Assembly (NCBI GenBank): GCA_948567375.1
Contig: OX419759.1
Coordinates: 41,134,593-41,198,592, forward strand
Direction: 5' to 3'
DNA: 64,000 nucleotides
Source of the DNA: Lunularia cruciata
Taxonomy: Eukaryota; Streptophyta; Marchantiopsida; Lunulariales; Lunulariaceae
Shown here: piece after piece, positions 1-64,000 of the stretch
How positions within the stretch are numbered: position 1 is the first letter of the stretch
Layout: every line of letters starts with the position of its first letter
The notes under the pieces: generated by a model
Databases searched by the model: none
The model's input: the letters and a program-made list of their open reading frames with translations, nothing else
Told to the model about the DNA's origin: nothing
Position numbers and translations under genes: made by a program

Positions 1-59
1 GTCACACTAGTGACCGGTGTTTTGACCTACACCCGGAGTTACGGAGTGGTAGGGCTGCT

Positions 60-875
60 ATGGCAAGTAGTAGAGGAGCTCCAGTTCATGGAGGACGAGG
101 TGGTAGAGGTGGTGGTAGAGGATCTACACCTAGTAGGGGTGCAATACCTGCCCTTACTTCTGACACAACTATGGCTACTCGGATTGAGCAGTTGGAGCAG
201 AGATTGGCTAGTATGGCTATTGCTCAGAGGAGATCAGATTTGGGTGCTGAGGCTTCCACCTCATATGCTGGTGATAGAGATGCTTTAGACTTCATGTGCG
301 GAGTAGCACAAGTGGATGCATCTGCAACAGTGACTAGGAGTGCAGTACGTGCTCCAGAGCCTAGAGGAGCATCAGTGGAATTGGACCCACAAAGAGGAGA
401 GGTTGGGAGACAGGTCAGACTTCCTCAGTCTTTCACGCTATCTGAGGCATTGTAGACGACATCCATGGTTCCTAGACGTCCCAGTGCAGGTGTGGTAGGT
501 GGTGATGGAGTACCTGCTAGTCAGTCACCTACTACTACACAGACGGAGTCTAGCATGATGTTGGGGGCGGCTCAACTGATTATGCGGCATCCTTTATTTT
601 CAGCCAGTGACATGTTTTCATTGGGAGTTGACCCAGCCCCAGTATTCTGGTTGGCTGCCACGTTGTGTGAGAGTAGGGATGGTGCAGTTCCTACTACTAG
701 AGCAAAGGTGGTTGGTAGTGGAGCTGACTTGGTTGAGGAGCATGGGATCCGTTCAGCAATCAGTGGTTTATGGTAGGTAGTAGCGGCTAGACTGGAGGAG
801 TTGCCAGCTAGACCGGCCTTTGAGAGAGTGCGGTTTACACCTGGTGTTGTCCTATTGGATAACCAGAGGGGGATT
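60..875 (+). pseudogene. N-terminal region of the methyltransferase-bearing gypsy polyprotein (gag-like or linker, unrecognised)
   Basis: Starts at ATG 60, the first Met in the frame shared by all downstream domains. Residues 5-25 are an RGG-type Gly/Arg-rich stretch, followed by a short helix-prone segment (IEQLEQRLASM) and Ser/Thr/Pro-rich linkers. In-frame stops lie at 453 (TAG) and 774 (TAG). I see no CCHC zinc knuckle and no clear capsid signature, so gag may lie upstream of the window or be this unrecognised region. RGG boxes commonly bind RNA, which would suit a nucleocapsid-like role, but that is inference. The true start could be further upstream. Confidence 0.5.
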
Positions 876-1655
876 TTTCATTTGGTGGGACCTTCAGGGA
901 AGGTCTATACACCACAGAGAGTCTTGTTAAACTTTGGTGCGTAGCCCCTTATGTTGGGGAAGGCTGCAATTGTCAGTCTAGAGTTACGGAAGACTAATGT
1001 GGAGAGGTGTCCATTTCAGATCCAAACATCTCTAGGTGGTGGTTCAACATAGTACATCGTTGGTGGTGGTTTGACACAGTACATCACACGTGGAGAGCTC
1101 GTTGTCCAGGTTCAGCCTGGTCATCCGACTGATAGCTCGGTGGTGAGAGCTCAGGCTATTGCAACGATAGCTGAGTCATATGATGTGCTAGTTGGGAGAG
1201 CAGTGTTATACCCTATGGGTTTCAGCATTGGCTATTGGGAGGAGACAGCCTCTTATAGACCTGGTTGGCAGTCTGGTGAGGGACGGGTATGTCGCCTACC
1301 AGTACGCTTTAGTAGTGGCAGTCTTGGCTCACTACAGTCCGGGACCATGGCAGCATCAGTTTTGGCTTTCAGCGGTGCAGTCACTTGGCCTGGTGACCTG
1401 TTGGAGGGGAACGCCCATGCAGAGGATACTCCAGTACCAAAGGAGATCACTTGGCTATGGAGTACGAGTGGGATTGTTCCATCCACCTTGGATGTTCCAT
1501 TGTGGAGTTCAGAGGAGGCATTGCAGCAGCATGCAGATTAGTTGGTGCAGCAGGTTTGGAGTGGAGCCTTCATACCATCAGGGGATGAGTGTGAGGATGA
1601 GCCTCCAAAGGCGATTGCTTTGACACCTCTGGAAACCACACTCATTGCTTGGCAG
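876..1655 (+). pseudogene. Retropepsin-like aspartic protease domain (inactivated)
   Basis: The frame reads RVLLNFGA at 918-941, which aligns with the LLDSGA active site of retroviral-type aspartic proteases. The catalytic Asp codon is AAC (930-932) and the next Ser is TTT, so both are lost by single transitions. A TAG follows at 942. Further on, ESYDVLVGRAVLYPMG (about 1170-1220) fits the second conserved protease segment (YDVLLG-type) and leads into an aromatic stretch, YWEETASYRPGW. More stops lie at 1050 and 1539 (both TAG). The domain sits where protease is expected, before the polymerase, although here a methyltransferase intervenes. It would have cut the polyprotein. Assignment rests on these two motifs. 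Confidence 0.65.
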
Positions 1656-2640
1656 TATCCAGTAGAGGGGATATGCCTATTGGAGTTGTTTGGTGGGATC
1701 AGCACCAGACTAGCTATGGTGTTACAGGCGGGTATACGAGTACAGAGGTACTTGTATGTAGAGAGAGATGAGACTGCTAGGCGAGTCTCTCTACATCATG
1801 TGGCACACTTGGCCTATCAGTATTCGGAGTTATTATCAATGTCAGCAGCCAGAGGTTACCAGAAGGCCTTACCAAGAGACATTTCCTTACTGGGGGTGCA
1901 TGACCTAGAGAGACATGGGCCTATTCACTTGGTGATTTCTGGATGGCCATGTCAGGGACATACACGTGCGGGCCACGGTTTGGGTCTTCAGGATCCTCGT
2001 TCTGGTGTGTTTTGGGAGATGTTACGGATACTACGACATCTCTAGGTTCATCAGTCTGTTTCTCCAGCTTACCTTTTGGAGAACGTTCCTTTGATGGGGG
2101 ATTCTCGCACTAGAGTGGTGGCAAGTACACATCAGGTCCATTCTTGGATGGGACCTGCTGTATTGTTAGATGCAGCCAGAGTGGGATCACGGGCTCATCG
2201 TCTTCGTCTTTGGTGGACGAACCTCTTACCCAGAGAGGTTCTACAACGGGCTTATGATGGGATTCAGCGACTGGACCACATTCTTGTTGATGATATCTTG
2301 GATGTTGGGTGTCAGTCTCAAACAGTGGTAGTGGCTGATAGGTCACCTATGGCAGTGGTGAATCTAGTTGGACAGCCTAGAGCTGCATTTCCCACACTCA
2401 TGAGTTTCCCAGGCTCTCATGCTTTTCGAGAGGGAGGACCTGGACTTGTTTGGGACTCACAGTTACAGTAATTGGTGGAGCCCAATGCTGATGAGAGAGA
2501 GCGGGCGATGGGTTTCTTCACCGGTATTACTGCTGTTCCAGCAGTGTCAGAGGCATCCAGGCGTTAGGTGTTAGGTCAGGCTATGGACCTGAACTGTTTG
2601 ACCTGGATTGTGAGCCTTGGCTTGGCAGAGTAGCATAGGA
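1656..2640 (+). pseudogene. DNMT3/DRM-like C5-cytosine DNA methyltransferase domain embedded in the gypsy polyprotein
   Basis: Motifs of C5-cytosine methyltransferases appear in order: motif I LLELFGGIS (about 1680-1706, AdoMet binding), a following hydrophobic-acidic step (YLYVERDE), motif IV ISGWPCQGH with the catalytic Cys codon at 1950-1952, motif VI ENVP (2079-2090), motif VIII SRAHRLRLWWTNL (about 2187-2226), a target-recognition-like region with FPTLMSFPGSHAF, RERAMGF (about 2490-2515) and motif X LGQAMDL (about 2571-2590). The motif I-IV spacing, the RAHRxRxWW form of motif VIII and the short recognition region look more like DNMT3/DRM than DNMT1/CMT. The catalytic residues are present; the domain is broken only by stops at 2043 (TAG), 2469 (TAA), 2565 (TAG) and 2631 (TAG). 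Its ancestor would have transferred methyl groups to cytosine-5 in DNA. Frame continuity with RT shows it belongs to the element and is not a host gene it landed in. Confidence 0.85.
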
Positions 2641-2954
2641 TGCGCTTGATAGGCATCACCACTCGGACAATTGTGAGCCCTGTGCCTATCGAGACGATTC
2701 AGGCACATGCTGGGGGCGATGGACCGAGTGGACATGGTATTCTTGGGACACATCCAATAGCTACTAGGGAGAGTGGTCTACTTGGAGTCCATCTAGGTGA
2801 GCGTGGGCTACTTGGATTACACCTTTGGTCCACATGGGATGCAGCCAGAGGACGTGTGGAGCTTGCAGCCAGAGTGGAGGGAGTTTTTCACACAGAGGTT
2901 GGGACCTCTAGTGGTCGGGAGCATGACACTATTGCTCCCAAGGGCCCAGTGTAG

Positions 2955-3995
2955 CAGCCAGTCAGTACGTCTTCCACTCCTACTACAGTTACAGAGGATA
3001 CTTGGGAGCCAGATCTTGGACCCAAGCTTACTAGAGAGGAAAGACGGAGGGCTTGGAGGTTCTTGAGGAGTCACACGAGTTGTTTTGCCTTCAGTATGAA
3101 GGATTTGGGTGCTCTGAAGGGACCTGGTATACGGATTGAGCTGACTAGCAACACACTTGTTTTCCGACGTCCTTATCGATATAGTGATATGGAGAGGACA
3201 TTGATTCAGAGCCGGAGTAGTGACCTTTTTGAGGCTGGTTTGGTGGAGATTTCACATGGAGAGTATGCATCAGCAACAATGATGCCAGCCAAGAAGGATA
3301 TGCATGGCAACTATACAGATAGGCGGATGTGTGGAGATTACCGTCCTATCAACCGACAGACCAGGGCTGATCGGTATGCCATGCCTACACCGGAGGAGAT
3401 TTTTGATGCAAGTGGGCATGCAAAGGTCTTCAATACTTTGGATCTTCGAGCGGGATATCATCAGTTGCCGATCAGGGAGGAGGATAAGTCCAAGACAACA
3501 TTTTGGGCTATTGATCCTCACAGCAAGGATGTGTTATATTAGTGGAGGTTCTTACCATTTGGGTTGAAGAATGCTCCCGCTGAGTTCCAGAGGGTCATGG
3601 ATAGGATCCTAGCTGGATTGGATTTTGCTTGGTGCTATATTGATGACATTTTGGTTTTTAGCACTACTGTGGAGGAGCATGAGAGATAGTTGTTGGAGGT
3701 GTTTGAGAGGTTGAGATCTCATGGACTCAAATTACATCCTAGGAAGTGAAGGTTCTTCCATGAGCATGTTGAGTATTTGGGTCACACTATCTACCCGAGA
3801 GGACTTGGTGTTGAACAGACCAAGGTGGAGGCTATTGCACGTATTCCTTGGCCTACGGATGTGAGTAGAGTGCGAGCATTCCTTGGGTTGGCGAACTTCT
3901 ATCGCCGCTATGTTAGAGGATTTAGTGCCATTGCCAAGGCCTTGACGAAGTGGCCCAAGCTTACACAGGAGTGGTGTTGAGGAGATGAGCAGGAG
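2955..3995 (+). pseudogene. Reverse transcriptase domain, methyltransferase-bearing gypsy copy 1
   Basis: After a TAG at 2952 the frame is open to 3539 and reads the palm-finger core of a gypsy reverse transcriptase: CGDYRPINRQT, NTLDLRAGYHQLPI, then past a TAG at 3540 [16 protein letters not shown] and the catalytic YIDD box (3636-3647). Thumb and connection motifs follow: HVEYLGHTI, and VRAFLGLANFYRRYVRGF near 3870-3925. Stops lie at 3540 (TAG), 3687 (TAG), 3747 (TGA) and 3978 (TGA). At 3978 the older copy has TGG, so this stop is a G-to-A change. The enzyme would copy the element RNA into DNA in the particle. Both catalytic Asp residues are kept. Confidence 0.92.
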
Positions 3996-4480
3996 AGAGC
4001 TTTTGTAGAGCTCAAGGAGAGGTTGACATCTGCTCCTATTTTGAGGAGACCAATCAGGGGACGACCATTTCAGGTTCACACTAATTGGAGTATGTTGGGG
4101 CTTGGAGCGGTGCTCACCCAGCATGATGATGAGGAGAAGGAGTTTGTGGTGGCCTATGCTAGTCGCTCCAACAATTCAGCGGAGGCAAAGTATAGTTCAT
4201 ATGAGGGAGAGCGCTTGGTAGCAGTTTGGGCAGTAGCACATTTCCGATGTTACCTATTTGGTAACCCCTTCACTCTCATCACTGATCACCAGCCGTTGAA
4301 GTGGTTGATGGAGTCCGACAAGCTTTCAAGGAAGCTTGCACGATGGGCTCTGATTTTACAGGAGTATGATTTCATGGTTGTTCACAGACCTAGAGTGGTG
4401 AACTGTGATGCAGATGGGTTGAGTAGAAACCCATGTCCCAGCCAGCAGGATCAGACCGGAGCATGTTGGCATGGTGAGAC
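3996..4480 (+). pseudogene. RNase H domain, methyltransferase-bearing gypsy copy 1
   Basis: Typical gypsy RNase H: FQVHTNWSMLGLGAVLTQ, FVVAYASRSNNSAEAKYSSYEGERLVAVWAV, TDHQPLKWL (about 4278-4304) and a C-terminal VHRPRVVNCDADGLSR. The first catalytic Asp is replaced by Asn (AAT at 4083-4085); the older copy keeps GAT at the matching site, so the loss is a G-to-A transition specific to this copy. The Glu and second Asp are present. No stop falls inside the domain. It would degrade the RNA strand during reverse transcription. Confidence 0.88.
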
Positions 4481-5700
4481 AGATGAGGAGATGGTGCCAA
4501 GTTGGCATGCATCGGCCTTTCTATGTATATTGGTAGAGGCATTGGTGGTATCTCTCTCAGCGCATACAAGAGGAGTTATTGAGGTCACAGATCCAGAGAG
4601 TGAAGATATTTGTACAGTTCAGCAAGACATTCATGATGATGTCTTAGTGATGGACTATCTTCGCACTGGTGTTGTGGGTGGCACAATTGGGGCCAAGGAG
4701 AGAGACCGTGTTCTTCAGTGAGCCAAATGGTTCAGATTGGAGGGTAGAGTGCGAGTAGTACCACTTCCATCACAGAGACCACAGTTGGTCCGTCATGCTC
4801 ATGAGGAGCTAGGACATTTTGGAGTAAAGCATACGTATAGCTTACTCCAGAGTCATTATTGGTGGCGCGGTATGCAGACCGAGGTACAGCAGTTTGTTGC
4901 CGGATGTATGGTTTGTGACCGAGTTAGATCATCATTCAATGCTCCTACGCCACAGTTATACCCATTACCTATCATGGGATTGGGTTACCGTTGGAGTTTG
5001 GACTTTGCCGGACCTTTACCGCTGACTGTGAGACATCATCGGTATGTTTTGGTGATGGTGGAGCACTTCTCCAAGTGGATTGAGTTGGTGGCACTTCTTG
5101 ACAAGTCTAGTGAAGGGACAGCTTACTCATTCCTGGATCAAGTTCTTAGTCATTTTGGTGCACCAGCTGAGGTTTTGACTGATCAGGGTACAGAGTTCTT
5201 GGGAGAGTTTCAGGTCTTGTGTGACAAGGCTTTGATTGATCATCGTACTACATCCCGAGATCACCCTGAGGTAGATGGCTTAGCAGAGAGAGTGGTTCAG
5301 ACGGTGAAGAGAGGATTGCAAAAGTATGGTTTGCAGAGAGGCCACTTGGGAGATTGGGATCTCCAGTTACCTTGGTTGGCCATGGGCTATTGGTTCAGCC
5401 GGCAAGCCTCCTTAGCATCCTTCTCTCCATACTTTCTACTCTATGGACAAGATCTAGATTTACCTGCAGCCATTCGTCAAGATGCTACTGTAGTTTTGGA
5501 CTTGGATGACCCCGATGTATGGATGAGCGCATGTTCTCAGTGGGCAGAGATCTTTCGGAGAGTGATGCCGATGGCCTTTGAGAACTTGGCGATTGCTCAG
5601 CATAGAGATACTTTACGCTATGCTACCATTTGAGGAGGAGGTTATAGACCCTCGATCCGTCGATTTCATCCAGGCGACTATGTATATCTATAGCAGATAG
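4481..5700 (+). pseudogene. Integrase (HHCC zinc-binding and DDE core, GPY/F-like end), methyltransferase-bearing gypsy copy 1
   Basis: After a linker and a TGA at 4719, the zinc-binding HHCC module is intact (HAHEELGHFGVKHTYSL, then CMVCDR, about 4793-4925). The catalytic core shows the first Asp in SLDFAGPLP (codon 5001), the second in LTDQGTEFLG (5181) and the Glu in GLAERVVQT (5286), about 35 codons after the second Asp, as in the family. After a TGA at 5631 the frame continues RPSIRRFHPGDYVY, a GPY/F-like segment, with a TAG at 5691. The TGA at 5631 is also present at the matching site (16797) in the older copy. The protein would insert the cDNA into host chromatin. All catalytic residues are kept, so loss is by stops only. 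Confidence 0.9.
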
Positions 5701-6041
5701 CACCGACGACACTTGATGTTTCTACAGGCTGCACTATCTTGAGAGTGCGTGAGGTTTTGCCATCTGGAGTCCTTGTGTTAGAAGGACGTGATGGTGTTGT
5801 TTGGAAGGATCATGTGCGCAATTGTGCGCCATGCCACCTCCCAAACATTGATGGTAATATGGACCCAAGCTTGGCACTTGTACGTGCAGGCTTGAAGTGT
5901 ATGTTATGTGGCTCTTCTGGTGGAGCTGCTACTATGTTAGTGTGTGATAGCTATTCGAGAGGATGGCATATGACATGTATGACTCCTCCTCTCATGGTGG
6001 TTCCTCAGGGACAGTGGTTATGTCCTAGATGTACTTGACCT
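5701..6041 (+). pseudogene. C-terminal PHD finger of the gypsy polyprotein
   Basis: The frame ends in a C4-H-C3 zinc-finger pattern: CMLC (Cys codons 5898 and 5907), VCDSY (5943; the fourth ligand is Tyr, TAT at 5952), WH (5967) then C (5976), and WLCPRC near 6018-6032, just before the natural stop at 6036-6038. In the older copy the matching segment reads CDGCSRG, so two G-to-A changes (Gly to Ser, Cys to Tyr) damaged this copy. PHD fingers usually read histone H3 tails. Its place, fused after the integrase GPY/F-like region, is where chromoviruses carry a chromodomain, so a role in choosing integration sites or in directing the methyltransferase is a reasonable inference. The invariant Trp two residues before the last Cys pair is kept. 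Confidence 0.82.
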
Positions 6042-6190
6042 GTAGCTAGTTCATTCTTTATATGGTATAGATTGCAGATAGGCGACTAACGATGGGGCTC
6101 CATAGCACCCGGCCTCCTAATCTTTGCCCATTAGAGGGTATACCATATACTTAGAGTAGATGGCTATCTGGAGTTAGAGGGACCTAACCG

Positions 6191-6207
6191 CCAGCTAGGG
6201 GGGCGAT
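6191..6207 (+). promoter_or_regulatory. Polypurine tract, plus-strand primer site (copy 1)
   Basis: A G-rich run (agctaggggggcga) directly precedes TGTGGCAC, the LTR start. The same arrangement, tagggggcaa then TGTGG, is found in the older copy at 17371-17381. A polypurine tract next to the 3' LTR primes plus-strand DNA synthesis in LTR retrotransposons. Confidence 0.75.
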
Positions 6208-6312
6208 TGTGGCACTTTAGAGTCTATGTATGACTTATGTGTGAGTTGTGTTTCTATAGTGTATGATGTTGACAGTGATGTATGTTGTGTAGCGATGTAT
6301 ATACGCCCGACA
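6208..6312 (+). repeat. 105-bp terminal direct repeat, left unit (copy 1)
   Basis: Starts TGTGGCACTTTAGAG and ends CGCCCGACA. It differs from the right unit (6765-6869) at about two positions. It is also found twice in the older copy, at 17382-17486 and 17947-18051. Confidence 0.85.
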
Positions 6313-6764
6313 GCTGTCACGCCATTTGTAGTTCCGCGTCTAGATGCTCGGATACTTGAGTTCCAGTGATAGTAGTTAGAGTTATTTCAGTAGTATCTCA
6401 GAGACTACTTTTCGACGGTCAGATTTGGTGTTTGGGGTACTGACTTCACGGTGGGGCCCACCATCACTTTGCACCGTTTGCACCATCGAATGTGCCGTCA
6501 GTGAGACCGTTAGGGTTTCAGGGCTAGCTCGAGTCCAGGGGTATAGTTTTGAAGGTGAGCTCCAGAGAGCTCACTTCTCTGATGTTGAGCCTTCGAGTTC
6601 TTGGCTATGGTGGACAGAGGCTGGCGAGCGTCACCTGGATTCTCTATGCTTGAGTGGGTGTGGCTTGACTGTAATCAATGCCCAGTTGTTGGCAGTTTAT
6701 AGAGTGACAGATCAAGTACTGATATGAGTTGAGTTGAGTTGAAAGTGTTAAGCAATCTGATTAT
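6313..6764 (+). other. Interior of the terminal module (452 bp, non-coding)
   Basis: Shared with the older copy (about 17487-17946), including a short CACCATTTGCACCAT-type repeat near 6470-6486. A 100-codon open frame at 6425-6727 is broken in the older copy, so I do not regard it as a gene. No TATA box or primer site is convincing here. Confidence 0.6.
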
Positions 6765-6869
6765 TGTGGCACTTTAGAGTCTATGTATGACTTATGTGTG
6801 AGTTGTGTTTCTATAGTGTATGATGTTGACAGCGATGTATGTTGTGTAGCGATGTATATACGCACGACA
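6765..6869 (+). repeat. 105-bp terminal direct repeat, right unit (copy 1)
   Basis: Near-identical to 6208-6312. It ends GCACGACA, where similarity with the older copy also ends, so this is the outer edge of the element. The flank from 6870 is unrelated to the flank of the older copy. Confidence 0.85.
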
Positions 6870-7254
6870 AAGGACTTGGATATAGATGCACTTGTGAAAA
6901 GAATTCAGTGGGAACTTTTGGTAACTTTGATTTGCATGAAGTTGGCTAGGTGAGGTCTGATTTTGATCAGACTAGTAGGAGATAATCAAGAGAAGGGCAG
7001 ATCAAGATAAACAAAAGAACAGATTGGATAAGAAAAGAGTTAGTCTAGACAGGGCTTCCCAATGATATTTATAACCTGTATTGAGAGGGAGTAAAAATCC
7101 TAGATCTGTGTTGCCATGGATGTAGGAGCAAGTGACTTTGAACCATGTTAATTCTTGTGCACCTATTGATGTGTGTGAGTACATTTTTCCACCTTTCTCT
7201 TTTCTCTCCCGATATGTTTTTCCTTCTTGTGCAAGGTTGATCTCAATAGTTGAA
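6870..7254. other. Flank between the two gypsy copies, no gene seen
   Basis: AT-rich sequence without coding signature or recognisable repeat. The older gypsy copy becomes alignable somewhere around 7245-7296. Confidence 0.5.
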
Positions 7255-8479
7255 GATTGTCATAAGAACAATAGAAAAATCAGTAAAGATCCCCAACAAA
7301 GGATATATTATATCAATGTAAGTTCTTACTATTTGGGTTAAAGAATGCTCTTGCCAAGTTCTAGATGTTCATGGACAAGACCCTACTAGGATAGGATTTT
7401 GTTCTATGTTATATGGATGATATTTTGGTCTATATCACTATTATGAAGGAGCATGAGAGACATTTATTGGAACTATTTGAGAGATTAAGATCTTATGGAC
7501 TAAAATTACATCTTGGGAAGTGCAAGTACCCTGGTGAACTTGGTATTCAAAAAACCAAGGTAGAGGCTATTTCATGTCATCTTTGGCCTACAAATATGAG
7601 CAAAGTGTGAGCATTCCTTGAATTGGTGATCTTTTATTGCCAATATGTTAAAAGATTTAGTTTCATTGCCCAAGGCCTTTACAAAGCTGACCAAGCTTAC
7701 ATAGGAGTGGTGTTGGAGAGATGAGTAGGAGAGAGCTTTTATAGAGCTCAAGGAGATGTTGAAATCTACCCCTATTCTTAAGAGACCAATCAAATGACCA
7801 CCACCCCAAGTTTATATTGATTGGAGTATGTTGGGGCTTGGAGCAATGCTCACCAAGTAGGATGATAAAGGGAGGAGTTTGAGGTGGCCTATACTAGTCA
7901 CTTGAACCATTTAGTACAAGCAAAGTATAGTTCATATAAAAAAGAGTGATCGGCAAGAATGTGAGTAGTAGCATATTTTTGATGTTACCTATTTTGTAAC
8001 CCTTTCACTCTCATTATTGACCATCAACCACTAAAGTAGTTGATGGAGTCCGGCAAGCTTTCAAGGAAGCTTGCACAATGGACTATAATTTTCTAAGAGT
8101 ATGATTTTGTGGTTATTGATAGACTTGGAGTGGTGAACCATGATAAAAATGCATTGAGTAGAAATCCATGCCTTTGCCATCATATCAGACCAGAGCATGT
8201 TGGCATGGTGAGATAGATGAGGAGATGGTGTTAGGTTGAGATGCATCTACCTTTCTATGTATATTTTTTGAGGCTTTGATGGTATCTCTCTTAGCACATA
8301 CATGAGTTGTTGAGGTCATAGATCCAAAGTGTGGAGATATAGGTACAAGTCAACAAGACATTCATGATGATGTCTTAGTGATGGACTATCTTTGCATTGT
8401 TGTTGTGGGTGGCACAGTTGGTGCCAAGGAGAGAGACCATTTCCTTCAACAAGCCAAGCAATTTAGATTGGAGGGTAGA
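7255..8479 (+). pseudogene. Older copy 2 of the gypsy element, left part (truncated RT and RNase H)
   Basis: Aligns with 3490-4745 of copy 1. Visible pieces are the RT palm with YMDDILVY near 7405-7430, a degraded thumb region (FERLRSYGLKLHLGKCKYP), the connection region, RNase H (YIDWSMLGLGAML near 7813, keeping the catalytic Asp lost in copy 1) and the linker up to RLEGR (8460-8479). It has many stops and frameshifts, unlike copy 1, so it is older. It begins inside RT: protease and methyltransferase are absent. It is cut at 8479 by an insertion and resumes at 15936. Confidence 0.88.
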
Positions 8480-9640
8480 CACCTTCTTTATGTATGGTGT
8501 GACATCCCAATGTCAATGTATTTGCAGTATAATTGATAAGAATAGGTCATTCCTATGAGGATATAGTTCAGAGTTGGCTAGGAGTGAAGGGAAAGTGTCA
8601 CTTCGTCACAAGTCAACTGTTGTTATATATTTAACTTCTTGGGTAGGACAATCCCCAGAAGCAAGTAGAGTACTCTTTGTGGCATACTACAACAAAATAA
8701 AAACCACTAAATCACATTCAAAAATAATATCTCACTACATGAGCTCATGAAGGTGATGATTCCATCTATCATGTTGGTCATTGGCCCTAAAGGTCTTACA
8801 CTTGATATTATATAATAGTACCTATACAATGCATACCATAGCACCAATGAGAGCATTCTACTCTTCCCAAAAGGCACTCCTCATTATTATACTACAAGTT
8901 CATAATATCTTGTGCTTTTTATTTTGTGTTATACTTTACAACACTCATAGCCGTCATGGCTCTCAATGTGTCACCCTGACTCTTTAGAACTCCCAAGCTT
9001 GATTGCCCTCTTGCACCTCACCACTTGCATTACTATTTCAAGTTTATCACCATTACTAGACTCAAGGATCATGAAACATACACCATATTGACATTGATAC
9101 AATTAAGAGCTAAGAGGTCCTTAGGCATAATCCCCACAACATAGTCAACTTTGCAAACATACAAGCAAAGTGATTGCACATTCACAAGTTTGAACAGATA
9201 GGTATGAGATGGAACTCCTATCTATGCTGACTAAACTTGTATGAAGTCTAGGTAACTCTCCTCGTACTCTCTATTACAACAAGATGGGGTACATCCATGG
9301 TTGCGTGATGCCATGACCCCAAAACTATGAATTAAGACAAACCCTATTCTCCCTAATTGGTTGTTATAGATTCAATGCTATGGCAATGCCACCTGCAAAA
9401 GAGGCACTTACTAAAAGATCTACCAATACTATGACTCTAGCTACACATTAATGGTCCCATCAATCAGATATTTACAAAAGAATCAATTTAATGTATAGAG
9501 ACTTAATTGCTCAAAGAATTCCTATACATATCATCATGCAAAGACATCCCATCACAATAAAGTCCATAACCCAATGGTCATGTCATGACAACCACAAATT
9601 GATGGTCCAAAGCTACAATTATACAAATATTGTAGACCAC
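8480..9640. other. Insert, left end: no gene seen
   Basis: AT-rich, many short stops in all frames. The longest open stretch (about 8781-8987 on plus) has no recognisable motif. No repeat structure noticed. Confidence 0.4.
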
Positions 9641-9649
9641 AATCTATGT

Positions 9650-10980
9650 TCCTAACACTCCTTCATCTTTATACCTCCAAACCAGCTCCTCAATATGTTT
9701 GTTGTACTCCACCAATTTGTGGTAGATAGTGCTTAAGACTTGCTTGAATTTGGCATCACCATGCTTGTGCAACTTCTTTGCCAACTTGGTTAATTGTTTA
9801 GTGCAATAGGTCTTGGCTTCTAAGGTGTGTATTTCTGACTTCAGCTCCTATAGCTTGGCCTAGTGAGCTTGAGTTGTAATAGTCAATTCCACTTGGGTTT
9901 TTAGCCTCTTAGCAATGTCTTCCATGATTATAAGAACTTGTGTTTGTTCCTTGTCTAGAGTATCATGGATGGATTGCAATTCTATGTCCACCTCTTGTCT
10001 AACTTGTACTCAGAGGATGTGGGCTCTATCTTCATGGTAAGTTACAATCATAGACAACTCCTTGATGCACATCTTGGCTCCTTCCAAGGTGGCATCCCGA
10101 GATTGCTCTTTTGTAGCCTTCTCCTTCCATAGACCATCCAACTCCTTCTTTAATGACATCACTTCCTTGTCCATAACATCCAACTCCTTGGCATGCTTCT
10201 TCTATATCTCCTTTGCTTACCACAAGGATCTACCCTTGATAGTTGTCAAGTTGGAGTCTAGTTGGGTAATCCGCTGCCTTGAGCCTACTATTTCCTCCTT
10301 CATCTTGAAGATCTCTCAATCCATCTCTTGCATACTCTCCTCCTATGCAGTCTTGTAATCCACAAAGGCCTTCTCTTGTTGGGTAGACTCTTGCAAGGTC
10401 TAACTTCACGCCCCATAATACCTCCTTGTGCTTCATTAGCATGGTCTCATTGTCACACTTCCAAGCTATGTAGTTGTTAGAAAGCACAATGTACTCACCC
10501 TACTTCGTCTTCAAGGAGGCCTCAAAATTTTCTAAGTAACTTCAAGGTGACAAATTTATACCTCCATGGAAGTTGGATCTTCTTCCTTTGTAGTGCTCCA
10601 CTCTCTCTTTGTAGTGCTCCACGGCCATGTTCACAAATTGACCTCTCTCTTCTGCCCATGTCAGTCATCTCTTGAGATTCTTCCAGATCATAATGTTGGT
10701 CATCCTATGCACCTTACACCTTGATTTTTGTGAGTTGGGCCTCCAAATGCAAGATGTGGGTATTAGCTTTGATAAACTTTCTTTATTGTTGTTTTTCCCA
10801 TACTGAAATCTGCATGTGAAAGTGCAAGAAATCAATCAATCTCTTGTGATCCATCACCATACGGTCAATTCCTTGGTAAGCAAGGAGTAGTTCTTTTAAA
10901 GTTTTCAATATTGGTCCCAACATGTAGACAACTCAAGATGACAATGTAAGATAGTTAAGAGGGTACATAAAGGGCCCTTC
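9650..10980 (-). pseudogene. Degenerate long coiled-coil protein, minus strand
   Basis: Reading right to left, a frame with scattered stops gives Leu/Lys/Glu-rich helix text: MVMDHKRLIDFLHFHM near 10860, then KELDVMDKEVMSLKKELDGL, ELQSIHDTLDKEQTQVL and LAKKLHKHGDAKF toward 9700. Heptad-like spacing indicates a coiled coil of perhaps 350 residues. No enzyme motif is visible. Other coiled-coil repeat genes in the window (CC copies A, B and C) have a similar composition, but I could not align this one with confidence. It may be the 3' half of the same gene as 13730-15690, split by the purine-rich tract; that is inference. Confidence 0.45.
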
Positions 10981-11459
10981 TATCTATACCGGTAGGCTCA
11001 ACTTGGGTACTAGTACATCTCATGATGGGTTGGCATACCTTTATGAACTTGTGGTGCCATCAAGAAAATAATCTACTAGTTGCATAAGTCCTATGAGGTG
11101 TAATAGAGAAGCTAAGAGAATAGTATGTAGACGTATTTAAAAGTTAGTTGCAAGTGGTGTAAATTTTCTAGGTAGAAAACTTGATAATTGCCAAAAGGAG
11201 TGAAGTTTTCTATAGGTTATAGGTGGCCATTTTTGTTGGATTGTGACAAGAATTCTAAGAGTTGGAAAATGAGTAGTGGTCATTGGTTTGGGACAAAAAG
11301 ATTACTGGAGGCAAGGGCTGGAATTATCTAGACTTTGGTGTGCCTTGAAATTTTATTTTTGTGTTATTGTAAGCTCAAAAATTCTTTTTTTCTATTACAT
11401 AAGCTCAAAAGTTATTTTATGTTATTGTGCCTTGGGAGTTTTATGTTATTGGCAGCAGG

Positions 11460-13150
11460 GGATAATATCTTGAAGAGAGGGAGTTGTGGAAGAGAACAAG
11501 GAGAACAGGGAGGAATCTCAAAGAGGAGGGGTTTGCAAGTTAAGAGAAATATCAAAGAGAAATGCTTGGACAAAGATAGGAGAATCTACCGAAGGATAGG
11601 GGGTAGAAAGGAGAAGAGAAAGAGAAAAGGAAGGAGAGAGACTTTGCGGCCAAAGGAAGGAAGCCTTCATTCAGTATCAGCCATTGGGACAAGACAAGAA
11701 GACAAGTCAGCTGAACTCTTGGGAGAGGTTTTGACAGAAGAGGGAAGAGAGAGTATTCTCAAAGGAGTGCTTCTATGACAAGAGATATCAAGGAACAGAA
11801 GAGGAAGAGATAGAAGAGAGGAAGGAAAATCAATAGGGGCTTACCTTTGAGCTGTGACAGGGCAGAGAAGGAAGAGAAGTGCTTCAAGCGAGTAATTTGG
11901 GCTTTGAATTGTGACAAGACCAGAGAGGGAATAAGGGAAATCATTGAGAGAGCCTTTGAGTTGTGATAGGGCACGAAGAGGAGAAGAAGTGCATCAAGAG
12001 AAAGGATGGAAAGGAAAACTCAAAGGACTGGCCTGGCTGTATCAAAATGAATAGAGATTCAAAGAATGAAGAAGTGGCCTTGGGGTGATATGCAGGGTTG
12101 GACACCAAAGGAGAGAACTGGCTTGCTTGTGCAAAAGTGAGTTGGGATTAGAAGTGAGTGTGGCTTTGGGGTGATAGGAAAGGAGAGGCAATATCAATAG
12201 AGGGGTTTAGCCTGTATAGAAGAAGGGAGACATTAAAAAGATGGGATGTGGCTTTGATTTGGCCTGGATAGAGAGAGGATTTTTGAAGGGAGAGGTTTGA
12301 TCTAGACATGACAAGAGGAAGAAATCTCGTAGGGGTTTGGCTGCAAGAGCAAAATTTTGGATTTTGGGCAAAGGAAGATGCAAGAGAGAAATTTAGAGAG
12401 AGAGACAAGGAGAACTCCTAAAGGAAGGAGAGAGGATATTTTTTGAAGGAAGTGACAAGCAAGAACAAATCTCAAGGTGAGGTCTGGGCAGAGGAACTCT
12501 CAAAGGGAAGGTCCAGGCCAAACAGAATTCAGGCAAGAAGAGAGAAATATAAAGGAAATGTTGGGTGGATAGGAAAGAGGTTTTGAGAAATAGTGGAGTT
12601 TGACTTGAAGAAGTCTAGAGAAAGGACTGGATAGCAGCAAAAGAATTCTTGAAGATGAGACTTTGGCCAAGATAGAGGAAGAGTGAGGAGTGGAAGAGAC
12701 ATCAAGAGAAGGATTTGTTTGGTCTGTGGCAAGATAGAGAAGGGGAGGAAGAGACATCAAGAGAAGGATTTGCTTTGGACTGTGATTGGATAGGAGAAGA
12801 GGGGAAGAAGAAACTCAAAGGACTGAGCCTGGCTATACAGAGGAGTAGGGAACATTCGAGAAAGAGCTTGGCTAGGACTGACTGTATATGAAGAGACCAA
12901 GGATAGGAATTTTTGAGAGGAGAAGTGGTTGTTATGTTGGAGAGTAAAAGGACTTTGGAAGGAGAGGTTTGGCTGTAGGAGAGAACTTTTGAGAGGAGAA
13001 GGGCTAGACAAATATAACTTTTTGAGAAAAGAGCTTGGCTTTGGCCTGGACAAGGATAGAGGAGAAACCATCAAAGGACAGACAAGATTTGCTGCAGCAG
13101 GACAATTCTTGAAGTGGGCTTTGGCAAAACAGAGGGTTATTGTGTTGTGA
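11460..13150 (+). repeat. Purine-rich degenerate tandem-repeat tract (about 1.7 kb)
   Basis: The plus strand is overwhelmingly A and G, with recurring blocks such as gaagagacatcaagagaagg, ctcaaaggactg and gtgacaag-gcagagaagg at roughly 55-70 bp spacing. The clearest pair of units is at 12693-12802. Open frames here on both strands (for example 11335-11778 plus and 12757-13074 minus) follow from the biased composition and have no domain. A long purine/pyrimidine tract can favour triplex (H-DNA) structure. Confidence 0.7.
12693..12802 (+). repeat. Local duplication with 55-bp period in the purine-rich tract
   Basis: gaagagacatcaagagaagg starts at 12693 and again at 12748, each copy preceded by a tract of the type ctgtggcaagatagagaagg. 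The period is 55 bp. Confidence 0.75.
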
Positions 13151-13725
13151 CATATTGTTAGAATGTAGTTGTGCTTGGTTATTTTCTTTCTTGCTTGAGC
13201 AGTTGTAGAAGCTCAAGTGTATTATTGTATGGTCTGGAACTGTTTGGCTTCTCTAAGTGTGTTTATAAATTGCGAAGCTTGTCATTGTGGTGAACGCTAT
13301 GTGGTCCTTGGTGAGTGAATTTGCACATTGTATTCTATGAAGAGTGTCAAGGGAAGAGGACTCCATTTTTAGAGCTTCCAGTCCAGCTTATGCAAATGGA
13401 TTAAGTCACTGATCTATTTGCATGGATTTGAGTCCGGCCGTACAATTTGTACCCAATTCTACAAACCTCACCAAACTCAGTTCTACAAACCCCACCAGAC
13501 CAGAAAATGCTAAACCCAATAATAACAGACCATGAACATTAGCTACTGATATTTGAAGCACAACACTAATCCAAGAAGCTCAACACAAATAGCTATTGAG
13601 AAGAGTCTACATCCAGGAGCAATTGCATGCAAGTTGCTCCAACAAAAGGGCTACTGCCATCAAATCTAAGAGTAGAGCCAGGTTCAGACTGCAAGAAAAC
13701 TTTTGAGTCATTGACAAATAGGGCA
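13151..13725. other. Stretch between purine tract and minus-strand pseudogene, no gene seen
   Basis: Mixed sequence without coding signature. A short imperfect duplication (ttctacaaacctcacca, ttctacaaaccccacca) is visible near 13459-13500. Confidence 0.4.
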
Positions 13726-13729
13726 GCCT

Positions 13730-15690
13730 AAGCACAAGCAGCCAGGTGCCCGGCGCATTCTTGAGACCATATGATCCTCACGACAACAAGAGGTCTCAAA
13801 CTGAGGCAAGGATCATTAGGGCATGTTGCACTCATGGTGCTCCCAAGGTACCCACTCATTCCTCTTCTTTGGGTTGAGACTTTGGGTTGAACCTTCTCCT
13901 TGAGTATAACACTCTTAAAGAATGAATTCTTCAATAATTCAATCTAGGTCCAAGGACACCCATCTTCTTGGTCCTTTCTCCTTTTCCTCACATGAAATTC
14001 TTCTTCCACTCACTTTGAATGGTGAGGGTAGGACAGTCTTGGGAATTGGTTCCTAAGGTGAATTTCCTACCTAATGGTTGTCTCCTTGAGGGACAGTTGA
14101 AACCTTAATTGCCACCTCTTCTTTGTGTATCAATGGTGGGGTAAGAGTCCTCTTTTGCAATCAAGATATCAAGACCTCCTCCTTGTCATCCACCACGATA
14201 TTGCCTCAATCAAGGACAGCCTAGTCTGGCACATCCAACTCCAATGTTGTTGTGAGACTGGATTGAGCCTCCACTCCAGCATCCTCTCCTACTTTTGCCT
14301 TGTTGGAAGACTCCTCAATCTTGTAGAAGGAGTTATATTGCTCAAGAGGCACCACTCTCCCTATTGGCAAAGGTTCCTTCTCTTGTGCTACAAGCATAGT
14401 GGCTTCATTGGGGCCACCTTCTAACTCTTTGTCAGCCCTTTTATCACTTCCTGATCAGGATTTGTCATGGGCTTGGAAAGTCTCATCCTCCAAAGAGCCC
14501 ACTACCTAAGGGTTTGGCCAATGTCTCTTCCCAATCCTTGGCAGACTCACAATCACTTCAGTTTGTTGGTTCCTCTCTAATAGCCTTGTCAATGGGCACC
14601 CACTTACCTATCTTCTATTATTTTATGAAGGTGTCCTTATGCTTCTTGATCTCACCTTCATATCTTAATTGGTGTTGGTAAAACCCTGAGGGATAGTAAT
14701 ATGCCAAGAAGAGCTTCCTCTCCTCCTTTTGCAATAGTCTCAATATAGTAATGCAGCATGAATAGTGAAAGGAAATTAGGTCCTACTATTGTTTGTAATT
14801 GCTCCATAAGCTTTGGTGTTTGGTGATAGAACAACTTCACTCAATCTGTGGGTTTGCCTTCATGCAATAGTTGGAAGAAGGTTGCCTGCCCATTGTTCAC
14901 ATAAGTTGTTCATGAAGATCTGAACAACTTCATCACCAAGGAGACAATGGTGCACCAAGCATGGTCATGATATACTTACACCTTCCAACCATTCCATGTC
15001 TTCTTGTATTTGAATGAGGATTCAAACTTCCTCATCATTTCTTTTGATGGTTGGGGCTAATCTTGATCAAGGTGCATTGCCCTTGGTGTTGAGTTAGACT
15101 TGAGCACTTTCAGACAGTGCTCCTTAATCCACACAAACACATTTCCTCTAAAGCTAGAGAAGTTTGGGTTCTTCTTCTTGATTTCCACTACCATTGGAAG
15201 GTATGAAAAATCCCAAATCCACAATAGAAAGTACAAATGTGTCAAATTCAAGTACTTGGCATAGCAGTAGTGTGCACATTTCTCTATACCAGGTGACTGC
15301 AAAACAACACTAGAATTCTTATTTGGGAGAGACAACACAATAGAAAAGTGCAAATCAAATCCAATCCTCACTTTGCACTCTCAATCCCAATCACCCTCTC
15401 TCAGAATTTCTTGAATTGCTCAAAGGTTCTAAGCTCTTCTTGATTCTAAAAAGTTCCCACCCACACAACTTCAAATGCTCCAAGTATAAGTAGAGCCTCA
15501 AGAAAATTCAATTGGACTTTACCTTCTTGCAAGGTGTTGTATTTATACACTTCAATTGATATGTATGAGATTTTGGTGTGTATTTTTGGTGAAGAATCAT
15601 AATTCATACATGTTTGAAGTGGCACAAGGACTGATAGAGACCAAATTTGGTTCTTTGTCCTATGTATCAATTCCTTGTTAAACATGAAGT
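13730..15690 (-). pseudogene. Degenerate hypothetical protein, minus strand
   Basis: From about 15690 leftward the minus strand holds adjoining open stretches, 15371-15057 and 14840-14658 plus a piece at 13934-13728, separated by stops and frame changes. The text includes KCAHYCYAKYLNLTHLYFLLWIWDFSYLP and FYHQTPKLMEQLQTIVG. I do not recognise a family. Order and strand fit one decayed gene, possibly continuing into the coiled-coil piece at 9650-10980, but no motif supports a function. Confidence 0.35.
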
Positions 15691-15935
15691 TGAAGCATTA
15701 CTTAATGATTGCGGCTCCTAACATATCATCCCACATTCTTGTTCATGGTACTTTTGTTAAAACATCCATTTCCTCCTTCATGACTCTCTAGGAACTTTGT
15801 GGTGATTGAGGAATAATCCATACTTTATACCTTCAAACATCATCTTTCTCACATCATGTGCTTATTTGGAGAAAAAAACAAGAAAAAAACCCACCTAAGA
15901 GAACATCAAGGGAGCTTTGACATATGGGAGGATGA

Positions 15936-17215
15936 TAGAGTGCAAGAAGTACCACTTCCATCTCAAAGACCATAGTTGTTATGTCATGCTCATGAAGAGC
16001 TAGGACATTGTGGAGTAAAGCAGACATATCACTTATTCTAAAGTCATTATTGGTGATACAATATGTAGACCAATGCATAATAGTTTGTTGCAAAATTTTT
16101 GGTTTCTGACCAAGTAAGAGCATCATTTAATGATCCTATGCTATAATTACACCCATTACCTATCATGGGATTAGTTTATCTTTGGAGTTTGGACTTTGCT
16201 AGACCTTTACCATTGACTATGAGACATCATTCGTATGTTTTGGTATGGTAGAGCACTTCTCCAAGTGGATTGAGTTGGTGGTACTTCATGACAAGTCCAA
16301 TGAAGAGACAACATACTTGTTCTTGGATAAGGTTTTTCATCATTTTGGTGCACCAATTGAGGTTTTGACTGATTAGGGTATAGAGTTCTTAGGGGAGTTT
16401 CAAGTCTTGTGTGACAAGGCCTTGATTGATCAGCATGCTACCTCCCAAGATCACCCTAAGGTAGATAGATGGCTTAGTAGAGAGAGTGGTTTTGATGATG
16501 AAGAGAGGATTGCATAAGCATAGTTTGTAGAGAGATCACTTGGAAGATTGGGATCTCCAATCACCTTGGTTGGCCATGGGCTATCAATTCAGCCAGCAAG
16601 CATCCTTAACATCCTTAGCATCCTTCTCTCCTTACTTTCTAATCTATGCACAAGATCCAGATTTATCTATAGCCATTTGTCATGATGCTACTTTTTCATG
16701 TTCTCAATGGGTAGAGATCTTTAGAGAGTGATGATGATGGACTTTGAGAACTTAATGATTGCTCAGCATCAGGATACCTTATGTTATGCTACTATTTGAG
16801 TAAGAAGTTATAGATCCTCAATCCCTTGATTTCTTCTTGGTGACTATGTATATCTATGATAGATTGCACCAATCATACTTGATATTACTACATGCTCCAC
16901 TATCTTGAGAAAATGCAAGGGTTTCCTTCTAGAATCCTCATGTTGGAAGGAAGTGATGGTGTTGTTTGAAAGGATCATGTGCGCAATTATGCACAATTGT
17001 GCAGCATGCCATCTCCCAAACCTTGATTGCACTATAGACCCAAGCTTGGTACTTGTACATGCATGCTTGTTGTGTATGTTATGTGGCTCTTCTACTAGAG
17101 TTGCTATTATGTTGGTGTGTGATGGTTGTTCAAGAGGATTGCATATGGCATGTTTGACACCTCTCCTCATGGTGGATCCTCAAGGATAGTGGTTATGTTG
17201 TAGATGTACTTGACT
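15936..17215 (+). pseudogene. Older copy 2 of the gypsy element, right part (integrase and PHD finger)
   Basis: Resumes the match to copy 1 at its position 4746. Recognisable are the HHCC region (15985-16110, degraded), the DDE core with WSLDFARPLPL near 16185, VLTD near 16365, and LGDWDLQSPWLAMGYQFSQQ-like text near 16540-16600. The C-terminal PHD finger at about 17050-17210 keeps the ligands missing in copy 1: CMLC, VCDGC, LHMAC and a final C-R-C. It has several frameshifts and stops. The TGA that ends the integrase segment in copy 1 (5631) is also here at 16797. This copy confirms that the PHD finger belongs to the family. Confidence 0.88.
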
Positions 17216-17370
17216 TATAGCTAGTTCATCTTGTATGTGCTATAGATTACGGAGAAGTGACTAACAATGGGGCTCAATAGCACTCAGCCTCTTGATCTCG
17301 GCTCACCATATGGCATATCACATACTTGGAGTAAATGACTATCTAGAGTTAGAGGGATCTAATTGCCAAC

Positions 17371-17381
17371 TAGGGGGCAAT
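17371..17381 (+). promoter_or_regulatory. Polypurine tract (copy 2)
   Basis: tagggggcaa directly before the LTR start TGTGGTAC, matching the copy 1 arrangement at 6191-6208. Confidence 0.7.
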
Positions 17382-18051
17382 TGTGGTACTTTAGAGTTCA
17401 TACATGACTTATGTATGAGTTGTGCTTCTATAGGGTATGATGTTGATAGTGATGGATATTGTGTAGTGATGCATATATGCATGGCAACAATCATAACATT
17501 TGTAGCGCCAAAGCTAGTTTGCTTGGACATTGGAGTGAAAGTGTTAGCAATCATAGTTAGTTTAGTAGTTGCTCATGGACTACTTGATGGCAGAAAAATT
17601 TCATGTTAGGGCTACTGATCATATGGTAAGACCCACTGTCCTTTGCACCATTTACACCATTTGCACCATCAATGTGCTATCAATGGCACTATTAGGGCTA
17701 GAGACCTAGGTCAAGGAGAGGAGTATAATTTTGAAGTGCAGCTCTAGAGATTTCACTTCTTTGATGTTGAGCATTTGAGTTCCCAACTTTGGTGAATAGG
17801 CCCCGGTGAGCATCACCTGGAGTCTCTTAGCTAGAGTGGATGTGACTTGATTGTAATGACTATTTGATTATTGATAGATTATTGAATGGAATTTTGAGTT
17901 CAGATCAGATTTGAGTGTGATTTGGGTGGAAGAATGAACTTTTTATTGTGGCACTTTAGAGTTCATGTATGACTTATGTCTGAGTTGTGCGTCTATATTG
18001 TATGTTGTTAATAGTGATGTATGTTGCATAGCTATGTTTATATGCACAACA
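17382..18051 (+). repeat. 3' LTR-like terminal module of gypsy copy 2, with 105-bp end repeats
   Basis: Corresponds to 6208-6869 of copy 1. The 105-bp repeats lie at 17382-17486 and 17947-18051 and differ at roughly 18 positions, against two in copy 1. The divergence between the paired repeats therefore rises with the age of the copy, as true LTR pairs behave. The element ends at CA 18051. Confidence 0.75.
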
Positions 18052-20560
18052 AGTTGAGTTATGATATGGTTTTTTTATTACCCTCACAAAGCACTATTGA
18101 ATAGACCTGGCATATGTTGATTATAGCCAAACTTTTTTTGGAAATTCTCCTTCTCTTGAAGTAGGATTTATGCAATTCACATTGCAAGAGAGAGCGGTAT
18201 TTTTCTCAAGATTGTCTTTGGAATGATAGGCTTGCTGATTTTGTGAGTAAGTTTACATGAGTACTCAAAGCACTTCCTTGTCAAGAAAGATTTTATAGAC
18301 AACTTGCTGCAGTCCATGGCTACCAAAGAAAGTGTTTGCATCCAATGTAGACATATTTGCATCATGTTGCCATAAAATTCTTGAAAGTGATGGGCAAGAG
18401 AGATATAACCAACTTTGAAAGAAATTTTTCCATTATAGAGAAGAAACTAACTTGTAAGTAGAGAGATGTCATGGTCTTGTACTTTGATCTAATGTTATCA
18501 AAGTGCAATTTTGCATCAATGCAGTGAGATGCAATAGTTGTTATCTTGAGTCTAGTCTAGGCGAGATGAGATTTCAAGATGAATATATGATGATTATTAG
18601 CATGTATGTGCAAGTTATTTATTTTGTGAAGTATAAGTTTCCAATTTGTACTAAAAGATAAAGGGCTAGTGGACAAGCATGTGTTGATTGATTTTTATGA
18701 GAGTTTTCTAGTTTGCAAACTTGTCTATTTTGTTTGGTAGTAGCTATTCAATTTTTGTTGTGAGTCTTGTAGAGTCCACCATACTGAACAAAAACTTGAA
18801 ATTTTTCATTCTGGATTGATTACATTGGTAGTTTAGTTAGTATGTATATGATGCACATGAAAAAGAGGTCAAACCCAAAATTATGCACTTGACATTGGTT
18901 GCATTGGATTGATTATATTGGTCACTTAGTTGGTGCCTATATGATGCACAAGAACAAGAGATCAAACCCAAATTTTTGCACCTGATTATGTTGAACCAAT
19001 AAAAATAAGATGGGTGATCAAAAGAACTAACAATACTTGATAAATGGTGATAATCTATATCTAAAGGTTCATATATTTGAACTGCACATGCAAGGTTGAA
19101 GCTATGAGTAGTTGAAAAGATGTGCAAAAAAATTACTAATAGGTGAGGAATTTTAATTTTGTAGAATTCAATTTAACATGGACTCTTGGGCATTTTTAAA
19201 AGGTTATGGTATCTAAAAGACAAGATTACTAATTTTTGTCATTATAAGTATGGAGGTGAAATTCAAATTTTAAAATTTGTGCTTTCTACATTAGATAGCT
19301 CTATATCATCTCAATCCATGTTAGTTAAATCTATGGTTAGGTCTATAAGGAGGCAAGAGAAACTAATTGGCTTTAAGGTATTCATTCACTCTATGCCTTA
19401 TAATGACACTATATTTGCAAGTAGTCAAAGATAATAGTTTAGGTTAAAAAAGCATCAAGCAAGAATGGATAATTGAGCATGTTAGGGAGAAGTTGTATTA
19501 TTTGTTACATATTATAACTACATTTAGGATGTACGTAGTATGTAAGCAAGAGTCAAGGTTTAATGCATTACAATTCACGTGTTTGAGTATAAAAGTTTTG
19601 CTAATTTTTGGAGAATTTTAAAAACTTTTATGCTACTAAAGTCATACTTACCTTTTTCATTTTTGTCTTTGGTGAGTATCATTATCAAAAGCATATGTTT
19701 TAATGACAATCACATCAAATAGAGTAGTCATTGATCAAGTATCTATTTTGAATTAAGAAGGTAAACTTGGAACCATGTATCACAAATGTGTTTAACATAC
19801 CCAACTATAAAAAGTCAGAAATCTATCCAGAGATTGGTTAAGTGGTAATCAAATTCCAAGTATTCACTTCATGTACTCATTATTGAGATGAATAAAGGAA
19901 GTTAATTTGGAATGTATTATGATTTTTGCTATCTTTGCTTGATAGTAAGATATTTTAAAACTATTTGTGTATCCATTTGTAACTAAGGATTTATTTTTCT
20001 CTTGTCAAAAGGTAATTTATTTGAATGGTACAAGGTAACACACTTATGCACAATACTCACATATTTTTGTTTTTTAACAAGTTTTGAAGAAGTGCATTGT
20101 TAAAGCCAAAGGAAGGCTAATCTAACAAGAAACACAAAGAATTGGATGTTTGGCATAGACACTAAGTTGACCTTGGATCAGAGTCAAAAGGACTTGAGTC
20201 AAGTGGACAGAAGTATGAAGCCAAAGATAGAGGAGTTCATATCAAGATGCACAACCTGATCCAAAGAACTTAGAACAACTTTTCCTTGGGTTCAACCAAT
20301 CAAGAAAGTACATGGGAAGAAATTGACTACCTTGGGATCAAGCTGACCTTGAGAGTGATAGGAAACCAACCCGTAGAATTGGTGGGTAAATGGGCAATCA
20401 ATTGAAGAATGACCAATCATTGAAGGACTATAAAATTAAGATTTCAATGAGGAAGCAATGCAATGTTTAGACAATATGTTGTTCCTATTCAAAGTTATCC
20501 CAAAGGAATGCAAACTACAAGCATGCAAGAGGAGTGGGTTAGAGTTTCAGGTTTGATCTT
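18052..20560. other. Unassigned AT-rich region
   Basis: No domain seen. The open frame at 19186-19434 (82 codons, plus) has no motif. An imperfect tandem duplication lies at 18811-18984. Confidence 0.4.
18811..18984 (+). repeat. Imperfect tandem duplication, about 91-bp period
   Basis: Two adjoining units share tggattgatta-attggt, tatatgatgcaca, agaggtcaaaccc/agagatcaaaccc and a tgcac-tga end. Units are roughly 18811-18893 and 18902-18984. Confidence 0.7.
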
Positions 20561-20599
20561 TCATAAATAGAGATTGAGGAAGCACACAATGGTCCCAAA

Positions 20600-22402
20600 G
20601 GGAAATAAGCATAGTGCAGAGAGGGGTTTGGCAATCCATCAATTAGATGTAGTGGCAAAGATCAAAGTCTTGACTAGACTTTGTATCACATTTTTGGCCT
20701 AGAACTAGAATTTGAGCTTTCCAAGGTTCATGGTGGAAATTGTTGCCAACAATTGCAGAGACGAGACCAAGCATGAAGGGAAGAGAGGAAATTTGGCTTG
20801 ATGGACTAAGTTGGATTGGCCATTAGTCTTGGGGAGGGAAGCAATAGGAGTAGGAGGATTACCTTCTATTGGAAGTGTGAGTCTTTGGAATAAATTGCCA
20901 AGGTGAGGAGTTCTTTCAATAGACCTCATACCACAAACGGGTACAAGGTGGATAATTATAAGAACAAAATACAAAGGAGGATTGTCAACATGATGATGGC
21001 TATGTTCAAGCCAGAGCAAACCACCTATGTAACAATGCAACAGGCAGTATACTTCCACAAAATGTTTGCAAGAGAGGCAATAGACTAGGCAAAGTGTTTG
21101 CACCAATGAGTCAGGCAGATGATTACCAATTGGAGAATGTATATGCCACTCCACTATTTTTTACCCTTTGCAGCTCATTTCTACTTTGGATTAAACCTAC
21201 TTAGCTCAGAGGAGAGAGAAAAAATGCTATCTCACTTTCACCCCAACTTACAAAGAGAAGCAGATGGAGATAAACAATATTACATCAAGTGGGTGCATGA
21301 AAGCAATGACTATTACTTGAAGAGTGGGGTAAGGAGAGGATAGTGGAAATGGAGATCTCCATGCCAAGAAAGAGAAGTATCTCAAAAGGGCAAATAATGC
21401 TGATGCAATCCCAAAAGATACAAAGATTGAATTTGAAGCCTCCACGGGTAGAAGTGAAAGAATTGTCTTTGGAGGACAAATCAGAAGGAGAAATTGAGTT
21501 GAAGGATGAAGCCTCAAGAGCAAAAGAATAATTCACACTGTAGAGTGGACATTCTAGTAGTGGTAGTGAAGGAGAGGCCAAAGTTTAGCAATTGAGAGAA
21601 GGGATTGTTGGAAAAGAAGAGCGGGAGTTTCATGAGGTAATTGATTTCATGGAAGGAGGAGATGAGCTATGTCTAGAGTAGCTGGCAATTGTGTTTGAAG
21701 ATGAACAATTGGGAGAGGTTGCCTTGGTATTTCCAAGAGCAGCAAGATCAAAGAGAAGTGCTCAAGCTATAGTTGCAAGACCAAGCTGTAGTTGCATGAT
21801 CAAAGTTGAAGATGAAGAGGAAAGCTCAAAAGATGAGACATTGAAGATACAAAGATTACATTTTTATATTAAGATAGCAGCCAAAGAAGCGCCTACCTTA
21901 GATAAAGATATCCGAGATGATGAAGGAAGATAAATTAGAGTTGAATATCTATCAAAGATTGTTTGTTCTTTGTTTGTGCATCTACAATAAAAGAAAGCGG
22001 AGCATAAGAAGAATCATTTGGGAGTGAAAGATAGGTTGGAAGAAGTAAAGCAATAGAGTGAGGAGACCTTGGAGTTAAGGAGTAAGCTAACCCAAGGGGA
22101 GAAGGAAGTCAAAGAACTTTGGGCTGAAGCAATTCTTTGAAGCAAAAGCTTGGACATCTTGCATGAGAACTTTGTGAAGCGTGGTGATGAGTTACAAGAG
22201 AAGAAGGTGTTGATTGAGAAGATGAAGCAAGAAGTTGCCAACATAAGAGTAGAAGTCATTGCGGTTTTGATGAACCATGAGTTGGAGAGTCTAAAGAAGA
22301 GCGCAATAAAGAAGGATCAAGCCTAGCAATGAGAGTTGGAAAATCAACATCAAGAAGAAGAACAATTGTGGGGGTTGCTCAAAAGTGTCAAAGGTCAAAT
22401 GG
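20600..22402 (+). pseudogene. Coiled-coil repeat gene family CC, copy A, 5' part
   Basis: Segments in order match copy B on the minus strand. VAKIKVLTRLCITFL and NLSFPRFM (20650-20750) match IARIKVLSRLWITFL and NLSFPSFM in B. TNGYKVDNYKNKIQRRIV with MFKPEQTTYV (20935-21040) matches TKNGYKVESYKD with IFKPEQTTYV. PFAAHFYFGLNLL then LSHFHPNLQREADGDKQYY (21170-21280) matches PFAAHFYLGLNLL and SHFHLDLRRDADADEQQY. A charged linker and a coiled-coil part follow to 22400. Stops and frame changes are frequent. No known domain is recognised; the FAAHFYFGLNLL block is the best diagnostic. The gene is cut by the gypsy element at 22403 and resumes at 28065. Confidence 0.65.
22398..22402. repeat. Target site duplication, left copy (AATGG)
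   Basis: AATGG directly precedes the 5' LTR (TGTAACAATATGG). The same five bases follow the 3' LTR at 28065-28069. Confidence 0.9.
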
Positions 22403-22547
22403 TGTAACAATATGGAGTTTAGCGACGAAGTCAGTCAGGCTCACAAAGTAGCACATAAGACAAATTAGCCTAGAATATTCCGGAAGTATCTAAGAACCTT
22501 CTTGGGAAGCTTCCCGGTTAGCTTAGTTTGCACCTTAAGTAAGTAGC

Positions 22548-22574
22548 TTCTAGAAGGAAGCTTCTAGAAGCTTC
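22548..22574 (+). promoter_or_regulatory. Heat-shock-element array in the chromovirus LTR
   Basis: GAA (22557), TTC (22562), GAA (22567) and TTC (22572) alternate at exact 5-bp steps, which is a perfect four-unit heat-shock-factor site; a further TTC-nn-GAA lies just upstream (22548-22555). More GAA/TTC pairs follow at about 22608-22636 and 22675-22695. It lies about 145 bp upstream of the TATA box, inside U3. The same four-unit site is in the 3' LTR at 27793-27810. Heat-factor binding is inferred from sequence only. Confidence 0.65.
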
Positions 22575-22716
22575 CAACTAGCTTAGCTTGCACGCCAAGT
22601 AGGCGGCTTCTAGAAGGAAGCTTCTTGAGAAGCTTCCTAGTTAACTTGGCTTGCACTCTAAGAAAGTGGCTTGAGGAAGCTTCTTGAGAAGCTTCTCAAG
22701 GGCCTTGTATGCTACC

Positions 22717-22724
22717 TATAAATA
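22717..22724 (+). promoter_or_regulatory. TATA box of the chromovirus LTR
   Basis: TATAAATA in the context ctacctataaataccaaagcc, about 110 bp before the LTR end. Matching TATAAATA in the 3' LTR at 27953-27960. Confidence 0.8.
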
Positions 22725-22829
22725 CCAAAGCCAAAGCTCATGCTAGGCATTCAGAGTTTTCTCTCATTCAAGTGTCCCAATGTGAGTTTCCGTTCTCATA
22801 TTTCTCTCCTTGGTTTTGGTCTTTTACAT

Positions 22830-22841
22830 TGGTATCAGAGC
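22830..22841 (+). promoter_or_regulatory. Primer binding site, initiator-Met tRNA type
   Basis: TGGTATCAGAGC one base after the 5' LTR. This is the usual plant LTR-retrotransposon primer site, complementary to the 3' end of initiator Met tRNA. Confidence 0.92.
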
Positions 22842-23099
22842 AAGAATAGGATGGATGGAATTTATGGACCACCAAATCCACTTCCGCCAAACCATTGAGA
22901 CTTTCATGTCCAGATATTACCAAAGCATCGTTTCACATAATTCATCACCTCACGCTTTGGGCAGGATTTTCTACATATGATCACCGAGTCAGAGGAACCC
23001 TTGATACTTCCAGTTGTAACTTATGGAGAATGGTGGACGTGTTGTATCTATGGGTTAATCAACTAGATAAATTGAGCGTAGTGGAATAGAGTAGTAGCG

Positions 23100-23990
23100 A
23101 TGGCGGCAATACCGGATGTTATCCTTGCAATGCAACAACAAATTGAGCATCTTACTCGATTGTTGGATGAACGAGACCAGCAACGATGAGAATAGATAGA
23201 CAGAGCGCCAGTTTGAGATGGAGAAGATTGCATTCGATTTCTGAAACCCAAGGTGTTTGAAGGCAAGAATCTTCCAGGCACAGTGGAGAATTTTGTGTTT
23301 GACTGTGAATGTTACTTTGAAGCCACCAATCTTCAAGACAAGCGGAAACAAATTCTCTTGGCTTCTAGCCAGTTGGATGGCGTGGCAAAACTTTGGTGGC
23401 GATTCCGAGTAGAAAGAGCTGAACGACAAATTGTTACACCAAATTTGACATGGGCAGAATTCAAGGATGCAATACTTGGTTGATTTCATACTATAAATGC
23501 CACCCAAGCTGCACGATATAAATTGGTGGAGTTGAGGCAGATTGGCTCAGTGAGAAGCTACATCACACAATTTCAGAATATCATCATGCAAATTCCATAT
23601 ATCCAAGAAGGTGAAGTTCTGGATCGATTTGTGTGAGGATTGAAGTCACAAACCAAATTGGAGGTGACCATGCGAGAGCCATAGAACGTAGAAGAAGCCA
23701 TGCAATTGGCTGAGCATTTTGATTCCTTAGTTGCAACAACTTGGTCTTGACCTCGACTTACACAAAACCTACCAGTACCATGAGTGGAAGAACCGGTACC
23801 AATGGAGATTGATGCTATCCAACAAAGACCACTTTGCACAGTAGATAGAGAAAGATTATGACAAAATGGAGGTTGCTTTTATTGTTGCCAAGTTGGACAT
23901 CGCATTGCTGAATGTTCACTTAAGAATGGGCAACCTCAACAAGTTGCCCAGATGGAGTTTGTGGAATAGAATGATCAGGGAAACAAAGAA
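23100..23990 (+). pseudogene. gag of the chromovirus (capsid and zinc knuckle)
   Basis: ATG 23100 starts a frame reading a capsid-type gag: KPKVFEGKNLPGTVENFVFDCECYFEA, LLASSQLDGVAKLWWRF, YITQFQNIIMQIP, and a CCHC zinc knuckle CFYCCQVGHRIAEC with ligands between 23874 and 23915. Stops occur near 23187, 23193, 23481, 23634, 23682 and later; several, such as TGA 23481, fit CGA to TGA changes. It would form the particle shell and bind the RNA. The downstream pol is in another frame, so an indel lies near 23960-23990. Confidence 0.88.
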
Positions 23991-23998
23991 TCCCAGTA

Positions 23999-24420
23999 GG
24001 AGATTTTGAGCCGCCTATTGGGAGCTTGATTAGTTCCAATGGGATTGAAGGCTCAACCTATGCAAGTTTGCTTCACTTGCAAGGTATGATATCTAATCGG
24101 GGTTGTAGGATTTTGGTTGATTCTAGAAGTTTAAAGAATTGCATATCTATGCAAGTAGCAAAGGAATTGGGTATTCCTATCAAGCCAGTGATTGGAAGTT
24201 GTTTGATGATGGCGGATGGTAGAAAAGGTTCTGCATTCCGCACCTTGCATCCTGTTACCTTCAAGATTGGGAAGGAGTATTTGGAGTGTATGAGGTTTGT
24301 AGTGGCACCTCTACATTATGATATCATTCTGCATCTACCTTGGCTTGAACATCATAAGGTTCAATTTGATTAGACCTGACGTCAAATTCAAGTACAACAC
24401 CAAGGTAGGAATTTCTGATT
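23999..24420 (+). pseudogene. Aspartic protease of the chromovirus
   Basis: Reads SSNGIEGSTYASLLHLQG, then ILVDSRSLKNCISMQVAKELGI and YDIILHLPWLEHH. The active-site triad expected as D-S/T-G is DSR (Gly to Arg), which should inactivate it. A TAG after VQFD (24371-24373) breaks the frame before the RT. The related copy at 52312-52746 has the same layout. Confidence 0.82.
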
Positions 24421-24700
24421 AGGTTGTCTGGCACCTCTAAGTAAGACATCTAAAAATAGTCAGTCCCAAGATGGGAAGTTTGTTGAGAAGGTAGCCATAG
24501 AGCAAATCTGGAAGTGAGATGAGTCCCAAGATGGGAAGTTTGCCAAGAAGGCAACCATGGAGCAAGCTTGGAAGAGAGATGAGTCCCTAGAAGAGAAGTT
24601 TGTTAATGAAGCAGCCATAGAGCAAGCTTTGGAGGAAGATAAGTTTGTATTTGCAATGTGGATCAAGCCGATTGCACAAGAACAATCTAAGGAGGGCTAG

Positions 24701-25440
24701 GTGCCGCATCAAGCAATGGTTGATCGGATAGTTCAGGAGTTTGCAGATGTGTTTCCGGATGATCTGCCAAAGGGATTACCCTCTGATCAAGGTATGCCCT
24801 TCAAGATTGAGTTATTGCCAAGGAGTACTCCAGTGAGTAGACCAATCTATCGGCTCTCACCAAAGGAGTTGGAGGAGTTGCAAACAACACTTACAGAGTT
24901 GTTGGAGAAGGATTTCATACGACATAGTACCTCTCCGTGGGGAGCACCGGTACTATTTGTTCCAAAGAAGGATGAAGGACTTCGTTTCTATATTGATTAC
25001 CGTGGGCTCAATAAGCAAACCGTGAAGAATGCATATCCCTTGCCTTGGATCGATGACCTGCTTGATCAATTAAGTGGAGCACGCCACTTTTCCAAGCTAG
25101 ATCTTTGTAGTGATTATTGGCAAATTCCTATTGAAGGAGAGGACATGCAAAAGACTGCCTTTCGCACAAGGTATGGACATTTTGAGTGGAGAGTTCTACC
25201 TTTCGGACTCACTAATGCTCCAGCAGTCTTCATGGATCAAATGCATCGGGTGTTGGAGAGACTATTGGATCAGTCCGTGGTAGTGTTCTTAGATGATATC
25301 TTAATCTATAGTAGGACAGAGGCAGAACACAAGAATCATGTGCAAGAAGTCCTAAGATGACTACGACAGTGGAAATTTTACTGCAAGAAGTCAAAGTGTG
25401 CTTTTTGGCAGGAAGAGGTTACCTTCTTGGGTCATAAGAT
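24701..25440 (+). pseudogene. Reverse transcriptase of the chromovirus
   Basis: Open from 24701 to 25360 and clearly gypsy: [76 protein letters not shown] and catalytic FLDDILIYS near 25290-25315. A TGA at 25358 (likely from CGA) breaks the frame, which then continues without shift through KCAFWQEEVTFLGH. The catalytic Asp pair is intact. Confidence 0.93.
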
Positions 25441-26075
25441 CTCATCAGAGGATATCAAGATGGAAGAAGAGAAGATCAAGGCCATTACTGATTGGCCTAT
25501 CCCAAAGGATGCTACCAAAATACAAGCATTCAATGGATTGGCCAGTTTTTACCGACCGTTCATCCACTATTATGCTCACGTAGCTGCACCATTGACTGAC
25601 CTCTTGGGAAAGAACTCGAGCTTCCAATGGACCACCAAGCATGAAGAAGCATTCCAGAAGTTAAAGCATATGGTGTCTTCAAGACCCATTCTTCAACCAT
25701 ATGATCCTCAACTACCTTGTGTGGTTGATTTTGATGCTTCCAACTTTGCAATTGGAGCTGTGTTGCAACAAGAATTTCCAGATGGACTACATCCTATTGC
25801 CTTTGTGTCTCGCCGACTAAATACAACTGAAAGAAATTACTCTGCTCAAGATCAGGAACAACTTGCAATGGTATATGCCACCAAGGTATGGAGGCATTAT
25901 CTCTTGGGGAAACAAGTGATCATGCGAACTGATCACAAGCCATTGTTGCAGACCTTACACCTAGAGCACATGAAGAGTCAACATCATCGATGGAAAGAGC
26001 AACTCCAATTGTTTGACATCAAACTTGAGTACAAACCAGGTCGGTTCCATGTCATCCTTGATGCTCTTTCATAAC
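25441..26075 (+). pseudogene. RT connection and RNase H of the chromovirus
   Basis: Open from 25427. FNGLASFYRPFI is the thumb-connection motif; RNase H reads VVDFDASNFAIGAVLQQ, FVSRRLNTTERNYSAQDQEQLAMVYA and MRTDHKPLLQTL, with all acidic catalytic residues kept, and ends at a TAA (26072) after LDALS. It removes the RNA strand during cDNA synthesis. Confidence 0.93.
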
Positions 26076-27180
26076 AACCTGATTTGAAGTCTCTTCCTCT
26101 CATCGCGGCAGCAATTACGACGGTGTCAATTGATCCCAAGATTCATAACGAGTTTCGGTTAGCTCTACAGCAAGATCCCTTCTTCCAAATGGTACATGGT
26201 CGGCTAACAATAGGTGACAAGGAGTACAACACCTTCTCCTTCAAGGAAGGCCTTCTATTCCATGCGGACCGGATCTATGTTCCAACCAAAGGTGATCTTT
26301 GACTTGTGCGCCTTCAAGAAGCCCATGATTTACCCATTGCTGGTCACATGGGTGTGGACAAGACCTTGGGTACCCTCCAACGTCAATGGTGGTGGCCCAA
26401 CATGACACAGGATGTTTGAGAATTTGTCCGATCGTGTGAGAGCTGCCAACATAACAAGGCCAGCAACCAAAAGCTGGGTGGACTCCTTCAACCGCTTGCC
26501 ATTCCATCAACTCGTTGGGAGCATGTGAGCTTTTATCTCATCACATCCTTGCCAAAGACAAAACAAGGACACACCGCCATCGTGGTGTTTGTGGATAAGC
26601 TTAGTAAGCAAATCCACTTTGCACCAACTTGTGATACCGTGGATGCTCCAACCTTAGCGCAAATCTACTTCGACAATGTCTTCAAGCATCATGGAATGCC
26701 ACACGTTCTCATCTCCGACCGTGATCCTCACTTTACCAAGAAGTTTTGGCAAGCACTCTTTCAGATACTCGGCACCAAGCTTGCTTTGTCCACGGCCTAT
26801 CATCCTCAAACTGATGGACAAACCGAACGTGAAAATCGTACATTGGAGGATATGTTGTGTGCCTTTGTCAATGTCCACCATACCAATTGGGATGAATGTC
26901 TTGCCATTGCTGAATTTGCCTACAACAATTCCAAACAGGCAAGCATTGGATTCTCTCCTTTCTTTCTCAATTTTGGCCAAGATCCGCTTGTTCCAGATTC
27001 TCTTCTTGCTCTCCCTCCATCTCAAGTTCCTCATACTTCTGCATTCTTGACCATTATATCCCAATCTCTCCAACAAGCCAAGTCTCACCTCCTTGTTGCT
27101 CAGAATCACCAAAAACAATATGCGGACCACCATCGTCAAGATCTCATTGTCGAGATCTCACTTTTGAAGTCGGTGATAAA
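26076..27180 (+). pseudogene. Integrase of the chromovirus
   Basis: Zinc-binding region HDLPIAGHMGVDKTLGTLQ...CESCQHN (26320-26460) has both His and both Cys. In the core the first catalytic Asp seems lost: the segment reads WEHVSFYLITSLP where D is expected in place of Y (26532-26534). The second Asp (ISDRDPHFTKKFW) and the Glu (ENRTLEDML) are present. TGA stops at 26300 and 26418 fit CGA changes. A small tandem duplication of agatctcac near 27138-27163 shifts the frame before the GPY/F region. Confidence 0.9.
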
Positions 27181-27183
27181 GTC

Positions 27184-27622
27184 ATGCTATCCTCTAGTAA
27201 CCTCCCTCTCCCACTTGATACCCAAGTTCGTAAACTTGCCCTTAATTGGATAGGACCCTTTGATATCACCCAAATTGTCTCTCTTGTTGCTTATTGTCTT
27301 GCCTTGCCTTGTCACATGCGTATCCATCCTATCTTTCATGTTTCCAAGTTGAAACCCTTTGTTCCTAACCTCTCTTCCTTTTCTTCTTGAGTCCAACCTC
27401 CCCCTCTTCCTATCCCTATCAATGATCATGAGGAGTACAAAGTTGATTGTATCCTTGCGCGTTGCCACATTCAACGAAGCCGTCGCCAACATACGGAGTA
27501 CAAGGTCCTTTGGAAAGGGTATCCCCTTCATGATGCCACTTGGGAACCTCTTTCTCACCTTTACAATGCACAGACGGCCATCCAGGAATTCGAAGCTTCA
27601 CTGGCAACGAGGACGTCACTAA
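27184..27622 (+). pseudogene. Integrase C-terminus with chromodomain
   Basis: After the frameshift the frame reads KLALNWIGPFDITQIV (GPY/F motif), MRIHPIFHVSKLKPF, then past a TGA at 27388 a chromodomain at about 27430-27600: EYKVDCILARCH, TEYKVLWKGYPLHDATWEPL, AQTAIQEFE. The aromatic and WKGYP/TWEP signatures are typical. In chromoviruses this module directs integration to chromatin with H3K9 methylation. The frame reaches the end of the internal region just before the polypurine tract. Confidence 0.92.
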
Positions 27623-27623
27623 C

Positions 27624-27638
27624 TAGCGGCGGGGAATA
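27624..27638 (+). promoter_or_regulatory. Polypurine tract of the chromovirus
   Basis: agcggcggggaata directly before the 3' LTR. Moderately degraded purine run at the correct place. Confidence 0.7.
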
Positions 27639-28064
27639 TGTAACAATATGGAGTTTAGCAATGAAGTCAGTCAGGCTCACAAAGTAGCACATAAGACAAA
27701 TTAGCCTAGAATATTCTGGAAGTATCTAGGAAGCTTCTTGGGAAGCTTCCCGGTTAGCTTAGCTTGCACCTTAAGTAAGTAGCTTCTAGAAGGAAGCTTC
27801 TAGAAGCTTCCAACTAGCTTAGCTTGCACGCCAAGTAGGCGGCTTCTAGAAGGAAGCTTCTTGAGAAGCTTCCTAGTTAACTTGGCTTGCACTCTAAGAA
27901 AGTGGCTTGAGGAAGCTTCTTGAGAAGCTTCTCAAGGGCCTTGTATGCTACCTATAAATACCAAAGCCAAAGCTCATGCTAGGCATTCGGAGTTTTCTCT
28001 CATTAAAGTGTCCCAATGTGAGTTTCCATTCTCCTATTTCTCTCCTTGGTTTTGGTCTTTTACA
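27639..28064 (+). repeat. 3' LTR of the chromovirus
   Basis: 426 bp, TG...CA, about ten differences from the 5' LTR. It retains the four-unit heat-shock-type site (27793-27810) and the TATA box (27953-27960). Confidence 0.95.
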
Positions 28065-28069
28065 AATGG
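28065..28069. repeat. Target site duplication, right copy (AATGG)
   Basis: Same five bases as 22398-22402; together they mark one integration event. Confidence 0.9.
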
Positions 28070-28700
28070 TCTAGTATGTGGAAGAGGAGGCACTAAAAGC
28101 TGAATTTGAGAATGAGTTGACAATGTATCAAAACAAATTGGAAGTAGAGAGAAGTAAGGAGATGGTAGTTCTAAGTGTGGAGTTAGATGCAATAGGAGCA
28201 ATTGTGAAGGAGTTGAAAGTTATGATGAGTACTTAAGTTGAGGTTAAGTTAGAAGAAGCGAGGTTGCATGAATTGAAGTTGTTGGTGCAAAAGATGAGAA
28301 GAAGGAAAGTGAAGGAAGTAGACTTGAATAATCTATTGATTTACTTGAGAGATTGAGTAGATAAGAAATGGTAGAGGTAGGAGACAATGTTTATCTTAGA
28401 TTAGATTTAGACTTCGTAGTGAGATAAAGGTGGATAAGAAGTCCAAAGTAATAAAAGTAGGAGTTGCCTGAGAAATTAGAGAAGATTGGGTTAGAAAATA
28501 AGGAAGTTGATAGATTACCCATGACTTTAATTGCAGTTCACTCTAAAGAGATGATAGGAATAGTGATTAAGTAGTAGTATTAGATAGACCCAAAGAAGCG
28601 GAAGTAATTGTAGGAACATTGGATTTGGAAACCAAAGTCAAGGTTGACATCAGATCAAAGTAGTCACAGTTTGAAGATATGAAGAGGTAGATATGAAGAA
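28070..28700 (+). pseudogene. Coiled-coil repeat gene family CC, copy A, 3' part
   Basis: Continues the gene cut at 22402. The text LKAEFENELTMYQNKLEVERSKEMV, then AIVKELKVMMST, EEARLHELKLLVQKMRRRK and DLNNLLIYLRD matches copy B (VKADFKAELAMYQEDWQ, LKEIVVKMNAMLSTEA, EMRLHKLRLFVQEMRRRN, DLNALLI). It is a long coiled coil with no catalytic motif. Removing the 5.7-kb gypsy element joins both halves at the AATGG site. Confidence 0.7.
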
Positions 28701-29470
28701 GTGGTTTGTCATTTTGGATTTGTAGGTTAATAAAGTTGTTTGTAGAATAGTATTTTTGTAAGTAATTGTCAAAGTGTGAAGCCTATTTAAAGGAAGCATT
28801 CACAATGTTTTGTTGTTCAATATTCATATTTTTGAAGTTGAGTAAAGCAAAGTGCTATGACTTTATGCTTGTCATTTCAGCTTAATTCTGAGTATCAATC
28901 TTATGTGTATGTTTGTGAGTCTTTGGAGAATTTCAAAGTGCAAGTCAATGATCTTGTTGGATGTTGGATTTTGTAGAGTTGATTTCATTATGTGTGTTTG
29001 ATCCTAAGTGGATAGCAATTGAAGCAATGCCTTCACAGATCTGTGAGGAATTGTAGTGTTGTTAGTATTTTGCATTGGTGAGTGCAGCATGGGGTTGATG
29101 CAAAGCAATTTTGATTGAGGAAGTTGTGCTTTCAATGGAGGGGTGGAAAAAAATTCTGAGGTAAAATCATTTTGTAGTGAAGTAGCCTGCTTTGAAAGAG
29201 TTTGAATAATCACAATCAAGATTATTTGAAAAGATTTGATGAAGTTGTGATTATGGGTGTGATTTTGTTGTGACAAGATTACAAATTAGTGCTTGTTACT
29301 CTCTCTTGGGTATGGTTTCTACCTATGAGATTAAAGATGCAACCAAGAAGAACTAATTGTTACTTTTACTTCATATTTGACCATTTTTTATCAGTATCTC
29401 AATGGGAACTAACTTTACTTGCTGATTATCACAAAAGTGATACTTGTTGGGTTGTCACCAAATGCTTGTG
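28701..29470 (+). repeat. Conserved non-coding 3' region of CC copy A
   Basis: Matches 46510-45790 (minus) behind copy B and, in part, 57700-58110 behind copy C. Shared landmarks are the stretch tgtcattttggat, a TATA-like tatttaaa in A, aagcaatgcctt, the run gaagtagcctg and the block caccaagaagaact. Conservation of non-coding DNA in three places shows this is part of a repeat, perhaps an LTR of a non-autonomous element. I did not find a second copy upstream of A. Confidence 0.6.
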
Positions 29471-30778
29471 ATTTTAAGAACCAAAAATCTCTTTTGCAGA
29501 TATTTATGGCAGTAGCTTTATAGGATAATAATAAAATCATCCTTCCATATCCATATCTCAAATAGCAAACACCAATAATTAGCAATGGATCAATTAATTA
29601 CTTAACATTTCCTTAAAAGGTGTACATTATAATGATAAGGCCTTTGTATCAAACTGATAAAAAAATTTAAATATTGTTATATCAAATTTTTTCCATTGGT
29701 GGTATATGGGTATTGCTATATTCACTTGCATACGAATGTAAAATCTTGGTTGGAAGTGACATAGAGAAGAATTTTGAAAGCATCCCGATGGCTTGTATTG
29801 AGAACCAATATAATTATGAACTCTTTGGGTTGCTTTTATTGATCAAGATTGATAGATTGATGAAGGTTAATGTTCAATCATAGTTTATAATCTAGAAGCT
29901 TTTTGAGGTTTTATTGATATAATGATCTCCCTCAACCTTTAGAAGTTGGTACAACTAAGGAGCAAGAGTTCCATCAATATGTTATACTATCAGGCCAAAA
30001 CAATACATTACAAGTATGTTCCCAAAACTACATTAGGGTAAAATAACCAATCATTTTGCCAAAAGCATGAAAGCTACAATCAATATCCAATTTCATGTAC
30101 TTTTGTAGATCTTGCACAAATTATGGATATACATTATAATTTAATTAACTCATAAGTATGTTGTTTGAAAAGAAAGACAAGTTTTTTGACCTTCTATGCA
30201 AGAAAACATATAATAAAGAATGAAGTTGTGGCTAATAACTAGGTAGTCCACATATTTAGCCAAACTCTAGCATCTTTAATAAGTCTAGATAGGTGGAAAA
30301 ATTCATTCACAAAAATTAAATAAGGTTTAAGAAGCAAATATAGCTATTTAAAATACCAAGAATACATGTGGCCATGTAGCCATGTTGTAGCTTATGATAT
30401 GAGAATTTGCAATGATATGTGATTAAAGTTACATACAATATGGAGTAATAATTCCTTGTTTTGTATATATTGCATCTTCTAATATGGAATAGCAAACTTG
30501 TATTTGGCCTATGATTGTGCCAGACTCATAGACAAAAGACCATAAAACAGATATGAATCTGTTTTATGGTCTTTTGGCATAGGCAACAATAAATTTTCTA
30601 GATGGTAAGTTCCTTGACAAATAGGCCATTTATGCACTCTAGAAGACAAGAAACTATCTATTTTAGATGGATTAAGCCACGAAATGTGGGTACAAGTACA
30701 AGTACAATGTAGGTTATGCAAGGATGTGAGAGATAACCAACAAAATTTTCTTTGGAACTCTATATAAAAAAATAAATC
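29471..30778. other. Unassigned AT-rich region
   Basis: No coding signature; the open frame at 29674-29883 has no motif. A perfect hairpin lies at 30533-30576. Confidence 0.4.
30533..30576. repeat. Perfect inverted repeat, 20-bp arms with 4-base loop
   Basis: Left arm 30533-30552 (starts caaaagacc, ends aacagat), loop atga, right arm 30557-30576, exact reverse complement. The base pairing does not extend beyond the arms. Confidence 0.9.
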
Positions 30779-31019
30779 TATTAGGAGTTAACTCAAGTCT
30801 TGAGTAACTCTAGTTAGTTTGATTATGGTTAGTTAGACTAGGGCTGGACTATTATATAAGAGAGCTAGTAGAAGCTTTTTGTGACACATTAGTCTTATTA
30901 TCAGTAAAGCTATTGGTGTGTTCCCATGGACGTAAGTAACCTCAATGAGGTGAACCACATATTTTCTTGTGTTGACCATGGTGCATGCATTTTCGATGTA
31001 TTACGGAATTGGACCTACA
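30779..31019 (+). repeat. 5' LTR of the copia element
   Basis: Begins TATTAGGAGTTAACTC (TG decayed to TA), contains a TATA-like tattatataagagag and ends GGACCTACA. The 3' LTR keeps the TG start. Confidence 0.9.
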
Positions 31020-31021
31020 AA

Positions 31022-31033
31022 TGGTATCAGAGC
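31022..31033 (+). promoter_or_regulatory. Primer binding site, initiator-Met tRNA type (copia)
   Basis: TGGTATCAGAGC two bases after the 5' LTR, the standard copia primer site. Confidence 0.92.
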
Positions 31034-33330
31034 AAATCAGTTGAAAATAAGCAACTAGAGGATTGTATCAAGGGTTTGCCATACAAAGATAAAGGCAAGG
31101 ACAACATGAGCAACCCAAGAAAAATGGTAAAGATAGACCCAATAAGTTCTAACAAGGAAGGAGATGAGCTACAGGAAGACAATGAAAAGGATCCAAATAT
31201 TCTAGAAAGTCTCCTCAACATGCTCTCTCATCTAATGTGAAAATGGTTCAATTGAGTCCAAATACTCCACTAAAATTAACCTTGAGTGGACAATTTAGCA
31301 AAGTAGCCGTGACCAGTCCTTGCAAGCCTTTAGGGAATCTTGTGTAGGAAGTTGCAAAAGATTCTTGAAGAAGTTCTATTTCAAGGAAAGGCTTGTTGAT
31401 TATAGAAGCTTCCAAGCACAATAAACTCAAAAATCCACAAGATTTTGACCTTGTTATTGAGGATCTAAAAATGATTCTTGGATTCATGTACAACATAGAA
31501 AGAGAGGTTGACCAGAGGAAGGTATAGCATAGTAGGTAGTCAAGGACTTGGAAGATGATTCTCCATTGCCTATTAAGCAAAGAAAGAGAGGTCATACACC
31601 CAAAGTGACTAAAAACCAACTTGCTACTAAATGTGATATAGACATGGACAAGACTATCTATGCTCCCAAGACTTCAGAAAGACTTCTTCCTCAGGAATCA
31701 GCACCATTGATGGACCTCAACAATGCACCGGAATGTGACCTTTGAGTTGAGCAAGAATCTCATGTACCCAAGAGGAGAGTCCAACTAACAAGAGTCCTTG
31801 GGAAAGCAATCAAAGCAAAGACATCTAATTTAAATGCAAGCAAGACAACTACTACTTGCCCCATCTTGTTATCAAATTTAGACAATGATATTTTTGTACC
31901 TACAAGAAGGATGACCCAAGGTTTTCTAACAACAACAACTCTTAAGTCCAGCAAATCTGGTCTCAATGCAAGCCAATCAGGCCTAAGCCCAGAATGTATT
32001 CAAAAACAAGACATATACATAGAGAAGGTCAAACTTGCATGCCTTATGTATCACCAGCCTGTGATTGCCATTGGGTCTCAAGGAATCAGATTGTGTTAAA
32101 GTGGAGAACTGTTTATAAATTGACAAACCACAACTGATTACTGATTGAAATCAAGACCACAACCTGACTGAATGATGGTGCAATTGATTGCACCTTGCAA
32201 CCTGCCACATAGTGCTGTCAATAATTATTGACATACTACAAGCAAGGATATGGTTTGATCAAAATTAATGGTTGCACAATCAAGCTAGTAGAGAACAAAA
32301 TCTTGCAATACAAGGCTTTCAAGTCAATTTTGTTGCTAGTATGCCAAAGATTTGCCAATGTGGATATGAACATTTGTGTGAGAAGTGGAGGACAAGAAGC
32401 TCATTCTTGTTACCAAAAGTCTTACCATTAAGACATTTTTGTTCAAGTTAGTATTTGTCACGTTTTATCAGGGCTTGGTTGGAAGGAATGTTGGTCTTCC
32501 AGCCTGGAATTTTTTATCTCCAAGGCTAGGCCATAATGGTTATAGAGGAAGAGCCAAAGCACTTCCACAACAAGTAGTTTGTTTGGAGACTGTAGAACCG
32601 CTGCTCCTTTTGTTGTCATTCATTTCTTAGAGCTTTGAGCAATTTTGTCTAAATAGATTTTTTGGGTTTGTGCCCATTGTATGAAATTAAACAAAGTGGT
32701 CTGCATGCTGTTGAAGTTCAATAAATTAGTTAAATGGCAAAAAGAAAGAAGACATTGCAAAGTGTTTCTACTCCTTCCAAGGAAACGCAATTGTGTAAAC
32801 GTGGGATATATATTATCAAGTTGGAATCTGCTTACTTTGCTGAATTCCCTATTTCTAGCATGGATTCATCAAGGAAACGTTGCATTTTTTGGAAGTTGTA
32901 AGGTCTCATTTGAGACCCTTCATTATTGTTTCTCCTTCCAAGCCTTCTATTAGTTCTGGTTGACTATAATCACCATCCCTTCTAAGTTGAGAGCCCAAAT
33001 TCTAACCTCAAGCATACAATTCACCTTCTGTAGTGCAGCTAGGACATGACCCACCATCCTAGTGCCACCCGAGTGATATTGTTTTTGTTAGTGTTTGGAC
33101 CACTTTCTTAAGGATAAGGATACATGAGAAGCATACTCAAATTTAATGTTTTGCTTAGTGGATTTCTACCTAGTTTAAGTTTGTAAGTTGGTTGGCACCA
33201 GAACTCATACAACAATGACTACAAGTGGCTTCTTCCATTACTTATATCCTTGCACTTCATATGTGGCTCCTCTATGGAGCTATTAGTCATTATTTCATGT
33301 CCTTAACTTTATGAACTTATGTTATATTAG
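31034..33330 (+). other. Long extra leader of the copia element, possible captured or inserted sequence
   Basis: Copia gag usually starts soon after the primer site; here about 2.3 kb intervene. Plus-strand open pieces at 31548-31745 and 31866-32099, close together, give a Lys/Ser/Thr-rich text (PIKQRKRGHTPKVTKNQ, FVPTRRMTQGFLTTTTLKS). A piece at 32385-32630 reads GLVGRNVGLPAWNFLSPR. None is a family I recognise. It may be a decayed extra ORF, a captured host fragment or another insertion. Confidence 0.4.
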
Positions 33331-34570
33331 CACCTATGAGATTCAATGACCAGATAAAGTTTCCACTCAAAGTCATACAAATTGCATCACATTCAAGGAC
33401 AAGTTCAAAGGCAAGAGTTTGGAGACAAGATGGTACAAGATGGCAATCAGGAATAGTAGAGGTGCCAAATTTGACATTGCCAAGTATGATAGAAACTTTG
33501 ATTATCTCCTATGGGAGCATAAGGTGAAAAGCATGCTCAAGGCTAACAATTTTGGGAAACTTTTGAGTCCCAAGACCAATTTGGTATCAAAGGGTGATTG
33601 GAATGACATCCATGAGATAGACATACACATAGTGGTTTTATATCTACATCCACATGTATAAAGTATTTGAGTGAGTACAAGGATTGCATTACTCTTTTTG
33701 ATAAGCTATAATAAAATTACCATCAAAAAGAGTTATCAAATCATCTGTACACTTCCTTGAAGATGATGAGCTTTAAGATGAAGGACAATGGGACCAAGAT
33801 ATGAGATCATATTGATGCCTTCAATGATGTTCTTATGGACTTGTAGAATTTTGGAGAGGACTTGAGTGATGAGAGAAACGTTCTCCACCTATTAGTGACC
33901 GAGACTAGTTTACATTGGACCAATTTGTTATAGATTGGTCAGATGCCCTATTCTCTTGCCTAGGCTCACATTTCATGTGTTTTGTATTGTGTTTTCAGCC
34001 TTTTGGCTCTTTAGGTCTTTTGGCTTTATATTTGATTGTTTCATTATATTGAGTTCTCTCCCTACATCCTACCCGTCCTTGTCACAAGTATTACTATATA
34101 TGATATAAAGACCATCACCTACAATGAGGTGGTGAGTGCTCTATTAACATATGATCATCAATAGAAGATGATGTTACCTTCTCAACCATTGATTCCTAAA
34201 GGAATAAAGGGAATCAAACGTGAATCATGGAAAGACTCATTGAACGTGAATCATGGAAGGACTCAAAAGTAGAAAAATGGTGGGAAGAAGAGATCTTGGT
34301 CTAGAGAGAGGTCCCAAGACCATGCTCTGTTGGAGGTGTGGCAAAGCTGGCCACCTCAAGACAGATTGTCATGGCAAAGCAAGTGAGCCTTCTTCAGCCA
34401 ATGTGGTAAAAGACAACAAGGAAGAAGAAGAGAAGTACATGTTGATAACGGCTATCCTCTATGATGCCAATGGTATGCACTTTGTACTTCATCTCAATGA
34501 GAAGAGATGGATGGATTTTAGATTTTGCTTGTTCATACCATATGTGTTAGAGAAGTTAGTTCTTACTTGA
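33331..34570 (+). pseudogene. gag of the copia element
   Basis: KFDIAKYDRNFDYLLWEHKVKSML (33458-33530) is the N-terminal copia gag motif (K-F-D-x-x-N-F-x-x-W). A zinc knuckle CWRCGKAGHLKTDC has its ligands between 34328 and 34369. The interval between is full of stops and frame changes, including MMSFKMKDNGTKI-like text near 33763. Dead copy; it would have formed the particle and bound RNA. Confidence 0.85.
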
Positions 34571-35880
34571 TATCAAATGGTTCAGTTTTGATGCGGAATG
34601 ATCATCTTTATAAAATTGTGGGCATTGGATCTGTTAAGATCATCTTTATCAAATTATAGGCATAAGATCTGTTAAGATTCAACTGTTTGATGGTCTTGTG
34701 TGCACATTGACTAATGTCAGCCATATTCCTAACATGAAGAAAAATTTGATATCTCTTGGTGTGTTAGACACAAATGGTCATCAATGGAAAGTAGTTGATG
34801 GTGTATTCTAAGTCATGGCTATGGGTAAAAGTCATCTTGAAGGGAAATAAGCACAAGAATCTATATGTGCTACAAGAAACACTATTTATAAATAAGCACG
34901 TGTTACTAGATCTAATGATATGATTGACTAATTGTAGCATTCATGACTAGGTCATATTAGTGAGAAGAGCATGTGTATTCTTTGCAAGAAAGAATTTATT
35001 TCTACGATATGGTCTAGTAGTTAAAAATTTTGTGAGCATTGTGTACTAAAGAAGGACCTTTGGACTGCTATTGGCGTTGGAACTCATAGTTCCAAAGAGA
35101 TTCTCAATTATAAAATTTGTGATGGGTGGGGCCCATCTCCTACTCCCTCACATTATGGAAATCTTTACTATATATCTTTCATTCATGAGTATTTGAGGTT
35201 TGTATGGATTTATTTCCTGCATCAAAATTTTGAGGTCTTTGTCACTTTCAAGAAGTGAAAAGCCCAAGTTGGTAAGGAAGTGAGATTTCTACAATAAGAT
35301 AATGGTAGGGAATACACTTCTAGAGAATTTGATGTATTGTCAACAAGAGGCGATAACTCACCATCTCATTACAATATATACTCCACAATAGAATGGTGTT
35401 GTTGAGCGGCTCAATCAATTACTATTGGAGTGGATGAGGAGTATGTTGAGCCACTCAGGTTTATCATATGCATTTTGGGCTAAAGCTATCAACACTACAA
35501 CTTATTTGGTAAATATTTCTCCTTCCAATGTGATTAATTACATGACACCATTTGGGATGAGTTACGAATAGCCTGCAGATTATAGTTTTTTAGAAGTCCT
35601 TGGATGTAATGCATATCCTTTCATGCCCAAGGAAATTAGATCTAAGTTGGATCTTACTTCCAAGAAATGTGTTTTTCCTAGCTACCAGAGTAGTGTGAAG
35701 GGTTATAGGTTGTGAGATCCTCTCACCTATAAATTAATTATTAATAGAGATGTTTCATTCAATGAATCTAGATCATCAACCAACGAGGAGAAAGCTCAGA
35801 TTCCTCATACTAACAAGGGAAAATCTCCTTTGAATATTGTGAGGAGGAGATTAATTATGATGGTTTTCATATGAGGCACA
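34571..35880 (+). pseudogene. Protease remnant and integrase of the copia element
   Basis: LTNVSHIPNMKKNLISLGVLD (34708-34770) is the segment that follows the copia protease active site. Further on the GAG-pre-integrase zone is degraded; the integrase core keeps NGVVERLNQLLLEWMRSML and FWAKAINTTTYLVN near 35392-35520, with the catalytic Glu in VVER. LGCNAYPFMPKEIRSKLD and the VFPSYQSSVKGYRL-type text (35598-35710) is the usual integrase C-terminal zone. Many frameshifts. Confidence 0.85.
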
Positions 35881-36169
35881 AGGAGGTAGAGGCCCATAGA
35901 GGAGCAAGTTCCCCAAATTAAGGAATTACAAGAGTGTGAAGAGACTAGTGAACCTCAACACATGCCATTACAAGAAGATAAAGTGGAGTCATAAAAAAGG
36001 AGGGTGTCTAGATGCTCTATTTGAGCTCTTGAATGATCTGGAAAATAGGTGGATTCAACACAATTAGGAGATAAGGATATCTCTCTTGATGATGGTGATG
36101 GTATGGCTTTGATCTTGGAAGAAGTGGAAACTTCTTCTCACAATGAGGCTCAAGCTTCAATTGACAAGC

Positions 36170-36404
36170 TTGAGTGACTGTAGTGATGCAAAGGAAGATG
36201 CAATCATTGAGTGACAACAAAACTTGGGAGTTAGTAAAGCTTCCAAAACATCAACAATTGGTGGACATGAAGTGGGTCTAATAATTGAAAGATAGCTCCA
36301 TGATAGAGAAAAGAAGATCTACAAGGCCTTGTTGGTGACCAAGGGCTTCACACAAGAAAAAGGTATGGATTACAATTAGGTCTACTTTCCAATTTCTAAG
36401 TATG
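36170..36404 (+). pseudogene. Reverse transcriptase of the copia element, 5' part
   Basis: SLSDNKTWELVKLPKHQQ followed by a KWV-type step and a degraded VARLVAKGFTQ-type zone is the start of copia RT. The frame ends at YFPISKY where the gypsy element entered; it resumes at 43088 (ATICLL). Confidence 0.85.
36400..36404. repeat. Target site duplication of the nested gypsy element, left (GTATG)
   Basis: GTATG here against ATATG at 43088-43092, four of five bases equal. Joining the flanks restores copia RT text across the junction. Confidence 0.7.
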
Positions 36405-37023
36405 TGGAATACTCTAAGGACAACAAGACTCTTCAAGAGAGAAAACACACATTTCACACTCAATCCTTTGATGCCCCAAAGGAGCACCTTCTCTTTATTA
36501 TACAACAAAGAAGATTCCTTCAAAGGAAGCTCCACCCTTGGATCAGATACATGGATTTTTGACCTGTCAGCAAGCTCCATCCTTGGATTAGTTGTTTGGA
36601 TGGGTGACATGTCAGTCCTTGTCCTATCTAGTTGGTCAAATGGGTTTGACAAAAGGGAATCTTTAGTGCATCTTCTTGGAAATTGCATGGGTAAGGTACC
36701 ATTGGAAATTGCTCAAATTTACATGGGTAAGGTACCATTGGAAATCTCTCAACAAGAAAAATCATGGGGGGAGAAGGCAAGCCTTTTTGATACCCAAGAG
36801 GAAATTTTTTTGTCCATTTTTTAGGCCTAATTCATCAGTTTAGGCCTCCAAAAATGGCTTTAAAGTTTAAGGCTATTTTTGACTTTTGCTCTATTAGTAG
36901 AAGTACTCTTTTGGTGACACCTCTGTTTGATCTACCTAGCCCATTGTACATAACATCCTTCTAGATGTTACCAAGCCAATTTTCACCTCTAGATAACATG
37001 TCTAGTTAGTTCTTTGTATTACA
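36405..37023 (-). repeat. 3' LTR of the nested gypsy element (minus)
   Basis: Matches 42516-43087 throughout, but has an extra duplicated block (atgggtaaggtaccattgga occurs twice, near 36686 and 36724). The outer edge reads TGGAATAC in place of TGTAATAC. Confidence 0.9.
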
Positions 37024-37038
37024 GACTTTCCCCCTTTT
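37024..37038 (-). promoter_or_regulatory. Polypurine tract of the nested gypsy element (minus)
   Basis: Minus-strand aaaagggggaaagtc directly before the 3' LTR start TGTAATAC, and directly after the pol stop codon. Confidence 0.85.
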
Positions 37039-37240
37039 AAGACACAATGTCCTCATTGTGAAAGTGTTGCTCAAAGATTGAACTAACAATAGCACATTTT
37101 TCAAGTTGGCTGCTGGCTCTCATGTTGCCTTGTATAGTGGGTACTCTTTCTATGGACCAGAATATTCCACATGCGGATGACAAGTACCACAGATTTTTGG
37201 AGAATATGTTTGACCTCATACTCCTCCGCCTCATCAACTA
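37037..37240 (-). pseudogene. Chromodomain of the nested gypsy element
   Basis: Reading leftward, EEYEVKHIL near 37230 begins the domain. After frame changes the text reads a V-E-Y step, KEYPLYKAT and EPAANLKNVLL, matching the WKxYP-xxATWEPAxNL core of chromodomains. It ends FHNEDIVS and a stop adjoining the polypurine tract. Frameshifted and dead. It is the C-terminal chromatin-targeting module of the integrase. Confidence 0.75.
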
Positions 37241-38850
37241 GGGTTGGACAAGGTTGACTTTCTTGTATAGAAGAGAAACTGGGTGGCCGAGAAGCATATC
37301 AACATAATAAGGAAACATGAAACACCAAGTGGATCTTCATATGTGGCGATAGCTTGAGGTGATAGATTACGGTGCGGATGCGACAAAGGATGGAGAAAGG
37401 TCCAATAAATTGAAGTTTGAGCTTATGAGGACCAACTAACTTGAGATTGGTGGTTGACAACCAGACTTGGTCTCCAACATTGAACTCCATGTGTTGGAAA
37501 TGTGCATCTACATATTGCTTTTGCCAATTTTGAGCAATCTGCAACCTGTGCTTGGCATGCTCCACCCCTTGTTGGAATCTAGAAACAAAAGTGTTGACAA
37601 TGTCAACCTTGGTAGCCACCAGATGGAAATTTATCAAGCTTGAAGGTGTGAAAGGATGCTCTCTATACATGAGGAAGAATGGTGTGATTCGTGTGGAGGC
37701 ATTCACCAAATTGTTGTGAGCAAATTCCACCAATGGGAGTAAGGTGTCCCAACTCTCTTGCTCATCCAAAGTAAAGCCCCAAAGCATGTCCTCAATAGTG
37801 CAATTTCCCCTCTCTATTTTTCCATCAGTTTGTGTTGGTAAGCTATGGACATAGCCAATTTGGTTTTGGAGAACCCAAAGAGTGTTTTCTAAAACAAACT
37901 AGTGAATTGAGGGCATATATCTGTGATGAGCACTTGAGACAAGCCATGATGGGAAAAGACTGCATCTAAGTACAATTAAGCTAGTTAAGAGGCAGTCACA
38001 TCGTTGGTGGTAGGATGTACATAAATCATTTTGCTGAGTCGGTTGACAAAGACTATAATAGAATCAAACCCAAAGGTGGTTTTGGGCAATTCACAAACTA
38101 GATTCATGCTCACTTGTTCCCAACATTGTGTAGGAGTGAGGAGAGGTTGGAGGGTCTTGTGGGAGCTTGATTAGAAGCCTTATTTTGTTGACAAAGTAGG
38201 TAGTTCCAAACATATTCCATCATATCATTGTTCATCTTGGGCCACTAGTAATGGCGTTTGACTGCCTTCAAGGTCTTATCCATTCTAACGTGACCTACAA
38301 TTGCAAAATCATGACATTCTCCTAGGATGGTGGTTCTTAGATCCATACATGTGTGATCCATAACACACTATCACGGAAGGTGAGTCCTTGGATGTTGGTG
38401 ATGCCTTGGGATGATTGAGCACTTACAATCTATGGATAAGTTTTTGAAGCAGCAAGAATCCTAGGCCATAATTCAAGGTTCATCTTGATTTCCACCAGCA
38501 AATTGTTTGCCATTGGCATTTGGATGAACGCATCCGCAAGTTGTTTCTTGCCCTCCACATATCTGATTGTCATGTTGAATTATTGTCTCCACTCTGCACA
38601 CCAAATCTGTCAATAAGACAGATCTTTTTGTGTCTCAAGGTAGACTAGAGGTTTGTGGTATGTCTCTACCACAAATGCCTTCTCACCCATATAGTGCTTC
38701 CAATGCTTGGTGGTAAGGATGATGGCCAGCTCTTCTTATTTAGTGGTGTGATAGTTTCATTCTGTGAGTAGCAACTTATAAGAGAAATATGCAATTTGGT
38801 GCCATCTATCCTGCTATTCTTGTTGTAGCACTGCTCCTATTACTACACCT
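37241..38850 (-). pseudogene. RNase H end and integrase of the nested gypsy element
   Basis: The open minus frame 37787-37299 reads AHNNLVNASTRITPFFLMY, the H-R-L-Q-I-A-Q-N zone, FNVGDQVWLSTTNLKL, KLQFIGPFSILCRI and MKIHLVFHVSLL, which is the integrase C-terminal part with its GPY/F motif. To the right, GKIERGNCTIEDML near 37810 holds the catalytic Glu. The core and zinc region (37850-38350) is degraded. RNase H traces such as GVVIGAVLQQE and YVEGKKQLADA lie at 38540-38870. Confidence 0.82.
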
Positions 38851-39500
38851 GATACATCTATGGCATCTTGATTGGACATTTTGGGTCATACCATTTCAAG
38901 ATTGGTGCATGTAGTAATGCATCTTTCAACTCCTAAAAGTCCAACTCTTGTGTAGTTCCCCATATCCACCTCTTCCCCTTGTCCAATAGTGTTGTTAGAG
39001 GTTGTGTAATGTTGGAGAAGTCCTTGTTCAAAAGGCCATTTTATGTATGTCTTCTTCCGCAATCTTGATTTGGTTGCAATTGCTTCGCAAATCAAGTTTG
39101 GTGAAGTGCCTTGCCCCATTGAGTTTATCAAACAAGTCATCCATGTGAGGTAATGGATATTTCTTCTTCATCATTTGTTGATTCAATCCCCGGTAGTCAA
39201 TGCACATGTGTATTGTTCCATCTTTCTTCTTCACAAACAATATAGGAGCCCCATATGGTGATACTTTGAGTTAGGTAAACCCTTTCTACAACACCTCCTT
39301 GATTTGAGCCTCACATTCCTCTAACTCATGAGGTGATAGTCAATATGTGGCCTTACAAGGAGGTGTCTTCCCAAGATGTATCTCAATTTTATGATCTACT
39401 CTCCTTTTTGGTGGTAAACCTACAGGTAATTCATCCAAAAAAGCATCTTGGAACTCATTGAACACATCTTTCAATTTCAAGAATTTGTCTATTGTGTTGG
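38851..39500 (-). pseudogene. Reverse transcriptase of the nested gypsy element, palm deleted
   Basis: Minus frame 39240-39028 reads [48 protein letters not shown] and EDIHKMAF (finger and first palm motif). The next recognisable text, from about 39030 leftward, is already the connection region (NFSNITQPLTTLL). The FGLTNAP and YxDD motifs are missing, so roughly 350-400 bp of palm were deleted. This copy could not have encoded an active RT. Confidence 0.82.
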
Positions 39501-40020
39501 GCACTCTAGACTTCTCTTATTGAATCCATGAAACATCTATTTGTCTTACCAATAGATGTGGTCTTTAGGACATATAGAGGCAACTGTTGCCTTTGTGATC
39601 TTCTTTTTATCCCAAAGATCTTCCATTTACTAGTTTTCACTACTTTCTTTCTCCAATCCATCGTGGAGTTGTAATGCTCTATCCATGGCATACCTAAGAT
39701 CACATCATAACGAGCTAGTTGTATCACTCACCATTGGATTACTTCTCAATACCCTCCTACAAAGAGTATTACCTTTCTAGATAATGACTTAATCCTCTCT
39801 GTCTGACCATTAGGTGACTCTACTTTGTCCTTCTCATCCTTCTCTTGTTCCATCTCCAACCTTATTACAACAGAGCAAGACCAGAAACTCTTTGTTGCCC
39901 CAAGGTCTATCAACACTCTCACCGGATTACCTTCTAGTACTCCATTTACAACAATTAATTGTGTGTTTATCTTCCTCCTTCTTTGCACACTCATCCTCTT
40001 CCTCCCCCCCCCCACTTTTA
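39501..40020 (-). pseudogene. Protease of the nested gypsy element
   Basis: Minus frame 40015-39746 reads NTQLIVVNGVLEGNPVRVLIDLGATKSF, an aspartic-protease active site with D-L-G in place of D-S/T-G. The second part, YDVILGMPWIEHYNSTMDWRKK (39706-39640), is the conserved second protease segment that follows. Confidence 0.88.
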
Positions 40021-40179
40021 CTCTTCTTCACCAAGCCAATAAGACCACAAGGTACATTTATTTACACATTGGTGATCTTTGTTTTCTAATGCAATTTCCA
40101 TATCTTCCTCTTCAATTTGTCTCTCCTTGTGGTTCAAAGTTTGCTTGTATGGAGTCCAAGGGCCTCTAAGATGATGGGT

Positions 40180-41160
40180 ACAAAAATTGATGTCTATGTG
40201 CCCAATTTGGCCACAATTATAACATCATTGTTGTTTTATTTGAGCCCCTTCTCCTCGTGAGACTCCTTCTCTCATTTCTTCAACATGTCCTTGTTCTCCT
40301 TGGAAAGGTCTTGCTCTTCTATCTTGGAATCAAATGTTGCCCAATTCTATAGGTGTTGGTCCACCAAAATGGTGTGTCTCTGCCCAATAGTTTTTCATTG
40401 ATGTTATTGCTTCATCTCCTCCAAGTGCCCCTACTATTCTTTGGGTGCATGGCTTCAAAAACAATACAAGAATTTTGCACCATTACCTCTTTGCAAATCC
40501 GCTCTTTTCATCCTCTCTTGAAATTATCAAGAGCTATAGTTGGACTCATATTGTTTATTGCAACCTATAGATCCAAAAATGCCTCCAAGTACTCTTGTAT
40601 GCTATTCTTCTGCTTCAGGCCCTAGAGTCTAGTTCGGGCCGTTTGCACAAAATCCATAGATTAGAAATTCTTGAGCAGCACTTTTTGCATGGCTATCCAA
40701 GTGACCTCTCTTCCTTCTATCAACAATGATTGTTCCTAAGCATCATACCATGTGAGGGCCTTATCGGTCAAGTACCCACATGCAAACACACCTACAGGAT
40801 GATCAGTGATCTCCATTGTGAACAATCAAAGGTATTGATTCATTCTTGAAATCCAATTTTCCACTACTCCTATGGAACTTATCTCTTATAAGGCTCAATG
40901 TTGCATGTCTTTTTCATTTGTAGTAAAAATGTGGCTTGGTTGTTGATTAGAGTCGGTATCATCGGCATGCATAACTCTCCAGGTACTTTGATTGCTAGTG
41001 TTGGTTGTTGAGATGGCTCCCCTTCTTGCATTACTTGATCCTTCTTGACAACACGTACTTGATTTTGAAATTCCTCCATGGTCATCTTGAGTTTTTGAAA
41101 CTTATTCAACATCCCCTGCATTCCTTGCATCAACTCCTGGAACTGCGGATCCATGATTCC
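40180..41160 (-). pseudogene. gag of the nested gypsy element
   Basis: Starts about 41154 (MDPQFQELMQGMQGMLNKFQKL, coiled-coil-like) and runs leftward with many stops. A zinc knuckle YNCGQIGH near 40215-40190 marks its C-terminal end. No intact frame. Confidence 0.75.
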
Positions 41161-41169
41161 TACACACAA

Positions 41170-42502
41170 CCAATGTTTACTTGCTACTTCTTGCTTTAAT
41201 ATAGAGTTAGAATGATCACTTGAGAGGGTGCATGAACTATGGAGACTACCATTGGGACCTCAGAGGCTATCACTAGTTGATAATATTCCTCACCGAAATT
41301 GCAAACTACAAAATCCCTAAACATCACTGTTGGTCTTACAAACAGATTTCTACTTGTGTGTTGAAAGGATGAAGATTTGATACATTCAGATCCATAACAT
41401 CATAATAGAATCTAGATTGTCAAATCCTACTCTCTATCATATACCACCATAGGTAGAATCATTGGATTTGGTGAATCCATCACTCTATCCTATAACACTC
41501 ATTTGTGCATGTATGTAGTATTGTGATATTTAGTTTGGTATTACTAGTACTTGAGAGATATTATTTATATAGAGATAAAAGACAGTTCTACATTAGTCAT
41601 GATTGGCTAAAGTTAGTCATAGCTAAGATAGAGGGGACCTTACTTTAGGGGAAATAGAAAAGATGAGCACCATTATTTTGGATTCTAGTGTGTTGACTTG
41701 GTATTATTCCTAGGTGTTTGGCTTTGAGGAAAGAGGGTCCCTTCTTAGTTTTATTTATTAAAAGTTGGTGTCGAGTTTCCAGACTTGGAAAACCGTTGAA
41801 AACTCTTGGGCCCGCAAGCCTTTTTGTTTTGGATTCTTCTATAGTCCAAGGATAGCCCATATGAAGGAATCCTTGACTTAGTGGTTAGGTCAAGATAAGA
41901 TCACATGCTTAGTAAAATATGCCCATGTGGATGGATATTCCTTTATACTTTTTGACTTTACTTGACTTTTAGCCTAGTAACTTGAGTTACTCTAGTAATT
42001 AGTAAATTTGGTGCGTAATTATTTCACAAGTATATAAACTAGGGGTGAGGAAGTACTCATCATCCTTTCATTTGCAACTATTTCTCTCATTGACTTCTCT
42101 AGTGAGCAATGTCTTGAGTCTTGGAGTGTTAACCTTGGAGGAGTATGATGGAGTTGGAGTTCTTTGCCTTCTTAGTCCATGGTGTGCTACCATAATAGCC
42201 ATTTGAGGTTCTTCTTGAGTGAGAGACAGGCTAGCTCACAGTCCATAAATTCTACTCCAAAGTGATAAACTAGCTATACTCTCATTTGCTCACGTTGGAT
42301 ATACATAATCTTGATATGGAATGGATTCAAGAATAGGAAGTTAAGTGCAGAAAATTGTGCTCTCGGTGTATCCATCCCATCTACCTTCTAAAGTGCTTTG
42401 CAAATCTAGCAATTGCACTACGTTCTCCACTTCAAATTACTTATTTTTAGTAGCCCGTGCTCTTCCAAGAGGAGTGATCCACTCTCTTGGATTAAGACAC
42501 CC
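41170..42502 (-). other. 5' leader of the nested gypsy element
   Basis: Between primer site and gag, about 1.3 kb without recognised coding. The minus open piece at 41860-41645 has no motif. A leader this long is within the range seen in gypsy elements. Confidence 0.5.
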
Positions 42503-42514
42503 GCTTTGATACCA
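42503..42514 (-). promoter_or_regulatory. Primer binding site of the nested gypsy element (minus)
   Basis: Minus-strand TGGTATCAAAGC one base after the 5' LTR end, one base different from the standard initiator-Met site. Confidence 0.85.
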
Positions 42515-42515
42515 T

Positions 42516-43087
42516 TGTAATACTATGAGGACAAGAAAACTCTTCAAGAGAGAAAATATACATTTCACACTCAATCTTTAGATGCTCCAAAGGAGCACTT
42601 TCTTTTTATTATTTAGCAAAGAGGATCCCCTCAAAGGAAGTTCCACCCTTGGATCAAAAACATGGATTGGTGACTAGTTAGCAAGCTCCATCCTTGGATT
42701 AGTTGTTTGGATGTGTGACATGTTAGTCCATGTCCTATCTAGTTGGTCCAAAGGGAATCTTTAGAGAATCTTCTTGTAGGAAGCTCAGAATTGCATGGGT
42801 AAGGTACCATTGGAAAGCTCTTGATGAGATGAATCATAGGGGAGAGAATGAAAGCCTTTTCATTCCTTGAGGGGGGGATAATCTTTCCATTTTTGAGGCC
42901 TAATTCATCCATTTAGGGAAATGGCTTTAAAGTTTCCAGGCTATTTTTGGCTTGAGCCCTATAAGTAGCAGTATTCTTTTGATAACAACTCTGTCGGATC
43001 TACCTAGCCCATTGTACACAACATCATTCTAGATGTTACCAAGCCAATTTTCACCTCTAGATAACATGTCTAGCTGCTTGTATTACA
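42516..43087 (-). repeat. 5' LTR of the nested gypsy element (minus)
   Basis: 572 bp with perfect 8-bp inverted ends (TGTAATAC...GTATTACA). It matches 36405-37023. Confidence 0.92.
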
Positions 43088-43660
43088 ATATGCCACTATT
43101 TGCTTATTGTGTATACTTGTGATTTTCTTTGGTTTTATCTTAGATCAAATAAATATTGTCACTTGTTTCCTCTATGGCAATTTAGATATGGTGATCTTCA
43201 TGAGATAACCTATGGGCTTTGTGAAGAAAAGCCAAGAAGATAAGGTTAAAATCCTTGTATGGATTGAAGCAAGCCCCTAGACAATAGAACAAGCAATTCG
43301 ATGATTTCATGTCACAAGGATTTTAATTGAGTGTGTTTGATCCTTATATATGAAAAAGGTGAGTAATGAAGTCTTTGGCTTCATTATTCTGGTACTCTAT
43401 GTGGATGATATGCTTATTGCAGCTAGGAATAGATATGATCTTGATAAGCTTAAAGCTCTCTTGAGTTCTAAGTTTAGAATGAAAGATCTTGGTACAACAA
43501 GGAGGATTTTGAGGATGGAGATCGAAAGAAACTTGGGGGATTGGAAGTTGTGGTTAACTCATGGGAAGTATGCTAGCAAGGTACTTTCAAGATTTAACAT
43601 GGAGAATTGTAAGGTTGTGAATACTCCTTTAGCTCCACACTTCAAACTTTCATAAGCTCT
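43088..43660 (+). pseudogene. Reverse transcriptase of the copia element, 3' part
   Basis: Resumes after the nested gypsy element. The open frame 43350-43655 contains the catalytic LYVDDMLIAARN (YVDD codons 43398-43409), then LKALLSSKFRMKDLG, LTHGKYASKVLSRFNMENCKVVNTPLAP, all standard copia RT motifs. Upstream, MGFVKKSQED and LYGLKQAP-like text is degraded. Confidence 0.9.
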
Positions 43661-44535
43661 TTGTCCAATAGATGCAATGGAGAAAGGTTTGATGTCCAAG
43701 ATTTCCTACTACAAGGCAATGGGAAGTCTCATGTTTTTATGATTTGCACTAGGCTTGACATTGCTCTAGCTATGGGCAAGACTAGTAGATGCATATCAAA
43801 TCTAGGGAGGATAGATTGGGAAGTTGTGAAGTGGATCCTTAAATAACTCAAGTTTATGTTGGATTTCGGCCCTATGTTTGATGCTGAATAATACAATGCC
43901 AAATCACTTAATGGCTATGTAGATGTTGACTATAGACAAGATCTGAATGGGAGGAAATCTAAGACTGGATATGTGTTCACAGTTGGAAGTGGATGCACAA
44001 GTTGGAGATCTACATTGCAAAAGTGATTAGCTCAATCTATTACAAAATCTTAGTATGTAATGGTACCTAGAAGCATCAAAGAAAGCAATTTGGTTGGACA
44101 GGCTTATCACAAAGATTGACACATGATATTTTGAATCTTTATTGTAATAGCTAGAGTGCTTTACATCTAGCTATAAATCAGGTGATGGACTATAGAGTGA
44201 GGCACATCAACATAAAGTATTATTTTCTCAAACAAGATGTGTCTGAAAAAATGATTGAGCTAGCCAAGATTGAAAATAAACTCAAACACATAAATACTTT
44301 TACCAAAGTGAACTTTTTGGAGAGTTTGTTGAGACATCATGCCAAATTTTAGGTGTTGCATATTGGCACAAGTAGAGTAGACTAGCAATCATGTTATATC
44401 TATATATGATTTAACTCTCTCTAGCTACAGCTTAGTTCTAGTTAATTCTAGCTTAGAGAGGAACCTATGTTAGGTTTCTTATAGGGCTTCCTATAGAGTC
44501 ATCACATAGGTTATAAAGGTTAAGGACCCTAACAC
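43661..44535 (+). pseudogene. RNase H of the copia element
   Basis: Traces of the copia RNase H: RLDIALAMGKTSRCISNLG, NGYVDVDYRQDLNGRKSKTGYVFTVG near 43910-43990 (catalytic Asp in D-V-D-Y), HINIKY-type text near 44205. Several stops and frame changes. Confidence 0.85.
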
Positions 44536-44539
44536 ATGA

Positions 44540-44553
44540 ATCAGGGAGGGGAG
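44540..44553 (+). promoter_or_regulatory. Polypurine tract of the copia element
   Basis: atcagggaggggag directly before the 3' LTR start TGTTAGG. Confidence 0.88.
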
Positions 44554-44789
44554 TGTTAGGAGTTAACTCAGGTCTTGACTAACTCTAGTTAGTTTGTTTT
44601 CATTAGTTAGACTAGGCCTGGACTATTATATAAGAGAGCTGGTAGAAGCTCTTTGTGACACATAGGTCTTATTATCAGTAAAACTATTGGTTTGTTCCCA
44701 TGGATGTAGCCTCAATGAGGTGAACCATGTATTTTCTTTTGTCCCCCACCGTGCATCTATATCCTATGTATTATTGAATTGGACCTACA
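44554..44789 (+). repeat. 3' LTR of the copia element
   Basis: TGTTAGGAGTTAACTC...GGACCTACA, 236 bp, matching 30779-31019 with a few indels. Confidence 0.92.
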
Positions 44790-45350
44790 TAAACTACTCA
44801 CCAAAAGTACCTATCATCACAATAATTGATGAAGTGAATGATGGTCTGAAAGGAGGTGTCGATATTGTCTTCTTTGACTCAAAAATTTTAAATGAGATGT
44901 GGTATGATAATACATTTTGGTATTTAATTTTGATTGTAATGATCTTTTTGAATATGGTGCTTGATTGCATAACTAACTAGTTGTTTTTGTATATTTATTA
45001 CCAAGCTTCCATGTTTGTTTGTATAAAAAATTAGAGTTTTTCTATCTTTTTTAGCCAAAATTGTATTACATATGCCAAAGCTTATAACGTTATTCTGAAG
45101 ACTTAATAGATGAATCAATGTGATGTTGGAAAAGTAAACTCATGAGCCTAGAAGTGATTCTACAAGATACAATCTTATTATATTCTAGACTAGATTTGCG
45201 TAATCTTTGTGTATACAAAATCCTTAAAACTTAACTTAAACTTTGTCAAAGAGTTTCACTAGAATGCAAGCTCTATCATGTTGAGTATTAAAACAATTAG
45301 AATAGAAAATATAGCTCATGAAGAATAACCTTGTGGTGGGAAAAAAATTT
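44790..45350. other. Unassigned AT-rich region
   Basis: No coding or repeat signature noticed beyond short open frames. Confidence 0.4.
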
Positions 45351-45725
45351 CAATTTTGTTGTTTCGTGGTTCTTTTCATAAAGATGAGGGAGATTTCTTT
45401 CCTATTTGGAGGGAGAAACCTTCTTATCTTGGGATTCTTTAGATCTATCACCTTATAGTACAAGGGTATAAAAAAAAGTCAAGGACAAAAAAGAGACAAA
45501 GCCAAAGAAGGAAGGGACAAAGAGTCTTTTCCAAAGAGTGTGGAAACTGAAGACTATACTACAAATTCAAACTCTCTCACAATGCATGAGTAAAGAACCA
45601 CCACTAAACACCTTTGGAGCCCACCAAGGATTTCTCACATGTGGATAGGGACCTTGTACCAACTATGGACCAGTGGCCAAAGATTCTTGACTATAAAATT
45701 GAGGACAAAGGCAAGTATTCTTTCT
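45350..45725 (+). repeat. Small dispersed repeat (second copy near 58490-58850)
   Basis: Shares with 58490-58850 the block aaagaaccaccac/atc-a-a-acctttg, a gcccac/gcccat step, ttctcacatg and an actataaa step. Both are in plus orientation, whereas the neighbouring CC genes are opposite to each other, so this is a separate repeat. Class unknown. Confidence 0.45.
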
Positions 45726-45779
45726 TTAGGATGAAAATTTTGCAAGCTAGTTAATCTTTGGTAAGGAGCACTTTTTAAT

Positions 45780-46510
45780 TGAAACAACTTGGCAAATATC
45801 ACTTTTGCGGTAATCAGGTAGGTAAATTTCATTCTCGCAGAGATACTAGTCAGAATTGGTCAAATATAAAGTCAAATAGTAACAAGTAGTTCTTCTTGGT
45901 GGCGTCTTCAATCTCTCAGGTATAAACTACACCTAGAAAAGAAAACAAGCACCGACTTGCAATCTTGTCACACAAAAATGTCACACTTAATCACAACTCC
46001 ATCAAATATTTCCAAAAAATCTTGATTGTGATGATTTAGCCTCTCCCAAAAATAGCACTTCACTGCAAAACAACTTTACCTCAAAATTGTGCTCCACACC
46101 TCCATTGAAGGCACAATTCCTTGATCAAAATTGCTTCACATCAACATTGCATTGCACTCACAATTGCAGAATACTACCAACACTATAATTCCTTTTAGAC
46201 TTGTCAAGGCATTGCTCCAATTGCACTTCACTTAGGATCAAACACATAGAATGAAAATCAAGGCTGCAAAATCCAATATCCAACAAACACACATGTAGTG
46301 TTGATTATCAAAATTAAGCCCAAGTGACGAGCACTACTTCATAGCACTTTGCTTTATTTATTCTTAGAAATTATGATCACTAAATAACATAACACTCCGA
46401 ATGCCCCATTTAATTTGGCAAAGCTCTTTAGCAGTTATCTAACAACTATACCGCTCTACAACAACTTTACCTACTTGTAGATCCAAAATGACAATGCACC
46501 TCTTCATATT
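45780..46510 (-). repeat. Conserved non-coding 3' region of CC copy B
   Basis: On the minus strand it aligns with 28701-29470 behind copy A over most of its length (for example the run caccaagaagaact and the aagtgatat-tg end). Confidence 0.6.
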
Positions 46511-46659
46511 TGCCTCTTCAAATCTCAAAACCGTTACTACTCCAATCTGATGTCTACTTCTTCCTTAGCTTCCAAACCCAAAGTAACCTCACATACTACT
46601 CTATCCTTGGGTTCTACAACTACTAACTCTTCTACCAATTCTAACACTTCTTCTTCTTC

Positions 46660-49180
46660 TTGATCTACAATTCTTGTCATGGGCAATCTACATTCATTGT
46701 CTCCCTACAACCCATCTTTCTCTAAGACCTCCAATGGCAACTTTGAAGATATGTGTACTCCTATCTCTTCTACTTCAGGTTTTGCTCTTACATCCTTCCA
46801 AAGTTTATCTATTTCTAACTTAACTAAACCTAATCTAATTGTGATGTTTTCTTCCACTTCCAATATCTTCCTATCTACATGAGTTTTGGGACTAATCAGC
46901 AAAGCATTCAAGTCCTTATCCTTTGCATTTCTCCTCCTCATCTCCTGCACAAACAATCTTAACTTGTGCAATCTCATTTCTTCAATTCTTACAATGGCTT
47001 CTGTACTCAACATTGCATTCATCTTCACAACTATCTCCTTCAATGGCTCAAGCCTCATTCTTCTCTCACGTTCCCAATCCGCCTGCCAGTCTTCTTGGTA
47101 CATTGCCAGCTCTGCTTTAAAGTCAGCCTTCACAATCTCCTTCTCCTTCTCTTTCTGCACTACCTTCTCTTCCAAATTACAAAGTAACTCCTTCAATCTT
47201 TCTTCTTCTCTATACCTCACTGTTAACTCTCTTTGCCAAAGCCACTTCTTCTCTTCTACGCTCTGCATCACTCTATCAAGCTCTTGCTCTTTCTCTGCAA
47301 CCTTCTCATAGCATGGATGATTTCTAATCATGAGTCAACAAATTGTTGTTTCAAGATTTCATACTCAGTTATCTATCTTTCCCTAGGATGACATTTTGCT
47401 CTATTATTTTCTCTCTACTCCCCACTTATCTCTCCAAATTCTCAATCACTTGATTCTGTACCAGTGCATCTACTCGTAGTACCTCCTTTTGCTCCTCTCC
47501 TTGGGTTATACTCCCTTCAACTCTTAGTTCTCTTCTTCTAACCTCGCCAACATCTCCAACACAGTCTTTACCTCCGGATACTTTGACTACATCTCTTTTT
47601 TCTTCTCCAATTTCATCAAAAATGGGTAGACAATCTCCCACATATACTCCACTCCTCCACTATGGTTCCCTTCTGGTTGTGGGCTCTTCTCCTTCTTTGC
47701 TTCTTCTTCCCCTGGCACTCTTCTCCTTAGTCAAAGTTGCCTGATTAGAATGGATTCCTTGCTCCCCAAACTTTCACTTTCCATTTCTCTTCTTTGACTT
47801 GGCACCACCTCATACATCACATTTCTTTTGGATTGGATACCTCTTTGAATGATAACCTTCTTCTCTTCTTTCTCTAAAACTTCTTCTTCTTTCTTTGGTT
47901 ATCTTCTTCTACCATCTCCAACTTTCCCTCTTCTTCCTCTGGTACCGGTTGCATCTCCACTCCATCCTCACTGTTGCTTCTTGCTTCACCACTCTATAAT
48001 GTGAGTTCAGGTTCTTCTTCTCTCTCTGTGTCTTCTGACTTGTACTCAGCTTCCCCTTTTAATTCTTCTCTCGACAACACAATTACCATTAGGTCCTTCT
48101 TTGGGTTCACTTTCCTGGTCTTTTGAGATCTTGTCACCGCTACTTCTTCTTCTGGTCGACTCCTCTTCTTTGACTTTAGAGCATTCACCACCAATCTTAC
48201 GCTCTGCTCCGTTTGCACGGAGTACTTGTCACTACTCCTGATCTGAAGAATGTATTGCTGCTCATCCGCATCAGCATCTCTTCTTAAGTCAAGATGGAAG
48301 TGCGACACCATCTTGTGTCACTCCACCGCATTCAACAAATTCAATCCCAAATAAAAGTGGGCTGCAAATGGCACAATGTAGTGTGGAGGTGACTTATCCC
48401 GCAAATTCCACACCATCAATCTTGTGCGCTAATAAAAGCACTTTGCCCAATTGATTGGTTTCCTTGCAAACATCTTATCAAAAAACACCGCTTGTGTTTC
48501 ATCACATAAGTGGTTTGCTCCGGCTTGAAGATAGCCATCATTGCTCCTACAATGCCTCTCCTCACAAGGTCCTTATAACTCTCAACCTTATATCCATTCT
48601 TTGTGCGTTTTGAAGAAAAGGCGTCTTGTACTTCTTAGGTTTCTTCAGCTACCTCTCCTCTCCCCAAGAATGTGGCTCCCTGCTTCTCACTTGCCTCTCT
48701 TCCGAATACTAACCTCCAATCTGACTTTGTCCATCAAGTCAGATTTCCTCTCTTACCTTTTTCCTTGGGTCCGTCCAGATACTTACTCTCAATGATCTTG
48801 GTCATGAAACTTGGAAAACTAAGGTTCCAATTCCATGCTAGAAATGTGATCCAAAGCCTACTCAAGACTTTGATTCTTGCTATCACATCTAACCTCCGAA
48901 TTGCATGATTTCTCACTACTAATTCCAAGTTCTTCTTTCCACCTCACATCTTACTCTCCTCCACTCTAGGTTGGTGACTATTCTTCTGCCCGACTCCCGG
49001 GCTAACTCTCTTGACTTCCTCTTGATGCACAAGCACATCTCTTACTACACTCCTTTTTCCCCAATCTCCCTCAAGATGGTGATGGGAAATTACTTGTCAT
49101 ATCTTTGTTTCAATCCTGAATTTTATAGTGGTGCGTCTCCTCAATCTTTCTTCACTTTGAGCTTCTACTAAGAAATCACA
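46660..49180 (-). pseudogene. Coiled-coil repeat gene family CC, copy B
   Basis: The best-preserved member. Leftward from about 49180: VVRNHAIRRLDVIARIKVLSRLW and FPSFMTKIIESKYL (48928-48734), KNGYKVESYKD with FKPEQTTYV (about 48600-48520), PFAAHFYLGLNLL (48375-48337), SHFHLDLRRDADADEQQYIL with a Lys/Arg and acidic linker (48311-47994), then further linker (47641-47426). The coiled coil of 208 codons at 47331-46705 (EKEQELDRVMQSVEEKKWLWQ ... EMRLHKLRLFVQEMRRRN) follows. Joins between pieces need frame changes. No known domain; repeated copies with conserved flanks suggest a mobile, perhaps non-autonomous, element carrying this gene. Confidence 0.65.
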
Positions 49181-50130
49181 CCTTCTGCATGCTCCTATCA
49201 ATGTCAGTTTTCCTCCGCTCATAGGCCAACCATTTTGTGTGCGTTACCTTCTTCAATGTCCAACCCCAAAGGAAAGTTGTTACACTATCCTTGCCTCAGG
49301 TTGAGTACCTCGAGATGAAGTTTCCTTACTTTGGTTTGAATAATGATAGGACCAATCCGAGTACTTTGTCTTCTAACATGAAGTCACTTTACCTCGGGTT
49401 ACAACCCAAAGACACCCTTCTTTGCCTTTTGATGCCATATAGGTACAATATGACTTCATTTGTACACTTCTTCTTCACAAATAAGAAAAAAACAAAAATG
49501 TGGGTACCACATTAGTATAACTAAAAGAGAGTGTGAGGACTAAGCATTCTTTGGAGTAGAAAACCTTTGTGCAAGTTAATCTCTTTCATAGTCAATATGT
49601 TGAGAGGACTAAGAATGATGAGGAGAGTCCTAATATTAATCTTCTGTTATCCAAAGGTAGATAAGTGTGGAATGTTTGTTAGGAGCAAATTTCTCTAGAG
49701 CAAACACCTAACCTTCTTGATTTAGAATTGGGATCTTAATTCACCTTTGATGGTCCATGAAATGAGAAGTAGAAGCCATAAGAGTGTCAACCTAAGAGGA
49801 AATCTATGAGAGTGGAGTGAGGAACATTAGATGATTGTCCTCATGTTAGAAGGAGGACCTTTAGAGAGACTCATATTAGATACCAAGTTTGGGGATATAG
49901 GTAAGAGGATCAACTCACACATAACCTACTCCTTCAATAAGCCAAAAAAACCCTAGCAATGGTTGGAGGGTCTACAATAATAACACAAGAGCAATAATCT
50001 TTGCTCATGAAGATCTTTTGATCAAAGAGAACCACTTATCTTACAATCAACCAAGCAGATTTCTTTGACCAAGTATATGAAGTACCAAAAAAATAAAAAA
50101 ATGTGCATCCATATTCTATCAACAAACCCA
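49181..50130. other. Unassigned region between CC copies B and C
   Basis: The plus open frame at 49237-49515 has no recognised motif. Otherwise short frames only. Confidence 0.4.
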
Positions 50131-50134
50131 ATCT

Positions 50135-50735
50135 ATGATTCAAGAACTAGAGGAGTATAGAGGAGCTACCTATTTAGACTCCTTTGCTATCCATTTCTAC
50201 ATAGGTTTCAATTTTTTGACCAAGGAGGATGACAGATGTTCACTACCACTTCCACCTCAAAGCTATTTCTCACAATTTGAACAGAAGGAGGTAATAAGAA
50301 GATTTAAAGAAGCATACAAGGAGTTTTTTTGTTTTGAGCAAGTTTGTAGAGGCAAATGAGATACACTCACTAAGAAGAAGAGGGGCATTCTTTCATCAAG
50401 ACCAAAATTCCTATAAAGAAGTCAAAAGGAATTGATAAGCATTAGATGTTTCTTTGAAGGAACATAAAGCTTAAGATGAAGAGGAGGATGATGAGTTAAC
50501 TCTACAAGAAAACAACACCAAGACAAAAGGTAAAGACAAGCAAGAAAATATTGATTTTTCTCAGCAAGCTAAAGCAAGTCACTAGGCCAAAGATCAAGAA
50601 GATCTTTAGAACAAGAACCAACCACTATTGTGTAGCCAAGATTACCTTTGGAATTGGAGGTGAATGAGAGCAAAGAAGGAGTAGTTAAGGAAGAAGAAAA
50701 TTACATCCAAGGAGAGGATGTATTTGGATGAGTTT
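50135..50735 (+). pseudogene. Coiled-coil repeat gene family CC, copy C, 5' part
   Basis: YLDSFAIHFYIGFNFLTKED (50171-50230) corresponds to the PFAAHFYFGLNLL block of copies A and B, though more diverged; an acidic/basic linker follows (50360-50735). Earlier parts of the gene are not seen. It is cut by the gypsy element at 50736. Confidence 0.5.
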
Positions 50736-51190
50736 TGTAATAATATGGAGTTAGATGAGTTAGCAAAGGCTAATGAATTAGTAAAATAAGCCAAATGTAG
50801 CTAGAAATTCTAAGAATGTTCAAGAAGCATCTATGAAATTTTTTGTTAGAATATTCAAGAAACAGCTAGGAGTCTTCTTGCAGAGAAGCTTCTAGGTACC
50901 TTCCAAGGATTATGTAACTTGCATACCAAGTTAACGGCTAGCTTAGCTCCTACACCAAGTAGGTGGCTTTAAGATAGAAGCTTCTTGGGTAGCTTAGCTT
51001 GCACTCCAAGAAGGCAGTTTCAAGAGGGAAGCTTCTTTGGAAGCTTCTCAAGAGCCTTGTATTGATTCACCATAAATACCAAAGTCCAAACTCATACTAG
51101 GCATATTTGGAGTTTCTCTCACTTGATCATTTCCAATATGCTTTCTATTCTGATTTTCCATTTTCTTATTTCTCTCCTTAGTCTTCTATA
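50736..51190 (+). repeat. 5' LTR of the decayed chromovirus
   Basis: 455 bp. Keeps GAAGCTTC palindromes (for example 51028-51047) but not the perfect four-unit heat-shock-type array. TATA-like cataaatacc near 51070. The end CA has become TA. Confidence 0.85.
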
Positions 51191-51191
51191 T

Positions 51192-51203
51192 TGGTATAAT
51201 AGC
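51192..51203 (+). promoter_or_regulatory. Degenerate primer binding site
   Basis: TGGTATAATAGC, two changes from the TGGTATCAGAGC of the younger copy. Confidence 0.75.
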
Positions 51204-51439
51204 AAGAATAATATGGATGGAATCTATGGACCACCAAATCCATTTTCCTCAAACCATTGGGATTTTTTTGTCCATATACTACCAAAGCATCATTTCATGT
51301 AGTTCATCATATCATGCTTTGGGTAGAATTTTTTGAATATTATCACCTTGTCTAATGAACCATTGATCCTTCCAATTATAAGTCATAAGGAGCAATGAAC
51401 ATGTTGCATCTACGTGCTAACTTAGGTAATTACAAGAAG

Positions 51440-52746
51440 ATAGTTGGTAGAGTATTAGTCATAACGGCAATACCCAAATTTATCATTATCATGCATCAAT
51501 AGATCAAGCATCTTACTTGATTGTTGGAAAAAGAGAGATTATGAAATTCAATGGCAAGAGCATATAGAGAGAGTATCATTTCAAGAAGTAGAAGAGAAAG
51601 TCTAATTTCTAAACCAAAGATATTGATGGCAAGGATCTACCAAGTGTAGTAGAGAATTTTATATTTGATTGCAAATGTTATTTTGAAGCTACAAACATTT
51701 TGGAAGAATGAAGATAGATTCTCTTGGCTTTGAGCAAATTAGATGGGTTGGCTAAGCTATGGTGGCAATTTCAAGTGGACCAAGCTTTATGGCAGTTTTT
51801 TGCTCCAATATTGACATGGGAAGAATTCAAGAGATCAATAATTGGGAGATTCCAAGCAATGAATGCTACATAAGCCACATGAGATAAATTGACAACATTA
51901 TAGTAGATTCATTTTATGAGGAGGTAAATCACATAGTTCTACAACACTATAATGTAAATTTTAGAGATACTAGGATGTGAAGCTCTAGAATGATTTGTCA
52001 TGGGCTTGAAATCACACACCAAATTGAAAGTAAGCATGTATGAGCCCAAAACACTTGCAAGTAGCCATGCAATTGGCTGAGCACTAAGATTCTTTGGTTA
52101 CCACAACTCAATCTTAACCTAGACTTTTATAGAAAATGCAAATGCACCACTTATGGGTGGAGGAGTCAGCATCAATGGAGATTGATGTCATCCCATAGAG
52201 ACTATTAGGCTCTACAAATAGAGAAATATTATGATAAAATAGTGGTTCTAGTGTCACTAAATTGGACAGCATATAGCCAAATATCCAAATAGGAATGGAC
52301 TACCATGACCAATGATCCAAATGAATTTAGTGGAGTATGATAATAAAAAAAGAGTCCTAATAGGATATATCAAGCCAGTTATTAGTAATTTGATTAGTTC
52401 CAATGGGATTGAAAGCTCAACTTGTGCAAGTTTGATTCACTTGCAAGGTATAATATCTTATCATGGTTGCATAATTTTTGTTGATTTTGAGAGTTTAGAG
52501 ATTTGCATGTCTATTTAATTATCAAATTAATTATGTATTCTTATCAAGCAAATATTGGGTAGCACATTGATGATAACATATGGTAAAAAGAGTTCCACAT
52601 TTTGTAGTTCATATTTTATTGTATTCAAGATCGGGAGGGATTATTTAGAGTATATGAGATTCTTAGTAGCTCATATACCCTACAATATTATTTTATATTT
52701 TTGTTGGCTTGAATATCATATGGTTCAATTTGATTGGACCCAATGA
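51440..52746 (+). pseudogene. gag and protease of the decayed chromovirus
   Basis: Gag fragments match the younger copy (ILYLIANVILKLQTF-type text near 51655, AMQLAEH near 52068); the zinc knuckle near 52230-52290 has lost its ligands. Protease: ISSNGIESSTCASLIHLQGI (52387-52450), IFVDFESLEICMSI with the active site changed to D-F-E, and YNIILYFCWLEYHMVQFDW to 52740. Confidence 0.82.
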
Positions 52747-52899
52747 AAAATTCAAGTACAACACCAAGGTAACAATTACCAATCAAGTTATTTAACATCT
52801 TTAAATAAGACATCTAAGAATAGTTAGTCCCAAGATGAGAATTTTATTAGTATAGCAACCATAAAGTAAGCTTTGGTAGAAGAAATTCATATTTTTACA

Positions 52900-54310
52900 A
52901 TATGAACAAGAATGTTGCACAAGAAGAATTTGATGAGGAGCCTCATCAAATTCTTCATCAAACAATAGTGGTTGATCATATAGTTCAAGAGTTTGCAAAT
53001 GTATTTCCAGATGATCTTCAAAAGGGATTACCCTTTGATTTTGTTATGCACTTCAAGATTGAATTATTATCAAGTAGCACTCCAATGAGTAGATTGATCT
53101 ATCTGCTCTCACCAACGAAGTTAAAAGAGCTTCAAATAACATTGACTCAATTGTTGGAGAAATATTTCATAAGACTTAGTACATCCTCTTAAAAAGTATT
53201 GGTACTGTTTATACCAAAGAAGGATTAATGAATTTTCTTATGTATTAATGACCATAATCTCAATAATTAAACTATAAAGGATGTGTATCCCTTGTCTCAA
53301 ATTGATGGCTTGTTGGATCAATTGAATGGAGCTCAATATTTCTCAAAGTTGGATCTTTGAAATGGCTCTTGGTAAATCCTAGTTGTTGGAGAAGATGCAC
53401 CAAAATTGCCTTTCACACAAGGTATGAGCATGTTGAATGGAGGGTTTTACCTTTTTTGCTTTCTAATGCTCCAATAGTCTTCATGGATCAAATGCATTGG
53501 GTGTTAGATGGCCTATCGGATCATTATAGGAAAGTGTTCTTGGGTGATATATTTATTTATAGTAAGATGGAGGTAGAACACAAGAACCACATCCAAGAAG
53601 TCTTGAGAAGACTATGCTAATAGGATTTTTACAATAAGAAGTCCAATTGCAACTATTGGCTAAAGGAAGTTTTGACAAATGGGATAAAGATGGAAGAGGA
53701 GAAAATCAAAGCTAATAACAACTAGCCTACTCTTAAAAAGGCTAGTTGGTAATGGAAGTTTGATAATTCAATGGATTGTTGATTTTTTACCAATGGTTCA
53801 TCAATTATTTTTCTTATGTGACTGCACCATTAACCAACCTCTTTGAGAAGACAATAAGCTTTGAATGGAGCACCAAGAAAGAAGAAATTTCAAGAAGCTG
53901 AAGGATATGGTGTCTTCATAACCTATTTTCCAACCATATGATCCTCAACTAGCTTGTAAGGTTGATTTGATGCTTCTAATGTTATAATTGGAGTTATGTT
54001 GCAACAAGCATTCCCAAATGGATTGCATCCTATAGCCTTTGTATCTTGATGATTACATGCAATAGAAAGGAATTATTCTACTTGAGATCAAGAATAATGG
54101 GCAATAGCATATGCAAAATAAGTGTGGTGCCATTATCTCTTGGAGAAATAGATGATTATGCAAATTGATCAAAAATTCTTAATGCAAACCTTACATGTGG
54201 AGCACATGAAGAGTAGGCATCATCAATGGGAGGAGAAACTACAATTGTTTGACATAGACTTTGCATATAAACTAGGAAAGTTCCATGTCATTCTCAATGC
54301 CTTGTCAACA
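52900..54310 (+). pseudogene. RT and RNase H of the decayed chromovirus
   Basis: Open pieces 52902-53192 (VQEFANVFPDDLQKGLP, IYLLSPTKLKELQ) and 53357-53620 (VLPFLLSNAPIVFMDQMHWVL, then FLGDIFIYS where the catalytic pair L-D-D has become L-G-D). RNase H remains: GVMLQQAFP near 53990 and HVEHMKSRHHQWEEKLQLFD (54197-54258). Non-functional. Confidence 0.85.
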
Positions 54311-54339
54311 CAACCTGATTTGAAGAAACTTACTGAGTG

Positions 54340-55450
54340 GACTCTTTCAACCACTACTAATTCTATCTGTCTATTGAGAACATGTAAGCTTAAACCTCAT
54401 AATGTTTATGCCAAAGATGGACCATGGCCACATAGCCATCATAGTGTTTATTGATAAGCTTAGCAAGAAGATTTATTTGGTACCTACCATGGATATAGAA
54501 GATGTTCCAAAGTTAGCCAAGCCCTACTTTTATACCATCTTCAAGCACCATGGGATTCCAAGGGTTCTCATCTTTGATTGTGATCCTCACTTTATTGGTA
54601 AATTTTGGCAAGCACTTTTTAAACTCCTTGCCACTAAGCTTGCATGATATTGCCTATCATCCTCAAATTGATAGACGGACAAAATAAGCATTTTCCACTT
54701 TGGAAGATATGCTACATACCTTTGTCAACATTCATCAAATTGATTGGGATACTTGACTTGCAACTACCAAGTTTGGCTATAATTTTAAAGTATGCAAGTA
54801 TTGGCTTTTCTCCTATCTTCCTTTATTATGTGTAAGATCCACTTGTTCCAAATTCTCCTCTTACTCTTTTGGCATCTTAGGTCTTGCATACTTCCACCTT
54901 CTTGTCCATGTTATCTCAATCTCTATACCAAGCCAAGTCTCATCTTCTCATTGCTCGAATCCACAAAATCAATATATTAATAAGCATCAATGCAATCTCA
55001 CATTTCAACTAGTTGACAATGTCATACTTTCTTCTATTAACCTTCCTTTCCTACTTGATACCAAAGTTTGTAAACTTGCTCCAAATTGGATAATTCCATT
55101 TGAGATTATTTAGATCATTTCTCTTGTTGCCTATCAACCTTCTCTTCCTAGTCATATATGAATCCATCCTATCTTCCATGTTTCAAAGTTTAAACTATTT
55201 GTTTCTAACCCATCTCTCTTTTCCACTTGTGCCAAACCTCCTCCTCTTCCTCCTATCTTTGTCAACAATCATGAGAAATACTAAGTTGACCATATACTTG
55301 CAAGTCATGACATCAAACATGGCCGCCAATGACACATTGAATATAAAGTCCTCTAGAAGGGATATCTTCTTCACAATACCATATGGGAGTGAGCCTCTTT
55401 CTCATCTCCAAAATGCATAAATGGCCATGCATGAATTTGAAGAATCCATG
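54340..55450 (+). pseudogene. Integrase (zinc region missing) and chromodomain of the decayed chromovirus
   Basis: The text jumps from the RNase H end (about 54340) to IVFIDKLSKKIYLVP (54435), so the HHCC zinc region and the first catalytic Asp are absent compared with the younger copy. The core keeps FKHHGIPRVLIFDCDPHF and FWQALFKLLATKLA. A GPY/F trace (KLAPNWIIPFEI-like, near 55075) and chromodomain traces (HIEYKVL, KGYLLHNTIWE, 55330-55390) follow. Confidence 0.8.
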
Positions 55451-55486
55451 GTAATGAGGATATCACCAACTAGTAGTGGGAAAATA

Positions 55487-55953
55487 TATAATCATACAGA
55501 GTTAACAAACAAGTTAGCACAAGCTAATGAGTTAATAAAATAACCCAAACATAGTTAAGAATTCTTAAATATTCTAGAAGCATCTAGGAAGCTTCTTGGT
55601 AGAATTTTCTAGAAGTGTATAGGAAGATTCTTAGTGAGAAGCTTCTAGGTACCTTCCAAGGGTTGGGTAACTTGCACACCAAGTTAATGGCTAGCTTAAC
55701 TCATATGCCAAGTATGCGGCTTCAAGAAGAAGGTTTCCTTGGAAGCTTCTTGGGTAGCTTAGCTTGCATTCCAAGATGGCCACTCTGAGAAGAAATCTTC
55801 CTTGGAAACTTCTCAAGAGCCTTGCATTTCTTCACTATAAATACTAAAGCCCAAGCTCATGCTAAGCATTCAAAGTTTCACTCACTTAATGATTTCTAAT
55901 GTGATTTCTATTCTTATCTTCCTCTCTCTTATTTCTCTCCTTTGTCTTTTACA
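55487..55953 (+). repeat. 3' LTR of the decayed chromovirus
   Basis: 467 bp. Start decayed to TATAATCATACAG; end GTCTTTTACA intact. Same palindrome-rich U3 and TATA-like ctataaatac near 55837-55846. Confidence 0.85.
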
Positions 55954-55958
55954 AGTTC

Positions 55959-57250
55959 AGCACAAGGTAGAAGCTAAATTACTTAAAGCCTGATCAATCT
56001 TATTATTTGATATAGCTTCCTTCTTGATCAATTTGGCAACTTCTTTGCTTACTTATTTGCAATCAATTGTACTATAGTACCTAATTGGCCTAAATTGAAG
56101 GACTACACTATCCTAGTAAAGAGGCTTTATGCAAATGAGTTTTTCATGAAGGCAAAGAAGGACCAATAGCAAGGCAAAGTAGCAAATTATGAGGTCTTGT
56201 ATAAGGAGGACTGTAAGAGAGGAGACACTTTTACAAGTTGTAGATGACTTGGAGAGAGAGAAGACTTTGCTAAAGAATGCAAAGAAGAATCAAGAGTCTA
56301 ACATCCAAAGATTACAAGTGGAGATGAGTGCTTTTTGGATTGCCAACAATGTTTGACGTAAGTGGCTCAAAGAAAAATTGCTAGATATGAGTGTAGAGGT
56401 CCTTTGCTTTAAATATAAGGAAGAGAGAGAGAGAGGCAAACAATACAAAACCAACCACCCTACAAGTTATGTTTGATGAGTATCATTGTGACATCATGAT
56501 GAGTATCTTGGTTGGATGCACTACAAGAAGAGATCCAAGAGGAAAAATAAGACCAAGCTACATTTAAAGCCAAGATGATAGATAATGTTGTAAACAAAGT
56601 ACGAGGAGCTTACAACCATTTGAAGGAGGATTACTAGGAGCTAGAAGAACTTTTGGACCAACTGGTGGTAATAAAGGAAGGAGCAATAGTGGGAAAGATG
56701 GCAAAGATGAAGCTAAACCAGCTCAAGTTGATAGTACTAATATTGGAGTGGAAGACATATGAAGATCCAAAGATGGACAAATTAGCTATAAAATTTAAAG
56801 AACATGTAGATATGAGTTCACAATAATCCTATGATACTTCAATTCTAGAGAGTAGATCTTCTCCTTAGGAAACAAGAGGAAAAGGAACTTCATTGCAGTA
56901 GTTTACTGCAAGATTCTTCATTGAAGGAGTTCTTCTTAGTTGTAGATCTTTGTAATTTTAATATTTGGAGTAGGACAAAGCCCAAAGACAACAAAAGCAA
57001 GATTTCTTTGGGGGATAGTAGATACCTTTCCAACCATGTGGATAAAAAGTAGTAGTATACAGAGTAGCAAGATAGGATGAAAAATATATATAATTCAATA
57101 TATAGTGTAGATGTAAGGAGCTACAATCTTGATAGATTCATACACTTCCTCTATTATTAGATATTTTTCAATCAACAAAGGAAGTACTATTTAAAGCTTT
57201 GACACCTTGTAAAAAATCCATTCAATCCATGGAATTTGAATAAAGCAAAA
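55959..57250 (+). pseudogene. Coiled-coil repeat gene family CC, copy C, 3' part
   Basis: Helix-rich fragments in changing frames: DDLEREKTLLKNAKKNQE (near 56245), ATFKAKMIDNVVNKVRGAYNHLKED and ELEELLDQLVVIKEGAIVGKMAKMKLNQLKLIVL (56555-56740). They parallel the coiled coil of copies A and B (K-A-x-F-K-A-E-L..., A-I-V-x-x-x-E-M-x-L-x-x-L-x-L). Very decayed. Confidence 0.45.
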
Positions 57251-57259
57251 GAACCCAAA

Positions 57260-57666
57260 TATAAAAGTTCAAAGGAGAGAAATAAGACAATGAAAGATCA
57301 AAATAAAAGGTCACATTGAGAACTCTCATTTGAAGGAAACTCCAAACAACTAGTATCAGCTTTGGCTTTTATAGAGAAGCTAAGTATAAGCTCCAAGAAA
57401 CTTCCAAGCAAAATTCTAGAAGTTGTCTTGGTATGCAAGCTAAGCTAACTATTTACTTAGTATATAAGTTAAGCTAACTATCAACTTGGCATGCAAGTTA
57501 CTCAAACCTGGGGAAGTTCCCTAGAAGCTTCTCACCAAGAAGCCTTTTAGATGCTTCTAGAACATTCCTAGGTGTATGCTAGTCCTACTTCCTTTAAGCT
57601 ATATTTAGCTGATTTTGGTAACTTATTAGCTTTTACTAACTAGTTTGCTAACTCCATATTATTACA
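57260..57666 (-). repeat. Solo LTR of the chromovirus family, minus strand
   Basis: The reverse complement starts TGTAATAATATGGAGTTAGC and ends in a degraded CTTTTATA, matching the LTRs at 50736 and 22403 over its length. No internal element sequence adjoins. Flanks CCAAA (57255-57259) and CAAAA (57667-57671) agree at four of five bases, as for a solo LTR formed by recombination. Confidence 0.82.
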
Positions 57667-57671
57667 CAAAA

Positions 57672-58110
57672 TCTCTTTGTCACTTTTGCTTAATTCCAAT
57701 TATTGATTGTATGTCTTTTGTAAGTAGTGATGATGAATCTTTGAAGTAGGAACACAAGTAGTTAAGTGTGTGTGATTGTTAGTGCTTGAAGCTAGGGTTT
57801 AGAAAACTTTTTTTGACTTGACTCTAGGGCCAAGTTTTGAAGGAACAAAGCAATGCCTTCACAAGTCTTAAGTGAGTTGTAGTGTTGAAAGTACCATAAA
57901 ATTGAAATGCAAATACCTATTGCAAATGCAAAGAGCATGTGGAGTCATGCCTTCTTGGAAGGATAGAATGCATTCTTCATAGTTGATGAATTTGTAGTAG
58001 AAGTGGCCTCTTTGGAGTGATTGAATCATTATCTTCAAGAGATAGTTAGAACTTATCTTTAGTGAAAGTAATTTTTAGGTTTTTATTTGCAATAGTACAC
58101 CACAAGGGGT
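57672..58110 (+). repeat. Conserved non-coding 3' region of CC copy C
   Basis: Corresponds to 28970-29350 behind copy A: aagcaatgccttcacaa, then gaagtggcctctttggag, then a ttttgggaa-ttt-ctac block. More diverged than between A and B. Confidence 0.5.
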
Positions 58111-58489
58111 GACATACATCTTTTGGGAATTTTTCCTACCCAGAGGTTAAACATGTGATAGCAAAGAACTGTAATTTTTAACATTACTCTTCAAATTGAG
58201 CCATTCCTAAACCATATGTCTAAGAGAAATATGTATTTCTTACTATTATACCACACTTTGTTCAATATTGGGATATCTAAAACTTTCCATGATAGTTAGT
58301 GTAATTTTGGGACAAATTTAACTGAATATTTATGTTAGATATGATAAAAAAAGGTTTTAGGTCCAATTAGTTGAATTAATGGGTTTAAACTACTTTTAGA
58401 GAGTCCATATGGTGTAATCTTTGTAAAACCTCCAATTTTGTTTTTTTCCTTTCTTTTTGAGTTTAGTGGATTTATTTTCATATTCAATA

Positions 58490-58850
58490 GAAAGATCCCA
58501 TGTTTGGGTATTCTTGGGACCTATATTTATACATGCCAAGGTACCAAGAAGATAGACACAAAGATATGCACAGTACAAAGGAATGAGTATGAAGAATTCA
58601 TGTCCAAAGAAGAGTCAAAACCAAGAAGAAAGATATGAAGAGATTTTGGAGCCAAAGATCTTTGGAACCAAAGACTATATGCCAATTTGAATGATGCCAT
58701 CACCTAAGCAAAGAACCACCATCAAGGACCTTTGATGCCCATCATAGAATTCTCACATGAGGACAATGATGGCTCAGCAACTAAGGATGGTTGCCCAACG
58801 AGCCCTAACTATAAATATGAGTGCCAATTGAGTAATTTCACCCTTTGCCA
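58490..58850 (+). repeat. Small dispersed repeat, second copy
   Basis: Counterpart of 45350-45725 in the same orientation, sharing aaagaaccaccatcaa, ttctcacatg and the actataaa step. Confidence 0.45.
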
Positions 58851-60872
58851 AAAACATTTAGAAGGACTCTAAAGAATACTGCAATATTTTATATTCATGC
58901 ATATGTTACTTAACCATTTTCATTGAAGATATTTCCAAACTAGTCTCTAACTTCATGACACAATCACCATGGTAAGCTTATTAGATTAGAGTGATTTTCC
59001 ACTCATCCCAACAATCTAATTGGTTGTTGTAGTGCTCCAAGAGTTAAGTTTATGATTTGGTAGAATTAGTAGTTATTTTATTAAATATTTATTTCTATTA
59101 TTTTCTTTAAAAGATTTCATATTTACTTCTATGTATATTTTGACTCTTTTTCCATAAGGATAAGAAATATATAAGTAAAAAAACCTTTTGTGGATCTCAA
59201 AAGTAGTGCATGTCTTCTAACTAGTTAGTTGGTATCTACTTATATATAAGCTAAATCATTTAAGTATTGATCTCCTATATTCCTATTTATCAAATTTGAT
59301 AAATTATTTCATAAGTATGCTTTCTATTTTTTGAACTATCTCAAGTAATAAAGCAAATCTTTTGGAATTGGTTCAACCAGAATAAAATAGAGGAGTTATG
59401 GGCTTGGAAAAAAATCATGGTAGCTATATTTGACAAGGCTTGTTGATAGCTAAAGATCTGGTTATATTTATATCCAAGGATATACTTATATTTGGCACCC
59501 ATGTTACTTATACAATTGGTCTCCATGAGGAACTAGGTCCAAACAGAGATATGTAATTGGTATGCATTTAAATGGTAGTTCAAGTGATAGGGAACACAAA
59601 TCTAGCTATCAATATCATGGTTGACATAGTCCTTTTTTTTCCAAGTTTAATCAGTGATTTACAAGTTTTGAAGGTGGACAAAGAGTACTAAGGTACATTG
59701 ACTATAATATATATAAATAGGTTATTTTTGCAAATATTTGAAGAAAGTATCCAACTACAACTAAAATTAATAGTAATGCATATATGATATTTATTAAAAA
59801 TATATTTTAATATTATATTATAAGTATTATATTATAAATATAATCTCTATTATATTTATAATAATGCTCTTCCCCATTTTGAGAGGCAGGCGTGGAGAAT
59901 GTATTTGGTAACTCTATTTTAACAAAGATTGATATCTTCAAGAATTAAAATATCAATAATATACCAGTAATTTAAATATAAAACTTAATTTAAATCAAAT
60001 AAAATTATTTTAATAAAAAATCTACATCTTTTATATTTTCTACATAATATTTTTATATCTTTGCATGTTAGGCAAAATAGACTCTCCATTCTTAGCTCGT
60101 TTGAATGGTCAATTTTAGGAACATAGTCCAAGATGATAAACTTCTTTTCTAAGTCATTTAATTAATGAAAGAATTATAACCAAGATTTTATTCAAAAAGA
60201 TAAAATCATAATGAAATTATTTTAATTCAGAATCTTAATATTTTCAAAACAATAACTGAAAATAGAATTCATGATGTTGAATGAATCATAATGAAAATCA
60301 ATATTTTGAAATGAAATTAAAATTTCAATAAATAACTCCCTATATGATTCATGTTTAGAATCTAAAATTATATTAGGAACTCATTTTGATATCTTTTTCA
60401 AGCTCAAGCTCTAAGTGTATCCAAATCACTTACTAGAGAATTTATATTAAATAGTTCTAATAATTAGGAATTGTTATTTTAAAATGTATAGTTTGGGCTT
60501 TATTCAAATTTGAACCTAAATTGAATCACTTTTAGACTGATATCCTTATAACATGTTAGAGCTCTACGACCCTAAGATTTATAAAGGATTCTACTTTAGA
60601 GGCCTAAAATAGTTAGATGAGTTCAATTTCAAACCACCATATAAACCACCTTCTAGAGCTTTAATGCACAAGGACCTTGGTAGCTAAAATTTGTATGTTT
60701 TGAAGGATATAACATATTGAATGATGATATAATTTAAGTGAAATTTATTTAAAAATTAGTACAAATGATTCTTTGTTTTGAACAGCTCAATGTATGCTAA
60801 AGATGTGAGGCCAAGAAGCAACAAGGCAAAGGACCTCCTATAGTGTTTACCACCACAACAAAAGTTATCTCA
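58851..60872. other. AT-rich region without gene
   Basis: Very A/T-rich, with short simple AT runs (for example 59780-59860). No domain, LTR or repeat unit recognised. Confidence 0.5.
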
Positions 60873-61250
60873 AACTTTACATGAATTCAAATTTTTATTA
60901 TTGATGATATTCATTCAAGAAGCTTGACCTAAAAGCACAATAGTTTTTATATATTCTTAGATATATAGATCTTGAGAACTCAAGGTAAAAAAAAAGAGAA
61001 AACTTCACATGAATTCAAAAGTTTTTATTGATGATATTCATTTAAGAAGCTGGATCTAAAAGCACAATAGTTTTTATATATTCTTAGATATATAGATCTT
61101 GAGAACTCAAGGTAAAAAAAAAGAGAAAACTTCACATGAATTCAAAAGTTTTTATTGATGATATTCATTTAAGAAGCTGGATCTAAAAGCACAATAGTTT
61201 TTATATATTCTTAGATATATAGATCTTGAGAACAAGGTAATAAAAAGAAT
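60873..61250 (+). repeat. Tandem triplication, about 127-bp unit
   Basis: Units start at 60873, 61001 and 61128 with aactt(t/c)acatgaattc and contain aaaagcacaatagtttttat and a run of A before agagaa. Units 2 and 3 are nearly identical; unit 1 has more changes; unit 3 is cut short (gagaacaagg). Confidence 0.92.
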
Positions 61251-62735
61251 AGTTGTTGTGGGTTTATGGTTGCAGAGCTTTTAGACTCAATATTTTTGGT
61301 TGCCAAAGAATTGTAAACAAAGCAATCAAATAATGTGTTGATTGTAAATAGAAAAATACTAAGTCAACTTGGGATTAGATAATATATTTTAGTAACAAAC
61401 TTTACTAAGAAAATGATGATAGCTATTACAATGAAGGTATTCATGTGTAGCTTTTAGATACACATAAAAAATTAGCTTATAACCTTTTAGGTTATAAGGT
61501 AATCAATCATGATTATGATCAATGGACTTCTATTGAGTTAAGGACTGTATTGTTTGTGCATTAAATTGGTAAATTGTTTCAATTCAAGATTTTGCATTCA
61601 CATATGGTTTCCTCTAAGTGTCAACTTTTTGAATTGACTAGCATACATTTCAAGCTGAACAACTGTTGAACAAGCTAATTAACAGCCTATACAAATGACT
61701 TTTGTGATGTCTTAGGACATAGTGAAATACCACACTCAAAATTAGATCCTCAAGATTGATATACTATAATTGGGCCATAGTTGTAGATGAGTTTAGCATT
61801 AAAGATGTCCTAGGAAAAAAGGTCTTCATATTGATGCTCCAATGCTCCGGGTAAAGTTCTTGCAATTATAGGCTCATGTAAATAAAGAATTAGAAAATTT
61901 TATCAATCTATTTTTCATAGTTTAAGAATTGAATATTTCAAATGATTAAATAAGAATAAATTTTCAAAAATATATTAACCATTATTTATCAATTATTAAT
62001 AAATTCTACAAGATATCAAATATAACTTAGGAAGTTTCATAAAGAAATATGTAGAAAGTATTTGAGTGAATGATTAGGCTAGTAAGATACTCAAGGATCT
62101 TCTTATGATTTGATTTATTTAAGATCCGTTCTAAGTTTTAGTAACTTGGCTAGGAAATTAATAACTAAGAAATCAACTTTACTCAACTCAAGTATAAACC
62201 TAAATGGCTTGGCCATCTATTGCGTTAATAGTTCATTTCAATCCATTCTTGGTTTATCTCTTCTATCTTCTTTACATCACTTATATTCATGTTCTTTTTG
62301 TTAGGATTAGATCAAGAAGTAGATGGATAGAAAATAGTGATAAAAGTTTATGTGCCAATAAGATAAAAGATAAAAGATGATAAGATGTAAGATATGATTG
62401 CAAAATTCTACTAAATACAAGTCAACTAGATTGCATTGCAAAATCTTTCTGGAAGTATAAGTATTGTAAGAACAACCTACATTTATGGCCTCAATGGGGT
62501 CTTGGTAAGAGTTCAAGAAAACACTCATATCTAAATTTCAAATCATCAAGATAGTAAAGAAATATTTCTTTACTATCTTTGACTTGCAAAGCTAAAAAGA
62601 CCATTTGGTGAGTAAGTATGTCCTTAATCCTAGAATACTTTCATGCAAATTCTAGAGATTTGTAAATGAGACTTATTAGATCATATACATATCTTGAAGC
62701 CTTATATAAAGAAGAAAATATTTATGAGAGAGTTT
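61251..62735. other. AT-rich region without gene
   Basis: Short open frames only (for example 62110-62304 plus), no motif. Confidence 0.45.
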
Positions 62736-63560
62736 AGGCAACTAGAAGAAGCAATGTAGAAAGCTAAGGAATTTGATTCCCTTGTCAATCCAACACTTGT
62801 TTCTCCACAACACCCATAATTCAGACAAGCTCATCATATACAATAAAAGGAAGCAATTTCTATGCAAATTGATGTTCTCTAATATAAGCTACTTACCAAT
62901 GATTATGTCAAATTGGAGGACGATTCTATTGCTAATAACTTGGACATTGTAATGAAAATTATAAATAATAGTATGAGACAATTATTACCAAATACAAGCA
63001 AACTATATGTAGAAGTTGTTTGATCATAAAAATATAGATACCAATAATACTTGAGCAACTTACTAGTAGTAACATTACCTTTAATAGGTTGAGAAAAGAA
63101 TGTGCTTAAATTTTAATTCATCTTTATAGTATGGTCTAAAATTATCCTTATAAGATCTTGGTGAGTTGGTGTATTTAGAGTATTGCATGTGAATGCAATT
63201 TGAGAAGGGGATTGTGCTCATCTCATTAGTGAAGAGAAGTTTCATTATGATACCTAATGGAAGGAAAAGACTTGCACTTTTTACTTTTAATCTACTATTC
63301 ACTATGATTTCAAAAAAAAACATAAGGAGGCAATGAATTTAACTACACCCATCTACTTTGATGTCATCGTGAGCTTACTTTGGCTTGAATATCATTAAAC
63401 TCAAGTCAACTAGATAAGAAAAAAATTTGTGTGATAACAAAAGCAAAAAGTCCTACATTTTTGCACCTTTGGTAAAGACATCACATAATATGAATCTTGA
63501 TAGAGAAGATAAATTCTATTAGTATAGTGGCTCTTGAGCAAGCCATGAAGGAGTAGATCT
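62736..63560 (+). pseudogene. gag/protease remnant of a gypsy element
   Basis: LEEAM and KAKEFDSLVNP (62757-62800) resembles VEEAMQLAEHFDSLV of the 22.4-kb element. MNLTTPIYFDVIVSLLWLEYH (63330-63400) resembles the segment YDIILHLPWLEHH after its protease. A trace of the protease-RT linker (VALEQAMKE, near 63526) follows. Heavily decayed; no LTR seen nearby. Confidence 0.55.
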
Positions 63561-63576
63561 AAGTATTGAGGCTTAG

Positions 63577-63622
63577 ATCAAACTAACACTAAAATCAAAC
63601 TAACACTAGATCAAACTAACAC
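63577..63622 (+). repeat. Short tandem repeat, about 17-bp unit
   Basis: atcaaactaacac occurs three times in a row at 16-17 bp spacing. Confidence 0.85.
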
Positions 63623-64000
63623 ATTAGGTGTGCAATGTACAATAGGTGTAGACACGTTTGAGAATGAGAACACTTGAGCAAGAGACTGCATGATAGATAT
63701 CAATAGTTCTTCTATTCAAAATAAAATAGCCTAGCAAGTTTGTTAGGAGGAAATTTGTGGCACAGCTCCATAGTCTTTCTTCTATAGTGGGTGTTTAGAT
63801 CTCAATTTATCCACTTCCCTTTGACAAGGTTGAAGACTTAACCTGGAGTAGTAATCTGTTGAGAGAATGGTGCAACTAACTGAAGAAGACTCTTGATAGT
63901 TGGAGGTGTTTCCTACTCAAGAGATATTGAGTTGAGAGCAAGGGTAATAAAGTCATGGCACTTGAATGATACTCTAGAGCCACTATCAGTACGGGCCGTC
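63623..64000. other. End of window, no gene seen
   Basis: No coding motif or repeat recognised. Confidence 0.4.

What the first reader, a model, noticed from the sequence alone, without database searches (positions are those of the whole stretch)
1656..2640. A DNMT3/DRM-like cytosine methyltransferase built into a Ty3/gypsy polyprotein
Motifs I, IV (PCQ), VI (ENV), VIII (RAHR) and X of C5-cytosine methyltransferases lie in the same frame as, and between, protease and reverse transcriptase. Established knowledge: I recall published reports of cytosine methyltransferases captured by retrotransposons in dinoflagellates and charophyte algae; a land-plant gypsy element with a DNMT3-like domain plus a PHD finger is not one I know. 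Inference: the element could have methylated its own cDNA or target site, for silencing, protection or host tolerance.
Basis: partly seen in the sequence, partly recalled or inferred. Interest (0 to 1): 0.92.

Follow-up and report, generated by a model that had tools for sequence, protein, structure and literature searches.

The report
Plant retrotransposon carrying a DNA methyltransferase
A large family of jumping genes in a plant, probably a liverwort, carries a DNA-methylating enzyme, a histone-reading finger beside its integrase and oddly arranged end repeats, which makes it a rare case of a genomic parasite equipped with the kind of enzyme hosts use to silence it.

Summary
Window 1650-2640 encodes a C5-cytosine methyltransferase (PF00145 over its cut-off; intact copy: best PDB match DNMT3A, E 8e-12) in frame between an aspartic-protease motif and reverse transcriptase of a Ty3/gypsy element. 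It is no one-off: 150 places were scored and an element-internal junction occurs 514 times. The window copy is broken. New anatomy: the enzyme lies in a gag-protease ORF ending at a conserved TAG CAG CCA (13 of 13 in-frame copies), a TMV-type readthrough context; pol follows and ends in a PHD finger after a DDE integrase. Repeats are DIRS-like (A-internal-B-gc-A-B), yet 4-bp target duplications flank 9 of 9 copies. Shared substitutions give modest evidence of purifying selection. Its closest sequences here are phage DNMT3-type enzymes, not host DNMT3 or DRM. A charophyte gypsy element with DNMT3 and DIRS-like repeats is published (PMC5890265), so this is a new variant of a known kind; I found no land-plant case in print (open-access library only). 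Host (liverwort) and function are inferred.

The parts
3..875 (+). 3' part of gag: second CCHC zinc knuckle (cut by the window start), RGG-rich stretch and spacer
   Evidence: In-frame translation with stops shown; 3 of 3 other copies printed show CEHCHRFGHTSDRC; weak Retrotrans_gag, 14.2 bits under the 24.1 cut-off, in 1 of 3 ORF1s
880..1230 (+). aspartic protease by motif (LLDSGAQP ... YDVLVG in other copies); DSG is NFG in the window copy
   Evidence: Motif reading of 3 other copies and the window; no Pfam match
1650..2640 (+). C5-cytosine methyltransferase, DNMT3 type, motif order I-IV-VI-VIII-X; four premature in-frame stops in this copy
   Evidence: PF00145 over cut-off; DNMT3A 8.4e-12 for another copy; motif conservation in 19 copies; stops
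2952..2954 (+). conserved TAG ending ORF1, followed by CAG CCA (fits the recalled TMV-type CAR-YYA readthrough context)
   Evidence: 13 of 13 in-frame copies; in 6 of 8 copies chosen for long frames an open frame of 250 aa or more starts directly after it in the same frame
2955..3980 (+). reverse transcriptase (YIDD)
   Evidence: PF00078 19 bits, under the cut-off, in the window piece; 110.7 bits in L014
3981..4440 (+). RNase H
   Evidence: PF17917 115.6 bits
4722..5630 (+). DDE integrase: H2C2 zinc domain and rve core
   Evidence: PF17921 64.6 and PF00665 48.1 bits
5898..6032 (+). PHD finger at the C-terminus of the pol frame; C4HC3 complete in L011, L013 and L016, one Cys to Tyr in the window copy and in L015
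   Evidence: PF00628 36.6 bits, 40.8 in L014; residues
6197..6203 (+). polypurine tract AGGGGGG just before B1
   Evidence: Sequence; the same block precedes B1 in 9 of 9 copies
6206..6312 (+). split direct repeat B1 (107 bp), followed by the dinucleotide GC at 6313-6314
6315..6763 (+). split direct repeat A2 (about 449 bp); its partner A1 lies upstream of the window (L018)
6764..6869 (+). split direct repeat B2; 3' end of the element (...CGACA)
6870..6873 (+). 4-bp target-site duplication AAGG (same 4 bp before A1 in L018)
   Evidence: read

Best explanation
SHOWN: this is one degenerate copy of a high-copy Ty3/gypsy family. Its structure is A1 - [capsid-like, zinc knuckles, protease motif, DNMT3-type methyltransferase] - TAG - [RT, RNase H, DDE integrase, PHD] - B1-gc-A2-B2, flanked by 4-bp duplications. 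INFERRED: Gag-protease-methyltransferase is the main product and a minority of ribosomes read through the TAG to make pol, so the methyltransferase enters the particle in Gag-like amounts. There it methylates newly made double-stranded cDNA, most likely at CG. The copy then integrates already marked like host heterochromatin, with the PHD finger guiding the integrase to chromatin of a given histone state. INFERRED for the repeats: reverse transcription is self-primed (the first 14 nt after A1 pair with A at about position 257) and gives an ordinary linear form whose LTR is B-gc-A; the two ends are joined (A2|B2), and the integrase opens the joined molecule at the palindrome GACA-GC-TGTC inside the LTR, losing GC, which yields the observed split repeats.
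For: Family: 150 scored places, 514 exact B1-gc-A2 junctions against 0 for the reversed pattern. Order and ORFs. Stop context 13 of 13. Repeats and duplications 9 of 9. On contig C1, 28 of 54 methyltransferase places have an exact junction within 9 kb, 27 of them downstream and 25 at 4.79-4.80 kb. Self-complement of 14 nt in 5 of 9 copies and 12 nt in a sixth, 0 of 150 shuffles as long in those six. GC (GT in one copy) between B1 and A2 and absent at the ends. A2|B2 canonical in 15 of 20 further junctions, with one +A variant, as end joining could give. Selection: in 8 copies shared changes are 3 non-synonymous to 11 synonymous, private ones 36 (3 of them stops) to 23, p 0.015; RT in the same copies 4:5 against 42 (9 stops):11, p 0.042. 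dN/dS 0.36 among copies, against 0.62 for RT and 0.26 for RNase H.
Against: No activity, expression or methylation data. The element is not more CG-depleted than its surroundings: CpG o/e 0.44-0.47 in 8 copies and 0.40 in the window copy, against 0.08-0.30 in seven flanking steps. Decay of the window copy is at CG and CHG (9 of 95 and 22 of 206 sites, CHH 5 of 829), which host MET1 and CMT would explain. A symmetric circle has two equivalent sites and should also give a mirrored form with the junction about 4.6 kb upstream; none was seen, so polarity is unexplained. A2|B2 is identical in 9 of 9, which fits templating at least as well. In 3 of 9 copies the longest self-complement is another 10-nt match. 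dN/dS of 0.33-0.36 is weaker than the <0.2 reported for K. nitens copies (PMC5890265). With 19 copies the selection test weakens (30:32 against 90:51, p 0.045). Eight of the nine full copies were picked for long frames, which biases the sample toward conserved ORF1. Among those eight, pol runs unbroken to the PHD in only one.
Confidence: 0.5

Rival explanations
1. The methyltransferase is kept for something other than cDNA methylation: it marks its own RNA, or acts as a DNA- or RNA-binding scaffold in the particle, or dampens the element to a level the host tolerates.
For: Position beside zinc knuckles in the gag ORF fits an RNA-handling role. De Mendoza et al. got no activity from the K. nitens gypsy enzyme in yeast, which they call inconclusive (PMC5890265). 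No excess CG loss in the element.
Against: The catalytic blocks around PCQ and ENV are kept (18 and 19 of 19 copies), and among solved structures the nearest family is DNMT3, a DNA enzyme.
Confidence: 0.3
2. The methyltransferase is a passenger: captured once, carried along in a recent burst, without present benefit.
For: Copies are close: window piece 89-92% identical to the other 149 scored places, i.e. the part seen is one young family; dN/dS only moderately below 1.
Against: Shared changes are enriched for synonymous ones, as in RT; motifs conserved; open frames up to 1448 aa through the domain.
Confidence: 0.15
3. The split repeats are templated from the RNA, as proposed for DIRS and Ngaro elements (recalled), rather than made by joining cDNA ends; the integrase then acts on that circle.
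For: Same A-B-A-B layout as DIRS elements and K. nitens gypsy-Dnmt3 (PMC5890265 legends); A2|B2 junction identical in 9 of 9; polarity fixed in 27 of 28.
Against: Polypurine tract just before B1 and self-primer site directly after A1 predict an ordinary LTR of B-gc-A; 3 of 20 further junctions vary, one by a single extra A, which plain mutation could also give; no tyrosine recombinase among Pfam matches of the ORFs scanned.
Confidence: 0.35

Closest known systems
KnitGypsy-Dnmt3, Klebsormidium nitens (de Mendoza et al. 2018, PMC5890265; parts 1-4 of 7 of the main section and passages read)
   Same: Ty3/gypsy domains with a DNMT3-type methyltransferase; DIRS-like repeat structure; purifying selection reported
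   Different: Described as in the Pol ORF; here it lies in a gag-protease ORF before a conserved stop. 'PHD' occurs 0 times in the main text (figures not held). Host there is a charophyte alga. Sequence kinship not tested: I had no K. nitens sequence. A 2025 paper calls the streptophyte case LTR Copia (PMC12344493, passage).
SymbioDIRS-Dnmt3, Symbiodinium (same paper)
   Same: DNMT3 domain beside RT; split direct repeats A-coding-B-A-B; catalytic activity on CG shown in yeast for that enzyme
   Different: Tyrosine recombinase instead of a DDE integrase; a DIRS and not a gypsy element
Chromoviruses (Ty3/gypsy with a chromodomain after the integrase; recalled)
   Same: Histone-reading module at the integrase end of pol
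   Different: PHD finger instead of chromodomain, plus methyltransferase; the main text of the plant LTR survey PMC6317226 has no occurrence of methyltransferase or PHD (passage search)
Tf1/sushi group (self-primed reverse transcription; recalled)
   Same: Sequence right after the 5' repeat is complementary to a stretch of that repeat that could be the RNA start
   Different: Split repeats, methyltransferase, PHD; RNA start not mapped
Phage DNMT3-type methylases, e.g. Morganella phage Henu15 Gp27
   Same: Closest sequences found: 82-89 bits, 26-31% identity
   Different: Free-standing phage genes

Membership tests
C5-cytosine methyltransferase, DNMT3 type | PF00145 profile match above the curated cut-off | tested here: met
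   24.4 bits against 22 in the window piece; 28.9-29.9 in 3 of 3 ORF1s scanned
C5-cytosine methyltransferase, DNMT3 type | Catalytic motifs in the order I-IV-VI-VIII-X (unlike rearranged DRM) | tested here: met
   the motif X match to DNMT3A is weak on its own (4.8 bits)
C5-cytosine methyltransferase, DNMT3 type | Nearest to DNMT3 among solved enzymes | tested here: met
   DNMT3A 8.4e-12, DNMT3B 1.5e-8, HaeIII 5.1e-4, DRM2 2.9e-3
C5-cytosine methyltransferase, DNMT3 type | Falls inside the eukaryotic DNMT3 clade of a tree | tested here: inconclusive
   Long branch, position open in a 32-row tree whose program warned of long branches and unusual composition; only host DNMT3 and DRM stood for eukaryotes; phage enzymes score higher than host DNMT3
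C5-cytosine methyltransferase, DNMT3 type | Methylates cytosine in DNA | not testable with these tools
   needs an assay
Ty3/gypsy LTR retrotransposon | gag-PR-RT-RNaseH-INT(rve) order | tested here: met
   (gag weak in Pfam, protease by motif only)
Ty3/gypsy LTR retrotransposon | Short (4-6 bp) target-site duplication with TG...CA ends | tested here: met
   9 of 9 copies, 4 bp
Ty3/gypsy LTR retrotransposon | Two complete identical terminal LTRs | tested here: not met
   5' end has A only, 3' end B-gc-A-B, 9 of 9
Ty3/gypsy LTR retrotransposon | tRNA primer-binding site (TGG...) after the 5' repeat | tested here: not met
   A1 is followed by CATCAGAGAAG in 6 of 9 copies and by one- to two-base variants in 3; 12-14-nt self-complement in 6 of 9; no host tRNA set was compared
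DIRS-like elements | Split direct repeats A-coding-B-A-B | tested here: met
   9 of 9
DIRS-like elements | Tyrosine recombinase and no target-site duplication | tested here: not met
   rve integrase found, no recombinase family among the Pfam matches of the ORFs and pieces scanned; duplications in 9 of 9
KnitGypsy-Dnmt3 | Sequence kinship with the K. nitens family | not tested
   I had no K. nitens sequence

The most novel reading that the evidence does not exclude
A land-plant gypsy lineage that packages a DNA methyltransferase at Gag-like levels so that every new cDNA is methylated before it integrates, with its DDE integrase acting not on the ends of linear cDNA but on a pre-joined site inside the LTR of a circular form, and with a PHD finger choosing the chromatin. 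This would join three departures from the standard LTR-element life cycle in one family.
Probability: 0.3. Interest if true: 0.88.

Novelty: new variant of a known kind. Interest (0 to 1): 0.7.

Why it matters
[quoted passage not shown] A high-copy, young, apparently constrained family in a probable liverwort gives a tractable system to ask why a parasite would methylate DNA. The split repeats combined with a DDE integrase and 4-bp duplications bear on whether retroviral-type integrases can use a joined, circular form, long treated as a dead end (recalled).

Tried and rejected
One-off insertion into a single copy: rejected. Chance match: rejected. DRM-type enzyme: rejected on motif order and score. 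Origin from the host's own DNMT3 or DRM gene: not favoured but not excluded, since the retrotransposon branch is very long and the phage rows were picked (4 of 454 phage records with a match, and 21 of 56 loci). Tyrosine-recombinase DIRS element: rejected. tRNA priming: not seen. A first dN/dS run was inflated by two frameshifted copies (L003, L005) and, after dropping frame-broken pairs, gave INT 1.13, post-INT 1.13 and PHD 0.26 among non-window copies; the rerun left out those two copies, and its gag, INT, post-INT and PHD rows kept only the window because fixed offsets fell out of register, so constraint on integrase and PHD is not shown. Close relatives of the methyltransferase in viral contigs: no pattern match; in genome contigs 26 pattern matches, none a relative. 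Structure prediction was not run, because its stated rule does not list loci of this kind. The pattern search for variants of the A2|B2 junction did not complete (first asked, last), so the sample of 20 stands in for it. The tufA test for land plant against alga was asked once and not answered.

Full report
THE OBSERVATION. In + frame 3 the window reads from the end of gag through protease motif, methyltransferase, reverse transcriptase, RNase H, integrase and a PHD finger without a frameshift, but with stops. Pfam on ten stop-to-stop pieces gives PF00145 (24.4 bits, cut-off 22), RT_RNaseH, Integrase_H2C2, rve and PHD over their cut-offs and RVT_1 under its own. In other copies PF00145 reaches 28.9-29.9 bits in 3 of 3 ORF1s scanned, and one pol ORF of 1037 aa gives RVT_1 110.7, rve 47.6 and PHD 40.8 bits. 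The 336-aa domain of one copy matches DNMT3A in the PDB at 8.4e-12; its best stretch covers motifs I to VIII, and a second stretch aligns motif X but is insignificant alone (4.8 bits); DRM2 scores 0.0029. Motif order is not rearranged.

A FAMILY, NOT AN ACCIDENT. The window lies in a 565.8-Mb genome of 74 contigs. The window's own 167-aa piece has 150 scored matches, 89-92% identical apart from itself, with open frames up to 1448 aa (10,040 first-look candidates, only 150 scored, so a lower bound biased to the best). An exact 24-base pattern across B1-gc-A2 occurs 514 times, its reversed control 0 times. The window copy is an older, broken member: four premature stops in the methyltransferase, protease motif NFG, a PHD cysteine replaced.

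ORF PLAN. Eight further copies were fetched because one search showed long frames in them. Their ORF1 is 1428-1448 aa and runs through capsid-like, zinc-knuckle, protease-motif and methyltransferase regions (3 copies printed). It ends at a TAG equal to window 2952-2954, followed by CAG CCA, in 13 of 13 copies that are in frame there (window, these eight, L002, L004, L006, L007); L003 and L005 are frameshifted and were set aside. In 6 of the 8 an open frame of at least 250 aa starts directly behind that stop in the same frame; it runs unbroken to the PHD in one. TAG-CAR-YYA is the TMV-type readthrough context (recalled). The published K. nitens element is described with the enzyme in Pol (PMC5890265). 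Here it would be made at Gag level.

REPEATS AND INTEGRATION. In 9 of 9 copies the 5' end carries repeat A (449-461 bp) and the 3' end carries B (107-111), a dinucleotide (GC in 8, GT in 1), A, then B again. Ends read TGTCAC (TGTCAT in the window copy) to CGACA and are flanked by matching 4-bp duplications in 9 of 9, read by eye (AAGG, CCTA, CACT, CCTC, CATG, AAGT, GTGC, ACAA, TAGA). A polypurine tract lies just before B1. The bases right after A1 are complementary over 14 nt to A at about position 257 (266 in one) in 5 of 9 copies and over 12 nt at the same place in a sixth; in the other three the longest match is a 10-nt one elsewhere. By sequence reading, a TATA-like TATAGTTTC lies about 28 nt upstream. 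These marks say that reverse transcription sees an ordinary LTR of B-gc-A, whereas integration uses a site inside that LTR. Joining the cDNA ends (giving A2|B2) and opening at the palindrome between B and A yields what is seen. Of 20 further C1 junctions, 15 have the canonical A2|B2, 1 has an extra A, 2 are altered and 2 are not interpretable (L124 joined to an inverted internal piece; L130 has no A2 there). On contig C1, 54 methyltransferase places (31, 23 with an approximate offset) were set against 79 junctions: 28 have an exact junction within 9 kb, 27 downstream (25 at 4.79-4.80 kb, one at 4.33, one at 5.25) and 1 upstream at 8.6 kb, probably a neighbour; 26 have none; 28 of the 79 junctions had a listed methyltransferase place nearby. 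A mirrored form (junction about 4.6 kb upstream) was not seen, so the fixed polarity is not explained by a symmetric circle.

SELECTION AND AGE. A1/A2 divergence ranges from 0.0066 to 0.058, the window copy being the oldest of nine. dN/dS in the methyltransferase is 0.356 among 12 in-frame copies and 0.327 against the window copy (13 of 15 copies kept); linker 0.420 and 0.880; RT 0.623 and 0.574, RNase H 0.262 and 0.462 (8 of 9 copies kept for each). Changes shared by two or more of 8 copies are 3 non-synonymous to 11 synonymous, private ones 36 (stops included) to 23 (p 0.015); RT 4:5 against 42:11 (p 0.042); with 19 methyltransferase copies 30:32 against 90:51 (p 0.045; the shared class includes 3 recurrent stops); codons with more than one change were set aside. 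Since copies were picked for long frames, this is modest evidence that the enzyme is maintained about as much as RT.

METHYLATION FOOTPRINT. Of 63 changes private to the window copy over 2.9 kb, 43 are C>T or G>A. Rates are 9 of 95 CG, 22 of 206 CHG and 5 of 829 CHH sites (7 more had no defined context). Over the nine A1/A2 pairs the differences are CG 29, CHG 20, CHH 11 and 17 others; a control LTR pair of another gypsy element in the window has CG 5, CHG 0, CHH 3 and 3 others. This points to maintained CG and, for this family, CHG methylation. The host has its own candidates: DNMT3-like (L036, L049), DRM-like (L037, L047), CMT-like and MET1-like exons (L048, L050), named here by reading their motifs. 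The footprint therefore does not show that the element's enzyme acts on DNA.

ORIGIN. By one scoring scheme on six sequences the domain is nearest to a phage DNMT3-type enzyme (82 bits), then a second phage enzyme (74), a DNMT3A fragment (59) and host DNMT3 (42); DRM and phage L097 gave no hit, though DRM scored 48 bits. In the 32-row tree its place is open and its branch very long. The phage rows are the best of many, so the donor is unsettled.

PHD. The C4HC3 pattern is complete in L011, L013 and L016; L009 has it with one residue missing before the last pair, and L015 has Cys to Tyr like the window copy. Best PDB matches are CHD4, KMT2D, KMT2C, PHF12, DPF3, KDM5B; ATXR5 is also listed. Which histone state it reads cannot be told.

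HOST. A 112.5-kb plastid contig shows, in the 20.5 kb read, rbcL-trnR(CCG)-accD-ycf4-cemA(430 aa)-petA and rps12-rps7-ndhB-trnL(CAA), with psbM, ycf66-like and petN reading frames, then trnC and rpoB, and also chlL and chlN frames (genes named by my reading). Eight contigs of 60-85 Mb make up about 558 of 565.8 Mb. From recalled gene orders and chromosome numbers this is a bryophyte-grade land plant, most likely a liverwort; the tufA test that would have helped separate alga from land plant did not complete.

LITERATURE. PMC5890265: parts 1-4 of 7 of the main section plus passages. PMC12344493, PMC6338049 and PMC6317226: passages only. Searches for a land-plant case or for the repeat layout: (listings); no title or abstract start shown there reports one, within an open-access library only. 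One search was a listing on stop codons in retrotransposons.

VERDICT. It is a new variant of a known kind: as far as these searches go, the first land-plant gypsy element with a DNMT3-type enzyme, with the enzyme on the Gag side of a leaky-type stop, a PHD finger after the integrase, and split repeats in an element with a DDE integrase and target duplications. Shown: anatomy, copy number, duplications, motif conservation. Inferred: readthrough, packaging, cDNA methylation, self-priming, circular route, PHD targeting, host lineage.

Noticed in passing
window 7299-8480, +: Second, older fragment of a related element (RT and RNase H side), 78-85% identical to 3525-4748, just downstream of the main copy.
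   Followed up: no
window 22403-28064, +: Another gypsy element with ordinary LTRs (97.7% alike), RT, RNase H and rve (the last under its cut-off), with a tRNA-type primer site TGGTATCAGAGC by eye.
   Followed up: partly
window 37302-37898, -: Open frame with a Tf2-1-like SH3 domain (PF24626, 59 bits): probably a remnant of a further gypsy integrase.
   Followed up: no
window 8500-64000: Strong CG depletion, CpG observed/expected 0.08-0.30 in seven 8-kb steps; no tRNA by ARAGORN and no Rfam family at gathering score in the window.
   Followed up: partly
L036, L049 (DNMT3-like), L037, L047 (DRM-like), L048 (CMT-like), L050 (MET1-like): The host genome holds DNMT3-, DRM-, CMT- and MET1-like exons (named by motif reading); flowering plants lack DNMT3 (recalled).
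   Followed up: partly
repeat A of copies C6b (L025) and C10 (L023), printed: The presumed RNA start lies in a perfect inverted repeat GAAGTGAGCTC-CAGA-GAGCTCACTTC; its role is unknown.
   Followed up: no
L124: A2 is joined to an inverted piece that resembles the sequence around the ORF1 stop, as self-integration of cDNA might give (read by eye).
   Followed up: no
G000 contigs C8, C12, C11, C10, C6 and C7: Short nuclear matches to RuBisCO large subunit, probably plastid DNA transfers.
   Followed up: no
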